Shown piece after piece: positions 1-64,000 of a stretch of 64,000 nucleotides of DNA. The notes under the pieces were generated by a model. It had not been told where the DNA came from. It made no database searches and saw nothing but the letters and a program-made list of their open reading frames with translations. The position numbers and the translations under genes are program-made. Numbering within the stretch: the first letter of the stretch is position 1; every line of letters starts with the position of its first letter. Origin of the DNA: Flavobacterium bizetiae (lineage in GTDB: Bacteria > Bacteroidota > Bacteroidia > Flavobacteriales > Flavobacteriaceae); assembly GCF_902804475.1 (NCBI RefSeq), contig NZ_CADCSU010000087.1, forward strand, positions 124,001-188,000. Reading direction: 5' to 3'.

Positions 1-868
1 AATCGTGATATAAAAGCGTGTAATTTTTAGATCTTTGTCTTCCCACCAAAATACCAGGATCATAAGAAGGGGCGGTAACTAATGCCAAAATTTCACCTGT
101 TTTAGGCTCAAGGGCAACAATTCCACCTCTTTTATTGATCATTAATTCTTCACCATATTTTTGAAGTTCAGCATCAATAGTCAGATTAATGTCTTCTCCG
201 GCAACAGCGATAGTGTCGTATTTGCCTTCTTTATAAGAACCAATTTCTCTATTGTATTTGTCTTTCTGGATGTATTTTACACCTTTTATACCGCGTAAAA
301 CTTCTTCGTAGCTTTCTTCAACACCTTGTCTTCCAATTAAGTCGCCACTATTGTAATAAGGGTTTTTAGCAATTAATTTTTCATTTACCTGTAAAATAGA
401 GCCAAAAATATTGGCGCCATAATCTACTTCATAATCACGAAGAGAACGTTTCTGGAAATAGAAACCTTCATACTTTCTGATTTTTTCCTGAAAAGCAGCA
501 AATTCATTTTTGTTTAATTGCGGTAAAAATACAGAAGGAAGCCTTGGGCTGTATACTCTGGCTTTTGCAATTCTCCTGTCGTAGTCTTCTTTAGTAATAT
601 TTAATAATGTGCAAAATTCGCTAACGTTAAGATCTTCTTTAATCTCTCTCGGGATTACCATGATGTCATAAGAAGCCTGATTCGCAACTAATAACTTTCC
701 ATTTCGGTCATAAATATAGCCTCTTTCAGGATAGTCATACTGCTTCTTGATTGCATTATTTTCTGATTTTAATTTAAAAGAATCGTCTATAATTTGCAAA
801 TAAAATACCCTCATCACTAGCAAAGATGCTGCAACGATAATTAAAGAGGGCAGCAGAATTTTTCTCAT
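1..868 (-). CDS. mrdA: Penicillin-binding protein 2 (partial, N-terminal part)
   Basis: The reading frame starts at an ATG at 866-868 on the minus strand and runs off the window at base 1, so only about 289 N-terminal residues are present. The start is a hydrophobic anchor (MRKILLPSLIIVAASLLVMR), followed by the PBP dimerisation-type region with YPERGYIYDRNGKLLVANQ and, later, GRQGVEESYEEVLRGIKG, both typical of PBP2. The catalytic transpeptidase SxxK/SxN/KTG motifs lie outside the window. In the family this is the elongation transpeptidase that crosslinks side-wall peptidoglycan. It overlaps mreD by ATGA and closes the mreBCD cluster, which supports translational coupling. Identification is secure from sequence and synteny. 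Confidence 0.93.
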   Translation of the reverse strand, partial: MRKILLPSLIIVAASLLVMRVFYLQIIDDSFKLKSENNAIKKQYDYPERGYIYDRNGKLLVANQASYDIMVIPREIKEDLNVSEFCTLLNITKEDYDRRIAKARVYSPRLPSVFLPQLNKNEFAAFQEKIRKYEGFYFQKRSLRDYEVDYGANIFGSILQVNEKLIAKNPYYNSGDLIGRQGVEESYEEVLRGIKGVKYIQKDKYNREIGSYKEGKYDTIAVAGEDINLTIDAELQKYGEELMINKRGGIVALEPKTGEILALVTAPSYDPGILVGRQRSKNYTLLYHD

Positions 869-1371
869 CGTTTATTGGGCTTAATAAGGTAAATTATTAT
901 AATTGAGGTAATTATTGTGAATATTGAGCTAAATAATGTTCGGAGTAAAATGTCCCAAATGAATTTAAATTGAAATGCTTCTAGTACGAATAATACAATG
1001 TGATGTAATAGAACAGATACTAAAATAAATGAAAACCTTTCAGGTGTTAATGAATCATTTAGTTTAATAGTTTGATATTCGTAACTCAGTCCAAATGAGA
1101 ATTTAAAAATATAAGGTCTGTAGTAGGCAAGGATAACGCAGGCTGTTGCATGAATTCCGCCTGAATTACAAAACATATCCATTGTGAGTCCTAGTAAAAA
1201 GCTAGAGAAAATTAAACCTGCTCTGTTGCTGTTTACCGGATACAAAATAATATATAGGATGTATGGGAAGGGACTTATGTACCCTAAAAAATTCATATTA
1301 TTGAAAATAACAATCTGAATTGCTAGTAACATAATAAATCGAAAAATATTGCCTAATACAGCGCTATTCAT
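865..1371 (-). CDS. mreD: Rod shape-determining protein MreD
   Basis: A 168-residue, almost entirely hydrophobic protein with about five predicted membrane segments, the usual size of MreD. It contains PFPYILYIILYPV near residue 35 and the helix GLIFSSFLLGLTMDMFCNSGGIHATACVILAYYRP, which resembles the conserved core of MreD. It overlaps mreC by 8 bases and mrdA by 4 bases (ATGA), so the three genes are almost certainly translated from one mRNA. In the family MreD is an inner-membrane part of the elongasome, linking MreC to the peptidoglycan synthases. The assignment rests on hydropathy, length and position as much as on motifs. Confidence 0.9.
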   Translation of the reverse strand: MNSAVLGNIFRFIMLLAIQIVIFNNMNFLGYISPFPYILYIILYPVNSNRAGLIFSSFLLGLTMDMFCNSGGIHATACVILAYYRPYIFKFSFGLSYEYQTIKLNDSLTPERFSFILVSVLLHHIVLFVLEAFQFKFIWDILLRTLFSSIFTIITSIIIIYLIKPNKR

Positions 1372-2194
1372 TTTTCTCCTTTTTTTCTAAATTAATAAGT
1401 TCTTCTCTGTCCTTACTTTTGATAATGTAAACGTGTCCTAGGTTTGTCATGTCGTTAAATAGTTTAACGTTTATGACATAATAACTGGTACCTGTTTTAA
1501 CGTATATTTTGTCGACTGTACCAATGTTGATTCCTTCCGGAAAAATTACAGATTGACCACCGGTAACAATTGTATCTCCTTTTCTGATAGAAGCTAATCT
1601 AGGTACATCTTCTAACTGAACAAATCCTGTGCTTTTTCCGCTCCATGTCAACGAACCAAAGTGGTTTGATTTTTTCAATTTAGCGTTAATATGCGATTTC
1701 ATATTCAAAATACTTACTACTGTTGAATATCTTGGTGAAGTATTATCAATTACGCCAATAATTCCTAAACTGTTGATAACACCCATATCAGGTTTAACTC
1801 CGTCATTTGATCCGGAATTTAAGGTGATATAGTTCTCGTGCGTATTGTATGAATTGTGAATTACTTTTGAAACAATGATATCTGCAGGTTTGATTCCTTT
1901 TACGTTATTCGCTAAAGGTACTTTTGTAGTATCAGTATCTTCTTTATTGAATAGAAGACTTTTTAATCTTGCGTTTTCAAGTACAAGCTCGTCATTTTCA
2001 GTTCTTAAATTCAAATACTCATTAATATGATTGATTTTTTCATAAACGCCTCCGCTTAAAAAATTAGCCGAGCTGATTACTCTGCTTCTATGAAAAGAAT
2101 GCGCTTGAATTGTGAGAGCCAACGAAATGCCTAAAAGCAGCAAAAACAGCAATCGATTACTGTTTCTTATAATAAAATTAAAAATTTGCTGCAT
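1364..2194 (-). CDS. mreC: Rod shape-determining protein MreC
   Basis: A 276-residue protein with one N-terminal membrane segment (about residues 12-31), then a coiled coil rich in Leu and Glu (LRTENDELVLENARLKSLL, about 62-80), and then the two beta-barrel domains of MreC (ITLNSGSNDGVKPDMGVIN, GIIGVIDNTSPRYSTVVSIL, IRKGDTIVTGGQSVIFPEGI). This is the standard MreC order. It is a periplasmic scaffold that couples MreB filaments to wall synthases. It lies 109 bases downstream of mreB, separated by an inverted repeat, and overlaps mreD. The C-terminal tail is charged (Lys/Glu-rich) and slightly longer than the barrel requires, which is common in this phylum. Confidence 0.95.
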   Translation of the reverse strand: MQQIFNFIIRNSNRLLFLLLLGISLALTIQAHSFHRSRVISSANFLSGGVYEKINHINEYLNLRTENDELVLENARLKSLLFNKEDTDTTKVPLANNVKGIKPADIIVSKVIHNSYNTHENYITLNSGSNDGVKPDMGVINSLGIIGVIDNTSPRYSTVVSILNMKSHINAKLKKSNHFGSLTWSGKSTGFVQLEDVPRLASIRKGDTIVTGGQSVIFPEGINIGTVDKIYVKTGTSYYVINVKLFNDMTNLGHVYIIKSKDREELINLEKKEKNE

Positions 2195-2239
2195 TTCTTG
2201 TTTGGTTATTTTGTTTCAGGATATGCTATTAAGTTTCAA

Positions 2240-2282
2240 ATTTTATAAGAGTCAAATTCAATTAATTTAACTCTTATAAAAT
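2240..2282 (-). repeat. Inverted repeat between mreB and mreC
   Basis: Arms 2240-2252 and 2270-2282 are perfectly complementary over 13 bases (ATTTTATAAGAGT) around a 17-base loop. The stem is AT-rich and there is no clean T tract on the minus strand, so a strong terminator is unlikely. It may be an mRNA-processing or stabilising hairpin that sets a higher MreB than MreC level. Confidence 0.6.
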
Positions 2283-2303
2283 ATATTTATTATTGGTTGA
2301 ATC

Positions 2304-3332
2304 TTATTTAATTAAGATGCTTTTAAATTTTGCAATGTTTTTAAGAGCCATTCCGGTTCCACGAACTACAGCTCTTAACGGGTCTTCTGCAATATAAACA
2401 GGTAAATCTGTTTTTTGCGAAATACGTTTGTCAAGACCTCTTAACATAGATCCACCACCAGCTAAATAAATACCAGTGTTGTAGATATCTGCAGCTAATT
2501 CAGGAGGAGTTTGAGATAATGTTTCCATTACCGCATCTTCAATACGCTGAATCGATTTGTCTAATGCTTTTGCAATTTCTCTATAAGAAACATCAACTTG
2601 TTTAGGTTTACCGGTAAGTAAATCTCTACCCTGAACAGACATATCTTCTGGCGGACCATCTAAATCTTCGATAGCAGCTCCAATTTGAATTTTTATTTTT
2701 TCAGCAGTACTTTCTCCCACAAAAAGGTTGTGTTGAGTACGCATATAATAAACGATATCATTTGTAAAAACGTCACCTGCAATTTTAACAGATTTGTCGC
2801 ATACAATACCGCCTAATGCAATAACTGCAATTTCTGTAGTACCACCTCCGATATCAACAATCATGTTTCCTTTAGGTTGCATAATATCGATACCAATACC
2901 AATTGCTGCTGCCATCGGCTCATGAATTAGGTAAACTTCTTTTCCGTTCACTCTTTCACAAGATTCTTTTACAGCTCGCATCTCAACTTCAGTAATACCA
3001 GACGGAATACATACTACCATTCTTAAGGCTGGAGTAAACATTCTTTTTTTCAATGCAGGAATACTTTTGATGAACATGTTGATCATCTTTTCCGAAGCAT
3101 CAAAGTCAGCAATAACACCGTCCTTCAAAGGCCTTATGGTTTTGATATTTTCATGCGTTTTACCTTGCATCATATTGGCTTCTTTACCAACAGCAATGAT
3201 TTTGCCTGATATTCTGTCACGTGCAACGATTGACGGACTATCAATAACAACTTTATCATTATGTATGATTAAAGTGTTTGCGGTACCAAGGTCTATCGCA
3301 ATATCCTCGGTCATGAAATCAAAAAATCCCAT
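2304..3332 (-). CDS. mreB: Actin-like cell-shape protein MreB
   Basis: 342 residues, the normal MreB length. Near the N-terminus it carries the actin-family phosphate-binding motif DLGTANTLI, then PSIVARDRISGKIIAVGKEA, the central GNMIVDIGGGTTEIAVIALGGIV phosphate-2 loop and the C-terminal GIYLAGGGSMLRGLD adenosine motif. MreB polymerises under the inner membrane and directs lateral wall synthesis. An N-terminal start of the form MGFFDFMTEDIAIDLG is typical. It is the first gene of the mreB-mreC-mreD-mrdA cluster, with a 54-base gap to purH upstream on the same strand. Identification is certain by motif and synteny. Confidence 0.98.
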   Translation of the reverse strand: MGFFDFMTEDIAIDLGTANTLIIHNDKVVIDSPSIVARDRISGKIIAVGKEANMMQGKTHENIKTIRPLKDGVIADFDASEKMINMFIKSIPALKKRMFTPALRMVVCIPSGITEVEMRAVKESCERVNGKEVYLIHEPMAAAIGIGIDIMQPKGNMIVDIGGGTTEIAVIALGGIVCDKSVKIAGDVFTNDIVYYMRTQHNLFVGESTAEKIKIQIGAAIEDLDGPPEDMSVQGRDLLTGKPKQVDVSYREIAKALDKSIQRIEDAVMETLSQTPPELAADIYNTGIYLAGGGSMLRGLDKRISQKTDLPVYIAEDPLRAVVRGTGMALKNIAKFKSILIK

Positions 3333-3386
3333 AAGTTTTTTAGGGGTTTAAAATGTTATAAATTATTTTGAACAAAGTTAAACAAA

Positions 3387-4913
3387 TTAATGTTTAAAAT
3401 GACGTGTTCCTGTAAATACCATTGCAAGATTATTTTCGTTGCAATAATTTATGCTTAATTCGTCTTTTATTGAACCTCCAGGCTGAATTACAGCTGTTAT
3501 TCCTGCTTTTTTAGCTAATTCTACACAATCCGGAAATGGGAAAAATGCATCACTTGCCATAGAAGCACCGGTTAAATCAAATCCAAAAGCTTTAGCTTTA
3601 TCTACAGCTTGAACCAAAGCATCAACTCTTGATGTCTGGCCAGTACCTGAAGAAATTAATGTTCCGTTTTTTGCAAAAACAATCGTATTTGATTTTGTGT
3701 TTTTACAAATTTTTGAAGCAAATATTAAGTCTTCTATTTCCTGAGCGGTTGGCTCAGTAATGGTAACGGTTTTTAAATGCTCTTTAGTATCTGTAATATT
3801 ATTTCTGTCCTGAATTAACAAACCATTAAGACATGTTCTTACTTGTCTTGAAGGTAATTCAACTTCATTTTGAACTAATATAATTCTGTTTTTCTTTTCT
3901 TGTAAAACGGCAATTGCATCATCATCATAACTTGGAGCAATTACTACCTCACAGAATAATTTATTGATTTCCTGTGCTGTAGCTAAATCAATTTTAGTAT
4001 TTGCAATCAAAACTCCACCAAAAGCAGATGTTGGGTCGCAAGCTAAAGCCGCTAAATAAGCTTCGCTAATTGTTTTTCTTGAAGCTAAACCACAAGCATT
4101 GTTATGTTTTAAAATAGCAAACGTTGGTCCGTCAGTTTTAAACTCATTGATTAAGTTTACAGCCGCATCAACATCTAATAAATTATTGTATGATAATTCT
4201 TTACCGTGAACTTTTTTGAACATCCCATCAAAATCTCCAAAAAAGAAACCTTTTTGATGAGGATTTTCTCCATATCTTAAAACCTGACCATCTGCAATGC
4301 TTTCTTTGTAGATTGTTTCGTCAGTATTAAAATAATTAAAAATTGCACCATCATAATGAGATGAAACGTGAAACGCTTTTGTAGCAAGTAATCTTCTATT
4401 TTCAAGAGTTGTTGCTCCGTTTTGCTCAGTAATTAAATCCAAAAGCAAGCTGTATTCGTTAACCGAAGCTACAATAACAGTGTCTTTGAAATTTTTTGCA
4501 CCGGCACGGATCAATGAAATTCCACCAATATCAATTTTTTCAATAATATCCTGTTCGCTTGCACCTGAAGCAACCGTTTTTTCAAATGGATACAAATCAA
4601 CAATAACCAGATCAATCTGAGGAATGTCAAACTCCTTCATTTGTTGAACATCGCTTTCGTTATCCTGACGGTTTAAAATTCCTCCAAAAATTTTCGGGTG
4701 TAAAGTTTTTACTCTTCCACCAAGAATTTCAGGGAATGAAGTAATATCTTCAACAGGAACTACAGGAATTCCAAGATTTTTTATAAAATCTTCAGTTCCT
4801 CCAGTCGAATAAAGTGTTACGTTTTGCTCGTGTAATTTTCTAACGATTGGCTCAAGTCCATCCTTAGAAAAAACAGATATTAATGCTGATTGTATTGTTT
4901 TAGTTGTGCTCAT
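3387..4913 (-). CDS. purH: Bifunctional AICAR formyltransferase/IMP cyclohydrolase
   Basis: 508 residues with both PurH domains. The N-terminal MGS-like IMP cyclohydrolase domain reads ISVFSKDGLEPIVRKL and VTLYSTGGTEDFIK, followed by GGRVKTLHPKIFGGIL. The C-terminal AICAR transformylase domain carries the folate/substrate motif AILKHNNACGLA and later SDAFFPFPDCVELAKKAGI and QPGGSIKDE. It catalyses the last two steps of IMP synthesis in the cytosol. It lies just upstream of mreB on the same strand, a gene order found in flavobacteria. The start ATG at 4911-4913 is followed by STTKTIQSALISVFSKDGL, which fits the family start. Confidence 0.98.
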   Translation of the reverse strand: MSTTKTIQSALISVFSKDGLEPIVRKLHEQNVTLYSTGGTEDFIKNLGIPVVPVEDITSFPEILGGRVKTLHPKIFGGILNRQDNESDVQQMKEFDIPQIDLVIVDLYPFEKTVASGASEQDIIEKIDIGGISLIRAGAKNFKDTVIVASVNEYSLLLDLITEQNGATTLENRRLLATKAFHVSSHYDGAIFNYFNTDETIYKESIADGQVLRYGENPHQKGFFFGDFDGMFKKVHGKELSYNNLLDVDAAVNLINEFKTDGPTFAILKHNNACGLASRKTISEAYLAALACDPTSAFGGVLIANTKIDLATAQEINKLFCEVVIAPSYDDDAIAVLQEKKNRIILVQNEVELPSRQVRTCLNGLLIQDRNNITDTKEHLKTVTITEPTAQEIEDLIFASKICKNTKSNTIVFAKNGTLISSGTGQTSRVDALVQAVDKAKAFGFDLTGASMASDAFFPFPDCVELAKKAGITAVIQPGGSIKDELSINYCNENNLAMVFTGTRHFKH

Positions 4914-4937
4914 TGTGTAGTTATGATTTTTCAGACT

Positions 4938-4946
4938 GCAAAAGTA
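4938..4946 (-). promoter_or_regulatory. Putative purH promoter -7 element
   Basis: The minus strand reads TACTTTTGC, an exact match to the Bacteroidota TAnnTTTGC -7 element, ending about 25 bases before the purH ATG. An A/T-rich tract lies upstream. The -33 element is not clear. Confidence 0.5.
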
Positions 4947-5079
4947 GTTTTTTTATATATTAATTTAAAGAAAATTAGTGTAACATTATGCTAAAAAAAT
5001 CTACTGATGAGTAAGTTAACTTTTATTAGGATTTTGATTTTAATTTATTGAATTTTACTTTCATGAAAAATACACGTAT

Positions 5080-6327
5080 ATGCTGGTTTATCTAAGGTTA
5101 TTAAAAGAAAGTTTCCGCTTTGCTATAAACGCTTTGAGGAATAATAAATTGCGTACCTTATTATCACTCTTAGGTGTTACTATTGGTATTTTTTCGATTA
5201 TTGCGGTATTGGCAGCGGTAGATTCTTTAGACAGAAAGATTTCAAAAGATTTAAGCAGTTTAGATAAGAATACGATTTATTTGATGAAATATTGCTTCGG
5301 GCCTTCTGAAATTCCACAATGGAAAAGAGAGCAATTCCCAAATGTAAAATACGACGAATATATAAGTTTAAAAAATTCACTTAATAATACAGATCAGGTC
5401 GCTTACCAGCTTTTTGTAAAACATGAAACTTTAAAATACGATTCAAAAACCGTTAGTGATGTTAATATAGTTCCTTCTTCCAGCGAAATGGTCGATATCG
5501 AAGGGTTGAGTTTTGATAAAGGAAGATTTTATACTGAATCCGAATCAAATTCAGGAAGCGCCGTTATCGTTCTGGGTTATGATATAGCCGAAGGACTTTT
5601 TGGGACCAGCGATCCTATTGGAAAAAATATTCGTTTATACGGACAGCGTTTTACCGTAATTGGCGTAATTAAAAAACAAGGTGCTGGTTTTTTTGGCGAT
5701 AGTAATGATACATCAGTTTATTTACCAACCAATTTTTTACGTCGAATGTATGGTGACAGTGATGCAATGACTCCGGTTATTGTTTTGAAGCCTGTTAAAG
5801 GAGTAGATATGGAGGCTTATAAAGCCGAAGTTGCACAGAAATTACGTGCTATTCGCGGAATGAAAGCAGGGGAGTCTGATAATTTCTTTATTAATGTACT
5901 TTCGGGTTTTACTGATTTTGTAGATGGAATTCTGGGAAGTTTAAGATTTGGAGGAATATTTATAAGTTTCTTTTCGTTCTTAGTAGGAGGTTTTGGTGTA
6001 GCAAATATTATGTTTGTTTCGGTAAAAGAGCGAACAAATTTAATTGGTATCCAAAAATCGTTAGGAGCAAAAAATCGATTTATATTATTTCAGTTTTTAT
6101 TTGAAGCTGTTATACTTTGTTTGATAGGCGGAATGATTGGTTTGCTGATTGTTTGGCTGATGTCGATACTCTTAACTAATTTATTAGATTTTGAATTTGT
6201 TCTAAGTTTCTGGAATATCATTATCGGAGCTGGATTATCAATTTTGGTGGGTGTAATTTCAGGAATTCTTCCGGCAATTTCAGCAGCAAAATTAGATCCG
6301 GTCGAAGCGATTAGAACCGGAATGTAA
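5080..6327 (+). CDS. MacB/FtsX-type ABC transporter permease
   Basis: 415 residues with the classic layout: one N-terminal membrane helix after ALRNNKLRTLLSLLGVTIGIFSIIAVLAAVDSL, a large extracytoplasmic MacB_PCD domain (about 45-270), and three C-terminal helices that include FVSVKERTNLIGIQKSLGAKNRFILFQFLFEAVIL and end in SAAKLDPVEAIRTGM. This is the FtsX/MacB permease signature. Such proteins act with an ABC ATPase and often a periplasmic adaptor in export or lipoprotein handling. No ATPase or adaptor gene lies next to it here, so its partner must be encoded elsewhere. The start is the ATG at 5080; an earlier ATG at 5063 is out of frame and stops quickly. The substrate is unknown. Confidence 0.88.
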   Translation: MLVYLRLLKESFRFAINALRNNKLRTLLSLLGVTIGIFSIIAVLAAVDSLDRKISKDLSSLDKNTIYLMKYCFGPSEIPQWKREQFPNVKYDEYISLKNSLNNTDQVAYQLFVKHETLKYDSKTVSDVNIVPSSSEMVDIEGLSFDKGRFYTESESNSGSAVIVLGYDIAEGLFGTSDPIGKNIRLYGQRFTVIGVIKKQGAGFFGDSNDTSVYLPTNFLRRMYGDSDAMTPVIVLKPVKGVDMEAYKAEVAQKLRAIRGMKAGESDNFFINVLSGFTDFVDGILGSLRFGGIFISFFSFLVGGFGVANIMFVSVKERTNLIGIQKSLGAKNRFILFQFLFEAVILCLIGGMIGLLIVWLMSILLTNLLDFEFVLSFWNIIIGAGLSILVGVISGILPAISAAKLDPVEAIRTGM

Positions 6328-6426
6328 AACTAATCCTAAATAAAAAGAACCATTGCAACTTCAATTTTTACTTTGATGTTGAATTTTATTGTAATTTTAA
6401 TAGCTTAATTCAAAAAAAACAATAAA

Positions 6427-7473
6427 ATGATACCAGTAAAAGCTTATGCAGCCTATGATGCTGAAAATCCGTTAAAACCTTATACTTTTGAAAGAAAAGA
6501 AGTTGGTGCTCATCAGGTTCAGATAGAAATTTTATATAGTGGCGTATGCCATTCAGATATTCATACCGCAAAAGGCGATTGGGGACCTGTTGATTATCCT
6601 TTAGTTCCCGGACATGAAATTGTAGGCCGAATTGTTGCCGTTGGTAGCGAAGTCTCTAAGTTTAAAGTTGGAGAATTAGCCGGTGTAGGTTGTTTTGTTG
6701 ATTCTTGCAGAGTTTGCCCTAGTTGCAAGTCAGGCGAGGAGCAATTTTGTGACGAAGGAATGACAGGAACTTATAATAGTGTAGAAAGAGGAACTAATAT
6801 TCCAACTCGTGGAGGATATTCGACTAGTATCATTGTTGATGAAAGCTATACGCTTCATGTTTCTGAAAAATTGGATATAAAAGGAGTTGCGCCATTATTA
6901 TGTGCCGGAATTACAACTTATTCTCCATTACGATATCTAAAAGTAGGTAAAGGTCATAAAGTTGGAGTCTTGGGTCTTGGCGGTTTAGGACATATGGCGG
7001 TAAAATTTGCCGTTTCATTTGGCGCCGAAGTTACGATGTTGAGTCATTCTCCTTCAAAAGAAGCCGATGCTAAAAAATTAGGAGCGCACAAATTTGCTTT
7101 AACTTCAGATCCTGCAACAATGGAATCTCTTGCGAATAGTTTCGATTTTATATTGAATACAGTTTCAGCAAAACACGATCATAATGCTTATTTGAATTTA
7201 TTAACGACAAACGGAACTATGATTGTAGTTGGTGCTCCACCGGCGCCGGCAGAAATCCCTGTTTTTACTCTAATCATGAAGAGAAGAAGTATTATAGGAA
7301 GTTTGATTGGAGGAATAAAAGAAACTCAGGAAATGCTGGATTACTGTGCTGAACACAATATTACTTCAGATGTTGAAATTATCGATATGGCGTATATTAA
7401 TGAAGCTTACGATCGTATGAATAGAAGTGATGTAAAATATCGTTTTGTAATTGATATGGCTTCTCTTAAGTAG
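6427..7473 (+). CDS. Zinc-dependent alcohol dehydrogenase (cinnamyl alcohol dehydrogenase/YahK-like)
   Basis: 348 residues of the medium-chain dehydrogenase family. Catalytic zinc motifs are GVCHSDIHTAKGDWG (Cys and downstream residues) and PGHEIVGRIVAVG (His-Glu). The structural zinc site has the expected four cysteines in CRVCPSCKSGEEQFC. The Rossmann nucleotide loop is GVLGLGGLGHMAVKFA. In this subgroup the enzyme reduces aldehydes with NADPH, with broad substrate range. It is transcribed after the permease gene with a 99-base gap and ends before a bidirectional terminator at 7581-7606. Physiological substrate cannot be read from the sequence. Confidence 0.92.
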   Translation: MIPVKAYAAYDAENPLKPYTFERKEVGAHQVQIEILYSGVCHSDIHTAKGDWGPVDYPLVPGHEIVGRIVAVGSEVSKFKVGELAGVGCFVDSCRVCPSCKSGEEQFCDEGMTGTYNSVERGTNIPTRGGYSTSIIVDESYTLHVSEKLDIKGVAPLLCAGITTYSPLRYLKVGKGHKVGVLGLGGLGHMAVKFAVSFGAEVTMLSHSPSKEADAKKLGAHKFALTSDPATMESLANSFDFILNTVSAKHDHNAYLNLLTTNGTMIVVGAPPAPAEIPVFTLIMKRRSIIGSLIGGIKETQEMLDYCAEHNITSDVEIIDMAYINEAYDRMNRSDVKYRFVIDMASLK

Positions 7474-7575
7474 CTAAGGTTCTAAGATGCTAAGTCTCTA
7501 AGTTTTTTGTGTTGAGTTTTATTTGGCTTTAGCTAAATAATTTCAACTTACTTTTTAAGAAAATATATGGTATTA

Positions 7576-7614
7576 AAAAAATCCTGAGAAATATTTTTCT
7601 CGGGATTTTTTTTT
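7576..7614. terminator. Bidirectional terminator
   Basis: A hairpin at 7581-7606 (ATCCTGAGAAA / TTTCTCGGGAT) is flanked by an A run at 7575-7580 and a T run after 7606. It serves the dehydrogenase on the plus strand and the lipoprotein gene on the minus strand. Confidence 0.85.
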
Positions 7615-8215
7615 AGTTCTTATTTCGAAACTTAATTTTGCTTCGATCCCATTTAATGGAATCAGAGTAATAGTAATCACTATTGGTTTTGTATTTTAAA
7701 ACAGTGTCTTCTTCTTGGGTGGTTCTTCTGATTTGATATGTTTGCAATTGGTTTTTATTTATAAACTTGAAAAAAGAAGTGTTTTTTATAGTATCATTTT
7801 GAGAAGCAATAATTAATATTTGTCTGTTTTTCTCTTTGTCTAAAATGTTTTCTGATAAAAAATCATTTAAACATGTTTTAGGGATTTTAACAATGTCTTT
7901 TGGTTGAAGATCAAGAAAATGAGGGAGTGTGTCTTTTTCACTGCCATAACTACAAAATTCAAGGAAATATCTTTTTTGATAAAAATAAAAATTTCCCTTT
8001 TTGTCAATTACTAATTGGTTCTCGGCATAGAAGCCTTTTCTTGGAGGAAGGGCAAATCTGTCAGTGTGTTTTTTTATGGAATCGTAATATTTTTCAAGTT
8101 TTTCATCTTCATAAGAGATAATGTAAGATTTGTTTTTCTCAACAATCTTCTCGTCTTTTTTAGTACAATTCAAAAAGAGTAAACAAATTAAAAAACCAAT
8201 AAAAAGTCTTGTCAT
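7613..8215 (-). CDS. Hypothetical lipoprotein
   Basis: The best start is the ATG at 8213-8215, giving 200 residues that begin MTRLFIGFLICLLFLNCTKK, a lipoprotein signal with the lipobox Phe-Leu-Asn-Cys. A longer reading from 8266 would start inside the accD terminator hairpin and bury the signal, so it was rejected. The mature part is rich in Lys, Asp and Phe with Tyr-rich stretches and shows no motif I recognise. It should be anchored to a membrane on the periplasmic side. It lies downstream of accD but is separated from it by a terminator, so it probably has its own promoter. The function is unknown. Confidence 0.72.
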   Translation of the reverse strand: MTRLFIGFLICLLFLNCTKKDEKIVEKNKSYIISYEDEKLEKYYDSIKKHTDRFALPPRKGFYAENQLVIDKKGNFYFYQKRYFLEFCSYGSEKDTLPHFLDLQPKDIVKIPKTCLNDFLSENILDKEKNRQILIIASQNDTIKNTSFFKFINKNQLQTYQIRRTTQEEDTVLKYKTNSDYYYSDSIKWDRSKIKFRNKN

Positions 8216-8243
8216 AGAAGATGGATTTAAAATAAAGATATAA

Positions 8244-8278
8244 AAAAATCCCATTTGCCGGAGCAATGGGATTTTTTA
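8244..8278. terminator. accD terminator
   Basis: The hairpin AATCCCATT / AATGGGATT at 8248-8272 has an A run on its left and a T run on its right. On the minus strand it follows the accD stop at 8298 directly. Confidence 0.85.
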
Positions 8279-8297
8279 TATTTTTAGAAGTTTAAAA

Positions 8298-9152
8298 CTA
8301 TCTAATAGGATTGTTTTGAATCAAATCGATATACAAATTAATTTTGTCTTTCAATTCTTTTCTTGGCGTGATAAAGTCTAAGAAACCGTGTTCTAATAAG
8401 AACTCAGCAGTTTGAAAACCTTCTGGTAAATCTTTTCCTGTAGTATCGCGAACAACACGAGGACCAGCGAAACCAATTAAAGCTCCAGGCTCAGAAATAT
8501 TAATATCTCCTAACATTGCATATGATGCAGTTGTTCCTCCGGTAGTTGGATCTGTACAGAGCGAAATGTATGGTAATTTAGCTTCAGCTAACTGAGCTAA
8601 TTTTACTGATGTTTTGGCTAATTGCATTAGCGAATAAGCAGCTTCCATCATACGAGCTCCACCTGATTTAGAAATCATTACAAAAGGTAATTTGTTTTTG
8701 ATCGCATGATCAATACCTCTGGCAATTTTTTCTCCAACAACAGCTCCCATAGATCCACCAATAAAGGCAAAATCCATACAGCAGATAACAAGTTCTTTTC
8801 CTTTAGATTTTCCCACTCCGGTACGCACAGCGTCTTTTAAGTGAGTTTTCTCCATTACATCTTTCAATCTTTCTGCATATTTTTTTGTATCCACAAAATG
8901 CAGAGGATCTTTTGATGTCATGTTTTTATCTAATTCAACAAATTCATTATTGTCGAATAAAATTTCAAAATAGGTTGCGCTTCCAATTCTAACATGAAAA
9001 TCATCTTCAGGACTAACAAATAAGTTTCTGGCTAATTCGTCAGCATCAATAATTTTTCCAGTAGGAGATTTGTACCACAATCCTTTAGGAACGTCCATTT
9101 TATCTTCGGTCGCAGTCGTAATCCCTTTTTCTTGTCTTTTAAACCAAGCCAT
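8298..9152 (-). CDS. accD: Acetyl-CoA carboxylase carboxyltransferase beta subunit
   Basis: 284 residues with the carboxyltransferase core: [19 protein letters not shown], the [22 protein letters not shown] acyl-CoA loop, [19 protein letters not shown] and GFAGPRVV. With AccA it transfers carboxyl from biotin to acetyl-CoA, giving malonyl-CoA for fatty-acid synthesis. The odd point is the N-terminus. Where the E. coli protein has a four-cysteine zinc ribbon, this one reads [20 protein letters not shown] followed by [18 protein letters not shown], with no cysteine at any of the four ligand positions. The fold around them is otherwise recognisable. It lies 110 bases downstream of fbaA on the same strand. 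Confidence 0.97.
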
Positions 9153-9154
9153 TT

Positions 9155-9262
9155 TTTTAATTTTAGAATGTAGATTTTAAATTTTAGATTTTTCAATCTG
9201 ATTCAAAATTTAGATTTCAGGCTTTTTTAGAAGTCTGAAATCTAAAATCAGAAGTCTAAAAT
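9155..9262. repeat. Low-complexity intergenic repeat
   Basis: The accD-fbaA gap is made of degenerate copies of TAGATTTTAAATTT-like units on both strands, with AGTCTGAAATCTAAAATCAG-like inverted units at the right end. Similar tracts occur at 19863-19945, 55918-55955 and 57856-57876, so this is a dispersed intergenic repeat type of this genome. Confidence 0.55.
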
Positions 9263-10330
9263 TTAAAGTGTATTTACGTTATTCAAGTCAGCAAAAGCTT
9301 GCTCAAGTCTTGTATTGAATGTCACTTCGCTTTCACGTACCCATCTTCTTGGGTCATAGTATTTTTTGTTAGGAACATCAGCACCTTCTGGGTTACCAAT
9401 TTGAGTTTTTAAATAGTCAATGTTTTTAACCATATAATCACGAATTCCTTCAGTATATGCAAATTGTAAATCTGTATCAATGTTCATTTTGATAACTCCG
9501 TATCCAATAGCTTCTCTAATTTCTTCAAGTGTAGAACCTGAACCTCCGTGGAAAACGAAATCTACCGGGTTAGCACCAGTTTTGAATTTGTCTTGTACGA
9601 AATCCTGAGAATTTTTTAAGATTTTTGGAGTTAATTTTACGTTTCCTGGTTTGTAAACACCGTGAACGTTTCCAAAAGCAGCTGCAATTGTAAATTTAGG
9701 GCTAATTTTAGATAATTCTTCGTAAGCGTAAGCTACTTCTTCTGGTTGAGTGTATAATTTAGAACTGTCAACATCCGAATTGTCAACACCATCTTCTTCA
9801 CCACCTGTAATACCAAGTTCGATTTCTAATGTCATTCCCATTTTACTCATTCTAGCCAAGTATTCTTTACAGATCTCGATGTTTTCTTCGATTGGCTCTT
9901 CAGACAAATCGATCATATGAGAACTGAATAATGGTTTTCCTGTTTCTGCAAAATGTTTTTCAGAAGCATCTAATAAACCATCAATCCAAGGTAATAATTT
10001 TTTTGCACAGTGGTCAGTGTGTAAGATTACGGTAGCTCCGTAAGCTTCTGCCAAAGTATGAATGTGTTTTGCTCCGGCGATTCCTCCAGCGATTGCTGAT
10101 TTCTCGTTAGCGTTAGATAATCCTTTTCCAGCGTTAAATTGTGCTCCTCCGTTTGAAAATTGAATAATAACTGGCGCATTTAGTTTCGCTGCAGTTTCAA
10201 GAACTCCATTGATTGTGCTAGACCCAGTAACGTTTACTGCTGGTAAAGCAAAACCTTTTTCTTTTGCATAATTAAAAATTTCCTGTACTTGATCTCCTGT
10301 AGCTACTCCGGGTTTAATATTGTGTGCCAT
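9263..10330 (-). CDS. fbaA: Class II fructose-bisphosphate aldolase
   Basis: 355 residues, matching the longer E. coli-type class II aldolases. The zinc and catalytic segments are visible: VILHTDHCAKKLLPWIDGLL (His and Asp ligands), MTLEIELGITGGEEDGVDNS (Glu), AAAFGNVHGVYKPGNVKL (His), FVFHGGSGSTLEEI (His and phosphate loop) and KMNIDTDLQFAYTEGIRDY. It cleaves fructose 1,6-bisphosphate in glycolysis and forms it in gluconeogenesis. The minus-strand sequence TATTTTTGC at 10366-10374 is a likely -7 promoter element. It sits upstream of accD on the same strand, separated by a low-complexity repeat. Confidence 0.98.
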   Translation of the reverse strand: MAHNIKPGVATGDQVQEIFNYAKEKGFALPAVNVTGSSTINGVLETAAKLNAPVIIQFSNGGAQFNAGKGLSNANEKSAIAGGIAGAKHIHTLAEAYGATVILHTDHCAKKLLPWIDGLLDASEKHFAETGKPLFSSHMIDLSEEPIEENIEICKEYLARMSKMGMTLEIELGITGGEEDGVDNSDVDSSKLYTQPEEVAYAYEELSKISPKFTIAAAFGNVHGVYKPGNVKLTPKILKNSQDFVQDKFKTGANPVDFVFHGGSGSTLEEIREAIGYGVIKMNIDTDLQFAYTEGIRDYMVKNIDYLKTQIGNPEGADVPNKKYYDPRRWVRESEVTFNTRLEQAFADLNNVNTL

Positions 10331-10365
10331 TGTAATTTTTTTTAGTTGTTTTTAGTTTTTAGGTT

Positions 10366-10374
10366 GCAAAAATA
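10366..10374 (-). promoter_or_regulatory. Putative fbaA promoter -7 element
   Basis: The minus strand reads TATTTTTGC, an exact TAnnTTTGC match about 36 bases before the fbaA start codon. Confidence 0.5.
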
Positions 10375-10388
10375 AGAATTAATTAGCA

Positions 10389-12944
10389 TTAGAAAGGATA
10401 ATTTATCCCAAAATTTAAAACCGAATGGCCAAAATTGTATTCTTTGAACCAACGGTCTCCCTTCTCATGCGCCGGATTATAAGTCTTAAAGCCTAAATCT
10501 AAACGAATAACAAAAAAGCTTAAATCGTAACGTAAACCAAATCCTGATCCTAAAGCAATTTCAGCTAAATCGTTTACGTTGTTAAATTTTGCCTTTTCGT
10601 CGATGACATTATCGAGCACATTCCAGATATTTCCGGCATCTGCGAAGATCGCTCCCTTCACATCTCCAAAAACTTTAAAACGAAATTCTGCGCTCAATGC
10701 AATCTTCATATTCGCCTCATTAAAATCGTTCGCAGCGTTCGTGCTTCCCGGACCCAAAGAGTAAGGTTGCCATGCGCGGTTATCATTTGAACCTCCTGAA
10801 TAATAACTTCGGGAGAACGGAATGTAATCTGAATTACCAAACGGAATGGCTATCCCGAAAAAGCTTCTTACGGCCAATACTTTTTCTTTTCCAAAATCCC
10901 AGTGTTTGATATAATCAAATTCGGTTTTAATATATTCTGAATATTCTAAGTTAAATATTTCGTAGTTGCCTCGCGAATTTTCAGGCAGTTTTGCAATGCT
11001 TGAAATAGCAGATAATAAAGTACCGGCAGATTCTATTTTGGTTTTAAACTGATAAAAGGTGTTATCAGCAAGATCCTTTTTAGTGGTTTTAGTAAACGTA
11101 TAACTTGTTGCTAAAATAAAGTCATTTTCTGTCAAACGAATTCTTCTTTCTTCTATGCTTTGTACGTCTTTATATTCGGCATCTCCTGGTCTTAATACAG
11201 TTTGGTCGGCTAATACTTCTTTCGTAAAATTATTTGCTCCATCAGGTATTGTTAAGTTTCCATCATTGTCAACATTGCTTGGTACAGTATTATAAGTTCC
11301 TGCAATATTATTTAATTCATTATATGAAGAAGTATAAACCCTGAAGTAATTACTTGGATTTAAATTACGCACAAATTGTGCATTAAGCAATTCAAGTTTT
11401 GCGGTGTTATTTCGTTTTGGAGACCAATTGTAGGCAATACCTCCCGTAAAATTTTCTTTATCTAAACCAATATTCCGTTGTTTAGAGAAACCTGCAGCAA
11501 TACTTGTAGAAGGAATCATCCTTTTTGGAATAATTTTCTCTGTTCCAAAAGGCAATAGAATCCTAGGGAAGTTCAGTTTTAAATCAAGACCATATTCAGA
11601 TACGTTAAAGAAATTATCATTAGGATTGGCCATGTCTTTTGACGAACCCACATTTAAACGCGCCGAAATTTCAAGTGTTTCAGCTCTGTTAAATACATTT
11701 CTAATCGTTTCAGAAATACTTGCTCCAATACCAAAATCCTGAATATTAGAGTGGGTTACGTCAAGCGAAGCTCCAAAACTATATTTCTTTCTTGGTGTTA
11801 GATAAACATTTGCAATTAAAGATTGTGCTGTTGAGTCGCGTTTGTCGACTTCGTATTGAATTGAAGGATAATTAAAGATTTTTAAGTTGTTTAAATACCT
11901 TGAAGAAAGTGTTGTTCTGGTATCAGAAAAAACTCCTCCTTTATTGATGAAAACGGCATCAGTAATAGCGCGAGGTTTGTATTTTAATTTTTTGTGACTG
12001 TACAAATTAAAGTTGTTGTACGTCGTACTGTCTGTTATTTTTGTTTTTGCATTTGCAGCAGAATAATCTGTGTAAATGTTAACATCGCTTATTTTGTATA
12101 ATTTAAAAGGTTCTGTTCTGCTTGAATCTCTTTCTTGAATATTGTTGTTGTTAACAATTAGAGTTACGTCAGCTTTATTTTTTTTGCCAATGGTGTCAAT
12201 ATCAAAAGTAACATAAGTAGGCTGAAAGAAATAAGCTCCGTGATTTCTAAAGTAGGTAGTAAGACGATTTTTTTCATCTTCAAAATCAGCAGTTTTATAT
12301 TGTTTTCCCGATTTTAAAAATGAAGGTTCATTATTGGTTCTGTATAAAGAATCCAGAGCCGGAGTCTTGATATTGGTTTTAATCGTATCTAAAGTATAGG
12401 CCGGACCAGTTGTAATAAGATAATTTATTTTGGCTTTTTTTCTGGCAACACTATCAATACTATAATCTGTTGCTACATTAAAATAACCATTATTAAAGTA
12501 ATAGAATTTTAAACGTAAAAGAGATTTTTTTGTTTTTGCCGTATCAATAACAACAGGAGGTTCTCCTGTATTTCTAAGGAATTCATGGATACCTTTATAA
12601 AGAAAAGATTGTCCAAGACGATCTACTTGCTTTGCTGATAATATTTTTGCCTGACGTTCGTATAAGCCAGGATGATTCTTAAATTTTGCCTGATAAGTAG
12701 AATCCGGATTTAAGTTGGCTAAGTTGTATAAGTTTAGACGTAAACGATACCCAAGCAAAGTACCATTTGGTTTTTGATACATCTGATTAGACGCTATTTC
12801 ATCGTTCGTAGCCTTTCCGTTTACGAGAATTGTGTTTTTTACAAGAAGGTTTTTTCCATCTGGAACTCTTTTTACAGCATTACAACCGCAAATAAATGTT
12901 GCTATTAGAATAAATGCTGTTATTTTTGTGGAATTCTTTTTCAA
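10389..12944 (-). CDS. tamL: TamL-type BamA/TamA family outer-membrane assembly lipoprotein
   Basis: 851 residues. The N-terminus is a lipoprotein signal with Cys following Phe-Ile-Cys-Gly, unlike E. coli TamA, which has a plain signal peptide. POTRA-like repeats follow, including YYFNNGYFNVATDYSI and TYFRNHGAYFFQPTYV, and then a C-terminal Omp85 barrel with SYYSGGSNDNRAWQPYSLGP and ending in FGHSVLNFGINYPF, an aromatic end as expected for a barrel. Lipid-modified TamA homologues are a known Bacteroidota variant; the symbol is given on that basis. It likely inserts outer-membrane proteins. It is divergent from the TrmH-family gene with only 37 bases between the starts. Confidence 0.88.
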   Translation of the reverse strand: MKKNSTKITAFILIATFICGCNAVKRVPDGKNLLVKNTILVNGKATNDEIASNQMYQKPNGTLLGYRLRLNLYNLANLNPDSTYQAKFKNHPGLYERQAKILSAKQVDRLGQSFLYKGIHEFLRNTGEPPVVIDTAKTKKSLLRLKFYYFNNGYFNVATDYSIDSVARKKAKINYLITTGPAYTLDTIKTNIKTPALDSLYRTNNEPSFLKSGKQYKTADFEDEKNRLTTYFRNHGAYFFQPTYVTFDIDTIGKKNKADVTLIVNNNNIQERDSSRTEPFKLYKISDVNIYTDYSAANAKTKITDSTTYNNFNLYSHKKLKYKPRAITDAVFINKGGVFSDTRTTLSSRYLNNLKIFNYPSIQYEVDKRDSTAQSLIANVYLTPRKKYSFGASLDVTHSNIQDFGIGASISETIRNVFNRAETLEISARLNVGSSKDMANPNDNFFNVSEYGLDLKLNFPRILLPFGTEKIIPKRMIPSTSIAAGFSKQRNIGLDKENFTGGIAYNWSPKRNNTAKLELLNAQFVRNLNPSNYFRVYTSSYNELNNIAGTYNTVPSNVDNDGNLTIPDGANNFTKEVLADQTVLRPGDAEYKDVQSIEERRIRLTENDFILATSYTFTKTTKKDLADNTFYQFKTKIESAGTLLSAISSIAKLPENSRGNYEIFNLEYSEYIKTEFDYIKHWDFGKEKVLAVRSFFGIAIPFGNSDYIPFSRSYYSGGSNDNRAWQPYSLGPGSTNAANDFNEANMKIALSAEFRFKVFGDVKGAIFADAGNIWNVLDNVIDEKAKFNNVNDLAEIALGSGFGLRYDLSFFVIRLDLGFKTYNPAHEKGDRWFKEYNFGHSVLNFGINYPF

Positions 12945-12981
12945 GTGTTCTTAAATATTTAATTCAAAAGTACATTATTTT

Positions 12982-13710
12982 ATGGTTAGTAAAAACCAAA
13001 TAAAACTTATATCAAGTTTACATCAAAAAAAGCAACGTTTTGCAAATCAATTATTTTTCGCCGAAGGAGTAAAAGTAATTCAAGAATTGTTGTTATCCAA
13101 TTTTGAATTAGAGCATTTATATACGACTCTAAATGATTTTGAAGAAGTTCATTCTTCAAAACGTACGCTTATTTATGAGCAGGAACTTAAAAAAATTAGT
13201 GCCTTATCAACTCCAAATTCATGTTTGGCGGTTTTTAAAATTCCATCAGAAAATAAAATAACCAGTTCGGGTTTGATTTTAGCTCTCGACGATATTCGTG
13301 ATCCCGGAAATTTAGGAACGATTTTACGTCTGTGTGACTGGTTTGGTATCAAACAAATTATTTGTTCTAAAGAAACTGTCGATATTTATAATCCAAAAGT
13401 AGTTCAGGCAACTATGGGGTCTATTGCCAGAGTAAATGTGAATTATGTTGATTTGAAAACTTTTATTACTGAAGCTAATATTCCTGTTTTTGGAACTTTT
13501 ATGGATGGCGAAAACATTTATCAATCTAATTTACCTCAAAGCGGAATCATTATTATGGGTAATGAGGCGAATGGGATTTCATCAGAAATTGAAAAAATAA
13601 TTACAAGCCGACTCACAATTCCTAGATTTGGAGAGCTGCAAAAAACCGAAAGTTTAAACGTAGCTACTGCAACAGCAATTATTCTTAGTGAGTTTAAACG
13701 AAATAGTTAA
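12982..13710 (+). CDS. TrmH/SpoU family RNA 2'-O-methyltransferase
   Basis: 242 residues with an N-terminal L30e-like substrate-binding part (LHQKKQRFANQLFFAEGVKV) and a C-terminal SPOUT domain. The three SPOUT motifs are LALDDIRDPGNLGTILRLCD, IIMGNEANGIS and IPRFGELQKTESLNVATATA. These form the knotted SAM-binding site. It should methylate a ribose in rRNA or tRNA; the exact target cannot be set from sequence. It faces convergent porT, with only 9 bases between stop codons, and shares a short divergent promoter region with tamL. Confidence 0.92.
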   Translation: MVSKNQIKLISSLHQKKQRFANQLFFAEGVKVIQELLLSNFELEHLYTTLNDFEEVHSSKRTLIYEQELKKISALSTPNSCLAVFKIPSENKITSSGLILALDDIRDPGNLGTILRLCDWFGIKQIICSKETVDIYNPKVVQATMGSIARVNVNYVDLKTFITEANIPVFGTFMDGENIYQSNLPQSGIIIMGNEANGISSEIEKIITSRLTIPRFGELQKTESLNVATATAIILSEFKRNS

Positions 13711-13719
13711 GAATTTGTT

Positions 13720-14430
13720 TTAATGAAAAGTAAAATTAATTAAAATAGCTCTTGACTTCATAGAATCGATATTATCGGTCCATGGGCTAGGTCCTTTTGC
13801 TGGATTGTCATGAATTAATTCATTCGTAATACCAAACATACCTCTGATGGAAGGAGAGAAGATGAAGTATTCAGAGAAGAAATCAATTCCAAAACCTACT
13901 TCGTAAGCTGCGGTCCATTGTTTTGTTCTAAACTTTCCTTCAAAGTTATCGTCTTTAGATTTTGCGTTGCTGGATAAATTTAGCGTTGTAGACATTCCTC
14001 CTACTAAATAAGGGCGAATGTTTCCGGTACGCATAGACGAAAACTTTAATAATAAAGGAAAGTGAATATAAGTACTGTTTACTTCTCTTAAATAATCTTT
14101 CTCTAAAGGTTGATTTGGATAATACAAATCACGCTTAGTATAATACAAACCTGGCTCAAAACGCAGGTTAATGTATTCCTGTAATCTTAAATCGGCTACA
14201 ACACCTACATTAAAACCAGTAGTCTTTTTTACCTGAATATCCGGACCGGGAGTTTTGTAGTCAAATTTAAAATCGAAACTATTAAAACCTAAATAATATC
14301 CAAAATACAAGCGTTGTTTTTGCCAGTTTTCAAGATTTATAATGGGATCCTTGCTGAACATGCTTTTAGCAAATTGAGAGTATCCGTTTGTCGTTAAGAC
14401 TAATAAAAGTAAGACTACAGTTTTTTTCAT
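13720..14430 (-). CDS. porT: Type IX secretion system protein PorT
   Basis: Started at the ATG at 14428-14430, this is a 236-residue protein beginning with the signal peptide MKKTVVLLLLVLTTNGYSQF. A longer reading would overlap menG by 38 bases and hide the signal. The mature part looks like an eight-stranded outer-membrane barrel (LYFGYYLGFNSFDFKF, INLRFEPGLYYTKRDLYY, STYIHFPLLLKFSS, IRPYLVGGMST, WTAAYEVGFGIDFF, IFSPSIRGMFGI). Placement directly after menG matches the conserved position of porT/sprT in flavobacteria. PorT is an outer-membrane part needed for type IX secretion and gliding. Barrel proteins are hard to assign by eye, so the call leans partly on synteny. Confidence 0.78.
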   Translation of the reverse strand: MKKTVVLLLLVLTTNGYSQFAKSMFSKDPIINLENWQKQRLYFGYYLGFNSFDFKFDYKTPGPDIQVKKTTGFNVGVVADLRLQEYINLRFEPGLYYTKRDLYYPNQPLEKDYLREVNSTYIHFPLLLKFSSMRTGNIRPYLVGGMSTTLNLSSNAKSKDDNFEGKFRTKQWTAAYEVGFGIDFFSEYFIFSPSIRGMFGITNELIHDNPAKGPSPWTDNIDSMKSRAILINFTFH

Positions 14431-14431
14431 A

Positions 14432-15163
14432 CTATTTTTTAGATGCAGAATAAATGGTGGCAACCCCAAAAGTTTGAGGCATAGCTACAACATCTATAAA
14501 CCCAATTTTTCTCAAAATATTGTTTAACGCTTCACCGTAAGGAAAAGCAGCAGCAGATTCAGACAAATAACCATAAGCAGAATTGTCTTTAGAAAACAAT
14601 TTTCCAATAATAGGAAGTATGTTTTTGCTGTAAAATTTATAACCTTGTTTATAAGGTGTTTTGTCCGGAACAGAAGTTTCAAGAATTACAAAAACGCCAT
14701 TAGGTTTTAAAACTCTTAAAATTTCAGCAAATCCTTTTTCTAAATGCTCAAAATTTCGCACTCCAAAACCCACCGTTATAGCATCAAAATAATTGTCCTC
14801 AAAAGGTATTTTTTCAGAATCTCCCAAAACCATATCAATTAAATTCGATAATCCTTTTTCTGCGATTTTCTTTTTTCCAACTTCCAGCATTCCGGCAGAA
14901 ATATCAAGACCAATAATTTTTTCTGCATTTGTTTGTGCCATTAAAATAGCCAAATCACCAGTTCCTGTAGCAATATCAAGAATGACTTTTGGTTTTTTAT
15001 CCGAAACTATTTTTAATACTTTCTTTCTCCACTTAATATCGATTCCAAATGAAATTACGCGATTTAAATTGTCGTAGTTCCCTGAGATGTTATCAAACAT
15101 TTGGGCAACTTGCTCTTTTTTACCTAAAGAAGAGTCTTTATATGGGGTTATTTTTTCAGACAT
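14432..15163 (-). CDS. menG: Demethylmenaquinone methyltransferase
   Basis: 243 residues of the UbiE/COQ5 family. The SAM-binding motif is [13 protein letters not shown], preceded by [25 protein letters not shown] and followed by [20 protein letters not shown], both UbiE signatures, then [11 protein letters not shown]. The C-terminus [19 protein letters not shown] is typical. It methylates demethylmenaquinone, the last step in menaquinone synthesis; flavobacteria use only menaquinone, hence menG rather than ubiE. porT follows after a single base, suggesting co-transcription. The minus-strand TATATTTGC at 15177-15185 is a probable promoter -7 box. Confidence 0.96.
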
Positions 15164-15176
15164 TTTTTTTATTTAC

Positions 15177-15185
15177 GCAAATATA
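15177..15185 (-). promoter_or_regulatory. Putative menG-porT promoter -7 element
   Basis: The minus strand carries TATATTTGC, a TAnnTTTGC match 14 bases upstream of the menG start codon, implying a very short leader. Confidence 0.5.
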
Positions 15186-15282
15186 ATACAATCTGACTTA
15201 ACTGTAATTGAGTTTTTGAAATTGTAAATTAATTGTTTTAGCAGGAGGCTTTTAATTGTTGATGGATGCCGGATTTTTGACC

Positions 15283-15328
15283 ATCACCAAAAGTGGGTAT
15301 TTTGAAAAAATCACTAAAAGTGGGTATT
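15283..15328. repeat. Two direct repeats with 27-base period
   Basis: ATCACCAAAAGTGGGTATT at 15283-15301 and ATCACTAAAAGTGGGTATT at 15310-15328 differ at one base in 19. They sit 85 bases upstream of a possible short ORF and may be tandem binding sites for a regulator. Confidence 0.6.
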
Positions 15329-15412
15329 GTGGGACATAGATTTTATGGCCAACTTTGCTTCAGTTAAAAAGATAAAATTTTAATGATTGATTGAATTAAT
15401 GACTTGAATCAA

Positions 15413-15568
15413 ATGAATATTTTTTTCGCCTTGGTAATTTCATTTGTTCTTGTAAGTAGCTTTGAAAGTATTGTTCTTGGGGCCAATACTCTTTTTAAAG
15501 CGCGAAATACGTTCTTAGGATTAAATTTGTTTTTGGAAATTTTAATTTTCTTGCCTTTAATATCTTAG
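15413..15568 (+). CDS. Possible 51-residue hydrophobic small protein
   Basis: An ATG at 15413 opens a 51-codon frame with a hydrophobic start (MNIFFALVISFVLVSSFESI) and a second hydrophobic stretch near the C-terminus (LNLFLEILIFLPLIS). It is the only frame of note in the 588-base gap between menG and folA. Two direct repeats lie upstream. It could be a small membrane protein or the remains of a longer membrane gene that broke at residue 51. No ribosome-binding signal or homologue is recognised, so the call is weak. Confidence 0.25.
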   Translation: MNIFFALVISFVLVSSFESIVLGANTLFKARNTFLGLNLFLEILIFLPLIS

Positions 15569-15710
15569 TGGTATTTGTTATTAAAGGCACTTTGAGATTC
15601 GTTCTCATTTAACATTAAATGTTATTCAGTTATTCAAATGTTTCTTAACATTTGTGATTTTTTTTCCAAAGCTATTACTCGAATGAGTCAGATTTAAAAA
15701 TCAATCGTTT

Positions 15711-15745
15711 TAAAAAACATCCTTCACAAGAGGATGTTTTTTTTT
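15711..15745. terminator. folA terminator
   Basis: The hairpin AAACATCCT / AGGATGTTT at 15715-15739 has A runs on the left and T runs on the right. It follows the folA stop on the minus strand and could also stop plus-strand transcripts from the gap. Confidence 0.85.
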
Positions 15746-15751
15746 GTTTTA

Positions 15752-16234
15752 TTATTTTCTAATGTATGTTTCGTAAGTGTAGTCAAAAAGATGTTTTTCA
15801 TCTTTAAAATTTTCTTCAGATTCTACAAGCTGCCACTCACTTTTATTAATTTTTGGAAAAAAAGCATCCGCTTCAAAAGTATGGTGAACTTTGGTTATTT
15901 CTATAATATCAGTATAAGGTAAGGCTAGATTGTAAATTTCGCCTCCGCCAATAATATACGAATCTTCGTTTTCAGGACAGGCAGCAATGGCTTTTTCGAT
16001 GCTATCTACTACAATACAGCCTTCCGGATGATAATCTTTCTGGCGTGTTATTACAATATGAACTCTGTTTGGAAGTGGTTTCGGGAAGCTTTCAAAAGTT
16101 TTTCTTCCCATAATAATATGATGATTCGTTGTAAGCGATTTGAATCTTTTAAAATCATTTGGTAAATGCCAAACTAATTCATTGTCTTTTCCAAGTGCGT
16201 TATTTTCGGCAACAGCCGCTATCATTATAATCAT
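15752..16234 (-). CDS. folA: Dihydrofolate reductase
   Basis: 160 residues, normal for bacterial DHFR. It begins MIIMIAAVAENNALGKDNELVWHLPNDFKRFK, with the substrate-binding Met-20 loop region and the Asp of the LPNDFKRFK helix that protonates folate. NADPH-binding segments are IIMGRKTFESFPKPLPNR and SYIIGGGEIYNLALP. It reduces dihydrofolate to tetrahydrofolate. thyA lies 1 kb away on the same strand and produces the dihydrofolate this enzyme recycles. The 2TM gene lies immediately upstream with a 13-base gap and is likely in the same transcript. Confidence 0.97.
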   Translation of the reverse strand: MIIMIAAVAENNALGKDNELVWHLPNDFKRFKSLTTNHHIIMGRKTFESFPKPLPNRVHIVITRQKDYHPEGCIVVDSIEKAIAACPENEDSYIIGGGEIYNLALPYTDIIEITKVHHTFEADAFFPKINKSEWQLVESEENFKDEKHLFDYTYETYIRK

Positions 16235-16247
16235 AGCAATCTAGTAA

Positions 16248-16592
16248 CTAAATTTTATTTTCGGTATCCTCAATTATTCTGGATTCTAATTGACTAATTC
16301 TTTTTTGTTGTAAACCAACAAGTCTGTCAATTTGTTCTCTTTCCCATTTTTTATTCATGAACCTGTCTGTGATGTATACCTTTATAAAATGCAAAATAAA
16401 GATAAAGAACCATATCGTAATTCCCCAAACACACCAGTTTTGTTCTGTGTTAGCGCCAAAACCGAAAAATCTGTTGGCAATAAATAAAAATAAACTTCCC
16501 AGTAAAAAAAGCACAAAATGAAAGTATAGAATCTTCTTTTGTCTAAGTCTTCTTCTGGCATATTCGTATTGTTCGTGCACTTCTTTTTCCAT
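16248..16592 (-). CDS. 2TM domain-containing small membrane protein
   Basis: 114 residues with the 2TM-domain plan: a basic N-terminus (YEYARRRLRQKK), two membrane helices (ILYFHFVLFLLGSLFLFIANRFF and WGITIWFFIFILHFIKVYI), and a charged tail that includes KKWEREQIDRLV and a coiled-coil-like QQKRISQLESRI. This domain is common in flavobacteria, alone or fused to LytTR regulators; its role is not established. Here it stands alone next to folA. Confidence 0.8.
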   Translation of the reverse strand: MEKEVHEQYEYARRRLRQKKILYFHFVLFLLGSLFLFIANRFFGFGANTEQNWCVWGITIWFFIFILHFIKVYITDRFMNKKWEREQIDRLVGLQQKRISQLESRIIEDTENKI

Positions 16593-16828
16593 AAGATATA
16601 AATGAGGTTATAAAGTTAAAATTTATTTTCTAATGACCGTATTTAGATGCTGGAATATTTCTCCTTAAATGCGCTGAGAGTTTGAAATCCAAAATTTTAA
16701 GCAGATTTAATTATTAAATAGGTAAAAAAATATTCGGTTTTTGATATTATCATAAATCGGTTGTGAAGGTATCGAAAATTCATCTGAATTTGTGTAATTT
16801 AGTCTATGAATCTAAAAACTAAATAGTT

Positions 16829-17125
16829 ATGTCTTTAAAGAAACAATTTATTAAAACGAAGCCGGTAGTTAAAGTTACATTTTCTATAGATGCTAAAGAC
16901 GCAAGTTCGGCAGCGGTTGTTGGCGATTTTAACAACTGGAATGTTGAGGAAGGAACTTTGAGTAAGTTGAAAAATGGCACTTTTAAGGCCACTTACGACT
17001 TGGTTAAAGATGCAATTTACGAGTTTAAGTACGTAATTGACGGAAGTTATGTAAATGATCCTGAAGCAGATTCTTATAAATGGAATGATTTTGCAGGAAG
17101 TGAAAATAGTGTGTTAGTAGTATAA
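16829..17125 (+). CDS. Isoamylase early-set (CBM48-like) domain protein
   Basis: 98 residues that form a single early-set domain: KVTFSIDAKDASSAAVVGDF, then NNWNVEEGTLSKLKNGTFKA, YEFKYVIDGSYVNDPEADSY and NSVLVV. The pattern of a VxGDFNxW loop and an FKYxIDG strand is the glycogen-binding fold seen in isoamylases and in AMPK beta. There is no catalytic domain. Such stand-alone proteins may bind glycogen or starch or tune glycogen enzymes. No partner genes lie nearby, and it ends before a bidirectional terminator. Confidence 0.82.
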   Translation: MSLKKQFIKTKPVVKVTFSIDAKDASSAAVVGDFNNWNVEEGTLSKLKNGTFKATYDLVKDAIYEFKYVIDGSYVNDPEADSYKWNDFAGSENSVLVV

Positions 17126-17134
17126 AAAGACAGT

Positions 17135-17172
17135 ATAAAAAAATCCGCTTAAATTTTTAAGCGGATTTTTTT
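17135..17172. terminator. Bidirectional terminator between CBM48 gene and thyA
   Basis: The hairpin AAATCCGCTTAAA / TTTTTAAGCGGATTT at 17141-17167 is flanked by A and T runs and lies between convergent genes. Confidence 0.88.
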
Positions 17173-17177
17173 ATAAT

Positions 17178-18029
17178 TTATACAGCAACACTTCCTTTTA
17201 TTCCCGCATGCGGTTCGTAATCTACAAGTGTAAAGTCATTATAATCAAAATCAAAAATGTTTTTAATCTCTGGGTTTAAGATCATTTTTGGTAATGGTTT
17301 TGGCTCACGTGTTAATTGCAATTCTAATTGCTCGAAGTGATTGTTGTAAATGTGCGCATCTCCAAACGTATGGATGAATTCGCCATATTCTAAATCACAA
17401 ACCTGTGCAATCATCATCGTTAATAACGCGTAAGATGCAATATTAAAAGGTACTCCTAAAAAGATATCAGCACTTCGCTGGTACAACTGGCAGGATAATT
17501 TTCCTTTTGTTTCTCCTTTTTCAGGATCAGGACTACTTACATAAAACTGAAAAAAGGCATGGCAAGGAGGTAAGGCTGCTTTATTATTTGCAACATTTTC
17601 TTCAAATGACTTTTTTGTATCCGGCAATACTGAAGGATTCCAAGCCGAAACTAACATTCTTCGGCTATTTGGATTTGTTTTTAGTTCTGTAATTAATTCA
17701 GAAATCTGATCAATTTCTTCGCTATTCCAATTACGCCATTGATGTCCGTAAACAGGACCTAAATCTCCATTAGAATCTGCCCAGGCATCCCAGATTTTTA
17801 CTCCGTTTTCCTGAAGATATTTTATATTCGTATCACCTTTTAAGAACCAAAGCAGTTCATAAATGATCGATTTTAAGTGTAATTTTTTGGTTGTAACCAT
17901 TGGGAAACCTTCACTTAAATCAAAACGCATCTGGTAACCAAAAACACTTTTGGTTCCTGTTCCTGTTCTGTCTCCTTTTTGATTACCGTTTTCTAAAACG
18001 TGTTTTACCAAGTCTAAATATTGTTTCAT
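17178..18029 (-). CDS. thyA: Thymidylate synthase
   Basis: 283 residues. Active-site cysteine lies in [13 protein letters not shown], the dUMP-binding arginines in [18 protein letters not shown] and [12 protein letters not shown], and [12 protein letters not shown] and the C-terminal Ala-Val are as expected. It methylates dUMP to dTMP using methylene-tetrahydrofolate and yields dihydrofolate. Compared with the 264-residue E. coli enzyme it has an insert before the catalytic cysteine (around [13 protein letters not shown]) and a short one after it (DPEKGETKG). It sits 73 bases downstream of the bifunctional nuclease gene on the same strand. Confidence 0.98.
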
Positions 18030-18104
18030 TTTTTGTTTATTCGGTTATTCGTTCAATTGTTTAATCGATTTAACGAATAAACAAACCAACGATTAAACAA
18101 TGAT

Positions 18105-18728
18105 TTATCTTTTAGAGATTTCGTCTCTGATTTTTGCGGCTTTTTCATAGTCTTCCTGCGAAACAGCCTGATCTAAAAGTTCATTTAATTCCTGTAAACT
18201 ATGTTTTGCGTAAACATCTCCGGATTGATTGCTTTCTTCTTCATGGCCAAAAGTTTCCGGATTAGAAAGTACATCATCAATTTCCTGAGAACCCTGATCA
18301 GTTTCTGCAGTATTCGATTTTAAATAGATACCAGCTTTGTCTAAAATATTTTTATAAGTAAAAATCGGAGCGTTGAAACGTAAAGCCAATGCAATTGCAT
18401 CAGATGTTCTGGCGTCGATAATTTCTTCGATTTTATCTCTTTCGCAAATTAAGCTCGAATAAAAAACGCCATCTACAAGTTTGTGAATAATGACTTGTTT
18501 TACGACAATATCGAATCTCTCAGCGAAGTTTTTGAATAAATCGTGCGTTAATGGGCGAGGAGGTTTTATTTCTTTTTCTAAGGCAATAGCAATTGACTGG
18601 GCTTCAAAAGCGCCAATAACTATTGGTAATTTTCGTTCGCCATCAACTTCGTTCAAAATTAAGGCATAAGCGCCATTTTGAGTTTGACTGTATGAAATTC
18701 CTTTTATGGATAATTTTACTAGACTCAT
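18105..18728 (-). CDS. Bifunctional nuclease (DUF151) with UVR domain
   Basis: 207 residues. The N-terminal two-thirds is a DUF151/BFN domain (YALILNEVDGERKLPIVIGAFEAQSIAIALE, then DARTSDAIALALRFNAPIFTY). The C-terminus is a UVR motif (LNELLDQAVSQEDYEKAAKIRDEI), which in UvrB/UvrC mediates protein-protein contact. This two-domain form is common in Bacteroidota. DUF151 proteins have reported DNase/RNase activity, but the exact role is unsettled. It lies upstream of thyA and may be co-transcribed with it. Confidence 0.87.
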   Translation of the reverse strand: MSLVKLSIKGISYSQTQNGAYALILNEVDGERKLPIVIGAFEAQSIAIALEKEIKPPRPLTHDLFKNFAERFDIVVKQVIIHKLVDGVFYSSLICERDKIEEIIDARTSDAIALALRFNAPIFTYKNILDKAGIYLKSNTAETDQGSQEIDDVLSNPETFGHEEESNQSGDVYAKHSLQELNELLDQAVSQEDYEKAAKIRDEISKR

Positions 18729-18825
18729 ATATGTGGGTAAAAAAGGGCAATTATTGCCTCATTTTAAGACTTTTTTTGATTGAAAAATAAAGGTGCAATT
18801 TTAATCAAAAAATATGGAACAAAAA

Positions 18826-18869
18826 AGCCACCTAAAACAAAGATACGATTATCTTGTTTTTAGGCAGCT
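18826..18869 (-). terminator. Probable etfA terminator
   Basis: A long hairpin pairs AGCCACCTAAAACAAAGATA with TATCTTGTTTTTAGGCAGCT with few mismatches. An A run on its left gives a T run on the minus strand, 25 bases after the etfA stop. Confidence 0.7.
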
Positions 18870-18893
18870 ATATTTTTATAGAGAATTTTTAAA

Positions 18894-19862
18894 TTAAGAA
18901 TGTTGCGCTTTAAAAGCTTTTAATTTCTCAATTAATTCAGGAACAATTGTAAAGGCATCTCCAACAATTCCGTAATCAGCAACTTTAAAGAAAGGAGCCT
19001 CAGGATCGTTATTGATTACTAATTTTACTTTTGATGAGTTAATACCCGCAATATGCTGGATTGCACCAGAGATTCCTATTGCAATATATAAGTTTGTTGC
19101 AACTGGTTTTCCTGTTTGTCCAACGTGCTCGCTGTGAGGTCTCCATCCTAAATCAGAAACAGGTTTAGAACATGCTGTTGCAGCACCTAAAACAGCTGCT
19201 AAATCTTCAACTAATCCCCAGTTTTCCGGGCCTTTTAATCCACGTCCACCAGAAACTACGATATCAGCATCAGCAATAGATACTTTTCCGCTTACTTTTT
19301 CTACAGATTCTACTTTTACACCAAAATCATTGTCTCCAATTGATGGATTAAAATCTTCTTCAGTTGCAGATCCTGCACTTTCGAAAATTCCGTAAGAGTT
19401 TTTAGCTAAGCCAAGAACTTTTACATCAGTATTGATTTCTGTAATATTGAAAGCTTTGTTTGAGAAAGCATTTCTTTTTACCTGAAAAGGTGAAGTGCTA
19501 ACCGGTAATCCAACAACATTTGATGCGAAACCGGCATTTAAAGCCACGGCAACTAATGAAGAAAGATAGATACTGTCTGTAGTCGAAGAAAGTAAAACTA
19601 CTTTTGTTCCTTCTTTTTCAGCAGCTTGTTTGATAACATCGGCGTAAGCCTTAGCGGTAAAACCAGCTAATTTATCGTTAGTTACTTTTAATACTTTGTC
19701 TACTCCGTATTTAGATAATTCGCTTACATCGCTAATGTTAACTGTTAAAGCGGTTACGGTTGTACCTAGAGTTTCTGCTACTTTTTTAGCGTAAGAAGCT
19801 AATTCAAAAGCAACTTTTTTAAATTTTCCTTCTGCAGATTCTGCGTATATTAATATTGACAT
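18894..19862 (-). CDS. etfA: Electron transfer flavoprotein alpha subunit
   Basis: 322 residues. The FAD-binding C-terminal domain is clear: IVVSGGRGLKGPENWGLVEDLAAVLGAATACSKPV, DLGWRPHSEHVGQTGKPV and the family signature GISGAIQHIAGINSSKVKLVINND. The N-terminal domain (MSILIYAESAEGKFKKVAFELASYA) is the ETF alpha/beta fold. With EtfB it passes electrons from acyl-CoA dehydrogenases to the quinone pool. It follows etfB after a 79-base low-complexity gap on the same strand. Confidence 0.96.
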   Translation of the reverse strand: MSILIYAESAEGKFKKVAFELASYAKKVAETLGTTVTALTVNISDVSELSKYGVDKVLKVTNDKLAGFTAKAYADVIKQAAEKEGTKVVLLSSTTDSIYLSSLVAVALNAGFASNVVGLPVSTSPFQVKRNAFSNKAFNITEINTDVKVLGLAKNSYGIFESAGSATEEDFNPSIGDNDFGVKVESVEKVSGKVSIADADIVVSGGRGLKGPENWGLVEDLAAVLGAATACSKPVSDLGWRPHSEHVGQTGKPVATNLYIAIGISGAIQHIAGINSSKVKLVINNDPEAPFFKVADYGIVGDAFTIVPELIEKLKAFKAQHS

Positions 19863-19941
19863 AATAATTTTAGATTTTAGATTTTAGATTTCAGATTATT
19901 TAAAACTGAACACTTAAAACTGATTACTGAATACTAGATTA

Positions 19942-20688
19942 CTAGATTACTTTTGCTTCGTTGTGTAATAAATTGATTAACTCATCTAAATTATCAGGAG
20001 AAACTAATTTTACTGCTGATTTTGGAGCTGGTTTTTCAAATTTCACCGCTTTTGTATTTACAGGAGCATCAACCGGCTCAAGAATAGTAAGTGCTTTTGT
20101 TCTTGCAGTCATGATACCTCTCATGTTAGGGATACGCAAGTCTTTTTCTTCAACAAGACCTTTTTGACCGCCAATGATTAATGGTAAAGTTGTGCTTACA
20201 GTTTCTTTTCCACCATCGATTTCACGAACCGCTTTTACATTGCTTCCATCAACGGTAATAGCTGTACAAGAGTTTAAAAAGTTAGAACCTAAAATTCCTG
20301 CAATCATTCCAGGAACCATTCCACCATTATAGTCAAGAGATTCTTTTCCTGCAATTACAAGATCATAACCTCCGTTTTTAATTACTTCAGCCAATTGTTT
20401 TGCAACAAAAAAACCATCAGTTGGGTTAGCATTTACGCGAATAGCTTCGTTTGCACCAATTGCTAAAGCTTTACGCAAAGTTGGTTCAGTATCAGGTCCT
20501 CCAACATTTACTACAGTTACAGTAGCGCCTTGTTGTTCCTGAAACCAAATGGCACGTGTCAAACCAAACTCGTCATTAGGATTAATTACATATTGAACAC
20601 CATTGGTATCGAATTCTGAGTCACCATTGGAGAAGTTGATTTTTGAAGTAGTATCAGGCACGTGGCTGATGCAAACTAATATTTTCAT
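19942..20688 (-). CDS. etfB: Electron transfer flavoprotein beta subunit
   Basis: 248 residues beginning MKILVCISHVPDTTSKINFS, the conserved start of EtfB, followed by YVINPNDEFGLTRAI, GPDTEPTLRKALAIGANEAIRV, LVIAGKESLDYNGGMVPGMI and the ETF beta signature near VREIDGGKETVSTTLPLIIGGQKG. It binds AMP and forms the ETF dimer with EtfA. Its upstream region is a 491-base gap shared with pdhB on the other strand. Confidence 0.96.
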   Translation of the reverse strand: MKILVCISHVPDTTSKINFSNGDSEFDTNGVQYVINPNDEFGLTRAIWFQEQQGATVTVVNVGGPDTEPTLRKALAIGANEAIRVNANPTDGFFVAKQLAEVIKNGGYDLVIAGKESLDYNGGMVPGMIAGILGSNFLNSCTAITVDGSNVKAVREIDGGKETVSTTLPLIIGGQKGLVEEKDLRIPNMRGIMTARTKALTILEPVDAPVNTKAVKFEKPAPKSAVKLVSPDNLDELINLLHNEAKVI

Positions 20689-21179
20689 AAGTATATATTT
20701 TATATTTATAATATGCTTTTACAAATTTAGAAATTAAAATCGGAATAAAATACTATGCATGCATAATATTATTTAAAAACTATTACGATTTCGCAGATTC
20801 TGAAATTTAGAAGCTGTTTTGCTATGTCTAAAAATAAATAATTCATTCATTTCTGTTGATTCTTAGGAATTTTGCAAATCAGGCAATCCGCTCAAGTGTT
20901 AAAGTTTAGGCCAAATTATACTAGTTTTCGGATTCTTACGTTCTAGTGAAAGAATTTGATAAAATAAAAATCAAACAAAAAGAGTTGAGTTTGTATGATA
21001 AGCACTTTATGACTGAAATAATCTTAATTATATCGATTTCGTAAATGTCACAATAAAATTTAAAAAGTTAAAAGCGCAAGGTATAAGGAAGATCATGTGA
21101 TTTTAAATCTAATTTATGCTTTTAAGTTATTTAAAATATTTATTTTTGCTCTTCAGAAAATTCAACATACAATATAAAT
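20689..21179. other. Intergenic region between divergent etfB and pdhB
   Basis: No convincing reading frame or structured RNA was found in these 491 bases. Two items stand out: the palindrome ATGCATGCAT at about 20754-20763 close to etfB, and TATTTTTGC at 21141-21149, a TAnnTTTGC -7 element about 31 bases before the pdhB start. The region is therefore most likely two divergent promoters. Confidence 0.5.
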
Positions 21180-22157
21180 ATGAGAACAATACAATTTAGA
21201 GAGGCCATTTGCGAAGCGATGAGCGAAGAAATGCGTCACGATGAATCCATATATTTAATGGGCGAAGAAGTTGCAGAATACAACGGAGCATACAAAGCTT
21301 CAAAAGGAATGCTTGCTGAGTTTGGCGAAAAAAGAGTAATCGATACTCCAATTGCTGAGCTTGGTTTTACAGGAATAGCAGTAGGATCAGCTATGAACGG
21401 TTGTCGTCCTATTGTAGAGTACATGACTTTCAACTTCTGTTTAGTAGGTATTGATCAAATTATAAATAATGCTGCTAAAATGCGTCAAATGACAGGTGGA
21501 CAATTTAATGTGCCTATCGTTTTCCGCGGACCAACTGCTTCTGCAGGTCAATTAGGAGCAACTCACTCACAAGCTTTAGAAAACTGGTTTGCAAATACTC
21601 CAGGTCTTAAAGTGGTTGTACCATCAACTCCTTACGATGCAAAAGGACTTTTAAAAGCTGCGATTCGTGATAATGACCCGGTAATCTTTATGGAGTCTGA
21701 GCAAATGTATGGTGACAAAGGTGAAGTGCCAGACGGAGAATACACAATTCCATTAGGAGTTGCTGATATTAAACGTGAAGGAACAGATGTTACTATCGTT
21801 TCTTTTGGTAAAATCATCAAAGAAGCTTTTATCGCTGCTGACGAATTAGCTAAAGAAGGTATTTCTTGCGAAATTATCGACTTAAGAACAGTTCGCCCGA
21901 TGGATAAAGACGCGATCTTAAAATCTGTTAAAAAAACAAATCGTTTAGTAATTCTTGAAGAGGCTTGGCCATTCGCTAGTATTTCTTCTGAAATTACTTA
22001 TATCGTTCAAGAGCAAGCTTTCGACTTCCTTGATGCGCCAATTCAACGTATTACAACAGCAGATACTCCTGCACCGTATTCTCCGGTATTATTAAAAGAC
22101 TGGTTACCAAATGCAGGTGATGTAGTAAAAGCAGTTAAAAAAGTGTTATACAAATAA
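21180..22157 (+). CDS. pdhB: Pyruvate dehydrogenase E1 component beta subunit
   Basis: 325 residues of the transketolase-like beta subunit: MRTIQFREAICEAMSEEMRH, GEEVAEYNGAYKASKGMLAEFGEKRVIDTPIAELGFTGIAVGSAM (thiamine-diphosphate region Glu), RGPTASAGQLGATHSQALENWFANTPGLKVVVPSTPYDAKGLL, then ISCEIIDLRTVRPMDKDAILKSVKKTNRLVILEEAW. It forms the E1 heterotetramer with PdhA and decarboxylates pyruvate. Neither pdhA nor the E2 gene is adjacent, so the complex is encoded at several loci. The gene ends at a terminator that overlaps the start region of the next gene. Confidence 0.94.
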   Translation: MRTIQFREAICEAMSEEMRHDESIYLMGEEVAEYNGAYKASKGMLAEFGEKRVIDTPIAELGFTGIAVGSAMNGCRPIVEYMTFNFCLVGIDQIINNAAKMRQMTGGQFNVPIVFRGPTASAGQLGATHSQALENWFANTPGLKVVVPSTPYDAKGLLKAAIRDNDPVIFMESEQMYGDKGEVPDGEYTIPLGVADIKREGTDVTIVSFGKIIKEAFIAADELAKEGISCEIIDLRTVRPMDKDAILKSVKKTNRLVILEEAWPFASISSEITYIVQEQAFDFLDAPIQRITTADTPAPYSPVLLKDWLPNAGDVVKAVKKVLYK

Positions 22158-22177
22158 TACACATTTAAAATACTCAC

Positions 22178-22218
22178 AAAACTTCATCATTCATAGTTAA
22201 TTGATGAAGTTTTTTTTT
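22178..22218 (+). terminator. pdhB terminator
   Basis: The arms AAACTTCATCA (22179-22189) and TGATGAAGTTT (22202-22212) are followed by a T run to 22218. The element ends 7 bases before the start codon of the next gene, so that gene's promoter would have to lie inside or before it. Confidence 0.85.
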
Positions 22219-22224
22219 GCCCAG

Positions 22225-24729
22225 ATGATGAAAAGAATAATTTTACTCAGCCTATTTTTTGTATTCGCATTTGCGACGATTGCTACTGCACAAACTAAAG
22301 TGAGCGGAATTGTTTTGGACAAGTCTAATCAGCCAATACCTTTTGCCAATGTTGTTTTTAAAGGTTCAAATACCGGAATTGTTTCTAACGAAGACGGTCG
22401 TTTTTATCTCGAATCGCCAACAACTTACACTGCTTTATTGGTAAGTTCTGCAGGATTCTCAGATAGAGAAGTTTCATTAGACAAAGCGGTAAATTATGAT
22501 TTTAAAATAGTTTTAAGCGAAGCTGAGGCATTAAATGAAGTAGTAATTTTTACCGGAAAAACATCTAAAAAAAATAACCCGGCATTAGACATATTGAGAA
22601 AAATTTGGGAGCGAAAACGTAAAAACGGTTTGTACCAATTCAATCAATACCAAATGCAAAAGTACGAGAAGGTTGAGTTTGATATGAACACAATCGATAG
22701 TGCTTTTATGAAAAACAAACTCTTTAAAGGAATGGAGTTTGTCTTTAAACATGTTGACACATCTGATGTTACGGGAAAAACCTACCTTCCAATTTTTATC
22801 AACGAATCAGTTTATGATGTTTACGGAGATAACAAATTAAAGAAAGTAAAAGAGAACATTACAGGAAATAAAATGTCAGGTTTTAATGGAAACCAACAAA
22901 TTCTTTCATTTGTAAAAGACCTTTATTCAGATTACAATATCTACGACAATCACCTTAAGTTTTTCGATAAAAGTTTTACAAGTCCGCTTTCAAGAACCGG
23001 AATTGACGTTTATAACTATGTTTTAAAAGACAGTGCTTTTATTGATAAAAAATGGTGTTATAACATTGTTTTCTATCCAAGACGTAAAAACGAGTTAACC
23101 TTCAAAGGAGACTTTTGGGTAAACGATTCTACTTTTGCGATCAAGAAAATTAATATGGGTGTTACCAAAAGTGCCAATATTAACTGGGTAAAAGATATTT
23201 ATATCGAGCAGGAATTCGAGGTAGAAAACGATTCTGTTTTTCTGTTAACCCGCGACTACATGATGTCGGATTTTGCTTTAAATAAAAAAGAAAAATCAAA
23301 AGGTGTTTACGGAAAACGAACAACGCTCTATCGTAATCATAAATTTAATATCCAGAAACCAGAGAAGTTTTATAAAGAAGAAGTCAATTACATAGACAAT
23401 GCTGTTTATGAACGACCGCCTGAATTTTGGGAAGAAAATCGTTTCGAGAAATTAAATAAAGACGAAGCCGGTATTTACAAAATGCTGGATACGCTGCAAA
23501 CCGTCAAGCGATTTAAGCAATTATATAGTCTTGTATCGATCTTGGGTAGTGGTTATGTTGAGTTTAAAAACTTCGATTTTGGGCCTATATTCTCAACTTT
23601 CGGTTATAATGAAGTCGAAGGATTAAGACTTAGAGCAGGAGGAAGAACCTATTTCGGTCCAAACGATCCATGGCGTATACAAGCTTATACCGCATACGGT
23701 TTTGATGATAATAAATTCAAATACGGAGTTTCAGGAAAATGGATGCTTGACAAGAAAAAGCGAATCATTATTTCCGGAGGAAACAGGCGTGACATCGAGC
23801 AAATTGGTGCCAGCTTAACCACAACAAATGATATTTTAGGACGAAGTTTCGCGTCATCAGCCTTATTTACAACAGGAAGCAACGGAAAACTAACCAATAT
23901 TAATCTGAGCAACGTTTCGATCGAAATGGAACCCTTAAAGAACTTTGTTGTTCAGGCAGGTGTTTCCTACAGGACATTAGAATCTGCTTCGCCAACCTTT
24001 AGTCTCGATTATTATACAACGCTTCCAACCGACGCAAATCCTGCCGGAGTAATACAAAGCGCAGTAAAACAATTCGAAGCCAATGTTCAGTTTGAGCTTA
24101 TGCCAAATCGTAAAACTATTGGTTTTGGTGTAGAGCGTAGTCTTGTAGACAGCCCGTTTAGCCATTTCTTTGTTAACTTCAGTTACGGACTAAAAGGAGT
24201 GATGCAAAGTGATTTCGCTTACGAAAAAATACAATTATTCTACAAACAACCTATTATAATTGGACCATTAGGAAGATCAAACATCATCCTTGAAACCGGA
24301 AAAACCTTTGGTACAATTCCGTTAGGATTAATGAGTGTTATTCCTGGAAACCAGACTTATTTTACAATCGAAAATACGTTTAGTAACCTGAATTTCTACG
24401 AATTTATTACAGATCAGTATACCACTTTACAATGGAATCATGATTTTGGAGGAAGATTATTTGCCAGAATTCCATTTATGAGAAAACTAAACTGGAGAGA
24501 ATTTGTTGGAGTAAAAGGAGTTTACGGAACAATTTCAGATGCAAACAGAGCGATCAATGCTTCGGGATTACCGTATAATGCGCCAGAAAATGTATATTGG
24601 GAATACAACGCCGGGATAGGAAATATCTTCAAAGTATTCCGTATCGATTTCTCCTGGAGAGGAAGTTATTTAAACACTCCAGATGCTAATAAATTTGCAG
24701 TAAAAGGATCTTTCGGATTCTATTTTTAA
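22225..24729 (+). CDS. DUF5686 outer-membrane protein with carboxypeptidase-regulatory-like domain
   Basis: Starting at ATG 22225 (or 22228) gives about 834 residues with the signal peptide MMKRIILLSLFFVFAFATIATAQ. An upstream TTG reading would begin within the pdhB terminator hairpin and was rejected. Residues ~25-110 are a CarboxypepD_reg-like beta-sandwich (KVSGIVLDKSNQPIPFANVVFKG, GIVSNEDGRFYLE, NEVVI). The rest matches the DUF5686 family, a large barrel-forming protein of Bacteroidota, ending in a barrel-like KFAVKGSFGFYF. The function is unknown; outer-membrane placement is inferred. Confidence 0.83.
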   Translation: MMKRIILLSLFFVFAFATIATAQTKVSGIVLDKSNQPIPFANVVFKGSNTGIVSNEDGRFYLESPTTYTALLVSSAGFSDREVSLDKAVNYDFKIVLSEAEALNEVVIFTGKTSKKNNPALDILRKIWERKRKNGLYQFNQYQMQKYEKVEFDMNTIDSAFMKNKLFKGMEFVFKHVDTSDVTGKTYLPIFINESVYDVYGDNKLKKVKENITGNKMSGFNGNQQILSFVKDLYSDYNIYDNHLKFFDKSFTSPLSRTGIDVYNYVLKDSAFIDKKWCYNIVFYPRRKNELTFKGDFWVNDSTFAIKKINMGVTKSANINWVKDIYIEQEFEVENDSVFLLTRDYMMSDFALNKKEKSKGVYGKRTTLYRNHKFNIQKPEKFYKEEVNYIDNAVYERPPEFWEENRFEKLNKDEAGIYKMLDTLQTVKRFKQLYSLVSILGSGYVEFKNFDFGPIFSTFGYNEVEGLRLRAGGRTYFGPNDPWRIQAYTAYGFDDNKFKYGVSGKWMLDKKKRIIISGGNRRDIEQIGASLTTTNDILGRSFASSALFTTGSNGKLTNINLSNVSIEMEPLKNFVVQAGVSYRTLESASPTFSLDYYTTLPTDANPAGVIQSAVKQFEANVQFELMPNRKTIGFGVERSLVDSPFSHFFVNFSYGLKGVMQSDFAYEKIQLFYKQPIIIGPLGRSNIILETGKTFGTIPLGLMSVIPGNQTYFTIENTFSNLNFYEFITDQYTTLQWNHDFGGRLFARIPFMRKLNWREFVGVKGVYGTISDANRAINASGLPYNAPENVYWEYNAGIGNIFKVFRIDFSWRGSYLNTPDANKFAVKGSFGFYF

Positions 24730-24758
24730 GATAATTAGAGTGAAATAATCTCGCAAAG

Positions 24759-24804
24759 ACGCCAAGTCGCTAAGTTTTTATTACTAGCAACTTGGCGTTT
24801 TTTA
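24759..24804 (+). terminator. Terminator after DUF5686 gene
   Basis: The arms ACGCCAAGT (24759-24767) and ACTTGGCGT (24790-24798) are followed by TTTTTT. The flanking text (CGCAAAGACGCCAAGTCGCTAAG) recurs as an inverted partial copy near 24905-24935. Confidence 0.75.
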
Positions 24805-24899
24805 TTTTTTAAACTTGGATTGTTTTATGCTGATTCTACAGATTTAAGCAGATTCAAAAAAAAAATCAGCGTTGATCGGTTTAAATCTGCAAAATCAAC

Positions 24900-25030
24900 A
24901 TGCAAAAAACTTAGCGTCTCTGCGTCTTTGCGAGATTATTTTTTAATTTTAGGAGCTATTCCCGCTATCCGTTCCAATCTTTTGTGCCGAACCCCGGCAC
25001 AAAAGGATTTCCACTTCTATCGGGGCTAAA
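24900..25030. repeat. Dispersed intergenic repeat with internal hairpin
   Basis: The segment has a CTTAGCGTCTCTGCGTCTTTGCGAG-like left part, then a conserved-looking block from about 24952 that includes the perfect stem TTTTGTGCCG / CGGCACAAAA around GAACCC, and TATCGGGGCTAAAA at its end. It has no good reading frame and sits between unrelated genes. From memory, blocks of this kind are common in Flavobacterium genomes; only one copy is in this window. Confidence 0.5.
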
Positions 25031-25039
25031 AATCACGTC

Positions 25040-25639
25040 ATGAAAGAAGCTATCGATTTTCTATCCACAAAAAATCCTGTATTTCAGGAAATCATCGACA
25101 AATACGGATTACCGCCAATCCCCAAACGTCCGCAAGGTTTTGAAACATTGGTGTTGTTAATTCTCGAACAACAAGTTTCTATAGATTCGGCGAAAGCCAC
25201 CTTCTTAAAAATAAAAGCTTACACAACTTGCAATCCTGAAACAATGGCTATGTTGTCAGATGAAGAGTTTCGTGTTTTAGGTGTAAGCCGCCAAAAAACA
25301 AAATACATCAAAATATTAGCCGATGCCGTTTTAAACAAAGAATTAGATATAGAAAGTTTAGCTGTAAAATCAGCAAAACAAGTTCGGGAAGAACTCATTA
25401 AACTAAAAGGAATTGGAAATTGGACTATTGATATTTACTTAATGTTTTGTCTTCAGGAGCCGGATTTAATTCCGTTAGGCGATATTGCAGTCGTTAATAC
25501 TATCAAAGAATTATTGAATATTCACGACAAAAACGAAATGGAAATTCATGCTCAGCAATGGAGTCCGTATCGATCTTATGCGACATATTTGCTGTGGCAT
25601 TATTACTTAAATAAGCGAAACAGGAAAATTACATATTAA
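25040..25639 (+). CDS. DNA-3-methyladenine glycosylase II (AlkA-like)
   Basis: 199 residues of the HhH-GPD superfamily. FETLVLLILEQQVSIDSAKATF is the typical N-terminal helix pair, LIKLKGIGNWTIDIYLMFCL is the helix-hairpin-helix, and PLGDIAV places the catalytic aspartate. It should excise alkylated bases from DNA. It lacks the N-terminal TBP-like domain of E. coli AlkA, as many short bacterial members do. It stands alone, downstream of a repeat element and upstream of ppa. Confidence 0.88.
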   Translation: MKEAIDFLSTKNPVFQEIIDKYGLPPIPKRPQGFETLVLLILEQQVSIDSAKATFLKIKAYTTCNPETMAMLSDEEFRVLGVSRQKTKYIKILADAVLNKELDIESLAVKSAKQVREELIKLKGIGNWTIDIYLMFCLQEPDLIPLGDIAVVNTIKELLNIHDKNEMEIHAQQWSPYRSYATYLLWHYYLNKRNRKITY

Positions 25640-25708
25640 CTGTCTGTTATTTAAAAGAAAAGTAGGCATATTAATGAAGTTTTTTATTGTAAAAAAGGAT
25701 TGTTTAGT

Positions 25709-25717
25709 TACTTTTGC
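25709..25717 (+). promoter_or_regulatory. Putative ppa promoter -7 element
   Basis: TACTTTTGC matches TAnnTTTGC 32 bases upstream of the ppa start. Confidence 0.5.
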
Positions 25718-25749
25718 AATCGAAATTATAGAAAAAATAAAAAACGAAA

Positions 25750-26280
25750 ATGACCGCAGACAAATTAACAACTTTCGATGTTTTAATCGAAATACCACGT
25801 GGAAGTAGAAATAAATACGAGTACGATTTTGAAATCAAAAGAATGCGTTTCGACAGAATGTTATTCTCTTCAATGATGTACCCGGCAGATTACGGATTTA
25901 TTCCTGAAACTTTAGCACTTGATGGAGATCCTCTTGATGTATTAGTTTTAATCAATGAGCCAACTTTTCCTGGTTGTGTGATAGAAGTAAAACCAATTGG
26001 AGTTTTCCATATGGCAGATGATAAAGGACCAGACGAAAAAATTATCTGTGTACCGGTTTCAGATCCAATCTGGAATTCATTAAACGATCTTTCAGATATT
26101 AACGGTCACTTATTAAAAGAAATCGAGCACTTCTTCCAGGTTTACAAAGACCTTGAAAACAAACAAGTAGATGTAGAAGGTTGGGGAGATGTAAACGAAG
26201 CATTTGCAATTATTGCTGAGTGTACAAAGCGTTTTGATGATATTGAAAATAAACCAGAGGGATTATTTAGTATTAAATAA
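25750..26280 (+). CDS. ppa: Family I inorganic pyrophosphatase
   Basis: 176 residues. The signature LDGDPLDVLVLI carries the metal-binding aspartates, with FDVLIEIPRGSRNKYEYDF (substrate Lys/Arg), MMYPADYGFIPETL and KGPDEKIICVPVSDP in the expected order. It hydrolyses cytosolic pyrophosphate. The membrane pyrophosphatase gene follows directly downstream after a terminator, so this cell invests in both soluble and ion-pumping routes for pyrophosphate. Confidence 0.97.
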   Translation: MTADKLTTFDVLIEIPRGSRNKYEYDFEIKRMRFDRMLFSSMMYPADYGFIPETLALDGDPLDVLVLINEPTFPGCVIEVKPIGVFHMADDKGPDEKIICVPVSDPIWNSLNDLSDINGHLLKEIEHFFQVYKDLENKQVDVEGWGDVNEAFAIIAECTKRFDDIENKPEGLFSIK

Positions 26281-26299
26281 TTTTTACCCTATTCTATTA

Positions 26300-26339
26300 T
26301 AAAAAAAGCAATACTGCCGTCAGGAGTATTGCTTTTTTG
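26300..26339 (+). terminator. ppa terminator
   Basis: The stem AAAGCAATACT / AGTATTGCTTT (26305-26335) has a 9-base loop and is followed by T residues. Confidence 0.85.
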
Positions 26340-26394
26340 TTTAAATTCGTTTTACATAGTTTATTGAATATTAACCAATAACCATTATAATATT

Positions 26395-28941
26395 ATGAAC
26401 GAATTTATGATTTACTTGCCAATTGTTATGGCAATTATAGGATTACTCTTCATGGCAATAAAAAGGACTTGGGTCCTAAAACAAGATGCTGGCGATGGCA
26501 AGATGAAAGAGATCTCAGATTACATCTACGAAGGCGCATTAGCATTTTTAAAAGCAGAATACCGATTACTAACCTTCTTCGTAATTGGTGCCAGTATAGT
26601 TTTAGCCGGAATTTCTTTTATTGTTCCTACAACACATATATTAATAGTAGTGGCATTTATTTTTGGAGCATTTTTCTCGGCTTTGGCTGGAAATATGGGA
26701 ATGAAGATAGCTACTAAAACAAATGTTAGAACCACTCAGGCTGCCCGAACAAGTTTACCACAAGCATTAAAAGTTTCTTTTGCCGGTGGTACCGTAATGG
26801 GATTGGGCGTTGCAGGTTTGGCTGTTTTAGGTCTGACAGGATTTTTTATTGTTTTCTTTCAAATATTTATGAATGGGGTTTGGACTTCATCTGAAGATAT
26901 GACTAAGGTTTTAGAAACTTTAGCAGGATTCTCTTTAGGTGCAGAATCAATCGCTTTGTTTGCCAGAGTTGGTGGCGGAATCTACACAAAAGCGGCTGAT
27001 GTTGGTGCCGATTTAGTAGGTAAGGTAGAAGCCGGAATTCCGGAAGATGATCCGCGTAATCCTGCTACAATTGCTGATAACGTAGGGGATAATGTTGGAG
27101 ACGTTGCAGGAATGGGAGCTGATTTATTTGGTTCGTATGTAGCAACTGTTCTGGCAGCAATGGTTTTAGGAAATTACGTGATCAAAGATATGGGCGGAAA
27201 CATCCAGGATATTTTTGGCGGAATTGGACCAATTTTACTACCAATGGCAATTGCAGGTTTCGGTATCTTATTCTCGATTATCGGAACGACATTAGTAAAA
27301 ATATCGGATGACAATGCAAAAGAAGCACAAGTACAAAAAGCATTAAATATAGGAAACTGGGTATCGATTGTGTTAACCGCAATTGCCTGTTTCTTCTTAG
27401 TAAAATACATGTTGCCGGAAACAATGCAAATGAGCTTTTTTGGCGAAGGCGCTAAAGACATCTCATCAATGCGAGTTTTTTATGCAACTTTGGTTGGTTT
27501 AGTAGTGGGTGGAGCTATTTCATCAGTTACGGAATATTATACAGGATTAGGTACAAAACCTGTTATGGCAATTGTACAAAAATCATCTACAGGAGCAGGA
27601 ACAAACGTTATTGCAGGATTGGCAACGGGAATGATCTCTACTTTTCCGACGGTAATTTTGTTTGCAGCAGCAATCTGGATTTCTTATGCATTAGCAGGTT
27701 TTTACGGAGTAGCTTTAGCTGCTTCAGCGATGATGGCAACTACAGCTATGCAATTAGCCATCGATGCTTTTGGACCAATCTCTGACAACGCTGGAGGAAT
27801 TGCCGAAATGAGCGAATTACCTAAAGAAGTTCGTACCAGAACCGATATTTTAGATTCAGTAGGAAATACAACCGCAGCAACCGGAAAAGGATTTGCAATT
27901 GCTTCTGCTGCATTGACTTCATTAGCATTATTTGCAGCTTACGTAACCTTTACAGGAATCGACGGAATTAATATTTTTAAAGCACCAGTTTTAGCCATGC
28001 TATTTGTGGGTGGAATGATTCCCGTAGTTTTCTCGGCTTTAGCCATGAATTCTGTTGGAAAAGCCGCTATGGATATGGTTTATGAAGTACGTCGTCAATT
28101 CAAGGAAATTCCTGGAATTATGGAAGGAACCGGAAAACCTGAATACGGAAAATGTGTTGAGATTTCTACCAAAGCCGCTTTACGCGAAATGATGTTGCCT
28201 GGAATCCTGACAATTGGTTTCCCGATTGCGATTGTACTTTTAGGAAAATTGGTTTACGCAGATAACAATCAGTTAATTGCTGAAATGTTAGGAGGATATA
28301 TGGCTGGAGTTACCGTTTCTGGTGTACTTTGGGCAGTTTTTCAAAACAATGCCGGAGGTGCCTGGGACAATGCTAAAAAATCTTTTGAAGCAGGAGTTCT
28401 AATCAACGGAGAAATGACATACAAAGGTTCTGATGCACACAAAGCTGCCGTAACCGGAGATACAGTTGGAGATCCGTTTAAAGATACTTCAGGACCATCA
28501 ATGAATATCCTTATCAAATTAACCTGTTTAATAGGATTGGTAATTGCACCAATTTTAGGAGAAGGACATGCCAATGCAGGTTTAGTAGCAAAAGGTTCAT
28601 GTTGTGCTAAAACAGAGATGCATGCAGGTATTTCTAAATGCGGCGACATGTCTGGAATGACAAAAGAAGAATGTATTAAAATGTGTAAAGAAAAAGGCTG
28701 CACGGCTGAAGAAACAGCGAAATGTTTAGCTCATTTTGATACCACTGGAAAATACCAAAAAACAGATTGTTTTGATACTAGTAAATATGATAAAACGTCA
28801 GTTCGTGTTGATTTAAGAAATGAAAACGGCAAAGCTGTCGGAACTGTAACAAAAACTGCAAATGGTAAAACAACCACCGAAGTTTACGAAGGAACAGAAG
28901 AAGAAGTTGAAGCAAAAATTAGTACAGCTACTGCTAAATAA
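26395..28941 (+). CDS. hppA: Membrane-bound ion-translocating pyrophosphatase with Cys-rich tail
   Basis: 848 residues. The pyrophosphate site is [20 protein letters not shown] followed by [20 protein letters not shown], and [22 protein letters not shown] and later [20 protein letters not shown] complete it. Alanine in [11 protein letters not shown] marks the potassium-dependent class, which often pumps sodium. It uses pyrophosphate to pump ions across the inner membrane. The odd part is a ~135-residue extension after the last membrane helix: about residues 738-790 hold eight cysteines (GSCC, SKCG, EEC, KMC, KGC, AKC, TDC), then a beta-rich acidic end. Start is the ATG at 26395. Confidence 0.96.
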
Positions 28942-28985
28942 AACAACTTTGTCAAAGTTTTAAACTTTGACAAAGTTTCTTAAAA

Positions 28986-29023
28986 ATAAAAATGCCTCTA
29001 AATAATTTAGAGGCATTTTTTTT
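28986..29023. terminator. Bidirectional terminator after hppA
   Basis: AAAATGCCTCTAAA / TTTAGAGGCATTTT around TAA, with flanking A and T runs. A near-identical hairpin stands at 29597-29632. Confidence 0.88.
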
Positions 29024-29027
29024 GATT

Positions 29028-29450
29028 TTAGAATTTATAGGAATAAATAGATGAGCTCGTTAAATTAATTTTTTTGTAATCTTCTTTTTGATATAATGTA
29101 CTATGATTTTCTGGAGGTCTATTTTTGGGTATTCCTGAAATTGCAATTAGTAGATACCAAGCTGCTATAGTGAGTAAAGAAAGAATTATAGTTGAAACAA
29201 AATTTATCAATGCAATCAGCCAGTTTGTTTTATTAAAAGATTTTGGATTTTTGGAAAGGACATACCATTGAAAGCAAAAATTCATGAATAAAAGCAAGGG
29301 GAGGATGGGGTAAAAATTACTGAGTTTCTTGTGGATCATTAAATCTCCAATAAAGAATATAATCATATTTTTGTCGATCATTAAAGCTCCAATAAAAAAT
29401 ATGCTCACATTTATAAAGAGCCCCCTAAGTATGATTTTTATTTTAAGCAT
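29028..29450 (-). CDS. Hypothetical membrane protein with internal 14-residue repeat
   Basis: Using the ATG at 29448-29450 the protein has 140 residues and about four hydrophobic segments. An upstream TTG gives ten more residues without benefit. Residues near 20-47 contain a tandem repeat of 14 residues (IFFIGALMIDKNMI then IFFIGDLMIHKKLS), encoded by a 42-base direct duplication. The C-terminus is polar (PKNRPPENHSTLYQKEDYKK). No family was recognised. It stands alone between two terminators, so it is probably monocistronic. Confidence 0.6.
   Translation of the reverse strand: MLKIKIILRGLFINVSIFFIGALMIDKNMIIFFIGDLMIHKKLSNFYPILPLLLFMNFCFQWYVLSKNPKSFNKTNWLIALINFVSTIILSLLTIAAWYLLIAISGIPKNRPPENHSTLYQKEDYKKINLTSSSIYSYKF
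29331..29414. repeat. 42-base tandem duplication inside a membrane-protein gene
   Basis: Units 29331-29372 and 29373-29414 share GATCATTAAA and CTCCAATAAA blocks. The period is 42 bases, which keeps the reading frame (14 codons). Confidence 0.75.
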
Positions 29451-29596
29451 GACTTTATAAAGATTAGAATCAATCTGCAAAAGTAGCCTTTTATTTGTTA
29501 ATTTGTAAAATAAGGCATTTTGTCAAAAATAGATTAAGTACAAAAATATCATGATAAAGAGTAATTGATTTATATATTATTTTAGCTTTAGAAAAC

Positions 29597-29632
29597 AAAA
29601 ATGCCTCTAAAATTATTTAGAGGCATTTTTTA
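29597..29632 (-). terminator. Deoxynucleoside kinase terminator
   Basis: The hairpin AAAATGCCTCTAAA / TTTAGAGGCATTTT around ATTA follows the kinase stop on the minus strand, with a matching U-rich side. Confidence 0.85.
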
Positions 29633-29651
29633 TTCGTGTAAATTCGTGTTT

Positions 29652-30266
29652 CTAAAACAACCCGTTCAATTCAGCATCAATTCTGTTAATGATGTTTCCT
29701 AAATCTTCAGGATTATCAACGAAATTTATATTATCAACATCAATAATTAATAGTTTTCCTTTAGTATACGTTTGTACCCAGGCTTCGTATCTTTCGTTCA
29801 AACGGCTTAAATAATCGATCGAAATAGAATTTTCGTAATCACGTCCGCGTTTATGAATTTGTCCAACAAGATTAGGAATAGAACTTCTTAGGTAAATTAA
29901 TAAATCCGGTGCTTTTACCAATGATTCCATCAATTCAAAAAGTGAAGTATAATTTTCGAAATCGCGACTTGTCATTAATCCCATCGAATATAAGTTGGGA
30001 GCAAAGATATGTGCGTCTTCATAAATCGTTCTGTCCTGAACAATTTTCTTCCCGCTTTCGCGGATTTGCAATACCTGACGGAAACGGCTATTTAGGAAAT
30101 AAATCTGCAAATTAAACGACCAGCGTTCCATCTGATGGTAAAAATCATCTAAATACGGATTATCAACTACATCTTCATAATGAGGTTCCCATTTGAAATG
30201 TTTGGCTAATAATTTAGTTAAAGTTGTTTTTCCTGCTCCTATATTTCCTGCTATTGCTATGTGCAT
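29652..30266 (-). CDS. Deoxynucleoside kinase
   Basis: 204 residues of the dNK family. The P-loop is IAGNIGAGKTTLTKLLA, followed by the Glu region EPHYEDVVDNPYLDDFY, the DRT motif KIVQDRTIYEDAHIFAPNLY, and a lid RGRDYENSISIDYLSRLNERYEAW. It phosphorylates deoxynucleosides for salvage; whether it prefers deoxyadenosine or deoxyguanosine cannot be told. Its start codon overlaps by one base the stop codon of the upstream gene, so the two are translationally coupled. A terminator follows it. Confidence 0.92.
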   Translation of the reverse strand: MHIAIAGNIGAGKTTLTKLLAKHFKWEPHYEDVVDNPYLDDFYHQMERWSFNLQIYFLNSRFRQVLQIRESGKKIVQDRTIYEDAHIFAPNLYSMGLMTSRDFENYTSLFELMESLVKAPDLLIYLRSSIPNLVGQIHKRGRDYENSISIDYLSRLNERYEAWVQTYTKGKLLIIDVDNINFVDNPEDLGNIINRIDAELNGLF

Positions 30267-31081
30267 TACGGTGTTACGATTTTATAATTTGTTATTTCTT
30301 TAGCTGTAAAAATAGATAAAATTTGGTCTTTGTAGTAGAATTTGTCAAACGATTTTTCTAAAATTTCAATTTCAGAAAATGCATTCGAATTTGTACTTGT
30401 AATGTCTTTAAAATACAACAAATTAGCTTTACTAAAAAGATATTGGTGATTATTGATTATTTCGATGGTATCAAAATCAGCTACTTTTCCTAAAGCAGTT
30501 GTTTTTCCAAAAATATCACAAGAAAACCAATTGTTTTTTTTATCGATCCAGTAAAAAGTATTAAAGTCTGTTTGGTAATATTTTATGGTTTCTATCAATG
30601 GAGTAGAAACGGTTTTATATTCATTTTTCAAATAATCAAAAAGGCTTATTTGTTGGTTTAACGCGTTAAAAATCCATAATTGATTTTGTGTAGACATCCC
30701 GATCGCCGAAACAACAATAGGCGTATTGTTGAGAGAAAAATTAATCTCTGTCACTTTATTCAGCTGATTGTCTAATAAAACTACGCTATTAAAATCTTCA
30801 TAAAATAAAACAATCTTAAGCGGATTTTGTAAATCGACTTTGTTAATTTTTCCCAGCGATACATTTTTATACTCAAATACTTCTTTGTCTTTGGTTTTAC
30901 TAAAAACATTGTTTTTAATCTGATAAGAATATCCAAAAGAATCATAACCTGAAAATTCATCAGCAATTATTGAAAAATGAGAAACTGAAGAAGCTTTTAT
31001 TTTTTGATTTTGCGAAAAAACAGCAGTAAGGGAACCGGCAATAAAAAGAAGATTTAAAAAAAAGTGTGCCGTTTTACTCAT
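30266..31081 (-). CDS. Hypothetical secreted protein, propeller-like
   Basis: 271 residues beginning with the signal peptide MSKTAHFFLNLLFIAGSLTA and ending its signal near VFSQ. The mature protein has repeated short beta-strand stretches (KIVLFYEDFNSVVLLDNQLNKV, GMSTQNQLWIFNALNQQISLFDY, NTFYWIDKKNNWFSCDIFGK), which suggests a partial beta-propeller. No family is recognised. It overlaps the deoxynucleoside kinase start by one base; this pairing may be a translational arrangement without functional meaning. Confidence 0.7.
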   Translation of the reverse strand: MSKTAHFFLNLLFIAGSLTAVFSQNQKIKASSVSHFSIIADEFSGYDSFGYSYQIKNNVFSKTKDKEVFEYKNVSLGKINKVDLQNPLKIVLFYEDFNSVVLLDNQLNKVTEINFSLNNTPIVVSAIGMSTQNQLWIFNALNQQISLFDYLKNEYKTVSTPLIETIKYYQTDFNTFYWIDKKNNWFSCDIFGKTTALGKVADFDTIEIINNHQYLFSKANLLYFKDITSTNSNAFSEIEILEKSFDKFYYKDQILSIFTAKEITNYKIVTP

Positions 31082-31305
31082 GATATTGGTTTTCTAAAGA
31101 GCCAAATTACAAAAAACCTTTATAGAAATTAGTTAATTAAGAGACATTTACCGCTTAAATTCTATTATGCTGTAATAGTCTAAGTTATAGTCGGTTTTGT
31201 CTATATTTTAATGGTATTGATATATTTAACTTTCTGTATTTTAAAATAAATAATACATTTGAGTAGTAAGTTGTATCAGGCTTAATCAATTTTAAAGAAA
31301 ACACA

Positions 31306-32196
31306 ATGAAAAAAGTATTTTACTATATGTCTTTCTTATTTGCTTTTACGCAAATGCAGGCTCAAAAAGATTTTCAGGGAATGGCCGTTTACGAGTCAAA
31401 AACACAAGCGCCAAAGTTTGAAGGCATGAGAGGCAATCGTGACATTACCCCGGAAATGCAAAAAAGTATGGAAGAGCGAATGAAAAAAATGCTGGAAAAA
31501 ACCTTTATTCTGAATTTTGATAAATCGGCTTCTATTTATAAAGAAGAAGAAAAATTGGAAAGTCCGGGGCAACAAGGAGGTTTTCGCGTTATGGTGAGTT
31601 CGATGATGGGAGGCGGTGGCACTTTCTATAAAGATGTAAAAACAAAATCATATACTGTTGATAAAGAATTTATGGGCAAGGAATTTCTTGTTGTGGATTC
31701 GTTACCAAAGTTAAATTGGAAATTAGAGCAGGAAACCAAACAAATTGGCGGATACAATTGCTACAAAGCAACTGCAGTAAAAGAACCGAGTAAAACCGAT
31801 TTTAGAAACTTTAGGCCTAAAAAAACTGATGACAAAAAGGATGAAGCCAAAAAGACTTCCGGCGAAACTAAAACCAATTTTTCGGATAATTTTGAGTTGC
31901 CAAAAGAAGTTGTAGTAACGGCCTGGTATACGCCGGAAATTCCTGTAAACCAAGGTCCGGAGAATTATTGGGGACTTCCGGGTTTAATTTTAGAAATAAA
32001 TGACGGATCGACTACAATTTTATGTTCTAAAGTTGTGTTGAATGCAAAAGATAAAGTAGATATCAAACCTTCTAAAAAAGGAAAAGTAGTAACTCAGAAA
32101 GATTATGACGAAACTGTAGTTAAAAAAATGGAAGAATTTAGAGATATGAATGGCGGGCGTGCAAGATCTGCTGCTCCTGTTATGATGGGAAGATAA
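31306..32196 (+). CDS. GLPGLI family protein
   Basis: 296 residues. The signal peptide is MKKVFYYMSFLFAFTQMQA. The family-naming motif appears as NYWGLPGLILEINDGS near residue 222, preceded by YTPEIPVNQGP. A Met/Gly-rich stretch (VMVSSMMGGGGT) and a Lys-rich segment lie before it. The family is periplasmic and restricted to Bacteroidota; its function is not established. It is followed after 43 bases by an outer-membrane barrel gene, the usual partner arrangement, and the two likely form one operon. Confidence 0.9.
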   Translation: MKKVFYYMSFLFAFTQMQAQKDFQGMAVYESKTQAPKFEGMRGNRDITPEMQKSMEERMKKMLEKTFILNFDKSASIYKEEEKLESPGQQGGFRVMVSSMMGGGGTFYKDVKTKSYTVDKEFMGKEFLVVDSLPKLNWKLEQETKQIGGYNCYKATAVKEPSKTDFRNFRPKKTDDKKDEAKKTSGETKTNFSDNFELPKEVVVTAWYTPEIPVNQGPENYWGLPGLILEINDGSTTILCSKVVLNAKDKVDIKPSKKGKVVTQKDYDETVVKKMEEFRDMNGGRARSAAPVMMGR

Positions 32197-32239
32197 AACG
32201 CATGATCTCAAAAAAATATTTATTCTAATCATTTTCTTA

Positions 32240-34927
32240 ATGAACAAAACTCTTTTTATACTCGCCTTTTTATTTACTTCTATATGTTTTTCGCAAAGTG
32301 TTCGTTTTGATGGTTTTATTCAGGATGAGCAAAAAAATCCGTTAGAAATGGCCAATATAATGGCTATTAATGTTGCCACAAAAGCAATGGATTCTTACGG
32401 AATTACCAATGACAAAGGAAAGTTTCAGCTTACATTAAAGCCAAATACTTCTTATTCTATCAAAGTAAGTTATCTGGGAATGAAGTCGAAAGAGATTTCA
32501 ATTGCAACGCAAAGTGCCAATATTGCCCAGAATATTGTAATGGATGATGCCGGAATCGAACTTCAGGGCGTTGAGATTGTGCGTGAAATGCCGGTTTCTA
32601 TAAAAGGCGATACCATTGTATACAATGCTGATTCATTTAAATCAGGAACCGAGAAAAAGCTGGAAGATGTACTGAAAAAATTGCCGGGAGTGGAGGTAAA
32701 TGCCGATGGTGAGATTGAAGTGGAGGGTAAAAAAGTGAGTAAACTAATGGTTGAAGGCAAAGATTTTTTTGATGGAGATACCAAACTTGGTGTTAAAAAT
32801 ATTCCGGCCGATGCCATTGATAAAATTCAGGTATTAAGAAATTATAATGAAGTTGGAGCCTTAAAAGGTTTAGGGAATGATCAGGATAATGTGGCAATGA
32901 ATATTAAACTGAAAGAAGGTAAAAAGAACTTTTGGTTTGGAGATGTAACTGCCGGAACTGGAGTTGGTGAACTTGACAGCCGCTATATTATTAATCCTAA
33001 ATTATTTTATTACAGTCCCAAGTACAGCATTAATGTAATTACCAATTTTAATAATATTGGAGAATTACCGTTGACAGCACAAGATTATTTTAAGTTCACA
33101 GGCGGATTTAAAAATATGATGCAAAAAGGCGGAAGTAATTTTAATATTTCATCGAATGATTTAGGAATTTCGATTTTGAGAAACAATCGCGCGAAAGAAA
33201 TTGAAACGAAATTTGGAGCGACAAACTTTGCTTATTCCGTTACAAAAAAATGGAACATTAGTGGTTTTGCCATATTATCTACATCAAAAACTGATCTTGA
33301 AACGAAATCTCAAACGACAATTTTAGATTCTGGAGATGAACAAAAAAGAGAAGAAGAAACGCATCAAAAAAATAATCTAGGGCTTTTTAAACTGAGTTCT
33401 ATATATAAACCCAATGATAAATTTCAGTTTGATTATGACATCTTAACGAAGTTGTCGAAACAAAATGAAGATACTGATTTGTTGCGTGAATCGGTGGTGA
33501 ATAAAGTTTCAACTTTAGAAACAATCCTGACCAATAAAAAACAAGATCCAACATCTATAAAACAGGATTTGAGTTTGTACTACACGCAAAGCGATAAAAA
33601 TATTTTTGCTTTTGAAATGCAGCATCTGTATCAGGACGAAAACCCATTTTATAACGCCAATCTACGCACACAACCTTTTGATTTAGCAGGTTATACTTCG
33701 GGACAGCAAAGAAATGACCTGAATCAGGATCGATTTGTAAAAACGAATAAATTAGATGCCAAACTGGATTACTATTATATGGTGACGCCAAAAAGCAACA
33801 TCAATATTACACTTGGTAATACATTTTCGTATCAGGATTTTAATTCCCATATTTTTCAAATGTTGGATAACGGAGACAGAAATGATTTAGATGATCCTCA
33901 AAACAATAATAAAGTCAATTATAATTTTAATGATGTATTTCTGGGATTTCATTATAAAATTCTGGCAGGAAAATTTACTTTGACTCCGGGGGTTAGTGTG
34001 CATTCTTATAATATGAAAAACACACAATTAGGAACTGATTATTCTCAAAATTTCGTAAAAATATTGCCTGATTTTTTCGCTTTATATCAAATCAAAAAAT
34101 CGGAAAGTTTGACGTATAATTTCTCCTTAACGAATGATTTTACAGATATTAATCAGTTAGCTGCAGGTTATGTTTTGTCTGATTACAGTAGTTTGTTCCG
34201 CGGAAATCGTCTCTTAGAAAATGCTACTTCGCAAGTGCATTCGTTGCGTTATTTTAAATACAACATGTTCAATTTTGAAAACATTTTTGCCAATGCAACT
34301 TATACTAAAAAAGTAGATGCGATTAAAACCAGTGCAGATTTTACAGGAATCAACCAATCATCATCGCCTTATAATTCTAATTTGGCCGATGAAACTTTTA
34401 CCGGAATGGGAAATTACGGACGTTCTTTTTTAAAGAATTATAAAGCATCTGTAAACGCGACTTTCAATTGGTCTAAATTTAATAATATTCAGAATAATGA
34501 ATTAGCGACTACAGAAAGTTTTAGTCAAAGTTATACCGTAAAAGCTTCAACAAATTATAAAAACTTACCCAATATTGAGTTTGGTTATAATGCTTTGATA
34601 AACAAATACAGCGGCTCAACTTATTATACAGACAAGCCTTTTGCAAGACTAGATTATTATTTCCTGGATAGTTTTTCGTTTGTGTCAGAATATGAATTTT
34701 ACCATTATTACAATGGCAATAAAACAGTCGATAACGAATATGATTTTTTAAGCGCCAGTTTAATTTATCAAAAAAAGGATAGCAAATGGGAGTACAAAAT
34801 TTCGGCAACGAACTTGTTAAATACAAAATATCTTAATGATGACAGCTTCTCGCAGTTTTCTACAAGAGTGTCACAATACACGGTACAACCCCGTTACATC
34901 ATATTTTCGATGAAATATAATTTATAG
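32240..34927 (+). CDS. Outer-membrane beta-barrel receptor with carboxypeptidase-regulatory-like domain
   Basis: 895 residues. A signal peptide (MNKTLFILAFLFTSICFSQ) is followed by a CarboxypepD_reg-like domain (RFDGFIQDEQKNPLEMANIMA, GKFQLTLKPNTSYSIKVSYLGMK), a plug-like region (DSFKSGTEKKLEDVLKKLPGVEVNADGEIEVEGKKVSKLMVEGKDFF) and a large C-terminal barrel ending in YTVQPRYIIFSMKYNL. The plug fits TonB-type receptors of the OMP_b-brl_3 kind. It is paired with the GLPGLI gene. The substrate is unknown; the barrel may act in peptide or metal uptake, but nothing in the sequence decides. Confidence 0.85.
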   Translation: MNKTLFILAFLFTSICFSQSVRFDGFIQDEQKNPLEMANIMAINVATKAMDSYGITNDKGKFQLTLKPNTSYSIKVSYLGMKSKEISIATQSANIAQNIVMDDAGIELQGVEIVREMPVSIKGDTIVYNADSFKSGTEKKLEDVLKKLPGVEVNADGEIEVEGKKVSKLMVEGKDFFDGDTKLGVKNIPADAIDKIQVLRNYNEVGALKGLGNDQDNVAMNIKLKEGKKNFWFGDVTAGTGVGELDSRYIINPKLFYYSPKYSINVITNFNNIGELPLTAQDYFKFTGGFKNMMQKGGSNFNISSNDLGISILRNNRAKEIETKFGATNFAYSVTKKWNISGFAILSTSKTDLETKSQTTILDSGDEQKREEETHQKNNLGLFKLSSIYKPNDKFQFDYDILTKLSKQNEDTDLLRESVVNKVSTLETILTNKKQDPTSIKQDLSLYYTQSDKNIFAFEMQHLYQDENPFYNANLRTQPFDLAGYTSGQQRNDLNQDRFVKTNKLDAKLDYYYMVTPKSNINITLGNTFSYQDFNSHIFQMLDNGDRNDLDDPQNNNKVNYNFNDVFLGFHYKILAGKFTLTPGVSVHSYNMKNTQLGTDYSQNFVKILPDFFALYQIKKSESLTYNFSLTNDFTDINQLAAGYVLSDYSSLFRGNRLLENATSQVHSLRYFKYNMFNFENIFANATYTKKVDAIKTSADFTGINQSSSPYNSNLADETFTGMGNYGRSFLKNYKASVNATFNWSKFNNIQNNELATTESFSQSYTVKASTNYKNLPNIEFGYNALINKYSGSTYYTDKPFARLDYYFLDSFSFVSEYEFYHYYNGNKTVDNEYDFLSASLIYQKKDSKWEYKISATNLLNTKYLNDDSFSQFSTRVSQYTVQPRYIIFSMKYNL

Positions 34928-35019
34928 TATTTTAATTACATTATCTTATTTTTTTGATACTCTTTTTAAATAAGAAAGAAATATCTTTGTTTGAAATAGT
35001 AACAACTAAAATTTTAAGC

Positions 35020-37251
35020 ATGCGTAATTTTATATGGAGTTTCTTCGCTTTCTTTTGTTTAATATCAGCCTCATTTTCTCAAACAAAAAATATCGAAAAA
35101 GGATCTTATTTGTCTACTAACAAAGGGCAGAAGATCAAGTTGAATTTATTAGAAAACAATAAATATGAATTGGTTTTTTATTCAGGTAATTATGAGATTA
35201 AAGGCGATTCATTATTGTTTACCCCGGAGGTAAAATCAGAAAGTGCTTTTGAGGTGGCTTTTAAAAATGATGCTAAAGCAAAAAAAATTAAAGTTAAGTT
35301 TTTAGATCCTTCATATTTTTCCTTTTATGTAGGTACTCAAAACGGGAAAGACGAAGTACAATATCAAAGATTGACTGATATAAGAGATAAAGTAAATCCT
35401 GATGGTGATAAAATAGATGTTGATTTTGAAATTGATCGTGCAGATTATTTGTACTTAGTGTATGAAGAATATACTGGTGAAGGTAAAATTTCAAAATTTG
35501 CGCTACCCAAAGACGTTTCAGAAATCACTATTAAATATCAATTAGATGTTATGGGAGATTTAAACATTAGCGGTTTTTTTGATCCCAAAACAAATGAATT
35601 GATGATTTCTGAAAATTCAGGAAAAAATCCATTGGTTTTTCGTAATGCTAAAGAAACTCAGACAGAAAAAATAGCAAAAGTAATTCCGGTAGAAAAGAAG
35701 ATAGTTCCAAATTGGACCTATCCGGGAAAAGAGGCTTTGGTAAGTGAAGATTTTGGATTAGCAAGTGATTCTACGGCGGTAGCAGTTGAATCTTATACGC
35801 CAACATTTGACTTTAAATTAAAAATTGAAAACAATCTTAAAAATGCTCTTTCATCCAATAAAAATGCAAAGAATAAATTTTTAGTAATTGTTGCTGATAG
35901 CAAAAATCCTTCGGCGAAAGCTGATTTTGATACTTTTATAAAAGATCAGGAAACTCAAATGAGTTATACGATGTACGACTCGTACCATCCGGAGTATGAT
36001 TTGTATAATTATTACCTGACTACTGCCGATGATAAAAAATGGCTGAAAACGAATAAAATTACAGATGCTCCAAGTATCGTTATTCTGAATAATAATGGGG
36101 ATGTTTTAGCTACTGCAAAATCTAGTTTGAAGGACAAGCAATACCTCTTTAATTATTATGACGGGCTTTATAAAAAATTACAAAGAGCAGATGGATTATT
36201 AGATTTTAATAAAACATTAAAAAATAAAAAAGCTACTGATGCTGATTTGATTCAGGCTTTTAATAAAGTTGCAATTTTGGAGATACCGTATGATTACGAC
36301 ACAGATTATACCGTAACAACTGATGATAATGCTGCCGAATTTAAATTTGCCACTACAACATTAGACAAAAAAGAAATTGCTCAAATTTGGAAAAAGTTGA
36401 TAGAAGCGCATCAAAAAGACACAAATCCTAATATGTTTTTGGCAGAAACGATTGTGAGAGAAATTAAAAATCAGGGATTCTCGAAACAGTTTTTTAAAGA
36501 AGATAAAGTTTTAAATGATACTGATTTTCTGGCAATAGATTATTTGATAAAACATTATGATGCCATTGATGCGGCACGTGTAGCATTTAATGAAAAAGAA
36601 GGAGAGTTGCATGTAATAGGAAATTTAATTACTGAGATTGCAACGGCTTTACAGCAAAACAACTATATTTCTGATAGCATTACTACGGCGGTAAAAGATG
36701 ATAGCAAAACGATTTCGGTTTACAAAAAATTAATTGCCGCAGGAAAAGGAAATTTTGAATGCTACCAAAATTACTTTACTTATTTGGCTGAGGTACAAGA
36801 CAAAGGCGGATCGAATACCAATTATTTAAAAGAGTTTACGACTTATTTTAATGCTAATCTTGCTACAGATAACGGAAGTGTTATCGAAAAACTGGATACA
36901 ATGTTTACTTCGATGGATGCGAACTCTGAATATTCGTATAATGGATGGAATGCCTTTAAAGAATACCACTCGAACTTGTGCAATGATGCTGCATGGACCG
37001 TAGTTTCAAAACCGGGTAATACTGGTTTTATAAAGTCAGCCATTACGTGGTCAGAATATAGTTTGATAATCAGTAAAAACAATACCTATTATTTAGATAC
37101 TCTGGCACAGTTGTATTATAAAGACGGACAGAAAGAAAAAGCGATTGAAACACAAACTCTCGCCGTTAAATATTTAACGGATTATGTAGAAGAAGAAACC
37201 GCTACAGATATTCGTGAAACCTTAGCTAAAATGCAAAACGGAACGTACTAA
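35020..37251 (+). CDS. Secreted thioredoxin-fold/TPR-like protein, tandem paralogue 1
   Basis: Starting at ATG 35020 gives 743 residues with the signal peptide MRNFIWSFFAFFCLISASFS. The upstream TTG reading adds 22 residues that hide the signal, so it was rejected. The N-terminal part is beta-rich (KGSYLSTNKGQKIKLNLLEN). VPNWTYPGKEAL marks a linker. A middle segment (NKFLVIVADSKNPSAKADFD ... DAPSIVILNNNGDVLA) resembles a thioredoxin fold without CxxC. The C-terminus is TPR-like and ends in NTYYLDTLAQLYYKDGQKEK ... AKMQNGTY. The next gene is a paralogue. The function is unknown. Confidence 0.72.
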   Translation: MRNFIWSFFAFFCLISASFSQTKNIEKGSYLSTNKGQKIKLNLLENNKYELVFYSGNYEIKGDSLLFTPEVKSESAFEVAFKNDAKAKKIKVKFLDPSYFSFYVGTQNGKDEVQYQRLTDIRDKVNPDGDKIDVDFEIDRADYLYLVYEEYTGEGKISKFALPKDVSEITIKYQLDVMGDLNISGFFDPKTNELMISENSGKNPLVFRNAKETQTEKIAKVIPVEKKIVPNWTYPGKEALVSEDFGLASDSTAVAVESYTPTFDFKLKIENNLKNALSSNKNAKNKFLVIVADSKNPSAKADFDTFIKDQETQMSYTMYDSYHPEYDLYNYYLTTADDKKWLKTNKITDAPSIVILNNNGDVLATAKSSLKDKQYLFNYYDGLYKKLQRADGLLDFNKTLKNKKATDADLIQAFNKVAILEIPYDYDTDYTVTTDDNAAEFKFATTTLDKKEIAQIWKKLIEAHQKDTNPNMFLAETIVREIKNQGFSKQFFKEDKVLNDTDFLAIDYLIKHYDAIDAARVAFNEKEGELHVIGNLITEIATALQQNNYISDSITTAVKDDSKTISVYKKLIAAGKGNFECYQNYFTYLAEVQDKGGSNTNYLKEFTTYFNANLATDNGSVIEKLDTMFTSMDANSEYSYNGWNAFKEYHSNLCNDAAWTVVSKPGNTGFIKSAITWSEYSLIISKNNTYYLDTLAQLYYKDGQKEKAIETQTLAVKYLTDYVEEETATDIRETLAKMQNGTY

Positions 37252-37267
37252 TTATAAAAAAATAATA

Positions 37268-37310
37268 GTAAGAAAGCCTGATAATTGTAAAATTATCAGG
37301 CTTTCTTATT
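37268..37310 (+). terminator. Terminator between tandem paralogues
   Basis: The arms AAGAAAGCCTGATAA and TTATCAGGCTTTCTT flank a TTGTAAAA loop, so the second paralogue needs its own promoter. Confidence 0.85.
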
Positions 37311-37399
37311 TGTAATAATTTAGCTATAAATAATTTGAAAACATCTTTTAATCAGATATATTTGTAGGAATTACATGTATTTTTTTAAAAAAAATAGTT

Positions 37400-39607
37400 A
37401 TGCGGAATTATGTGTTGTTGTGGTTGGTTTTTTTGTTGGTAAGTACTTCTTCATTTGCTCAGCAAGAGACTTTAAAAAGTAAATCCTATTATTCGGTTGA
37501 TAATTTAGGACGAAGAATGAAATTTAATTTATTGGATAATAATAAGTTCGAATTAGTACTTTCTTATGGAGATTATGAAGTAACAAACGATTCGTTATTG
37601 TTTAAAAACAAAGATGGAGATAAATCTGTTTTTGAAGTTCAATATATAAAAAACGCCAAAATTAAGCAAGATAAAATTAAGGTTAGTTTTGAGGAATATA
37701 GTTCATTATATGGTATTTATATTGGTGCACAAAATGGTACAGATTCGATTCATTATCAAAAAGTATCAGATTTAACAGGATATGATGGAAATGGTGATTT
37801 TAATGAAAGTTTTGAAATGAATCGTACTCAATATTTATATTTCGTAAACGAAGGATTCGATTATGAGCCAAAACAAATATTTAAGTACGAAATACCAAAT
37901 GCGATAACAGAACTAAAAGTAAAGGTGAACTATGTATTGCCTAATATAGCGATCAAAGGTTATTTGGACAGGAAAAGAAACGAACTGTCAATTGGTGCAG
38001 CAGATGATAATATGACTGTTTTTCATAGCGAAGAACCTATTGTTGATTCAGGTAAATCAATAATTCCGCCTTTAGAAAGAAAACAAGTTTTAAGTTGGAC
38101 TTATCCCGGAAAAGAAGATACAGATGTTGCCTCTCCTGAAGAAAATGATGATTTACCAAAGACTGATTTTAAACTCAATATTGCAGCATCATTACCTAAA
38201 GCTTTACAACAGACAAAAGCTGACGGGAATAAATTTTTAGTAGTATATGCTGACCCAAAAAATACAGAAGCAAAAGCTGAGTTTGATGCTTTAATAGAAA
38301 AACAGGAACGCTACATAGGTTATATTTCTAATACTTATGATCCTCAATACGATCTTTATAATTTTTGTTTAGCATCAAAAGAAGATGAAAGCTGGCTGAA
38401 GAAGAATAAAATGACAGATTCACCTATGCTAATGGTTTTAGATGCAAACGGAACTATTTTAGCATGGGCAAATTCAAATTTATCTCCCGATAAAATAGAT
38501 AAGTTTATGTATTATGATTCTTTTAATGGTAAGCTGAAAAGAACTTTTTTAAAGAATAATTTTGCCCAAATAATAAATGATAAAAACTCAAAAGATGCTA
38601 AATTGGTAAAAGCATTTCATGAGGTTTCGGCATTGGGAGCTTTGGGCGATTACGATTATGAATATAGTGAGGAAGACGGGAGTAAAGACGATTTTAAGTT
38701 TATTAAATTCAATTTAGATAAAAAGAAAGCACGACAAGTCTGGAAAAAGATAATAGAAGCACATCAAAAAGACACCAGTCCGGATATGTTACTTGTTCAG
38801 GCTATTTTTCAGGAAATAAAAAATGTTGGGTATACAAAACAAGTATATTTAGAAGATAAAATTTTAGACGAAGTCGATTTTAAATCTATAGATTATCTAC
38901 TAAAACATTACGATGCAATTGATGCAGAACGAGCAGCATTAAATGATCAGGAAAACAATTTAATAAAAATAGGAAATATAAGTACGGAGATTTCAAACGC
39001 ATTACAAAATGCAACTTCTACGTATAATGAAGACGGTAGCTATACCAAATCTGATCCAAAAAAAATAAAAGATACCTACGAGAAAATTTTATTGATTGAT
39101 AAAGCAAATTTTCAATTTTATGCCAGTTACTTTAGCAGCCTGGCTGATTGGGCAGAAAAAACAAAGAGCAATAATGAGCGTATTAAAGAATTTGAAAAGT
39201 ACTTCGATAAATATTTAGTAAACAAAGAAAACATTATTCAGAATTTAGATAAAATATACGATAATGGTTTTGATGCTAATGCTTTATATTATTATGATTG
39301 GAAAGAGTTTAAAAATTATCATGCTAATTTGTTCAACGAAATATCATGGGCAGCTGTACTAGATTCAAAAAATCAGTCTTACATAAAGAAAGCTATAAAT
39401 TGGTCGGAGTGCAGTTTGACATTAAACAAAAGCAATCCTTTTTATTTAGATACTCTGGCACAACTGTATTATAAAGACGGACAGAAAGAAAAAGCAGTCG
39501 AAACACAAACGCTCGCAGTAAAACATTTAAAAGATGAAGCTATGGAAGATACAACAGCAAATGACATAAAAGAAACATTGAGCAAAATGCAAAACGGAAC
39601 GTACTAA
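37400..39607 (+). CDS. Secreted thioredoxin-fold/TPR-like protein, tandem paralogue 2
   Basis: 735 residues with the signal peptide MRNYVLLWLVFLLVSTSSFA. It follows the plan of its upstream neighbour throughout: KSYYSVDNLGRRMKFNLLDNN at the start, VLSWTYPGKED in the linker, NKFLVVYADPKNTEAKAEFD and DSPMLMVLDANGTILA in the thioredoxin-like part, and PFYLDTLAQLYYKDGQKEK ... SKMQNGTY at the end. Much of the middle is diverged, but the last 45 or so residues are nearly identical in protein and DNA to the paralogue. No CxxC is present. The function is unknown. Confidence 0.72.
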   Translation: MRNYVLLWLVFLLVSTSSFAQQETLKSKSYYSVDNLGRRMKFNLLDNNKFELVLSYGDYEVTNDSLLFKNKDGDKSVFEVQYIKNAKIKQDKIKVSFEEYSSLYGIYIGAQNGTDSIHYQKVSDLTGYDGNGDFNESFEMNRTQYLYFVNEGFDYEPKQIFKYEIPNAITELKVKVNYVLPNIAIKGYLDRKRNELSIGAADDNMTVFHSEEPIVDSGKSIIPPLERKQVLSWTYPGKEDTDVASPEENDDLPKTDFKLNIAASLPKALQQTKADGNKFLVVYADPKNTEAKAEFDALIEKQERYIGYISNTYDPQYDLYNFCLASKEDESWLKKNKMTDSPMLMVLDANGTILAWANSNLSPDKIDKFMYYDSFNGKLKRTFLKNNFAQIINDKNSKDAKLVKAFHEVSALGALGDYDYEYSEEDGSKDDFKFIKFNLDKKKARQVWKKIIEAHQKDTSPDMLLVQAIFQEIKNVGYTKQVYLEDKILDEVDFKSIDYLLKHYDAIDAERAALNDQENNLIKIGNISTEISNALQNATSTYNEDGSYTKSDPKKIKDTYEKILLIDKANFQFYASYFSSLADWAEKTKSNNERIKEFEKYFDKYLVNKENIIQNLDKIYDNGFDANALYYYDWKEFKNYHANLFNEISWAAVLDSKNQSYIKKAINWSECSLTLNKSNPFYLDTLAQLYYKDGQKEKAVETQTLAVKHLKDEAMEDTTANDIKETLSKMQNGTY

Positions 39608-39629
39608 GTTCTGTCTTCAATTTCAAAAT

Positions 39630-39670
39630 AAAAACCCGACAAAGTTGAAAATCTTGTCGGGTTCTTTTTT
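39630..39670. terminator. Bidirectional terminator
   Basis: The stem AACCCGACAA / TTGTCGGGTT flanks AGTTGAAAATC and is followed by CTTTTTTATTTTTT; it lies between convergent genes. Confidence 0.85.
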
Positions 39671-41441
39671 ATTTTTTAATGCCAATCATCACTTTAATAT
39701 GATAATTGCTTATGATTTTCTTTTCTTTTTCGATTTTACCATTTACACTAATATAGTTTAATGTAATCGTATATTTTGAATTTTCGATCTTTTGTATGAC
39801 ATTTTCATTTGTGTTATTGTTTCTTCTAAAGACAGAATTCTTAGTAACAAAATCATTTATTTTTAAAGGAATAATGTCTTGATTAATTTGTAAATCCAGA
39901 CCATAATCTGTATTTTTTGATTTTATGCTATATGCTTTTCCGTCTATCGAAGTACACTTATCGCAATTAAAATCAGTATTATTAGAGAGCGTAAATAAAA
40001 AATCTTGTCCGTGAATGTTTTCTACTGTATTATCATCATTTCCATAAAAATAATAATAGAAAGAGCCATCGTCGTCATTTTTTCGATCATATGGAGATCG
40101 GTATTCAAATCCTAAGCTTTTCATGATTTCATAATAACTAGGAGATTTTTGTTTTTTAAGAAGCGCTTCCAGTTTGTTTTTAGCATAAGGAACCATGCTT
40201 TCTACACCATAATTATTTTCTAAAAAAGAAACGATACTGCTTAAATCCTGTTCTTGCTCAAAAGTCAATTTTTGATTTGATTTTTGCATGTAAGATTCAA
40301 ATCGTGATAACTGACTGTGTTTTGAAATGTAATTAGCACCTTGTGGGCCAGCAATAGAAAACAATCCGGCCAAACACATACTTATAGGAATGAATTTTAT
40401 TTTTGGATGTTTTGAAATCAGAAAATACCCCACAACAATACTCAGCCATATTGATAATAAAAGAACATAATAACGCTCATGAGTAAAACCGTAAAGATTG
40501 ATTCGGTATAAAATTGCCCAAAAAAGTAATCCCAATAATGGAATCAAAAGAAAATAAAACCAACGATTGAATGTTCTCATCCATAAATTATTGGTTTCGG
40601 TCGCAATAGGATGAACCAATAAAAAAGACAGAATCCCGAAAATGGCAAATACCAAAACAAGGTAGGAAACCCAGCCAACCGGCAAAGAAAGTGTTACTAA
40701 TATTTTGGCTTCATAACATATTAGGATAACCAAATAAAGGCTTATTAAGGGTAATAAAACATACTGAGTAAAGTTTTTAAGTCCTTTTGGGTAATTTAAA
40801 ACCAATGGATTCTCGCTGTTATTGGTTTCCGGAACTCCGTTTAAAAAGAAAGTCGTATTAAAAACTCCGGCGATAATAAAAAAGATATGAAGATAAATAT
40901 GATTGTAAAATTCAACCTTAAATAATTTATCAATTGCTAATATGGCTAATGCTAAACCAGAATAGAGTACAATACTATAGAGTGCTGAGGTTAAAATTCG
41001 GAGAAAAAGCTGCTTGTTGAATTCCCAAAATTCATCCTGGTTATAAGTTCTTGGCAAAAATCCTGCAAACGAAACCAGTAAATGCAAAGCAATATTAAGC
41101 ACTAAAAATTGCTGCATTTCTATTTCTGTAATGCGTTCATGAAAATTAAAAACAAAGAGTACGATCAAGCTGCCAAGTACAATACTGGTAATATAACGTA
41201 GAATATTACTCTTTTTTGCCGCAATAAAAAATAAGCTAACCGAAAGAAATAAAACCAAACACAAAGAACTACTCATTAAAGCTTTTTGATAAAACTCTTG
41301 TTTAGGATCATTGTAGTCTAACTCGTTAAGAACAATAGCAAATACAGTTCCTGCGATCGAAGTTATAATTTCTAACGGAAATCTGAGAACTGTTTTTAAT
41401 GTTGCGTTTAGAACGTTTTGTAGCGAAGGAAGTCTGCTCAT
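39669..41441 (-). CDS. DUF4153 domain-containing membrane protein
   Basis: 590 residues. About the first 370 hold roughly eleven hydrophobic helices (for example LCLVLFLSVSLFFIAAKK, YLVLVFAIFGILSFLLVHPI), matching DUF4153 in length and pattern. The last 220 are soluble and include a Lys-rich helix and a YYEIMKSLGFEYRSPYDRKNDDDGS segment. The family is multi-pass inner-membrane and of unknown role. The start ATG at 41439-41441 leads with MSRLPSLQNVLNATLKTVLRFP. The gene is single. Confidence 0.78.
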   Translation of the reverse strand: MSRLPSLQNVLNATLKTVLRFPLEIITSIAGTVFAIVLNELDYNDPKQEFYQKALMSSSLCLVLFLSVSLFFIAAKKSNILRYITSIVLGSLIVLFVFNFHERITEIEMQQFLVLNIALHLLVSFAGFLPRTYNQDEFWEFNKQLFLRILTSALYSIVLYSGLALAILAIDKLFKVEFYNHIYLHIFFIIAGVFNTTFFLNGVPETNNSENPLVLNYPKGLKNFTQYVLLPLISLYLVILICYEAKILVTLSLPVGWVSYLVLVFAIFGILSFLLVHPIATETNNLWMRTFNRWFYFLLIPLLGLLFWAILYRINLYGFTHERYYVLLLSIWLSIVVGYFLISKHPKIKFIPISMCLAGLFSIAGPQGANYISKHSQLSRFESYMQKSNQKLTFEQEQDLSSIVSFLENNYGVESMVPYAKNKLEALLKKQKSPSYYEIMKSLGFEYRSPYDRKNDDDGSFYYYFYGNDDNTVENIHGQDFLFTLSNNTDFNCDKCTSIDGKAYSIKSKNTDYGLDLQINQDIIPLKINDFVTKNSVFRRNNNTNENVIQKIENSKYTITLNYISVNGKIEKEKKIISNYHIKVMIGIKK

Positions 41442-41621
41442 ATTTTAATCAGTTATTTTGTATAAAGTAAGCTAAATTGTAAGGGATAACCAAATAAAAA
41501 TAATAATGCAAAAAAAATATTCCTGTCATTTTATTGATTTAGCATTTCAGTACGATTTCGAACAGAAACTGACATTTTTCTCTCTATAAATTATTAAGTT
41601 TGGAATACTAAATTAAAACGT

Positions 41622-43088
41622 ATGAAAAATAAAATGATGCTCGTTTTGATTGCTTACGGAGGAGTCGTTTTCTCACAGGCAATTAAGAAACCGCTAGTTT
41701 CAGCAATTACAGATAAAGATCTAAAAACAGATATGTACCAGATGGCTGGTGATCATTTTAATGGTCGTGAAGCAGGAACTCTGGATGAACTGAAAGTATC
41801 GATGTGGCTGGCGAATAAAGCGAAAGAAGCAGGAATGGCTCCGGCTGGTGATGATGGAACTTATTTTCAGTTTTTTGATATGTACAGGCATCAGGTGACT
41901 CCAAATACAAAATTTAAAATTGGATCAAAAGAATATAAATTGTGGAAAGATGTTCTCGTAGCAGAAACCACAAATATTAAAGTAGATGCGCCATTAGTAT
42001 ATTTAGGTGCTGCAACTAAAGAAGAAATTGAAAAAGCAGACATCAAAGGAAAAGCGGTTGTTATATTAGCTTCTAAAGAAGGAATTGCAGATGATATCTC
42101 TTTATTCGAAAGACGTTATCCTGGTCTTGTTCGAAATAAATACTATGATCTTGTAGTAAAAAAAGGAGCGTCGGCACTTATTATGGTGGCAGATCAATTG
42201 GCAGAAGAAAGCTGGTCTCAGGTCGAGCCACAAATGACAAGAGGTGTTTATGGTATCGAAGGTGTTCGTGACAGAATTGGTTCAACAATGCCAGTTTTTT
42301 GGGTACACAATGATCAATTGGCTTATCTGAAAACGACTAAAGATATTTTGTCTACAGAAGTAGTTTCTGAAACTTACAAATATCCATCTGTAAACGTAGT
42401 TGGAACAATTGCAGGAACAGATCCTAAATTAAAAAATGAATACGTGCTTTTTAGCGGACACCAGGATCATGACGGCGTAAGACAAAAATACGGTCAGGAT
42501 TCTATTTATAACGGAGCTGATGATAATGCGAGTACTTGTGTGGCAATGCTGGCTATTGCAAGAGCGTATAAAAAACAACCCGGAAAAAGAACTTCTTTGT
42601 TTGTATTTCACGGAGCAGAAGAACGTGGTTTATTAGGATCAAGATGGTATGCATCGCACCCAACAGTTCCGGAAAAAGACATTGTTGCTGTTTTAAACGG
42701 AGATATGATTGGTAGAAATAATGTAAATCAGGCCGCTCTTTTAGGTTCGAGTTCTCCTCACGAAAACTCATCAGATTTGGTTGCAATTGCTAAAAAAGCC
42801 AACGATGAAGGTCCGAAATTTGATTTAGACAAACTTTGGGACAGACCAGAACATCCGGAATATTTTTACTTCCGTTCTGATCATTTGCCTTATGCAAAAA
42901 GAGGAATTCCATCTGTTTTCTATACCAGTGTTTTACATAGTCAATACCATACACCAATGGATGAATCTGAAAACATTGATTTCGTAAAATTGCATAAAAT
43001 GACCGAATGGATGTACCGCACCGGCTGGATTTTATCTAACGATGCTTCTCGTCCTAAAACATTACCTAATGTACAATTAGAGCGATAA
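41622..43088 (+). CDS. M28 family metallopeptidase
   Basis: 488 residues with a hydrophobic signal (MKNKMMLVLIAYGGVVFSQ). Zinc ligands follow the M28 plan: SGHQDHDG (His), NGADDNASTCVAMLA (Asp), HGAEERGLLGS (catalytic Glu-Glu), LNGDMIGRNN (Asp) and HSQYHTPMDESENIDF (His). A PA-like insert precedes the catalytic domain (PLVYLGAATKEEIEKADIKG). It is likely a periplasmic or secreted aminopeptidase. No type IX sorting domain is visible at its C-terminus. It stands alone before a repeat region. Confidence 0.9.
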   Translation: MKNKMMLVLIAYGGVVFSQAIKKPLVSAITDKDLKTDMYQMAGDHFNGREAGTLDELKVSMWLANKAKEAGMAPAGDDGTYFQFFDMYRHQVTPNTKFKIGSKEYKLWKDVLVAETTNIKVDAPLVYLGAATKEEIEKADIKGKAVVILASKEGIADDISLFERRYPGLVRNKYYDLVVKKGASALIMVADQLAEESWSQVEPQMTRGVYGIEGVRDRIGSTMPVFWVHNDQLAYLKTTKDILSTEVVSETYKYPSVNVVGTIAGTDPKLKNEYVLFSGHQDHDGVRQKYGQDSIYNGADDNASTCVAMLAIARAYKKQPGKRTSLFVFHGAEERGLLGSRWYASHPTVPEKDIVAVLNGDMIGRNNVNQAALLGSSSPHENSSDLVAIAKKANDEGPKFDLDKLWDRPEHPEYFYFRSDHLPYAKRGIPSVFYTSVLHSQYHTPMDESENIDFVKLHKMTEWMYRTGWILSNDASRPKTLPNVQLER

Positions 43089-43113
43089 ATTCGTTTTATT
43101 GGTATTGAAATTT

Positions 43114-43258
43114 AGACGCGGATAAAACGGATTCGCTACCGCGAAAACGCAGATAAAAACAGATTTTTTCTTTCTTTATTTTCTGCTTTAGGCAGGATAT
43201 AAATAAAAAATCCGTTTTTATCCGCGACTTTACGAAGTAAATCCGTTTCATCCGTGTT
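43114..43258. repeat. Imperfect long inverted repeat
   Basis: The outer arms GACGCGGATAAAACGGATT (43115-43133) and AAATCCGTTTCATCCGTGTT (43239-43258), and inner arms around CAGATAAAAACAG and AAATCCGTTTTTATCCGC, are largely complementary. A related half element occurs at 47998-48110. It has no reading frame and is a dispersed repeat type. Confidence 0.6.
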
Positions 43259-43294
43259 CAAATAAACACACAGATTTCAAAATCCATTAAAAAT

Positions 43295-43333
43295 AAAAGA
43301 GGCTGTCTAAATAAATAGACAGCCTCTTTATGT
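43295..43333. terminator. metK terminator
   Basis: The stem AAAGAGGCTGTCTA / TAGACAGCCTCTTT (about 43297-43329) follows the metK stop on the minus strand. Confidence 0.85.
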
Positions 43334-43354
43334 ATGTAGATATTTCAGATTGAA

Positions 43355-44605
43355 TTACAATCCAAATTCAGCTTTTACTTTGTCTACGAAATCAAGTTTC
43401 TCCCAGGTAAATAATTCAACAGTAACTGTTTTTGCATTTCCTCCCGGAGCAGAAAAAGTTTTAGTTACCACTTCTGGTTTACGTCCCATGTGTCCGTAAG
43501 CAGCAGTTTCGCTGTAGATTGGGTTTCTTAATTTCAAACGTTGCTCAATAAAGTAAGGACGCATATCAAAGATAGCTTCTACTTTTTTAGCGATTTCACC
43601 GTTAGTTAAGTTTACTTTAGAAGTTCCGTAAGTATCAATAAAGATTCCCATTGGTTCAGCAACTCCAATTGCATAAGAAACCTGTACTAAGATTTCGTCA
43701 GCAACACCTGCAGCTACTAAGTTTTTAGCGATATGACGTGTAGCATAAGCAGCACTTCTGTCAACTTTACTCGGATCTTTTCCAGAGAATGCACCACCAC
43801 CGTGAGCACCTTTTCCACCGTAAGTATCAACAATGATTTTTCTTCCTGTTAAACCAGTATCTCCGTGAGGTCCTCCAATAACGAATTTTCCTGTTGGGTT
43901 AATATGATAGTTAATTTTATCATTGAATAAATGCGCGTGTTCCGGATTTTTAGCAATGATTCTTGGAATCAAAATTTCGATGATATCTTTTTTGATTTTA
44001 GCCAGCATAGTAGCCTCTTCATCAAAATCATCGTGTTGAGTCGAGATAACAATCGCATCAATACGAGTTGGTTTGTTATCGTCGCTATATTCTAAAGTTA
44101 CCTGCGATTTTGCATCAGGACGTAAATAAGTGATTTCGTTATTTTCACGTCTTAAAATTGCTAATTCCTGCAATAATTTATGAGATAAATCAAGTGCCAA
44201 TGGCATGTAGTTTTCAGTTTCGTTAGTTGCGTAACCAAACATCATTCCCTGGTCTCCTGCACCTTGCTCTTCTGGCTTAGCTCTGTCAACCCCTTGATTA
44301 ATATCTGCAGATTGCTCATGAATTGCTGAAAGAATTCCACAAGAATTTGCTTCAAACATATACTCGCTTTTTGTATATCCAATTTTACGGATTACATCAC
44401 GGGCAATTTGCTGCACATCAAGATAAGTATTCGATTTTACTTCACCAGCTAAAATTACCTGACCTGTAGTAACAAGAGTTTCGCAAGCTACTTTTGAGTC
44501 AGCATCAAATGCCAAAAAGTTATCAATTAATGCATCCGAAATTTGATCTGCAACTTTGTCTGGATGCCCTTCACTAACAGATTCTGACGTAAATAAATAA
44601 GCCAT
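43355..44605 (-). CDS. metK: S-adenosylmethionine synthase
   Basis: 416 residues. All three MetK domains are visible: [28 protein letters not shown] with the ATP-binding [54 protein letters not shown] and [27 protein letters not shown]. It joins methionine and ATP to give SAM. It carries the ~30-residue extra length usual for Bacteroidota members. Upstream lie a TAnnTTTGC promoter and a probable SAM-II riboswitch, so SAM feedback on its own synthesis is likely. It is divergent from the leader peptide and TonB receptor unit. Confidence 0.98.
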
Positions 44606-44655
44606 AATAATTTATTAAATTAAAATTAAGTGAGGAAAAAAATTGCTTAAAAAGG

Positions 44656-44680
44656 GCTAAAGGAGATAGTCTGCTTTAGC
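44656..44680 (-). other. Hairpin overlapping 3' strand of the SAM-II candidate
   Basis: On the minus strand GCTAAAG (44680-44674) can pair with CTTTAGC (44662-44656), followed by CCCTTTTT. Because GCTAAAG is also the 3' pseudoknot strand of the riboswitch candidate, the two structures exclude each other. This is a possible expression platform. Confidence 0.5.
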
Positions 44681-44768
44681 ATTTTTTAATGCCGAAATTT
44701 ATCTTTCAGCATTCATAACGAACCGTTTCATTATGAAGAGGTTGCAATCAGTTCAAATTTTTCCTCCG
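44671..44768 (-). ncRNA. Probable SAM-II riboswitch upstream of metK
   Basis: Reading the minus strand, a stem GAGG (44766-44763) / CCUC (44741-44738) closes a loop with UUUGAACUGAUUGCA (44757-44743). After a 50-base insertion come AAAAAUGCUAAAGCAG (44686-44671). CUG (44751-44749) pairs with CAG (44673-44671) and GCA (44745-44743) with UGC (44681-44679), giving the H-type pseudoknot of SAM-II with the conserved UUU-x-AA and UAAA elements. The insertion folds into two hairpins (TTCATAA / TTATGAA and AATGCTGAAA / ATTTCGGCATT). Known SAM-II RNAs have a much shorter linker. Position in a metK leader supports the call. Confidence 0.7.
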
Positions 44769-44777
44769 TATTCGGGT

Positions 44778-44808
44778 GCAAAAGTACAAAACCATTTTGA
44801 TTTGCAAA
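44778..44808 (-). promoter_or_regulatory. metK promoter
   Basis: On the minus strand TTTG (44808-44805) is followed after 18 bases by TACTTTTGC (44786-44778), the Bacteroidota -33/-7 pattern. Transcription would start just before the riboswitch. Confidence 0.6.
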
Positions 44809-44859
44809 TTAAAGTTCAACTTTTTTTATTTTTTATAGCAGAAATTTAACAGTAATATA

Positions 44860-44879
44860 CTAATTTGATAGGGTAATAG
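44860..44879. promoter_or_regulatory. Candidate sulfur-regulon operator, site B
   Basis: CTAATTTGATAGGGTAATAG shares 16 of 20 bases with the site at 60228-60247 region and most of its core with the reverse complement of 48216-48234. It lies 19 bases upstream of the -33 element for leader peptide 1 and about 50 bases upstream of the metK promoter, so it could serve either gene. Confidence 0.5.
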
Positions 44880-44897
44880 AAAATATTTCAGTTTTTG

Positions 44898-44930
44898 TTT
44901 GGCTGATTAAAAAATAGTTTGCAAATTTGC
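44898..44930 (+). promoter_or_regulatory. Promoter of leader peptide 1 and TonB receptor
   Basis: TTTG at 44898-44901, a 20-base spacer, and CAAATTTGC at 44922-44930 (-7, one base off TAnnTTTGC). The transcript would begin only about 15 bases before the leader ATG. Confidence 0.5.
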
Positions 44931-44949
44931 CTCACGAAAATTAAAGAAA

Positions 44950-45018
44950 ATGAAATTTACAGTTTGCAATATGATGTCTTGTAAGATGCCGGAGTTATCC
45001 GCAGAGACGCTATTGTAA
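44950..45018 (+). CDS. Met/Cys leader peptide 1 (candidate attenuator)
   Basis: 22 codons, ATG at 44950 and TAA at 45016. Met stands at residues 1, 8, 9 and 13 and Cys at 6 and 11, so six of the first 13 residues are sulfur amino acids. Two Met codons are adjacent (ATGATG). The C-terminal part (PELSAETLL) is ordinary. GCAGAG at 45001-45006, inside the ORF near its end, can pair with CTCTGC at 45046-45051, the 5' arm of the following terminator. A ribosome stalled on the Met/Cys codons would leave it free; one reaching the stop codon would cover it. The controlled gene is the TonB receptor at 45136. Confidence 0.78.
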   Translation: MKFTVCNMMSCKMPELSAETLL

Positions 45019-45041
45019 TTTTTTTTCAAAAATATAAATAG

Positions 45042-45072
45042 AAACCTCTGCAGATTGCAGAGGTTTTTTTTT
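45042..45072 (+). terminator. Attenuator terminator 1
   Basis: The stem AACCTCTGC (45043-45051) / GCAGAGGTT (45057-45065) with loop AGATT is followed by nine T residues. It sits between leader peptide 1 and the receptor gene, so it must be bypassed for receptor expression. Confidence 0.9.
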
Positions 45073-45135
45073 GTCTCGATAAAAATAACTGCAAATACTT
45101 TTTAAGCCAAAACCACTAAATTAATCTTAAAAGCA

Positions 45136-47982
45136 ATGAAAAAAAATGTACTAATCGTTTTAGGTCTGCTCACGTTTTCAGGTGTTTATGCTCAGGAAAA
45201 TAAAAAAGAACAAGATAGCCTGAAAAATAATGAGTTATCTGAAGTAACAATAGTAGGATCGAGGAGTAAAAACAGAGTAAAAACTGATGTCCCTGTTCCT
45301 GTAGATGTTTTTAATATTTCTGACATTACAAAAGGTTCGCCACAAACAAGCGTTACCCAGATCTTAAATTACGTTGCCCCTTCTTTTACCAGTAATGCGA
45401 CTTCTACTGCAGATGCTACAGATCACGTCGATCCTGCACAATTAAGAGGTTTAGGTCCGGATCAGGTTTTAATATTAGTAAATGGTAAACGCAGACATTC
45501 AAGCGCATTAGTAAATATCAACGGATCTCCGGGAAGAGGATCTGTAGGAACAGATTTAAATGCAATTCCATCATTCGCTATTGAAAGAATCGAAGTTTTA
45601 CGTGACGGTGCAGCTGCTCAATACGGTTCAGATGCTATCGCCGGAGTAATTAATATTGTATTAAAAAAGAATGCTAACTTTATTTCGGGAGGTATTCAAT
45701 ATGGTACCAATTTATCTTCAGGATCTAATAATTTTAAAGGTGGAGCTGATGGACAAACCGTACAGGCAGATTTAAACTACGGAACGTCTTTAGGTAAAGA
45801 AGGAAGTTTCCTGAACATTACCGGAAGCGCCGTAACCAGACAGGCAACAAGCAGAGCTGGAATTAGAAACGGTACTATTTTTAATGCTTACAATGCAATA
45901 GAAAACAGAGCTGCTCAAAATGGAGTTGCTATCAATTCATTGTTTAGCAATATTAATAACACGCCAAATACGTCGCAAATTCTTAGCACATTGCAGCAAT
46001 ATGCTCCACAAGTAAGTTATTTTACGCCGGCACAACAAACCGCAATTTCTTCTGCAACAACACTTACGCAAATGCAAAATGCTTTAAATTTTGATGTTAC
46101 TAATAATGAAATTGCTTACAGAGGTCAGGAAAGAAGCGATTATAATATGAGTGTTGGTCAGTCAGAATTGGCATCGGGACAACTATATTATAATACAAAA
46201 TATCCTTTGTCTGATATTACATCTTTGTATTCTTTTGGGGGACTTTCGTATAGAAATGGTAAATCTTATGCTTTTAACAGATTGCCAAATGCTTCCGGTG
46301 CTTTCACGCAAGTGTATCAAAACGGATTTTTACCAGAAATAGAATCGTCTATACTAGATGCTTCTGCAGCGCTTGGTGTTACGACAAATATATTAGGTTT
46401 TGATACCGATTTAAGTACAAATTTGGGAACAAACTCTTTTCAATACGATGTAAACAATACTATTAATGCGACTTTGGGAGTAAATTCTCCTTCTAGTTTT
46501 GATGCTGGTAAAGTTTCATTTTTACAAAGTACCACCAATTTAGATTTCAGTAAAAAGTTAGATGTTCTGGAAGGATTAAACGTTGCTTTTGGTGGAGAAT
46601 TCAGATATGAAAACTATCAGATAAAAGCTGGGGAAGAAGCTTCTTACGGATTGTATGATGTAAATGGAGCTTTAGTTTCCGGAATTCTGCCAAGTAATTC
46701 ACCATTGATCGTAACAGATTTTTATGGTAATAAGCGCGGAGCAGGAGCACAGGGATTCTCAGGATTTCAGCCTTCTGATGCTAAAGAAAAAGACAGAAAA
46801 AGTGGTGCAGCTTATCTTGATTTAGAATTGAATGTTACTAAAAACTGGCTTTTAAACGGTGCCGCTCGTTATGAAAATTATTCAGATTTTGGAAGTACAG
46901 TAATCTTTAAACTGGCTTCTCTTTTAAAACTGAACGATAATATTAATTGGAGAATTTCCGGACAAACAGGTTTTAGAGCGCCATCATTACAACAAAAATA
47001 TTTTGAATCAAGTTCTACTCAGTTCATCAACGGTGCACCTTATCAGGTAGGTTATTTTACAAATGATTCTCAGGCAGCTAAAAGTATTGGAGTTGAAAGT
47101 TTAAAACCTGAAAAATCTAAAAGTATCAGTACAGGATTTACATTCAAAATTCCTGAAGCCAATATTACAATTGCAACAGATGCTTATTTTACAAGAATCG
47201 ACGACAGAGTAGTTTTAACAGGACAATATGCAAGACCAACAGATGCTCAGATCACGGCGGCAACATCACAACAGCAAAAAGATGCATTGACTTTGTTTCA
47301 ACAGGCATTTGATTTAAAAGGTGTAGAAAGAGCATCGTTCTGGACTAACGGGATTGACTCTGAAACAAAAGGTATAGATGTGGTGATTTCTCAAAAATAC
47401 GATGTAATCCAGGACTTTACTATTAGAAACGATTTTGCTTTAAGTTATAATACCACCAAAAGAGTAGGGAAATTGAATGTTCCTCAATCTATTATTGATG
47501 CAGGTGGAGATCCTTATGTGTATTCATTTTTTCCGGAATCAAGCAGAGTTTATTTAGAAGAGGCAATTCCTAAATTGAAAGCAAATTTAATGACAACATT
47601 TAGTATCAAAAAACTGGATATTTATTTAAGAAACAGCTATTTCGGAAAAGTAACTGATCCGGGAGCAACAGATGTAAATCTTGACGGATCGTCTTCTGTT
47701 TATGAGCACCCTGAATACAGCGCTAAAATTGTTACCGATTTATCTTTAGGATATCAAATCAATGAGAAATTCAGATTTACAATTGGTCTTAATAATATAG
47801 GAGATGTTTATCCGGACAGAAACAATCCTGCAACTCCGGCCTTTACGAATACAACGCCAACATTGTCTCCTGCGCCAAGCACAGATTTAACAAACGCAAA
47901 TCAGTTTGCTTATTCAAGAGCGGTATCACAATTTGGATTGAACGGAAGATTTGGTTTTGCCAGATTAAGTTTTAAGTTCTAA
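45136..47982 (+). CDS. TonB-dependent receptor, candidate sulfur-compound importer
   Basis: 948 residues. A signal peptide (MKKNVLIVLGLLTFSGVYAQ) precedes a TonB-box-like segment (LSEVTIVGSRSKNR), a plug (NISDITKGSPQTSVTQILNYVAPSF, QLRGLGPDQVLILVNGKRRHSSALVN, ERIEVLRDGAAAQYGSDAIAGVINIVLKK), then a 22-strand barrel that ends QFGLNGRFGFARLSFKF, with aromatic Phe at the end. No carboxypeptidase-like N-terminal domain is present and no SusD gene follows, so it is not a polysaccharide SusC. The Met/Cys attenuator in its leader suggests that its cargo supplies sulfur or methionine, as inference only. Confidence 0.93.
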   Translation: MKKNVLIVLGLLTFSGVYAQENKKEQDSLKNNELSEVTIVGSRSKNRVKTDVPVPVDVFNISDITKGSPQTSVTQILNYVAPSFTSNATSTADATDHVDPAQLRGLGPDQVLILVNGKRRHSSALVNINGSPGRGSVGTDLNAIPSFAIERIEVLRDGAAAQYGSDAIAGVINIVLKKNANFISGGIQYGTNLSSGSNNFKGGADGQTVQADLNYGTSLGKEGSFLNITGSAVTRQATSRAGIRNGTIFNAYNAIENRAAQNGVAINSLFSNINNTPNTSQILSTLQQYAPQVSYFTPAQQTAISSATTLTQMQNALNFDVTNNEIAYRGQERSDYNMSVGQSELASGQLYYNTKYPLSDITSLYSFGGLSYRNGKSYAFNRLPNASGAFTQVYQNGFLPEIESSILDASAALGVTTNILGFDTDLSTNLGTNSFQYDVNNTINATLGVNSPSSFDAGKVSFLQSTTNLDFSKKLDVLEGLNVAFGGEFRYENYQIKAGEEASYGLYDVNGALVSGILPSNSPLIVTDFYGNKRGAGAQGFSGFQPSDAKEKDRKSGAAYLDLELNVTKNWLLNGAARYENYSDFGSTVIFKLASLLKLNDNINWRISGQTGFRAPSLQQKYFESSSTQFINGAPYQVGYFTNDSQAAKSIGVESLKPEKSKSISTGFTFKIPEANITIATDAYFTRIDDRVVLTGQYARPTDAQITAATSQQQKDALTLFQQAFDLKGVERASFWTNGIDSETKGIDVVISQKYDVIQDFTIRNDFALSYNTTKRVGKLNVPQSIIDAGGDPYVYSFFPESSRVYLEEAIPKLKANLMTTFSIKKLDIYLRNSYFGKVTDPGATDVNLDGSSSVYEHPEYSAKIVTDLSLGYQINEKFRFTIGLNNIGDVYPDRNNPATPAFTNTTPTLSPAPSTDLTNANQFAYSRAVSQFGLNGRFGFARLSFKF

Positions 47983-47997
47983 GAATATAAGATTGGC

Positions 47998-48130
47998 CAC
48001 AGATTAAACGGATCAAACGGATTTGCACAGATTTTTTTAATCATTAAATTTTAAGACAATAGAAGAGAATATAAAGAACCTGTGTAAATCGGTTCAAATC
48101 CGCAAAACCCGCGGGCTATTTTTTTTACCG
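47998..48130. repeat. Dispersed intergenic repeat
   Basis: CACAGATTAAACGGATCAAACGGATTTGCACAG-like text faces CTGTGTAAATCGGTTCAAATCCGCAAAACC-like text 60 bases later as an imperfect inverted repeat, followed by T residues. It resembles the element at 43114-43258 in composition and may also end transcription after the receptor gene. Confidence 0.5.
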
Positions 48131-48187
48131 CTGAATACCAGTATTTACAGGGCTTCGAAAAAAATAATGTTAAATATCAATTTTTAA

Positions 48188-48220
48188 TTTGGTAGATCTA
48201 AAAATACTTTATATATTTAC
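48188..48220 (+). promoter_or_regulatory. Promoter of leader peptide 2 / metY unit
   Basis: TTTG at 48188-48191, spacer of exactly 20 bases, and TATATTTAC at 48212-48220 (TAnnTTTG with A for G). Confidence 0.5.
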
Positions 48221-48235
48221 TCTATCGAATTAGTC
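48216..48235. promoter_or_regulatory. Candidate sulfur-regulon operator, site C
   Basis: TTTACTCTATCGAATTAGTC overlaps the -7 element. Its reverse complement (CTAATTCGATAGAGTAAA) matches the core of the site at 44860 at all but two positions in 18. Overlap with -7 fits a repressor. Confidence 0.45.
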
Positions 48236-48274
48236 GAGTTTAAAATAAGAGATTAATTTTTAAATAAAATAAAA

Positions 48275-48355
48275 ATGAAAACAATAGCGAAAAATATGAT
48301 GATATGTTGTGAGATGATGCAAATGTGCATCCCAATTCGCTGTTGCCAAAAGTGA
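48275..48355 (+). CDS. Met/Cys leader peptide 2 (candidate attenuator)
   Basis: 26 codons, ATG 48275 to TGA 48355. Met occurs at residues 1, 8, 9, 14, 15 and 17 and Cys at 11, 12, 18, 23 and 24: eleven sulfur residues of 26, including two MM and two CC pairs. CCAAAAG at 48346-48352, which spans the last codons before the stop, can pair with CTTTTGG at 48392-48398 in the 5' arm of the terminator. Stalling at the Met or Cys codons would therefore free an antiterminator, and translation to the stop would block it. The downstream genes are a small protein and metY. Confidence 0.85.
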   Translation: MKTIAKNMMICCEMMQMCIPIRCCQK

Positions 48356-48386
48356 AAGATAAAATCTTTGTTATAGTTAGAACTAT

Positions 48387-48424
48387 AAGCCCTTTTGGTA
48401 GCCATCCTAAAGGGCTTTTTTTTT
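48387..48424 (+). terminator. Attenuator terminator 2
   Basis: AAGCCCTTT (48387-48395) pairs with AAAGGGCTT (48409-48417), followed by a run of T to 48424. It lies between leader peptide 2 and the small gene at 48451. Confidence 0.9.
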
Positions 48425-48450
48425 ATTTCAACACTTTTAAAATTTAAATT

Positions 48451-48648
48451 ATGAAAACGCTAAACTCAATCGCAGTAGAATATTTATTAAGAAACGATTC
48501 TCAAAATAATACCAATAATAAATCTGAAGACATTACAAGAGAAGTGGCAAGATTAAATGCAGAGCAGGCTGTAATAAGAAGTCAAAAATCATTATTGCTT
48601 TTAATGTATAATATTGAAGAAGAAGGAGACGATTTTTTTATTCAATAA
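48451..48648 (+). CDS. Small protein upstream of metY, SLLxLMY family
   Basis: 65 residues starting MKTLNSIAVEYLLRNDSQNN. The N-terminal two-thirds is polar and Asn-rich, then helical (EVARLNAEQAVIRSQ). The C-terminus, SLLLLMYNIEEEGDDFFI, closely resembles SLLFLMYSKENETLFI at the end of the 63-residue protein at 51950. Both genes stand between a Met/Cys attenuator terminator and a methionine gene, so the pair looks like a small-protein family tied to methionine synthesis. No known domain was recognised. The gap to metY is 71 bases. Confidence 0.72.
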   Translation: MKTLNSIAVEYLLRNDSQNNTNNKSEDITREVARLNAEQAVIRSQKSLLLLMYNIEEEGDDFFIQ

Positions 48649-48719
48649 AATACCAATTTCAAAGAAACAATTTCAATAACAATATATATAGTATTAACAA
48701 TACCTAAAAAATTAAGATC

Positions 48720-50024
48720 ATGAGCACACAAAAATTCGCTACAAACGCACTACACGCAGGACACGATGTTACTAAAAATGCAGGGACCAGAGCAGTGCCA
48801 ATTTACCAGACATCATCATATGTATTTAACGATTCAGATCATGCTGCCAATTTATTTGGTCTTGCCGAAGCCGGATTTATCTATACACGATTAAACAACC
48901 CGACAAACGATATTTTAGAACAACGTCTTGCAGCGCTTGAGGGCGGAATTGGAGCTGTAGTTACAGCGTCTGGAGCATCGGCAATTTCTACAGCTTTATT
49001 GACATTGCTAAAAGCGGGCGATCATATTGTTGCTTCGAATAGTTTATACGGAGGAACTTATAATTTGCTAAATGTAACTTTACCTCGTCTAGGAATTACA
49101 ACCACTTTTGTAGATCCTTCTCAACCGGAAAATTTCACAAAAGCGGCCAAAGAAAATACAAGAGCCTTTTTTGTAGAATCTCTGGGAAATCCAAAATTAG
49201 ATGTACTAGATCTGAAAGGAATTTCGGCGGAAGCCAAAAACTTTAAGGTACCTTTTATTGTAGACAATACGGTTGCTACTCCTTATTTATTAAACCCAAT
49301 TGAATATGGAGCAGATATCGTAATTCACTCTTTAACTAAATATATTTCAGGAAACGGAACTTCATTAGGAGGCGTTATCATCGATGCAGGAAAATTTGAC
49401 TGGTCGAACGGAAAATTTCCTGAATTCACAGAACCTTCTGCAGGATATCACGGATTAGTGTATCACGAAGCTTTAGGAAATGCAGCTTTCATAGCAAAAG
49501 CAAGAATCGAAGGTTTGCGTGATTTTGGTGCCGCTTTGAGTCCGTTTAATGCTTTCCAGATCATTCAGGGATTAGAAACATTACCAATCCGAATCAAGAA
49601 ACATAGCGAAAATGCTTTGGCTTTAGCCTCTTGGTTAGAAAAGCAAGAAGAAGTGGTTTGGGTAAATTATCCAGGTCTTAAAAACAATAAGTATTATGAT
49701 TTGGCACAACAATATTTGCCAAAAGGACAAAGTGGTGTAATTACTTTTGGACTAAAAGGTGGTTTTGATGCCGCTAAAAAAGTGGTAGATCAAACTAAAT
49801 TGTTCTCTCTTTTAGCCAATATTGGTGATACAAAATCATTAATCATTCATCCGGCAAGTACTACACACCAACAATTGTCTGATGCTGACCAACTAGAAAC
49901 GGGAGTTTCAAAAGATTTAGTCCGACTTTCTGTCGGAATTGAAGATATCGAGGATTTAATAGCTGATTTGCAGGCTGCTTTCGCAAGCGTTACCCAATCG
50001 CAATACAGTATTAATAAAAATTAG
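48720..50024 (+). CDS. metY: O-acetylhomoserine sulfhydrylase
   Basis: 434 residues, the long MetY type of the Cys/Met PLP family. The lysine Schiff-base motif is IVIHSLTKYISGNGTSLGGVI. The N-terminus FATNALHAGHDVTKNAGTRAVPIYQTSSYVF and RLNNPTNDILEQRLAALEGG are typical of MetY, and LLANIGDTKSLIIHPASTTHQQLSDADQLETGVSKDLVRLSVGIED is the C-terminal signature. It makes homocysteine from O-acetylhomoserine and sulfide. It lies behind a Met/Cys attenuator and before a homoserine dehydrogenase-like gene. Confidence 0.95.
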   Translation: MSTQKFATNALHAGHDVTKNAGTRAVPIYQTSSYVFNDSDHAANLFGLAEAGFIYTRLNNPTNDILEQRLAALEGGIGAVVTASGASAISTALLTLLKAGDHIVASNSLYGGTYNLLNVTLPRLGITTTFVDPSQPENFTKAAKENTRAFFVESLGNPKLDVLDLKGISAEAKNFKVPFIVDNTVATPYLLNPIEYGADIVIHSLTKYISGNGTSLGGVIIDAGKFDWSNGKFPEFTEPSAGYHGLVYHEALGNAAFIAKARIEGLRDFGAALSPFNAFQIIQGLETLPIRIKKHSENALALASWLEKQEEVVWVNYPGLKNNKYYDLAQQYLPKGQSGVITFGLKGGFDAAKKVVDQTKLFSLLANIGDTKSLIIHPASTTHQQLSDADQLETGVSKDLVRLSVGIEDIEDLIADLQAAFASVTQSQYSINKN

Positions 50025-50111
50025 GTTTTTTTGTTTTTTGTTTGAAAAATTGCCTTTAGTAGCGTGAGTTCTGCTAGAGGTGATTTTTTATAAAAAACTA
50101 TCTATATAAAA

Positions 50112-50222
50112 GTTTTTTCACCATATAAGTGATATAAGTTCATTTTAGTAGAGACGCACAGCAGTGCGTCTAAATCATATAGTTTGATAATATTAAATGA
50201 ACTTATATCACTTATATGGTTT
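50112..50222. repeat. Long palindromic repeat, copy 1
   Basis: Arms 50120-50145 and 50195-50220 are perfectly complementary over 26 bases (starting ACCATATAAGTGATATAAG). The spacer includes an inner hairpin at 50152-50171 (AGACGCAC / GTGCGTCT). A second copy lies at 59088-59163 with a different spacer. The element may end transcription after metY. Confidence 0.85.
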
Positions 50223-50248
50223 AATTAACCCCCAATAAATTAAAAATT

Positions 50249-51337
50249 ATGTCAAAGCTTAAAATAAATATCATCCTTTTTGGAATTGGAAATATCGGAA
50301 GTACTTTGATCAATCAGATAATCGAAAGTCAGGAGTTTTTTCTTGAAAGTAAAAATATCGATTTTCATTTTCCAATTATAACAAATTCAACCGTAGCATT
50401 TTTTGAGAAAGAAGGCGTTGGATATGCCTGGGAAACCAATTTTCTAGAATTGGCAGTTCCGTTTAAAGTGCAGGATATTATCGAATTTGCGAAAGAAAAT
50501 GAGTTTGAAAATCTAATTGCCGTTGATGCCACAGCAAGCGATGAGCTCATTCATCATTATAATACTTTGATCGAAAACGGATTTAATATTGTAGCGGTAA
50601 ATAAAAAAGCCAATACACTGCCAATTGATCTGTATAAAGAGATTAGGGCCAATCTTAAAAAATACGACAAAGAATTTCTGTATGAAACATCAGTAGATAC
50701 TGGTTTTCCGGTCTTGCAAACCTTAAGAGATTTGTATTATTCGGGTGAAAAAATCACAAAAATACGAGGTGTTTTCTCTGATAATCTAAGTTATGTTTTT
50801 AACCGTTTTGCGACCGAAGATGCTACTTTTTCGTCTCTTTTAAAAGATGCCAGTTTACTCGGATTGATGCGATCGACTTTTAAAGAAGATTTGTCCGGAA
50901 ATGATACTGCCAGAAAACTACTGATTTTGACGAGAGAGATCGGGAAAGATTTCGATTTCTCGGATATAAAAATTAATTCTCTTATTACAGAACAACATCT
51001 GGAAAAAAACGGAATTCTTAATAAAGATGCGATCGATAAATCGTTTAAAATTGCCAAAATAGCCCAGGCAGATAATCATGTACTGAGATATGTAGGTGAA
51101 TTTGATTTACAGAAAAATACCTTAGAAGTCAAATTAGTTTCAGAACCAGTTTGGTCCGCCATAGGTCAGCTAAAAGGATCAGATACCATTTTTGAAATTT
51201 ATACACAATCTTACGCAGATGTTCCAATAGCAATTCAAAGTGCTTCGGCATGTAAACAGGCAATCTCGAGAGGGATAATAACTGACATTTTAAAGGTAGC
51301 CGAAAAAATTAAAAATAAAGAAGCAGTTTGGCTGTAA
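50249..51337 (+). CDS. Homoserine dehydrogenase-like protein lacking a catalytic Glu
   Basis: 362 residues, collinear with the C-terminal half of the fused enzyme at 53502. The Rossmann loop is FGIGNIGSTLINQI and NKKANTLPIDLYKEIR is intact. In the active site the fused enzyme has TEPDPREDLCGNDVGRK; here the matching text is MRSTFKEDLSGNDTARK. The Asp and Lys equivalent to yeast D214, D219 and K223 remain, but the homoserine-binding Glu (E208) is Arg. GVFSGTLSY is also changed to GVFSDNLSY. It may be a poor or altered dehydrogenase, or a regulatory paralogue. It sits between metY and the next attenuator. Confidence 0.82.
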   Translation: MSKLKINIILFGIGNIGSTLINQIIESQEFFLESKNIDFHFPIITNSTVAFFEKEGVGYAWETNFLELAVPFKVQDIIEFAKENEFENLIAVDATASDELIHHYNTLIENGFNIVAVNKKANTLPIDLYKEIRANLKKYDKEFLYETSVDTGFPVLQTLRDLYYSGEKITKIRGVFSDNLSYVFNRFATEDATFSSLLKDASLLGLMRSTFKEDLSGNDTARKLLILTREIGKDFDFSDIKINSLITEQHLEKNGILNKDAIDKSFKIAKIAQADNHVLRYVGEFDLQKNTLEVKLVSEPVWSAIGQLKGSDTIFEIYTQSYADVPIAIQSASACKQAISRGIITDILKVAEKIKNKEAVWL

Positions 51338-51408
51338 GTGGTTTCGAATAGTAGTTAGTTGTTCTTTGATATATTGAAACAGGAAAGTTCATTACGTTTA
51401 TTTTTGTA

Positions 51409-51490
51409 GGTTTTAACGTTCAATTTTTAATATCTTAAATTTGTAAGATGTTTTTTAACGTTAAAATGGTGTTTTTTAACGTTTTTTAAG
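51409..51490. repeat. Phased TTTTAACGTT repeats
   Basis: TTTTAACGTT occurs at 51411-51420, 51453-51462 and 51474-51483. The spacings are 42 and 21 bases, multiples of two helical turns. The last two lie within GTTTTTTAACGTT units. They could be a tandem binding array upstream of leader peptide 3. Confidence 0.55.
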
Positions 51491-51700
51491 ATTAATTTGC
51501 TGATCCTCACTTGCGTAATTGAAAAAATATTCGCACATTTGTAATACCTCAAAATTACCAGAAAATAAATTTAGTATTCTGAATAATAGTTATGTCGATC
51601 GGGACAAAAGTTAAAGCAACTTTATTTCTTATTGATTAAAAAAGAAGAATAAAGTAAAAATATTTCGGCAGTTTCCGGGAAGCTTATTAAAATAAAACAA

Positions 51701-51802
51701 ATGCAAGAATTTTTTAAAATAGCAATTAAATCACAGATGAATAAATCCCTACAGATGAACAAGATGTTTAATGTCGCACGTATTTGTGTACAAGTCTGTT
51801 GA
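51701..51802 (+). CDS. Met/Cys leader peptide 3 (candidate attenuator)
   Basis: 33 codons, ATG 51701 to TGA 51802. Met at residues 1, 13, 19 and 22 and Cys at 29 and 33. An internal ATG at 51737 would give a 21-residue peptide that is denser in Met/Cys, so the true start is not certain. CTAAAAG at 51805-51811, just after the stop and within the footprint of a terminating ribosome, can pair with CTTTTGG (51840-51846) at the 5' arm of the terminator with one G-U pair. The next genes are a small protein, a SAM-I riboswitch, metX and thrA. Confidence 0.72.
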   Translation: MQEFFKIAIKSQMNKSLQMNKMFNVARICVQVC

Positions 51803-51834
51803 TACTAAAAGTATATATAAGTTGTAAAAAACTT

Positions 51835-51870
51835 AAACCCTTTTGGTATTTTAATCAAAAGGGTTTTTTT
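51835..51870 (+). terminator. Attenuator terminator 3
   Basis: AAACCCTTTTG (51835-51845) pairs with CAAAAGGGTTT (51856-51866) and ends in seven T residues. It closely resembles terminator 2 in sequence. Confidence 0.9.
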
Positions 51871-51949
51871 ATTCCATTTGGTTGCCATAACAAAAAATTA
51901 AACAAACGATAAAGATTATAAAACGCAAACTAACATAAACTTAAATATC

Positions 51950-52141
51950 ATGAGCACAATCAACTACCTAAGAAAAAAACTTTTCAGAAGCAAAATCGAA
52001 AGAAATAATCCTCCGCCAGTTAACGAATTGATCCATCCAAGTTTCGGAATAACTGAGACTGATAAAAAAGCGGAGAAAAAAGAACCAAATTCATTATTGT
52101 TTTTGATGTATTCAAAAGAAAATGAAACTCTTTTCATCTAA
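51950..52141 (+). CDS. Small protein upstream of metX, SLLxLMY family
   Basis: 63 residues, starting MSTINYLRKKLFRSKIERNN with a basic amphipathic start and a Pro-rich middle (PPPVNELIHPSFGI). The C-terminus, SLLFLMYSKENETLFI, parallels that of the protein at 48451. The rest of the two proteins is not alignable by eye. The gene is bounded by attenuator terminator 3 and the SAM-I riboswitch, so it would be expressed when Met or Cys is scarce. No known family was recognised. Confidence 0.68.
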   Translation: MSTINYLRKKLFRSKIERNNPPPVNELIHPSFGITETDKKAEKKEPNSLLFLMYSKENETLFI

Positions 52142-52271
52142 CTTGAAAAGCACTCATAAATTAGGGTAATACCTGCTTAAATTTACTGGGCAAATTGTTC
52201 GGTAATTTTTTGCGTACAATAGTTTCTGATTGAATTATGTTTAAGAAATTGAGGAATCAGTTTCGATAAAA

Positions 52272-52304
52272 TTTGTTAGTTTAAGAAATAAGTAGTTAAT
52301 TTGC
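52272..52304 (+). promoter_or_regulatory. Promoter of the SAM-I / metX / thrA unit
   Basis: TTTG at 52272-52275, 20-base spacer, TTAATTTGC at 52296-52304. It lies just before the riboswitch, so metX-thrA can be transcribed on its own. Confidence 0.5.
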
Positions 52305-52331
52305 ACCGTTAAGTTCAAATACGTATTGAAA

Positions 52332-52438
52332 TGTTATAAAGAAAGGACGAGGGATTAGACCCGATGAATCCTTAGCAACCCTTCGTTAAATCGAAGAAGG
52401 TGCTGCATTCTACCACGCCCAAACGTGGAAAGATAACA
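52332..52438 (+). ncRNA. SAM-I (S-box) riboswitch
   Basis: The S-box consensus is clear: GACGAGGGATTAGACCCGAT then GAATCCTTAGCAACCC (P2 and its kink-turn side), the P3 stem CTTCG...CGAAG, AAGGTGCTGCATTCTACC, and a P4 stem ACGC...CGTGGAAAGAT. P1 can form from TGTTAT (52332-52337) and ATAACA (52433-52438). AAAGAAAG at 52338-52345 is also complementary to CTTTCTTT at 52467-52474, a possible alternative pairing downstream. There is no obvious terminator in between. It should turn off metX and thrA when SAM is plentiful. Confidence 0.93.
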
Positions 52439-52510
52439 ACAAGAATTTTCTAGTTTCACTCTAGTACTTTCTTTCTAATATTTCCACATACAAATCAAAA
52501 TTAAAAAGAT

Positions 52511-53500
52511 TTGAAATTGGAAAATATACCAAGTCCCATTATAATTCAAGATTTCATCACAGAAAGTGGTGCATCATACCCATTATTGCCATTAAGCTTT
52601 ACACTTTTTGGTTTGCCATTGCATAGCGCGCCTATAGTTTTGGTTAATCATGCTTTAACCGGAAACGCTCAGGTTACCGGAGAAAATGGCTGGTGGAATG
52701 ACTTAATTGGCGACGAAAAAACAATCGACACCAACAAATATACCATATTGGCATTCGACGTTCCTGGAAACGGGAATGATTCTTTTATCATCGAAAACTA
52801 TCAGGATTTTACAACAAGAGATATTGCCCGAATTTTTATTAAAGGTTTAGAGGCATTAAATATTGTCCAGGTACACACCATTATTGGTGGTTCTGTAGGT
52901 GGAGGAATTGCATGGGAAATTCTTGCATTAGAACCAAACATTACTCAAAACCTGATACCTATTGCAACCGACTGGAAATCGACAGACTGGATGATTGCAA
53001 ATTGCTACCTGCAAGAGCAAATCCTGAACAATTCTTCAAAACCTATAGAAGATGCCAGAATTCATGCTATGTTGTGTTATCGCTCTCCTGAATCATTCAA
53101 AGAAAAATTTCAAAGAACAATCAATAACGAACTTTCTATTTTTAATATAGAAAGCTGGTTGGCGCATCACGGCCAAAAACTACAAAAGAGATACCAATTG
53201 GCATCATATAAACTGATGAACCAATTGCTTAAAACCATAGATATTACCAGAAATAGTGAGGATTTCGAAACTTTATTGTCCAGAACAAATGCAGCGATTT
53301 ATATTATCGGAATCAATTCAGATTTGTTTTTTACACCAAAAGAAAATCGGGAAACTTATCAGGTATTAAAAAAGTTCAAAGACAATGTTTTTTACAGCGA
53401 AATAGATTCGGTTCACGGACATGACGCTTTTTTAATCGAGTACAAACAATTAGATCATTTACTTGCCGACATTTTTAAGGCAGAAACAATAGAAAAATAA
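52511..53500 (+). CDS. metX: Homoserine O-acetyltransferase-like alpha/beta hydrolase
   Basis: 329 residues. The nucleophile elbow is GGSVGGGIAWE (Ser), preceded by VNHALTGNAQVTGENGWWNDLIG, the oxyanion-hole motif of MetX, and followed by late Asp (GINSDLFFTPKEN) and His (SVHGHDAFLIEY) of the triad. It acetylates homoserine. There is no ATG in this part of the frame, so a TTG start at 52511 (or 52517) is needed, which would hold translation low. Its stop is one base before the ATG of the fused enzyme, and both lie behind the SAM-I riboswitch. It is somewhat short for MetX (~350-380). Confidence 0.92.
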   Translation: MKLENIPSPIIIQDFITESGASYPLLPLSFTLFGLPLHSAPIVLVNHALTGNAQVTGENGWWNDLIGDEKTIDTNKYTILAFDVPGNGNDSFIIENYQDFTTRDIARIFIKGLEALNIVQVHTIIGGSVGGGIAWEILALEPNITQNLIPIATDWKSTDWMIANCYLQEQILNNSSKPIEDARIHAMLCYRSPESFKEKFQRTINNELSIFNIESWLAHHGQKLQKRYQLASYKLMNQLLKTIDITRNSEDFETLLSRTNAAIYIIGINSDLFFTPKENRETYQVLKKFKDNVFYSEIDSVHGHDAFLIEYKQLDHLLADIFKAETIEK

Positions 53501-53501
53501 A

Positions 53502-55916
53502 ATGAAAATATTAAAATTTGGAGGTAAATCGTTATCAAACGGAGAAGGACTTAACAAAGTAGTTTCAATCATTTCTGATAAAGTAAATCAAGGAGAACAA
53601 ATTGCTGTTGTCGTTTCGGCTCGCGGAAATGCTACAGATGAATTAGAATATATTTTAAAACTTGCTGCAAAAAACGGGAATTACAAACCATTATTTGAGA
53701 ATTTTAAAACTTATCAAGTTTCAGATTATCCGCAGGTAGATTTATCTGAAGAATTTAATATTTTAGAAAAGCTTTTTGAAGGCGTTAGCTTAATTGGAGA
53801 TTACAGCAACAAAATCAAAGATCAGATTTTATCTAAAGGCGAATTGCTTTCGGCTAAATTATTAACGTCTATTTTAAAAGAAAAAGGCGTTCCTGCTAAT
53901 TTTGTCGATTCGAGAGATTTATTAAAAACCGATTCTAAATTTGGTGATGCACAACCATTAGAGCAACTTTCGAAGAAAAACGTTATCAATTATTTTAAAG
54001 AACATAATGGTTCAACCGTAAATATTGTGACCGGTTTTATTGGTTCAAATAACAATAACGACACCACAACTTTAGGAAGAAACGGAAGTAATTATACAGC
54101 ATCATTAATTGCTAATTACCTAAATGCTGAAGAATTACAAAACTTCACGCACGTTGACGGAATTTATACAGCAAATCCGGATCTGGTTGCCGATGCTAAA
54201 AAAATCGAATTTTTATCGTTTAATGAAGCAAATGAATTGGCCAATTTTGGTGCTACAATTTTGCACGCAAAAACCATAATTCCTCTATTAGAAAAAAATA
54301 TTCCACTACGTATTTTAAATACATTCAATCATGAAAACCGCGGAACTTTAATCACTTCAGATTCGGCAAAAGAAGGAATCAAAACACTTTCTGTTTTAGA
54401 AAATGTATCGTTAGTTAATCTTGAAGGACGCGGATTATTAGGGAAAGCCGGAGTCGATGCCCGAATTTTTAAAGTAATGGGCGATCACAATATTAGTGTA
54501 AGCATCATTTCGCAAGGTTCTTCAGAAAGAGGAATTGGGCTTGTTGTCGCGACAGAAAAAGCAACAACTGCAATGGTCGAATTAGAGAAAGAATTTGAGA
54601 ATGATTTTTATTCTAAAGATGTAAACCAAATAACGGTTACGGATAATGTTTCGGTAATTTCGATCATTGGTCAGGATTTAAGTACTTTTCATAAACCTTA
54701 CACCGCTTTAATTAAAAATAAAATAGTTCCAATACTGTTTAACAACACCGTTACGGGTAAAAACGTGAGTTTGGTGGTTAAAAAAGCAGAACTAAACAAA
54801 GCCTTAAACGTAATTCACGGAGAGATTTTTGGAGTTTCTAAGAAAATCAACATTGCGATTTTTGGTCACGGATTAGTAGGCGGAACTTTAATCAATCAAA
54901 TCCTGGAATCTGCAGCAGCAATCGAAAAACGTAAAGACATTAAACTGAATGTTTTTGCAATTGCGAATTCGAAGAAATTACTTTTAAATAAAAACGGAGT
55001 AACTGCTGACTGGAAAAATGATATTCAAAAAGACGGATTAGAGTATACTATAAACGATGTAATTGAGTATGCCAATCAGCATCATTTAGAAAACCTAATA
55101 GCGATCGATAATACGGCAAGTGCTGCTTTTGTAGAAAATTATATTACGCTTGCAGAAGGCAGCTTTGATTTGATTTCTTCGAATAAAGTAGCGAATACGT
55201 TAAGCTATGGTTTTTATAAAGAATTAAGAAAAGCTCTGGCCGAAAACCAAAAGAATTATTTGTACGAAACCAATGTTGGTGCAGGTTTACCATTAATTGA
55301 TACGATAAAATTATTGCACCTTTCTGGTGAAAATATCACAAAAATAAAAGGAGTTTTCTCAGGAACATTGAGTTATTTATTCAATAATTTCTCTGCAAAA
55401 GATGCTCCGTTTAGTCAGATTTTGCAAGAAGCAATCGATAACGGATATACAGAACCAGATCCGCGTGAAGATTTATGCGGAAATGACGTAGGAAGAAAAT
55501 TATTGATTCTGGCAAGAGAATTAGACCTTCAGAATGAATTTGAAGAAATCTCAATTCAAAATCTAATTCCGGAACATTTACGCGAAGGAAATGTTTCTGA
55601 TTTCCTGACAAAACTAAAAGAATTCGACCCAATTTATGATAAAATAAAAGCAGATCAAAAGCCAAATCACGTATTAAGATACATTGGTGAGTTGTCTGGA
55701 GATTTGCAAAATGATAAAGGGATTCTGGAAGTAAAATTAGTTTCAGTACCTTCTGATACTGCTTTAGGAGGATTAAAAGGATCTGATTCTTTCTTCGAAA
55801 TTTATACAGAATCTTACGGAGATCGCCCAATCGTAATTCAGGGAGCCGGTGCAGGTTCTGCAGTAACGGCAAGAGGGGTTTTTGGAGATATCTTGAGATT
55901 ATCTGATAAAGGGTAA
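53502..55916 (+). CDS. thrA: Bifunctional aspartokinase/homoserine dehydrogenase
   Basis: 804 residues. The kinase domain opens MKILKFGGKSLSNGEGLNKV; VVSARGNATDELE and TTLGRNGSNYTASLIA are kinase motifs. Two ACT domains span about 300-450 (LLGKAGVDARIFKVMGDHNIS). The dehydrogenase half has FGHGLVGGTLINQILE, SNKVANTLSYGFYKELR, GAGLPLIDT, GVFSGTLSYLFNNF, and NGYTEPDPREDLCGNDVGRK with all catalytic residues. It makes homoserine from aspartate, with aspartate-semialdehyde dehydrogenase. Control by a SAM-I riboswitch and position beside metX suggest it serves the methionine branch, like E. coli metL. Confidence 0.95.
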   Translation: MKILKFGGKSLSNGEGLNKVVSIISDKVNQGEQIAVVVSARGNATDELEYILKLAAKNGNYKPLFENFKTYQVSDYPQVDLSEEFNILEKLFEGVSLIGDYSNKIKDQILSKGELLSAKLLTSILKEKGVPANFVDSRDLLKTDSKFGDAQPLEQLSKKNVINYFKEHNGSTVNIVTGFIGSNNNNDTTTLGRNGSNYTASLIANYLNAEELQNFTHVDGIYTANPDLVADAKKIEFLSFNEANELANFGATILHAKTIIPLLEKNIPLRILNTFNHENRGTLITSDSAKEGIKTLSVLENVSLVNLEGRGLLGKAGVDARIFKVMGDHNISVSIISQGSSERGIGLVVATEKATTAMVELEKEFENDFYSKDVNQITVTDNVSVISIIGQDLSTFHKPYTALIKNKIVPILFNNTVTGKNVSLVVKKAELNKALNVIHGEIFGVSKKINIAIFGHGLVGGTLINQILESAAAIEKRKDIKLNVFAIANSKKLLLNKNGVTADWKNDIQKDGLEYTINDVIEYANQHHLENLIAIDNTASAAFVENYITLAEGSFDLISSNKVANTLSYGFYKELRKALAENQKNYLYETNVGAGLPLIDTIKLLHLSGENITKIKGVFSGTLSYLFNNFSAKDAPFSQILQEAIDNGYTEPDPREDLCGNDVGRKLLILARELDLQNEFEEISIQNLIPEHLREGNVSDFLTKLKEFDPIYDKIKADQKPNHVLRYIGELSGDLQNDKGILEVKLVSVPSDTALGGLKGSDSFFEIYTESYGDRPIVIQGAGAGSAVTARGVFGDILRLSDKG

Positions 55917-55970
55917 TTTGATTTTAGATTTTAGAGGGTAGATTTTAGATTTATTGTATTGAGTATAGTT

Positions 55971-56071
55971 TGTCATTTCGAGGAACGAGAAATCACACAC
56001 GAAACTCCACAACAAAAAGGCCCAATCTTTGTCGACAATCTAATGCGATTTCTCCTTACGTCGAAATGACA
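55971..56071. repeat. Dispersed inverted-repeat element
   Basis: TGTCATTTCGAGGAACGAGAAATC at the left and GATTTCTCCTTACGTCGAAATGACA at the right are imperfect inverted arms about 24 bases long. The middle includes CGAAACTCCACAACAAAAAG. By appearance it is a mobile or dispersed repeat of Flavobacterium genomes; it should not be read as the 5' part of the OsmC gene. Confidence 0.75.
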
Positions 56072-56119
56072 AGATTGCGAATAATAAAACAACAAACAAC
56101 AATAAAAAACAACACTAGA

Positions 56120-56545
56120 ATGAAAGTAACCTTAAACAGAGTAAACGACGCGTTTCATTTTAAACTTAAAAATGAACGTGGGCATGTAGTTGATGTTGAT
56201 AGCAGAGCCGAATTTGGCGGAAGCGATTTAGGTGCAAGTCCGATGGAATTAGTTTTGATGGGAGTTGCAGGATGCAGCGCTATTGATATGATTTCGATAT
56301 TAAAAAAACAACGTCAGGAAATAACAGCATTTAATGCTGAGGTAGAAGGAGAACGCGTAAAAGTTGGAGAAGCAACACCATTTAAAGTAATCAATGTGGT
56401 TTTTTACTTAGAAGGAGACATCAATCCTGAAAAAGCAAAAAAAGCGGCACAGCTTTCTTTCGAGAAATACTGCTCCGTTTCTAAAACGGTTGAACCAACA
56501 GCTACGATCAATTACAAAGTTGTATTGAACAACGAAGCATTATAA
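56120..56545 (+). CDS. OsmC family protein
   Basis: Starting at ATG 56120 gives 141 residues, normal for OsmC. The frame is open further upstream, but that part is the repeat element at 55971-56071. The sequence VDSRAEFGGSDLGASPMELVLMGVAGCSAIDMISILKKQ carries the first active-site Cys (AGCS); FEKYCSVSKTVEPTATI carries the second. In the family these reduce organic peroxides or act in sulfur metabolism. It lies between the methionine enzymes thrA and metZ, which hints at a role in thiol or sulfur handling in this cluster. Confidence 0.88.
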   Translation: MKVTLNRVNDAFHFKLKNERGHVVDVDSRAEFGGSDLGASPMELVLMGVAGCSAIDMISILKKQRQEITAFNAEVEGERVKVGEATPFKVINVVFYLEGDINPEKAKKAAQLSFEKYCSVSKTVEPTATINYKVVLNNEAL

Positions 56546-56681
56546 AATTAGAAAATGAGTCAATTTGAGAATTAGAAAATTTTTAGATTGGCTACAAAGA
56601 TTCACTTGTTTAAGTTTAAGATGAAGATTTTGCTCGTCGAGTAACCTGAAACTTTAGACCTGAAACAAAAAAACAAAAAAA

Positions 56682-57854
56682 ATGAACGAACAAGAATTTG
56701 GCTTTGAAACTCTAGCCATACGTACACATTTAGAAAAAACACAATTTCAGGAACATTCAACACCTTTGTTTTTATCTTCAAGTTTTGTATTTGAAGACGC
56801 AGAGGACATGAGAGCTTCTTTTACAGAAGAAAAAGTCCGCAATATTTATTCTCGTTTTAGCAATCCAAATACAACAGAATTTGTTGACAAAGTTTGTGCG
56901 ATGGAAGGTGCCGAAGCCGGTTATGCTTTTGCAACCGGAATGGCTGCAATATATTCTACGTTTGCCGCATTGTTAGAATCAGGAGATCATATTGTTTCTG
57001 CAGGAAGTGTTTTTGGATCAACTCACGCGTTGTTCATGACTTATTTTCCAAAATGGAAAATCGAAACTTCTTATTTTGATATCAATAAACCCGAAACAAT
57101 AGAAAGTTTTATTAAACCAAATACTAAGATTCTATATGCTGAAACACCTACAAATCCTGGTGTTGATGTAATTGATTTAGAATTATTAGGCGCAATTGCA
57201 AAAAAGCACAATTTGATTTTAATAATCGATAACTGTTTCGCTACACCATATATTCAGCAGCCTATTAAATACGGTGCGCATTTAGTAATTCATTCTGCAA
57301 CAAAATTAATAGACGGTCAGGGTCGTGTTTTAGGAGGAGTTGTAGTAGGAGAAGGAGAATTAATTCGTCAGATTTACCTGTTTTCAAGAAATACAGGACC
57401 GGCAATGTCGCCATTTAATGCGTGGGTTTTATCGAAAAGTTTAGAAACTTTGGCAGTTCGTGTTGATAAACATTGCGAAAATGCTTTAAAAGTAGCTGAA
57501 TTTTTAGAAAGCCATCCAAATGTAAAAACCGTAAAGTATCCATTTTTGAAATCTCATCCAAAATATGAAATTGCCAAAAAACAAATGCTTTTAGGGGGTA
57601 ATATTATTGCAATAGAAATTGAAGGTGGTCTTGAAGCAGGAAGAAAATTCCTGGACAAGATTAAATTATGTTCTCTTTCGGCAAATATTGGCGATGTAAA
57701 AACAATTGTAACACATCCGGCTTCTACGACGCACAGTAAATTGTCTGAAGAAGATCAATTAGCAGTAGGAATTACTCAAGGTTTGGTACGTGTTTCTGTA
57801 GGTTTAGAAACAGTAGCAGATGTTATTGCTGATTTAAAGCAAGCGCTGGATTAA
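56682..57854 (+). CDS. metZ: Homocysteine-forming PLP sulfhydrylase (MetZ-like)
   Basis: 390 residues of the Cys/Met PLP family. FGFETLAIRTHLEKTQFQEHSTPLFLSSSFVFEDAEDM and IYSRFSNPNTTEFVDKVCAMEGAEAGYAFATGMAAIYS are MetZ-like; the PLP lysine is in LVIHSATKLIDGQGRVLGGV. The C-terminus is LSANIGDVKTIVTHPASTTHSKLSEEDQLAVGITQGLVRVSVGLE. It probably forms homocysteine from acylhomoserine and sulfide. It is the second such enzyme in the window, of a different subfamily from metY, so the cell has two direct-sulfhydrylation routes. Cystathionine gamma-synthase activity cannot be excluded. Confidence 0.9.
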   Translation: MNEQEFGFETLAIRTHLEKTQFQEHSTPLFLSSSFVFEDAEDMRASFTEEKVRNIYSRFSNPNTTEFVDKVCAMEGAEAGYAFATGMAAIYSTFAALLESGDHIVSAGSVFGSTHALFMTYFPKWKIETSYFDINKPETIESFIKPNTKILYAETPTNPGVDVIDLELLGAIAKKHNLILIIDNCFATPYIQQPIKYGAHLVIHSATKLIDGQGRVLGGVVVGEGELIRQIYLFSRNTGPAMSPFNAWVLSKSLETLAVRVDKHCENALKVAEFLESHPNVKTVKYPFLKSHPKYEIAKKQMLLGGNIIAIEIEGGLEAGRKFLDKIKLCSLSANIGDVKTIVTHPASTTHSKLSEEDQLAVGITQGLVRVSVGLETVADVIADLKQALD

Positions 57855-58011
57855 ATAATTTTAGATTTTAGATTAAAATAAGAATGACGATTTTTGACTG
57901 TAATTTTTTTACTGTTAAAAATCGTTTTTTATTTTATATTTGTTACGTTAAAAGTATATTTTTGACAGTAACGAAATTAAAATAATAATAAATTTTAAAC
58001 TTGACCCGCAC

Positions 58012-58516
58012 ATGAGTAATTCTACTTACGTTTTAGATGATAAATTATTAGCTTCTACTGGAACACGTTTCTTAAATTACGTTTTAGATCTTGTTTTCTT
58101 TTTAATCACCTTGATGGCATTTGGTATCCTGATTGGTATCTTATCAAGCTTATTTGGTTTAACTTCGGTTGTTCAATCCTTACAAGAGTTAGGTGATTTA
58201 GGATGGAACATTATTGTGATAATCTTTTCGATAATTTATTACACAGTAATGGAAGGATTATTTGGAAGATCGATTGCGAAATTTATTACAGGAACTGTCG
58301 TTGTCGATGAAAATGGAGAAAGGCCTAGTTTTGGAACTATTTTTAAAAAGAAGTTTGTGTCGTTTAATTCCTTTTGATGCATTTAGTTTTTTAGGGAATT
58401 CAAGAGGATGGCATGATTCAATTTCAGATACCTTTGTTGTAAGTAAAAAAGCATTAGAAAAAGAAGTGAAATCATTTCATGAATTCAATTTAATTGGTGT
58501 TCAAGAAGCAGATTAA
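58012..58516 (+). pseudogene. RDD family membrane protein, frameshifted
   Basis: Frame 1 encodes an RDD start: MSNSTYVLDDKLLASTGTRF, a helix near VLDLVFFLITLMAFGILIGIL, a second near WNIIVIIFSIIYYTVMEGLF, then GRSIAKFITGTVVVDENGER, and stops at 58377 after a nonsense tail (FVSFNSF). Frame 2 restores the family C-terminus: RSLCRLIPFDAFSFLGNSRG WHDSISDTFVV. The break is at A58345-A58349, a run of five A; one A fewer would rejoin the frames exactly. It is a real one-base insertion, a sequencing error, or programmed slippage on a short A run. It lies next to the Rrf2 gene. Confidence 0.85.
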
Positions 58517-58524
58517 TTAAACTA

Positions 58525-58537
58525 TACTAATTTAGTA
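58525..58537. promoter_or_regulatory. 13-base palindrome upstream of the Rrf2 gene
   Basis: TACTAATTTAGTA is a perfect palindrome about 127 bases before the GTG start. Its first part (TATACTAATTT) is identical to the start of the site at 44857-44867. It may be an autoregulation site. Confidence 0.4.
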
Positions 58538-58663
58538 GAACTTACTTTTTCATTGTGTTATTTTTCTCATTCAAAAAGCTTATTTTTGTTGCAGAAAAAT
58601 ATGAAGTTTGTAATTTTAGGAATAAATCTAAAATTTACATTCTACAATCTAAAATATATATAA

Positions 58664-59074
58664 GTGCTTTCAAAGAAAACAAAATACGGAATTAAGGCTT
58701 TAACTTATTTAGCTAGACGTGAAAATAATGAACCTGTACAAATTGCCGAAATTGCTAAAAGTGAACATATTTCGATAAAATTCCTGGAAAGTATTTTGTT
58801 ATTACTTAGAAATTCTGGTTTCCTTGGCGCTAAAAAAGGAAAAGGCGGAGGTTATTATCTGATAAAAGATCCAAAAGATATCAGTATGGCCAAAGTATAC
58901 CGAATCCTTGAAGGTCCAATTGCATTACTGCCTTGTGCGAGTCATAATTTTTATGAAAGATGCGACGATTGTGATGACGAAACTACTTGTGCAGCAAGAC
59001 GTTTAATGATGGAAGTTAGAGATAATACACTTAAAATATTAGAAAGTAATTCCCTGGCAGATATTGCATTTTAA
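58664..59074 (+). CDS. Rrf2 family transcriptional regulator
   Basis: 136 residues beginning at GTG 58664, the usual Rrf2 start (LSKKTKYGIKALTYLARR). The winged helix follows (IAEIAKSEHISIKFLESILLLLRNSGFL, AKKGKGGGYYLIKDP). Four Cys (residues 91, 100, 103 and 109) suggest a metal cluster or redox sensor. CymR and other members control cysteine and sulfur genes, and here the gene stands between methionine and sulfate assimilation genes, so it is the best candidate regulator of the cluster. A role for an iron-sulfur cluster is inferred only. Confidence 0.92.
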   Translation: MLSKKTKYGIKALTYLARRENNEPVQIAEIAKSEHISIKFLESILLLLRNSGFLGAKKGKGGGYYLIKDPKDISMAKVYRILEGPIALLPCASHNFYERCDDCDDETTCAARRLMMEVRDNTLKILESNSLADIAF

Positions 59075-59087
59075 GAGAAAATTTTAA

Positions 59088-59163
59088 ACCATATAAGTTA
59101 TATAAGTTCATTTTAGACTTTGCCGCATAGCTTAATTAAATGAACTTATATCACTTATATGGT
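59088..59163. repeat. Long palindromic repeat, copy 2
   Basis: Arms 59088-59113 and 59138-59163 match the arms of copy 1 at 50120 with one mismatch. The spacer of 24 bases differs. It lies between convergent genes and could act as a bidirectional terminator. Confidence 0.85.
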
Positions 59164-59177
59164 GAAAGAAAACTGTT

Positions 59178-59960
59178 TTAAAAAATCAGTTTGTATCCTG
59201 CCAGAAAAAGCATTACAGCGATAGCATTTCTAAGTAATGTGTCAGGAATTTTTCCGCTTAACATACTTCCAATAAAAATTCCGGGAAGCGATCCTAATAA
59301 TAGCTGGCCTAGTAAAACTAAGTCAAGATTTCCCATTGAGGCATGACCAATTCCGGCAACAAGCGTTAACGGAACGGCGTGAGCAATCTCAGTTCCTACC
59401 AAGCGAGGTGTTGGCAAAAGCGGATATAGAAAGAATAAAGTTACCGTGCCTAAGGCTCCGGCACCAATAGAAGTTAAAGTTACAGTCGCTCCAAGTAAAA
59501 CCCCAATCCCAATAGTCAGCATGTTTTGAGTATGACTTTCGCTGTGAAATTTATCTCCGGCGTGTTTTTGAGAATATCTTAAAAGCTTCTTTTTGAATAA
59601 AATCGCAATTGAAGTAAAAAGCAATGCCCAGCCTAAGCTGTATTTTATAACCGAATTTATAGTCGAAATATCGGTTTTGATGCTGTTTAATATCCATAAA
59701 GTCAATAAGGCTGCAGGAACACTTCCTAAAGTAAGCCATCCTGTTATCTTCCAGTTGATATTTCCTTTTTTATGATGCACAAATACACCTCCCATTTTGG
59801 TAAATGCAGCATACAATAAATCGGTTCCAACTGCTGTCGTTGGTGGAATTCCAAAATACAATAAAATCGGAGTCATTAAGGAGCCTCCACCCACCCCTGT
59901 TAATCCTACTACAAACCCTACTAATAAACCGGCAATTACAAGACCTATTTGAAAATCCAT
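59178..59960 (-). CDS. Sulfite exporter TauE/SafE family permease (first)
   Basis: 260 residues with eight hydrophobic helices. The two TauE repeats begin GLLVGFVVGLTGVGGGSLMTPILLYFGIPPTTAVGTDLLYA and IGVLLGATVTLTSIGAGALGTVTLFFLYPLLPTPRLVGTEIAHAVPL. Family members move sulfite, sulfonates or other sulfur anions. It lies on the opposite strand from the second TauE gene, about 310 bases away, and a site-E operator candidate stands upstream of it. Substrate direction is not decided by sequence. Confidence 0.9.
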   Translation of the reverse strand: MDFQIGLVIAGLLVGFVVGLTGVGGGSLMTPILLYFGIPPTTAVGTDLLYAAFTKMGGVFVHHKKGNINWKITGWLTLGSVPAALLTLWILNSIKTDISTINSVIKYSLGWALLFTSIAILFKKKLLRYSQKHAGDKFHSESHTQNMLTIGIGVLLGATVTLTSIGAGALGTVTLFFLYPLLPTPRLVGTEIAHAVPLTLVAGIGHASMGNLDLVLLGQLLLGSLPGIFIGSMLSGKIPDTLLRNAIAVMLFLAGYKLIF

Positions 59961-59996
59961 GAAAAAATATTTGCCGTAAAAATAAGAACAATTTTA

Positions 59997-60020
59997 TAAT
60001 AATCCGATAGATGTGGTAGA
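59997..60020. promoter_or_regulatory. Candidate sulfur-regulon operator, site E
   Basis: TAATAATCCGATAGATGTGGTAGA shares CCGATAG and GTnnTAGA spacing with site A at 60219-60247. It is about 37 bases upstream of the start of the minus-strand TauE gene. Confidence 0.4.
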
Positions 60021-60182
60021 CTTTAAAATACTATATTTGCAAACGAATATCTTTGATAGTTTATTTGGTTGTAATACAGGGCTATACGATTTTTAACTTA
60101 ACAAGCCAATTTGTTATATTATTTTAAGTTGCCCGATTCTTAATCAAAAGAGAATTAGAGTTGTAAAAAAATTAAATAATGT

Positions 60183-60213
60183 TTTGATATTTAGAAATAA
60201 GTACTAATTTTGC
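60183..60213 (+). promoter_or_regulatory. Promoter of TauE-cysH-cysD-cysN unit
   Basis: TTTG at 60183-60186, 18-base spacer, TAATTTTGC at 60205-60213. The start of transcription would fall at or just before the inverted repeat at 60219. Confidence 0.6.
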
Positions 60214-60218
60214 ATAGT

Positions 60219-60247
60219 AATCTATTAACCCGATAGGGTAATAGATT
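60219..60247. promoter_or_regulatory. Inverted repeat at the start of transcription, site A
   Basis: AATCTATTA and TAATAGATT frame CCC-GATA-GGG, so 12 pairs with one bulged A form a hairpin with a GATA loop. As DNA it is a palindromic operator just downstream of the -7 element; as RNA it would be a 5'-terminal stem-loop. Its right part matches site B (GATAGGGTAATAG identical over 13 bases). Confidence 0.6.
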
Positions 60248-60274
60248 TAGCAGCTCAAAACCAAGCCACTGAGT

Positions 60275-61177
60275 ATGGAAAAAGAATTAAAAATTGCTAA
60301 TTATGATGTTAGATCTGATGCATCGATAAAAGAAAAGTTGTGGGTTGTGATTCCCGTGGTTTTGTTAATAGGTTTGTTATCCACGTTGATATACAAGCAT
60401 CATGCTGAATTTTCGATAGAAGGATTAGTTTCCGGATTTGATTCAGATTTTTTAATGTTTTTTGCTATTGGAGCTTTTGCTCAGTTAGTAGATGGGACAT
60501 TAGGAATGGGGTACGGAGCAACTTCGACTTCATTTTTACTGGCTTACGGAGTTCCGCCGGTAATTAGCAGTACAGGAGTTCACGTTGCAGAAATGTTTAC
60601 TACCGGAGCGTCGGCAATTTCGCATCATAAATTCGGAAATATTAATAAAAAGCTGGTAAAGCATTTATTAATTCCGGGAGTTTTAGGTTCTGTTATAGGA
60701 GCTTATTTATTGTCTGATGTAATTAGCGGAGATGTTATAAAACCATTTATAGCGGTTTACATGATTCTCTTAGCGGTTATTATCATCAGAAAAGCATTAG
60801 CTAAAACCATCGTTAAAAAGAAAACAAAAAAGCTTGGCTATTTAGCGACTTTTGGAGGTTTTATGGATGCTGTTGGCGGAGGGGGCTGGGGCCCAATCGT
60901 AACGTCGACATTATTAGGACGAGGCAGAAATCCAAGATATACAATTGGTTCTGTAAATGCAGCTGAATTTGCGATTTCGTTTGCAAGCGGAATTACTTTC
61001 ATGCTTTTTGGAGGAATTCACGGCTGGCAGGTTATTATAGGTTTAATTTTAGGAGGAGTAATTGCAGCACCATTAGGAGCTTATTTGGTAAATAAAATCA
61101 AAAGAAAACCAATGATGGTTGCAGTTGGAATTTTAATTATATTATTGAGTTTAAAAACATTATCTAAATTATTGTAA
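60275..61177 (+). CDS. Sulfite exporter TauE/SafE family permease (second)
   Basis: 300 residues, about eight helices. MFFAIGAFAQLVDGTLGMGYGATSTSFLLAYGVPPVISSTGVHVAEMFTTG and GGFMDAVGGGGWGPIVTSTLLGRGRNPRYTIGSVNAAEFAIS are the two repeat motifs of this subgroup. It starts the unit with cysH 31 bases downstream, so it likely moves sulfate or a related anion into assimilation. It has an N-terminal helix not found in the first TauE protein, which is a distant relative and not a duplicate. Confidence 0.92.
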   Translation: MEKELKIANYDVRSDASIKEKLWVVIPVVLLIGLLSTLIYKHHAEFSIEGLVSGFDSDFLMFFAIGAFAQLVDGTLGMGYGATSTSFLLAYGVPPVISSTGVHVAEMFTTGASAISHHKFGNINKKLVKHLLIPGVLGSVIGAYLLSDVISGDVIKPFIAVYMILLAVIIIRKALAKTIVKKKTKKLGYLATFGGFMDAVGGGGWGPIVTSTLLGRGRNPRYTIGSVNAAEFAISFASGITFMLFGGIHGWQVIIGLILGGVIAAPLGAYLVNKIKRKPMMVAVGILIILLSLKTLSKLL

Positions 61178-61208
61178 TAAGTTTTTTAGAAAGGGAAAGA
61201 AAGAGATT

Positions 61209-61919
61209 ATGAGTGCGACGATTATACAATCATTATTAGATAAAACAAAAGATTTTTCGCTGGAAGAAACGTTGGTTTTTTTAGCAAATGAATATCCGGA
61301 AAAAGTAATTTTTTCGACTTCTTTTGGTCAGGAAGATCAGGTAATTACAGATTTTATTGCAAAAAGTAATACTGATATTACCATTTTTACCTTAGACACC
61401 GGTAGATTATTTCAGGAAACTTATGATGTTTTTCATAAAACATTAAAAAAATACAAAAAACCAATCGAAGTATACTTTCCGGAAGCAGCGGCAGTAGAAA
61501 GTTTACTACAACAAAAAGGGCCAAACAGCTTTTATGATTCGGTAGAAAACAGAAAAGAGTGCTGTTTTATTCGAAAAGTAGTTCCGTTACGAAAAGCTTT
61601 GGTAGGAAACTCAGTTTGGATTACCGGTTTAAGAGCCGAACAATCTGAGAATAGAAATGATCTGCAATTGTTTGAATACGATGGAGGTTTCGAAATTATA
61701 AAGTTCAACCCTTTATTAAAATGGACTTTAGAAGAAGTAGAAGCGTATCTGTCAGAAAATAATGTTCCTCAAAATGCCTTACACAAACAAGGTTTCGTAA
61801 GTATAGGATGTGCGCCATGCACAAGAGCAATTTTCCCTGGTGAAGATATTAGAGCTGGAAGATGGTGGTGGGAATCAAGCCATAAAGAATGTGGTTTGCA
61901 TAGTGCTAAAAAAGAATAG
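61209..61919 (+). CDS. cysH: Adenylylsulfate/phosphoadenylylsulfate reductase
   Basis: 236 residues. The PP-loop region is VIFSTSFGQEDQVITDFI, followed by TLDTGRLFQETYDVF. Cysteines 118-119 (KECCFIRK) and 201/204 (GCAPCTRA) are the four ligands of a [4Fe-4S] cluster, and the C-terminal ECGLH (Cys 228) is the nucleophile. The cluster signature indicates the APS-reducing type rather than the cluster-free E. coli PAPS reductase. It yields sulfite. cysD and cysN, which make APS, follow, and no cysC kinase has been seen, which fits direct APS reduction. Confidence 0.95.
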   Translation: MSATIIQSLLDKTKDFSLEETLVFLANEYPEKVIFSTSFGQEDQVITDFIAKSNTDITIFTLDTGRLFQETYDVFHKTLKKYKKPIEVYFPEAAAVESLLQQKGPNSFYDSVENRKECCFIRKVVPLRKALVGNSVWITGLRAEQSENRNDLQLFEYDGGFEIIKFNPLLKWTLEEVEAYLSENNVPQNALHKQGFVSIGCAPCTRAIFPGEDIRAGRWWWESSHKECGLHSAKKE

Positions 61920-61974
61920 AAGAAGCAAGAGAATAGAATAAAGAATATAGATTTAAAGTTCCAGAGGAACGATC

Positions 61975-62095
61975 CATATTGTAGCGCCGGATTTTAATCC
62001 GGGGGATTTATAAGATTGCAATGGATTTCGACACGATGGAGATTGAAGAAGATAACGTCTCGAACCAACGAATTGAAATCCGTTGAAAAAACAAA
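61975..62095. repeat. Intergenic repeat-like segment before cysD
   Basis: It contains the palindrome CCGGATTTTAATCCGG (61987-62002) and a facing pair of GGATTTCGACACGA / GAATTGAAATCCG units. No frame. It splits the cysH-cysD part of the unit by 274 bases. Confidence 0.45.
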
Positions 62096-62193
62096 AACAA
62101 AAAACACAGAATAACGATAGTATTACAGGTTTTAGATTAAACTCACAACGATCTTAAAATTGGAAAACTATCAAGCATTAAACAAAATATCAA

Positions 62194-63099
62194 ATGAGTT
62201 CAAGTTCAGTATTAAAAACAAACGCTTTAGAGAGTGAAGCGATATACATTTTCAGAGAAGTAATTTCACAATTTGACAAACCTGTTTTACTTTTTTCTGG
62301 AGGAAAAGATTCTATAACATTAGTGCGTTTGGCACAAAAAGCATTTTTTCCTGCTAAAATTCCGTTTCCTCTTTTGCACGTTGATACAGGACACAATTTT
62401 CCTGAAACAATTGCTTTCAGAGATAAATTGGTAGAAGAATTAGGATTAGAATTAATCGTTCGTAATGTTCAGGATGCTATTGATGAAGGAAAAGTGGTTG
62501 AAGAAACTGGGAAATATTCTAGTAGAAACAGCTTACAGACCACAACACTTTTAGATGCAATCGAAGAATTTAAATTTGATGCTTGTATTGGTGGAGCACG
62601 TCGTGATGAAGAAAAAGCAAGAGCTAAAGAACGTATTTTTTCGGTTCGTGATGATTTCGGTCAATGGGACGAAAAAAATCAAAGACCTGAGTTATTTGAT
62701 ATTTTGAATGGAAAAATAGAAAACGGACAAAACGTTCGTGTTTTCCCAATTTCAAACTGGACAGAATTAGATGTTTGGAGTTATATCGAAAAAGAACACA
62801 TCGAGATTCCATCAATCTATTTTTCACATAAAAGAAAAGTTTTTTTGAGAGACGGTTTAATCTGGTCGCATTCTCCTTATGTGTATCAGGAAGAAGACGA
62901 GCAAATCGAAGAAAGAATTGTTCGTTTCAGAACCGTTGGAGATATGAGTTGTACAGCCGCTGTTGAATCTTATGCAGCAACAATCCAGGAAGTAGTAGGA
63001 GAAATTAGAGAATCTACTATTTCTGAAAGAGGAGCCAGAATCGATGACAAACGTTCTGAAGCCGCAATGGAGAAAAGAAAACAACAAGGATACTTTTAA
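62194..63099 (+). CDS. cysD: Sulfate adenylyltransferase small subunit
   Basis: 301 residues. The PP-loop is VLLFSGGKDSITLVRLAQKAF, with PFPLLHVDTGHNFPETIAFRD, ACIGGARRDEEKARAKERIFSVRDDFGQWD and FPISNWTELDVWSYIEKEHIEIPSIYFSHKR as standard CysD motifs; the C-terminus ERGARIDDKRSEAAMEKRKQQGYF is conserved. With CysN it forms APS from sulfate and ATP. The gap to cysN is 129 bases, longer than in tight operons. Confidence 0.97.
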   Translation: MSSSSVLKTNALESEAIYIFREVISQFDKPVLLFSGGKDSITLVRLAQKAFFPAKIPFPLLHVDTGHNFPETIAFRDKLVEELGLELIVRNVQDAIDEGKVVEETGKYSSRNSLQTTTLLDAIEEFKFDACIGGARRDEEKARAKERIFSVRDDFGQWDEKNQRPELFDILNGKIENGQNVRVFPISNWTELDVWSYIEKEHIEIPSIYFSHKRKVFLRDGLIWSHSPYVYQEEDEQIEERIVRFRTVGDMSCTAAVESYAATIQEVVGEIRESTISERGARIDDKRSEAAMEKRKQQGYF

Positions 63100-63228
63100 T
63101 AATTATGAGTTGTGAATTATAAATGCAATTCAGAATTAATTAAAAGTTAGAATCAAAAAAACAAAAACATACAGATTTATAAGTTTCGAAAGAACGTGAA
63201 GCTTTAAACCTGAAACAATATAGTAAGA

Positions 63229-64000
63229 ATGGAAGTTTTAAAAATAGCAACAGCAGGAAGTGTAGATGATGGAAAAAGTACTTTGATCGGGAGATTATTG
63301 TACGACACAAAATCATTGACGACTGACAAAATAGAAGCAATCGAAAAAAGCAGCAGACAAAAAGGATATGATTATCTTGATTTTTCATTAGCAACTGATG
63401 GTTTAGTGGCCGAAAGAGAACAAGGAATCACGATTGATGTTGCGCATATTTATTTTTCGACTGCAAAGAAAAGTTACATTATTGCCGATACTCCGGGTCA
63501 CGTAGAATATACAAGAAACATGGTTACAGGAGCTTCGACTTCTCAGGTTTCTATTATTTTAATTGATGCGAGAAAAGGAGTTATTGAGCAGACTTATCGT
63601 CACTTTTTTATCAATAATTTATTGAGAGTAAAAGAGGTAATTGTAGCTATTAACAAAATGGACTTAGTAGATTATTCTGAAGAAGTTTTCAATAAAATCA
63701 AAGCAGATTTTCAGGCATTAAACGCAAAAAGTACTTTTAAGGAACAAAACGTAAGTTATATTCCGTTAAGTGCAATCAATGGCGGAAACGTGGTGGATCA
63801 ATCAGAAAATATGCCTTGGTATACAGGTCAGACTGTTTTACAACATTTAGAAGGATTAGATGCCGAAGATGTTTTTGAAGCAGGAAAAGCACGTTTTCCG
63901 GTTCAGACCGTTATTCGTCCTAAAACAGAAGAGTACCACGATTTTAGAGGATACGCAGGAAAATTATACGGAAACTCAATTAAAGTTGGAGATGCCGTTA
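63229..64000 (+). CDS. cysN: Sulfate adenylyltransferase large subunit, partial
   Basis: The frame opens at ATG 63229 and runs off the window, leaving about 257 residues. It is a translation-factor GTPase: G1 is ATAGSVDDGKSTLIGRLLYDTK, G3 is ADTPGHVEYTRNMVTGAST and G4 is AINKMDLVDYS. AEREQGITIDVAHIYFSTAK is the effector region. It couples GTP hydrolysis to APS formation by CysD. Whether a fused CysC kinase follows lies outside the window. Confidence 0.95.
   Translation, partial: MEVLKIATAGSVDDGKSTLIGRLLYDTKSLTTDKIEAIEKSSRQKGYDYLDFSLATDGLVAEREQGITIDVAHIYFSTAKKSYIIADTPGHVEYTRNMVTGASTSQVSIILIDARKGVIEQTYRHFFINNLLRVKEVIVAINKMDLVDYSEEVFNKIKADFQALNAKSTFKEQNVSYIPLSAINGGNVVDQSENMPWYTGQTVLQHLEGLDAEDVFEAGKARFPVQTVIRPKTEEYHDFRGYAGKLYGNSIKVGDAV

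Follow-up and report, generated by a model that had tools for sequence, protein, structure and literature searches.

A probable Met/Cys leader-peptide attenuator ahead of metY in Flavobacterium bizetiae, its tandem partner, and SAM riboswitches in its place in relatives

Leader-peptide transcription attenuators of the trp/his/thr/phe type are a known class, and cysteine leader peptides at the cys operons of mycobacteria are reportedly the subject of work by Canestrari from 2020. In the sections concerned of one study (PMC1262725), Cys leaders are predicted in Actinobacteria, those ahead of the cys operons in mycobacteria and their relatives come without conserved terminator hairpins, and no RNA structure is predicted for the methionine operons there. 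T-boxes or riboswitches can be exchanged for leader peptides (PMC2965389, section concerned), and leader ORFs can be doubled: in the Salmonella mgtCBR leader, two short ORFs are thought to govern stem-loops and transcription (PMC3641672, in its relevant part). In F. psychrophilum, there are clues for leader-peptide attenuation at amino acid operons, with conserved 5' elements at pheA, hisG and others (PMC9723704, one section), and Bacteroides 5' UTRs contain short ORFs resembling leader peptides (PMC7366714, in part). Searches of open-licence PMC papers turned up no Met-sensing leader peptide. Leader-peptide attenuation is a known kind of control that is suspected in flavobacteria; the Met/Cys specificity, the tandem build and the exchange with SAM riboswitches described below would be new.

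The locus lies on Flavobacterium bizetiae contig NZ_CADCSU010000087.1 (GCF_902804475.1), in a stretch of 64,000 nt (forward strand, 124,001-188,000) that is called the window and whose own numbering is used throughout; features are on the plus strand unless stated otherwise. Leader 2, a 26-codon ORF with homologues in relatives (MKTIAKNMMICCEMMQMCIPIRCCQK, 48275-48355), is very probably part of a trp-type transcription attenuator in which the ribosome would sense charged Met-tRNA and Cys-tRNA. Like the trp/his/thr/phe attenuators, it combines a cluster of codons for pathway end products with a terminator, a competing antiterminator and a ribosome whose position would be the switch; unlike them, it uses Met and Cys codons, has serial units in many relatives, resides in a Bacteroidota host and shows no convincing 1:2 hairpin in fold predictions. 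With the mycobacterial Cys leaders it shares a short Cys-codon-rich ORF ahead of sulfur amino acid genes, but in contrast to the polycysteine leaders as they appear in that part of PMC1262725, leaders of its type have an intrinsic terminator and mix Met with Cys. The mgtCBR tandem attenuators likewise have two short ORFs per leader but serve other genes (PMC3641672, same part), and the attenuators suspected in F. psychrophilum belong to the same genus and to amino acid operons, with metY, Met and Cys unnamed in the section (PMC9723704). Finally, SAM-I (S-box) and SAM-II riboswitches have the same target genes and, in relatives, take the equivalent position ahead of metY, but bind SAM via an aptamer, whereas leader 2 is an ORF, presumed to be read as it is translated, that has no Rfam match.

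Leader 2 is one half of a tandem pair with leader 1 (MKFTVCNMMSCKMPELSAETLL, 44950-45018); in many relatives, one leader directly follows the other ahead of metY. Here, leader 1, with its own region 2 (TCCGCAGAG, 44998-45006) and terminator (45040-45068), stands ahead of a gene for a TonB-dependent receptor (45136-47982), which comes between the two leaders. Downstream of leader 2, a 65-aa ORF without a Pfam or NCBIfam match (48451-48648) fills the gap between the terminator and metY, which encodes O-acetylhomoserine aminocarboxypropyltransferase (48720-50024; TIGR01326, 649 bits, cut-off 495); this is the placement, before a small gene and metY, that the earlier note had given.

Re-reading of the leader 2 ORF returns the earlier note's count of 6 Met (codons 1, 8, 9, 14, 15 and 17) and 5 Cys (codons 11, 12, 18, 23 and 24) in 26 residues, with two MM and two CC pairs, and its description of this richness as far above chance holds: among 376 window ORFs of 15-45 aa on both strands, leader 2 alone exceeds 5 Met+Cys when the start codon is left out of the count, reaching 10. 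In the richest 12 codons, at least 6 Met/Cys are present in all 49 type-2 leaders, many of which are close relatives and therefore do not count independently, and in 3 of 2676 background ORFs (taken from the window and 29 named metY loci without a leader), leader 2 itself being among the 3. Type-1 leaders are milder, with 5 Met/Cys in 8/28 and 6-7 in 20/28; at least 5 are reached by 17 of the 2676 background ORFs. Across the 80 named loci, 4 minus-strand ORFs carry 8-9 Met+Cys, which shows that such richness can, if rarely, come about by chance. Spacing and composition point to codons 8-18 (MMICCEMMQMC, 48296-48328), 8 of which are Met or Cys, as the likely sensor; Cys23 and Cys24 probably lie outside it, because both fall within the antiterminator strand. 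The start of the ORF is preceded by A at both -3 and -6, positions at which A acts positively in the ribosome profiling published for F. johnsoniae cells in rich medium (PMC6847099, section concerned).

The 3' end of the ORF merges with a set of RNA elements. Region 2 (GCTGTTGCCAAAAG, 48339-48352), the predicted 5' strand of the antiterminator, begins 10 nt past the last sensor codon; it is followed by the small hairpins H1 (48355-48369) and H2 (48373-48386) and by region 3 (CCCTTTTGGTAGC, 48390-48402), the 5' arm of the terminator and 3' strand of the antiterminator. The intrinsic terminator with its U-run occupies 48387-48424 (stem 48387-48417, then U), and a plus-strand consensus scan from 48425 to the end of metY found no additional terminator-like site. 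The complementary heptamers on which the earlier note built its pairing, CCAAAAG and CTTTTGG, are located where it put them, at 48346-48352 and 48392-48398. The ORF, its composition and spacing, the covarying terminator, the conserved complementarity of region 2 to the terminator arm and the placement beside genes for sulfur amino acids are all features of the sequence itself.

From these features, we infer that leader 2 is translated, that ribosomes stall within it and that it responds to Met and Cys. When both amino acids are abundant, the ribosome would reach the stop codon and cover region 2; region 3 would then pair with region 4 to form the terminator, leaving the small ORF and metY untranscribed. 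When Met or Cys is scarce, the ribosome would stall within codons 8-18 with its front edge near the start of region 2, regions 2 and 3 would pair before region 4 is made, and the polymerase would read through. The ribosome footprint is such that an A site on the last sensor codon would place the front edge near the start of region 2, and with this footprint the geometry of the stall codons fits: a stalled ribosome would free region 2 and a terminating one would cover it. The distance of 10 nt recurs in 38/49 type-2 leaders, with 4 to 13 nt in the others, and in 27/27 type-1 leaders the last sensor codon lies 11-12 nt ahead of region 2, again with many close relatives among them; these counts omit leader 2 of L087 and L103, which the terminator finder missed and which were aligned from hand-set coordinates, and leader 1 of L058.

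Predicted folds are consistent with such a switch. When region 4 is absent (RNA 48339-48404), the minimum-energy fold is the antiterminator with the two small hairpins (-18.0 kcal/mol, z -3.9, 0/200 shuffles equally good), and the RNA left free by a ribosome at the stop codon (48368-48424) folds into the terminator (-17.0). With every region free, the terminator is slightly more stable than the antiterminator (-19.9 vs. -18.0); since the terminator is favored once region 4 exists, the leader 2 switch would have to be kinetic. Leaders 1 and 3 show similar folds. As for a 1:2 hairpin, none of convincing size is predicted for leader 2, merely a 4-pair local hairpin within the sensor, and RNAalifold predicts one for leader 1.

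Covariation was scored in A1, an alignment of 34 leaders, by comparing double-change cells with shuffles. In the leader 2 terminator, 97.1% of cells are paired, both sides have changed in 7/12 pairs and there are 51 double-change cells vs. 17.9 shuffled; changes on both sides are also present in 5/6 pairs of H1 and 4/6 pairs of H2, with 77.0 and 69.3% of cells paired. The antiterminator alone is paired in 83.6% of cells, compared with 81.6% in shuffles and no more than 51.7% in slid registers; it has double changes in 3/14 pairs (2.0 shuffled) and in 4 cells vs. 2.3 (87/500 shuffles as high), scores 0.088 vs. 0.068 shuffled (10/500), and has 10 double-change cells when slid by -2. Including H1 and H2, 78.4% of cells are paired, and 26 of 30 double-change cells sit in the two hairpins. 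The check that the earlier note had proposed, covariation of both sets of arms, came out positive for the terminator, but the leader 2 antiterminator, while conserved, shows scant compensation, and with so few compensatory changes outside H1/H2 the attenuator reading is held slightly less firmly.

Compensation is clearer in the antiterminator of the homologous upstream leader 1. In A3 (78 leader 1 matches, aligned with a model containing terminator pairs only), the terminator is paired in 99.3% of cells with 43 double-change cells vs. 6.7 shuffled, and the antiterminator in 86.4% with 28 vs. 6.2, its score being 0.198 vs. 0.076 (0/500 shuffles). Yet 22 of these 28 cells are concentrated in one pair, the pairs with double change number 3 vs. 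2.0 shuffled (115/500), one outer pair is broken in 55/78, and the score is still 0.151 after sliding by +2, with 20 cells on fewer lettered pairs. In A2, an AU-to-CG exchange in leader 1 region 2 is accompanied by a terminator-arm exchange in 10/27. Duplexes of matched strands are only weakly distinguished from mismatched ones by their energies in leader 2 (-12.3 vs. -10.3 kcal/mol, best rank 0/26) and in leader 1 (-12.1 vs. -10.6, best rank 1/23); the between-locus permutation of these energies gave little contrast, because strands from related loci can pair with each other and the duplexes could contain internal loops, and was dropped for column-wise counts. Alignment A4, in which several leader kinds are mixed with minus-strand terminators, was kept out of the counts. 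On this comparative record, complementarity is conserved in leader 2, and compensation is seen chiefly in its terminator and in leader 1.

The codons vary in a manner that bears on what the ORF is for. Among 25 aligned 26-codon leaders (L039, L045, L053 and L061 are excluded for length), Cys12, Met15, Met17, Cys18 and Cys24 are invariant, TGC and TGT are exchanged at codon 18, and codon 13 takes seven different residues. Distant leaders keep the richness but arrange their Met and Cys very differently; both residues occur ahead of region 2 in 49/49 type-2 and 27/28 type-1 leaders. The region 2 core is kept where the reading frame across it differs (L052, L060, L082) or the stop codon comes ahead of it (L066-L068), which suggests that Cys23 and Cys24 of leader 2 are probably by-products of RNA pairing. 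Could the ORF instead encode a functional Met/Cys-rich peptide, e.g., a metal-binding one, with the terminator merely ending the transcript? Small Met/Cys-rich metal-binding proteins exist, the leader ORF is conserved, and the scant compensation in the leader 2 antiterminator speaks for such a peptide; but the order, number and spacing of Met and Cys vary freely, the C-terminus is off-frame or missing in the loci just named while the RNA strand core stays, the end of the leader can pair with the terminator arm, and leaders precede metY-, metX- and cysH-like genes, all of which makes this reading very improbable. Nor does a nascent-chain arrest peptide stand much chance of being the answer: a peptide that senses Met, Cys or SAM in the exit tunnel and stalls the ribosome, in place of hungry codons, would produce identical stall and antiterminator geometry, but arrest peptides usually need a conserved residue order, and here the order is not conserved, composition alone being kept across genera. 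Least credible is a riboswitch of a new kind, with SAM, Met or Cys as its direct ligand and a fortuitous ORF: the leader does occupy the place of the relatives' SAM riboswitches and small covarying hairpins do lie between regions 2 and 3, but 8/11 sensor codons are Met/Cys, a coding signature, 55 of 89 gap runs before region 2 are 3 or 6 bases long (33 single-base gaps stem from a base inserted in L052/L060 and another lost in L082), and no Rfam covariance model, SAM riboswitches and T-box included, reaches its gathering score at the leaders.

The leader-peptide attenuator of metY that the earlier note put forward is well supported: its Met/Cys composition is kept, its spacing and terminator fit, and riboswitches are exchanged for it. 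A Met/Cys leader with a terminator lies within 1000 nt upstream in 51 of 80 named metY loci, a SAM-I-like motif in 26 and SAM-II (Rfam) in 2, and in one (L093) the contig ends 182 nt upstream; a leader and a SAM-I-like motif are found together in 0/80. SAM-I was called by text pattern in the 26 loci, and Rfam, run on 11 loci without a leader, returned 9 SAM-I, all in agreement with the pattern, and 2 SAM-II. On the MetY tree (81 rows), the regulator type changes 3 times vs. a shuffle mean of 24.2 (0/200 as low), with one and two leader/riboswitch exchanges indistinguishable because the deep forks of the tree are weak. The relation of leader 2 to its tandem partner, this exchange and the possible pairing role of the last two Cys codons are additions to the earlier note.

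Model R2 finds leader 1 upstream of metY in the window and in 49 of the 51 named loci of the leader type; L062 is without leader 1, and L074 ends at a contig end. Leader 1 is directly in series with leader 2 in 27/50; in 22/50, window included, the two are parted by an ORF of 948 aa whose N-terminus is similar throughout (in the window, this is the TonB receptor), and in L064, which has no R1 match, leader 1 stands on its own. In 299 genomes of the family (E 1e-5), there are at least 28 R2 and at least 20 R1 matches, both figures being lower bounds from a search with stricter filters. Met/Cys ORFs are present in 26 of the 28 family R2 loci read, with downstream genes (first residues, by eye) that are metY-like in 23 loci, metX-like in 2 and a transposase-like ORF in 1, and nothing in 2; 15 of the 19 family R1 loci read have a leader and 4 have none. 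Outside the family, 18 genomes have R2 matches, and among 11 loci read, 8 are without and 3 have Met- or Met/Cys-rich leaders, before a metY-like (L210), a cysH-like (L211) and a metX-like gene (L213). Within Flavobacterium, L222 has a Met-rich leader ahead of a metY-like gene, and L220 and L221 have a short ORF with few Met/Cys.

Leaders are thus found ahead of metY-, metX- or cysH-like genes, cysH in two genomes. Among the 30 best-scoring PF01507 (cysH/cysD) loci of a longer list, some of which match cysD with an operon start that may fall outside the flank, a script flagged 6, and 2 resemble tandem leaders: L248 and L238, the latter identical in position to L211. The cysH-like gene of L211, from another family, is preceded by MIQIQKNMCCMCMCRNYTEAYYAL and MRTISGIQILTCCCTMTMCCCNCCCLKLPFLRR, the cysH-like gene of L248, a Flavobacterium, by MKIQNNNMMMCMCCSENEGLYATC and MNTITNMSIILLTSTACMMMMCCMQNFARGRLLYCL, and the leader run at the metX-like gene of L213 holds Met and no Cys; the codon make-up of each is a single case. 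The balance tips slightly toward a family of tandem Met/Cys attenuators that spans the clade and can be exchanged for SAM riboswitches, whose codons would track the pathway (a Met-only run at one metX-like gene, a Cys-dominated one at one cysH-like gene) and whose two serial units would multiply the response or sense at different thresholds. If true, methionine would join the amino acids that leader peptides monitor, a single bacterial family would be seen to place either a SAM riboswitch or a ribosome sensor ahead of one and the same gene, and a natural system would be at hand for asking what two serial attenuators compute. Two Gillisia loci (L070:5752-6060 and L071:10735-11045) have a like-built tandem pair that is much poorer in Met/Cys (e.g., MNKVIRNMYKLMWETPTAAAFA) and precedes an ORF resembling homoserine dehydrogenase.

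Within the window, the sulfur gene cluster runs from a metK-like gene through leader 1, the TonB-receptor gene, leader 2, the small ORF, metY, a homoserine dehydrogenase gene and leader 3 to a second small ORF, a SAM-I riboswitch (52331-52439), a metX-like gene (52511-53500; best NCBIfam matches MetX, below their cut-offs) and an aspartokinase/homoserine dehydrogenase gene; Rrf2-like, cysH-, cysD- and cysN-like ORFs (Rrf2, cysD and cysN by eye) lie farther downstream, the Rrf2-family-like regulator at 58664-59074. The metK-like gene (by eye) carries a SAM-II riboswitch (45.5 bits, gathering 44), so that Rfam matches to SAM-I and SAM-II, away from the leaders, and the leaders themselves coexist in a single genome. 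The window's own cysH is without a Met/Cys leader. Leader 3 (MQEFFKIAIKSQMNKSLQMNKMFNVARICVQVC, 51701-51802; region 2, 51801-51811; terminator, 51835-51866) is poorer in Met/Cys, and its region 2 falls after its stop codon. In some relatives (e.g., L053, L060), a worn leader-1-like ORF precedes leader 3, and the tandem module thus seems to have been duplicated. Among 24 loci read in the genome, of which three are the leaders themselves and three more are duplicates or on the minus strand, model matches beyond the three leaders have no Met/Cys-rich ORF. Leader peptides seem to be used for other amino acids in this genome, in which a Phe/Tyr-rich ORF (MSNNRFYFSNSFYFFFSRSEDCAMVI) before pheA and a His-rich ORF (MISIQLHHHHFHYCSQAMC) before hisG both have, by eye, a stem resembling a terminator behind them.

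Ahead of leader 2, the motif CTATCGAATTAGTCGA (48222-48237), downstream of the promoter-like TATATTTAC, is possibly an operator: the pattern CTATNRAATTAGTNGA occurs upstream of metY in 25/52 leader-type loci, window included, and 6 times in the genome, including 3 occurrences ahead of SusC-like receptor ORFs (by eye), vs. 0 for the reversed pattern. The 65-aa ORF behind the leader 2 terminator and a 63-aa ORF behind that of leader 3 (51950-52141), which also belongs to no family known to Pfam or NCBIfam, share a C-terminal SLLxLMYxxE (BLASTP E 0.003), and homologues of the latter mostly have NSLLFLMYSKENETLFI at the end. Elsewhere in the window, Rfam matches a Flavo-1 RNA on the minus strand (24954-25031).
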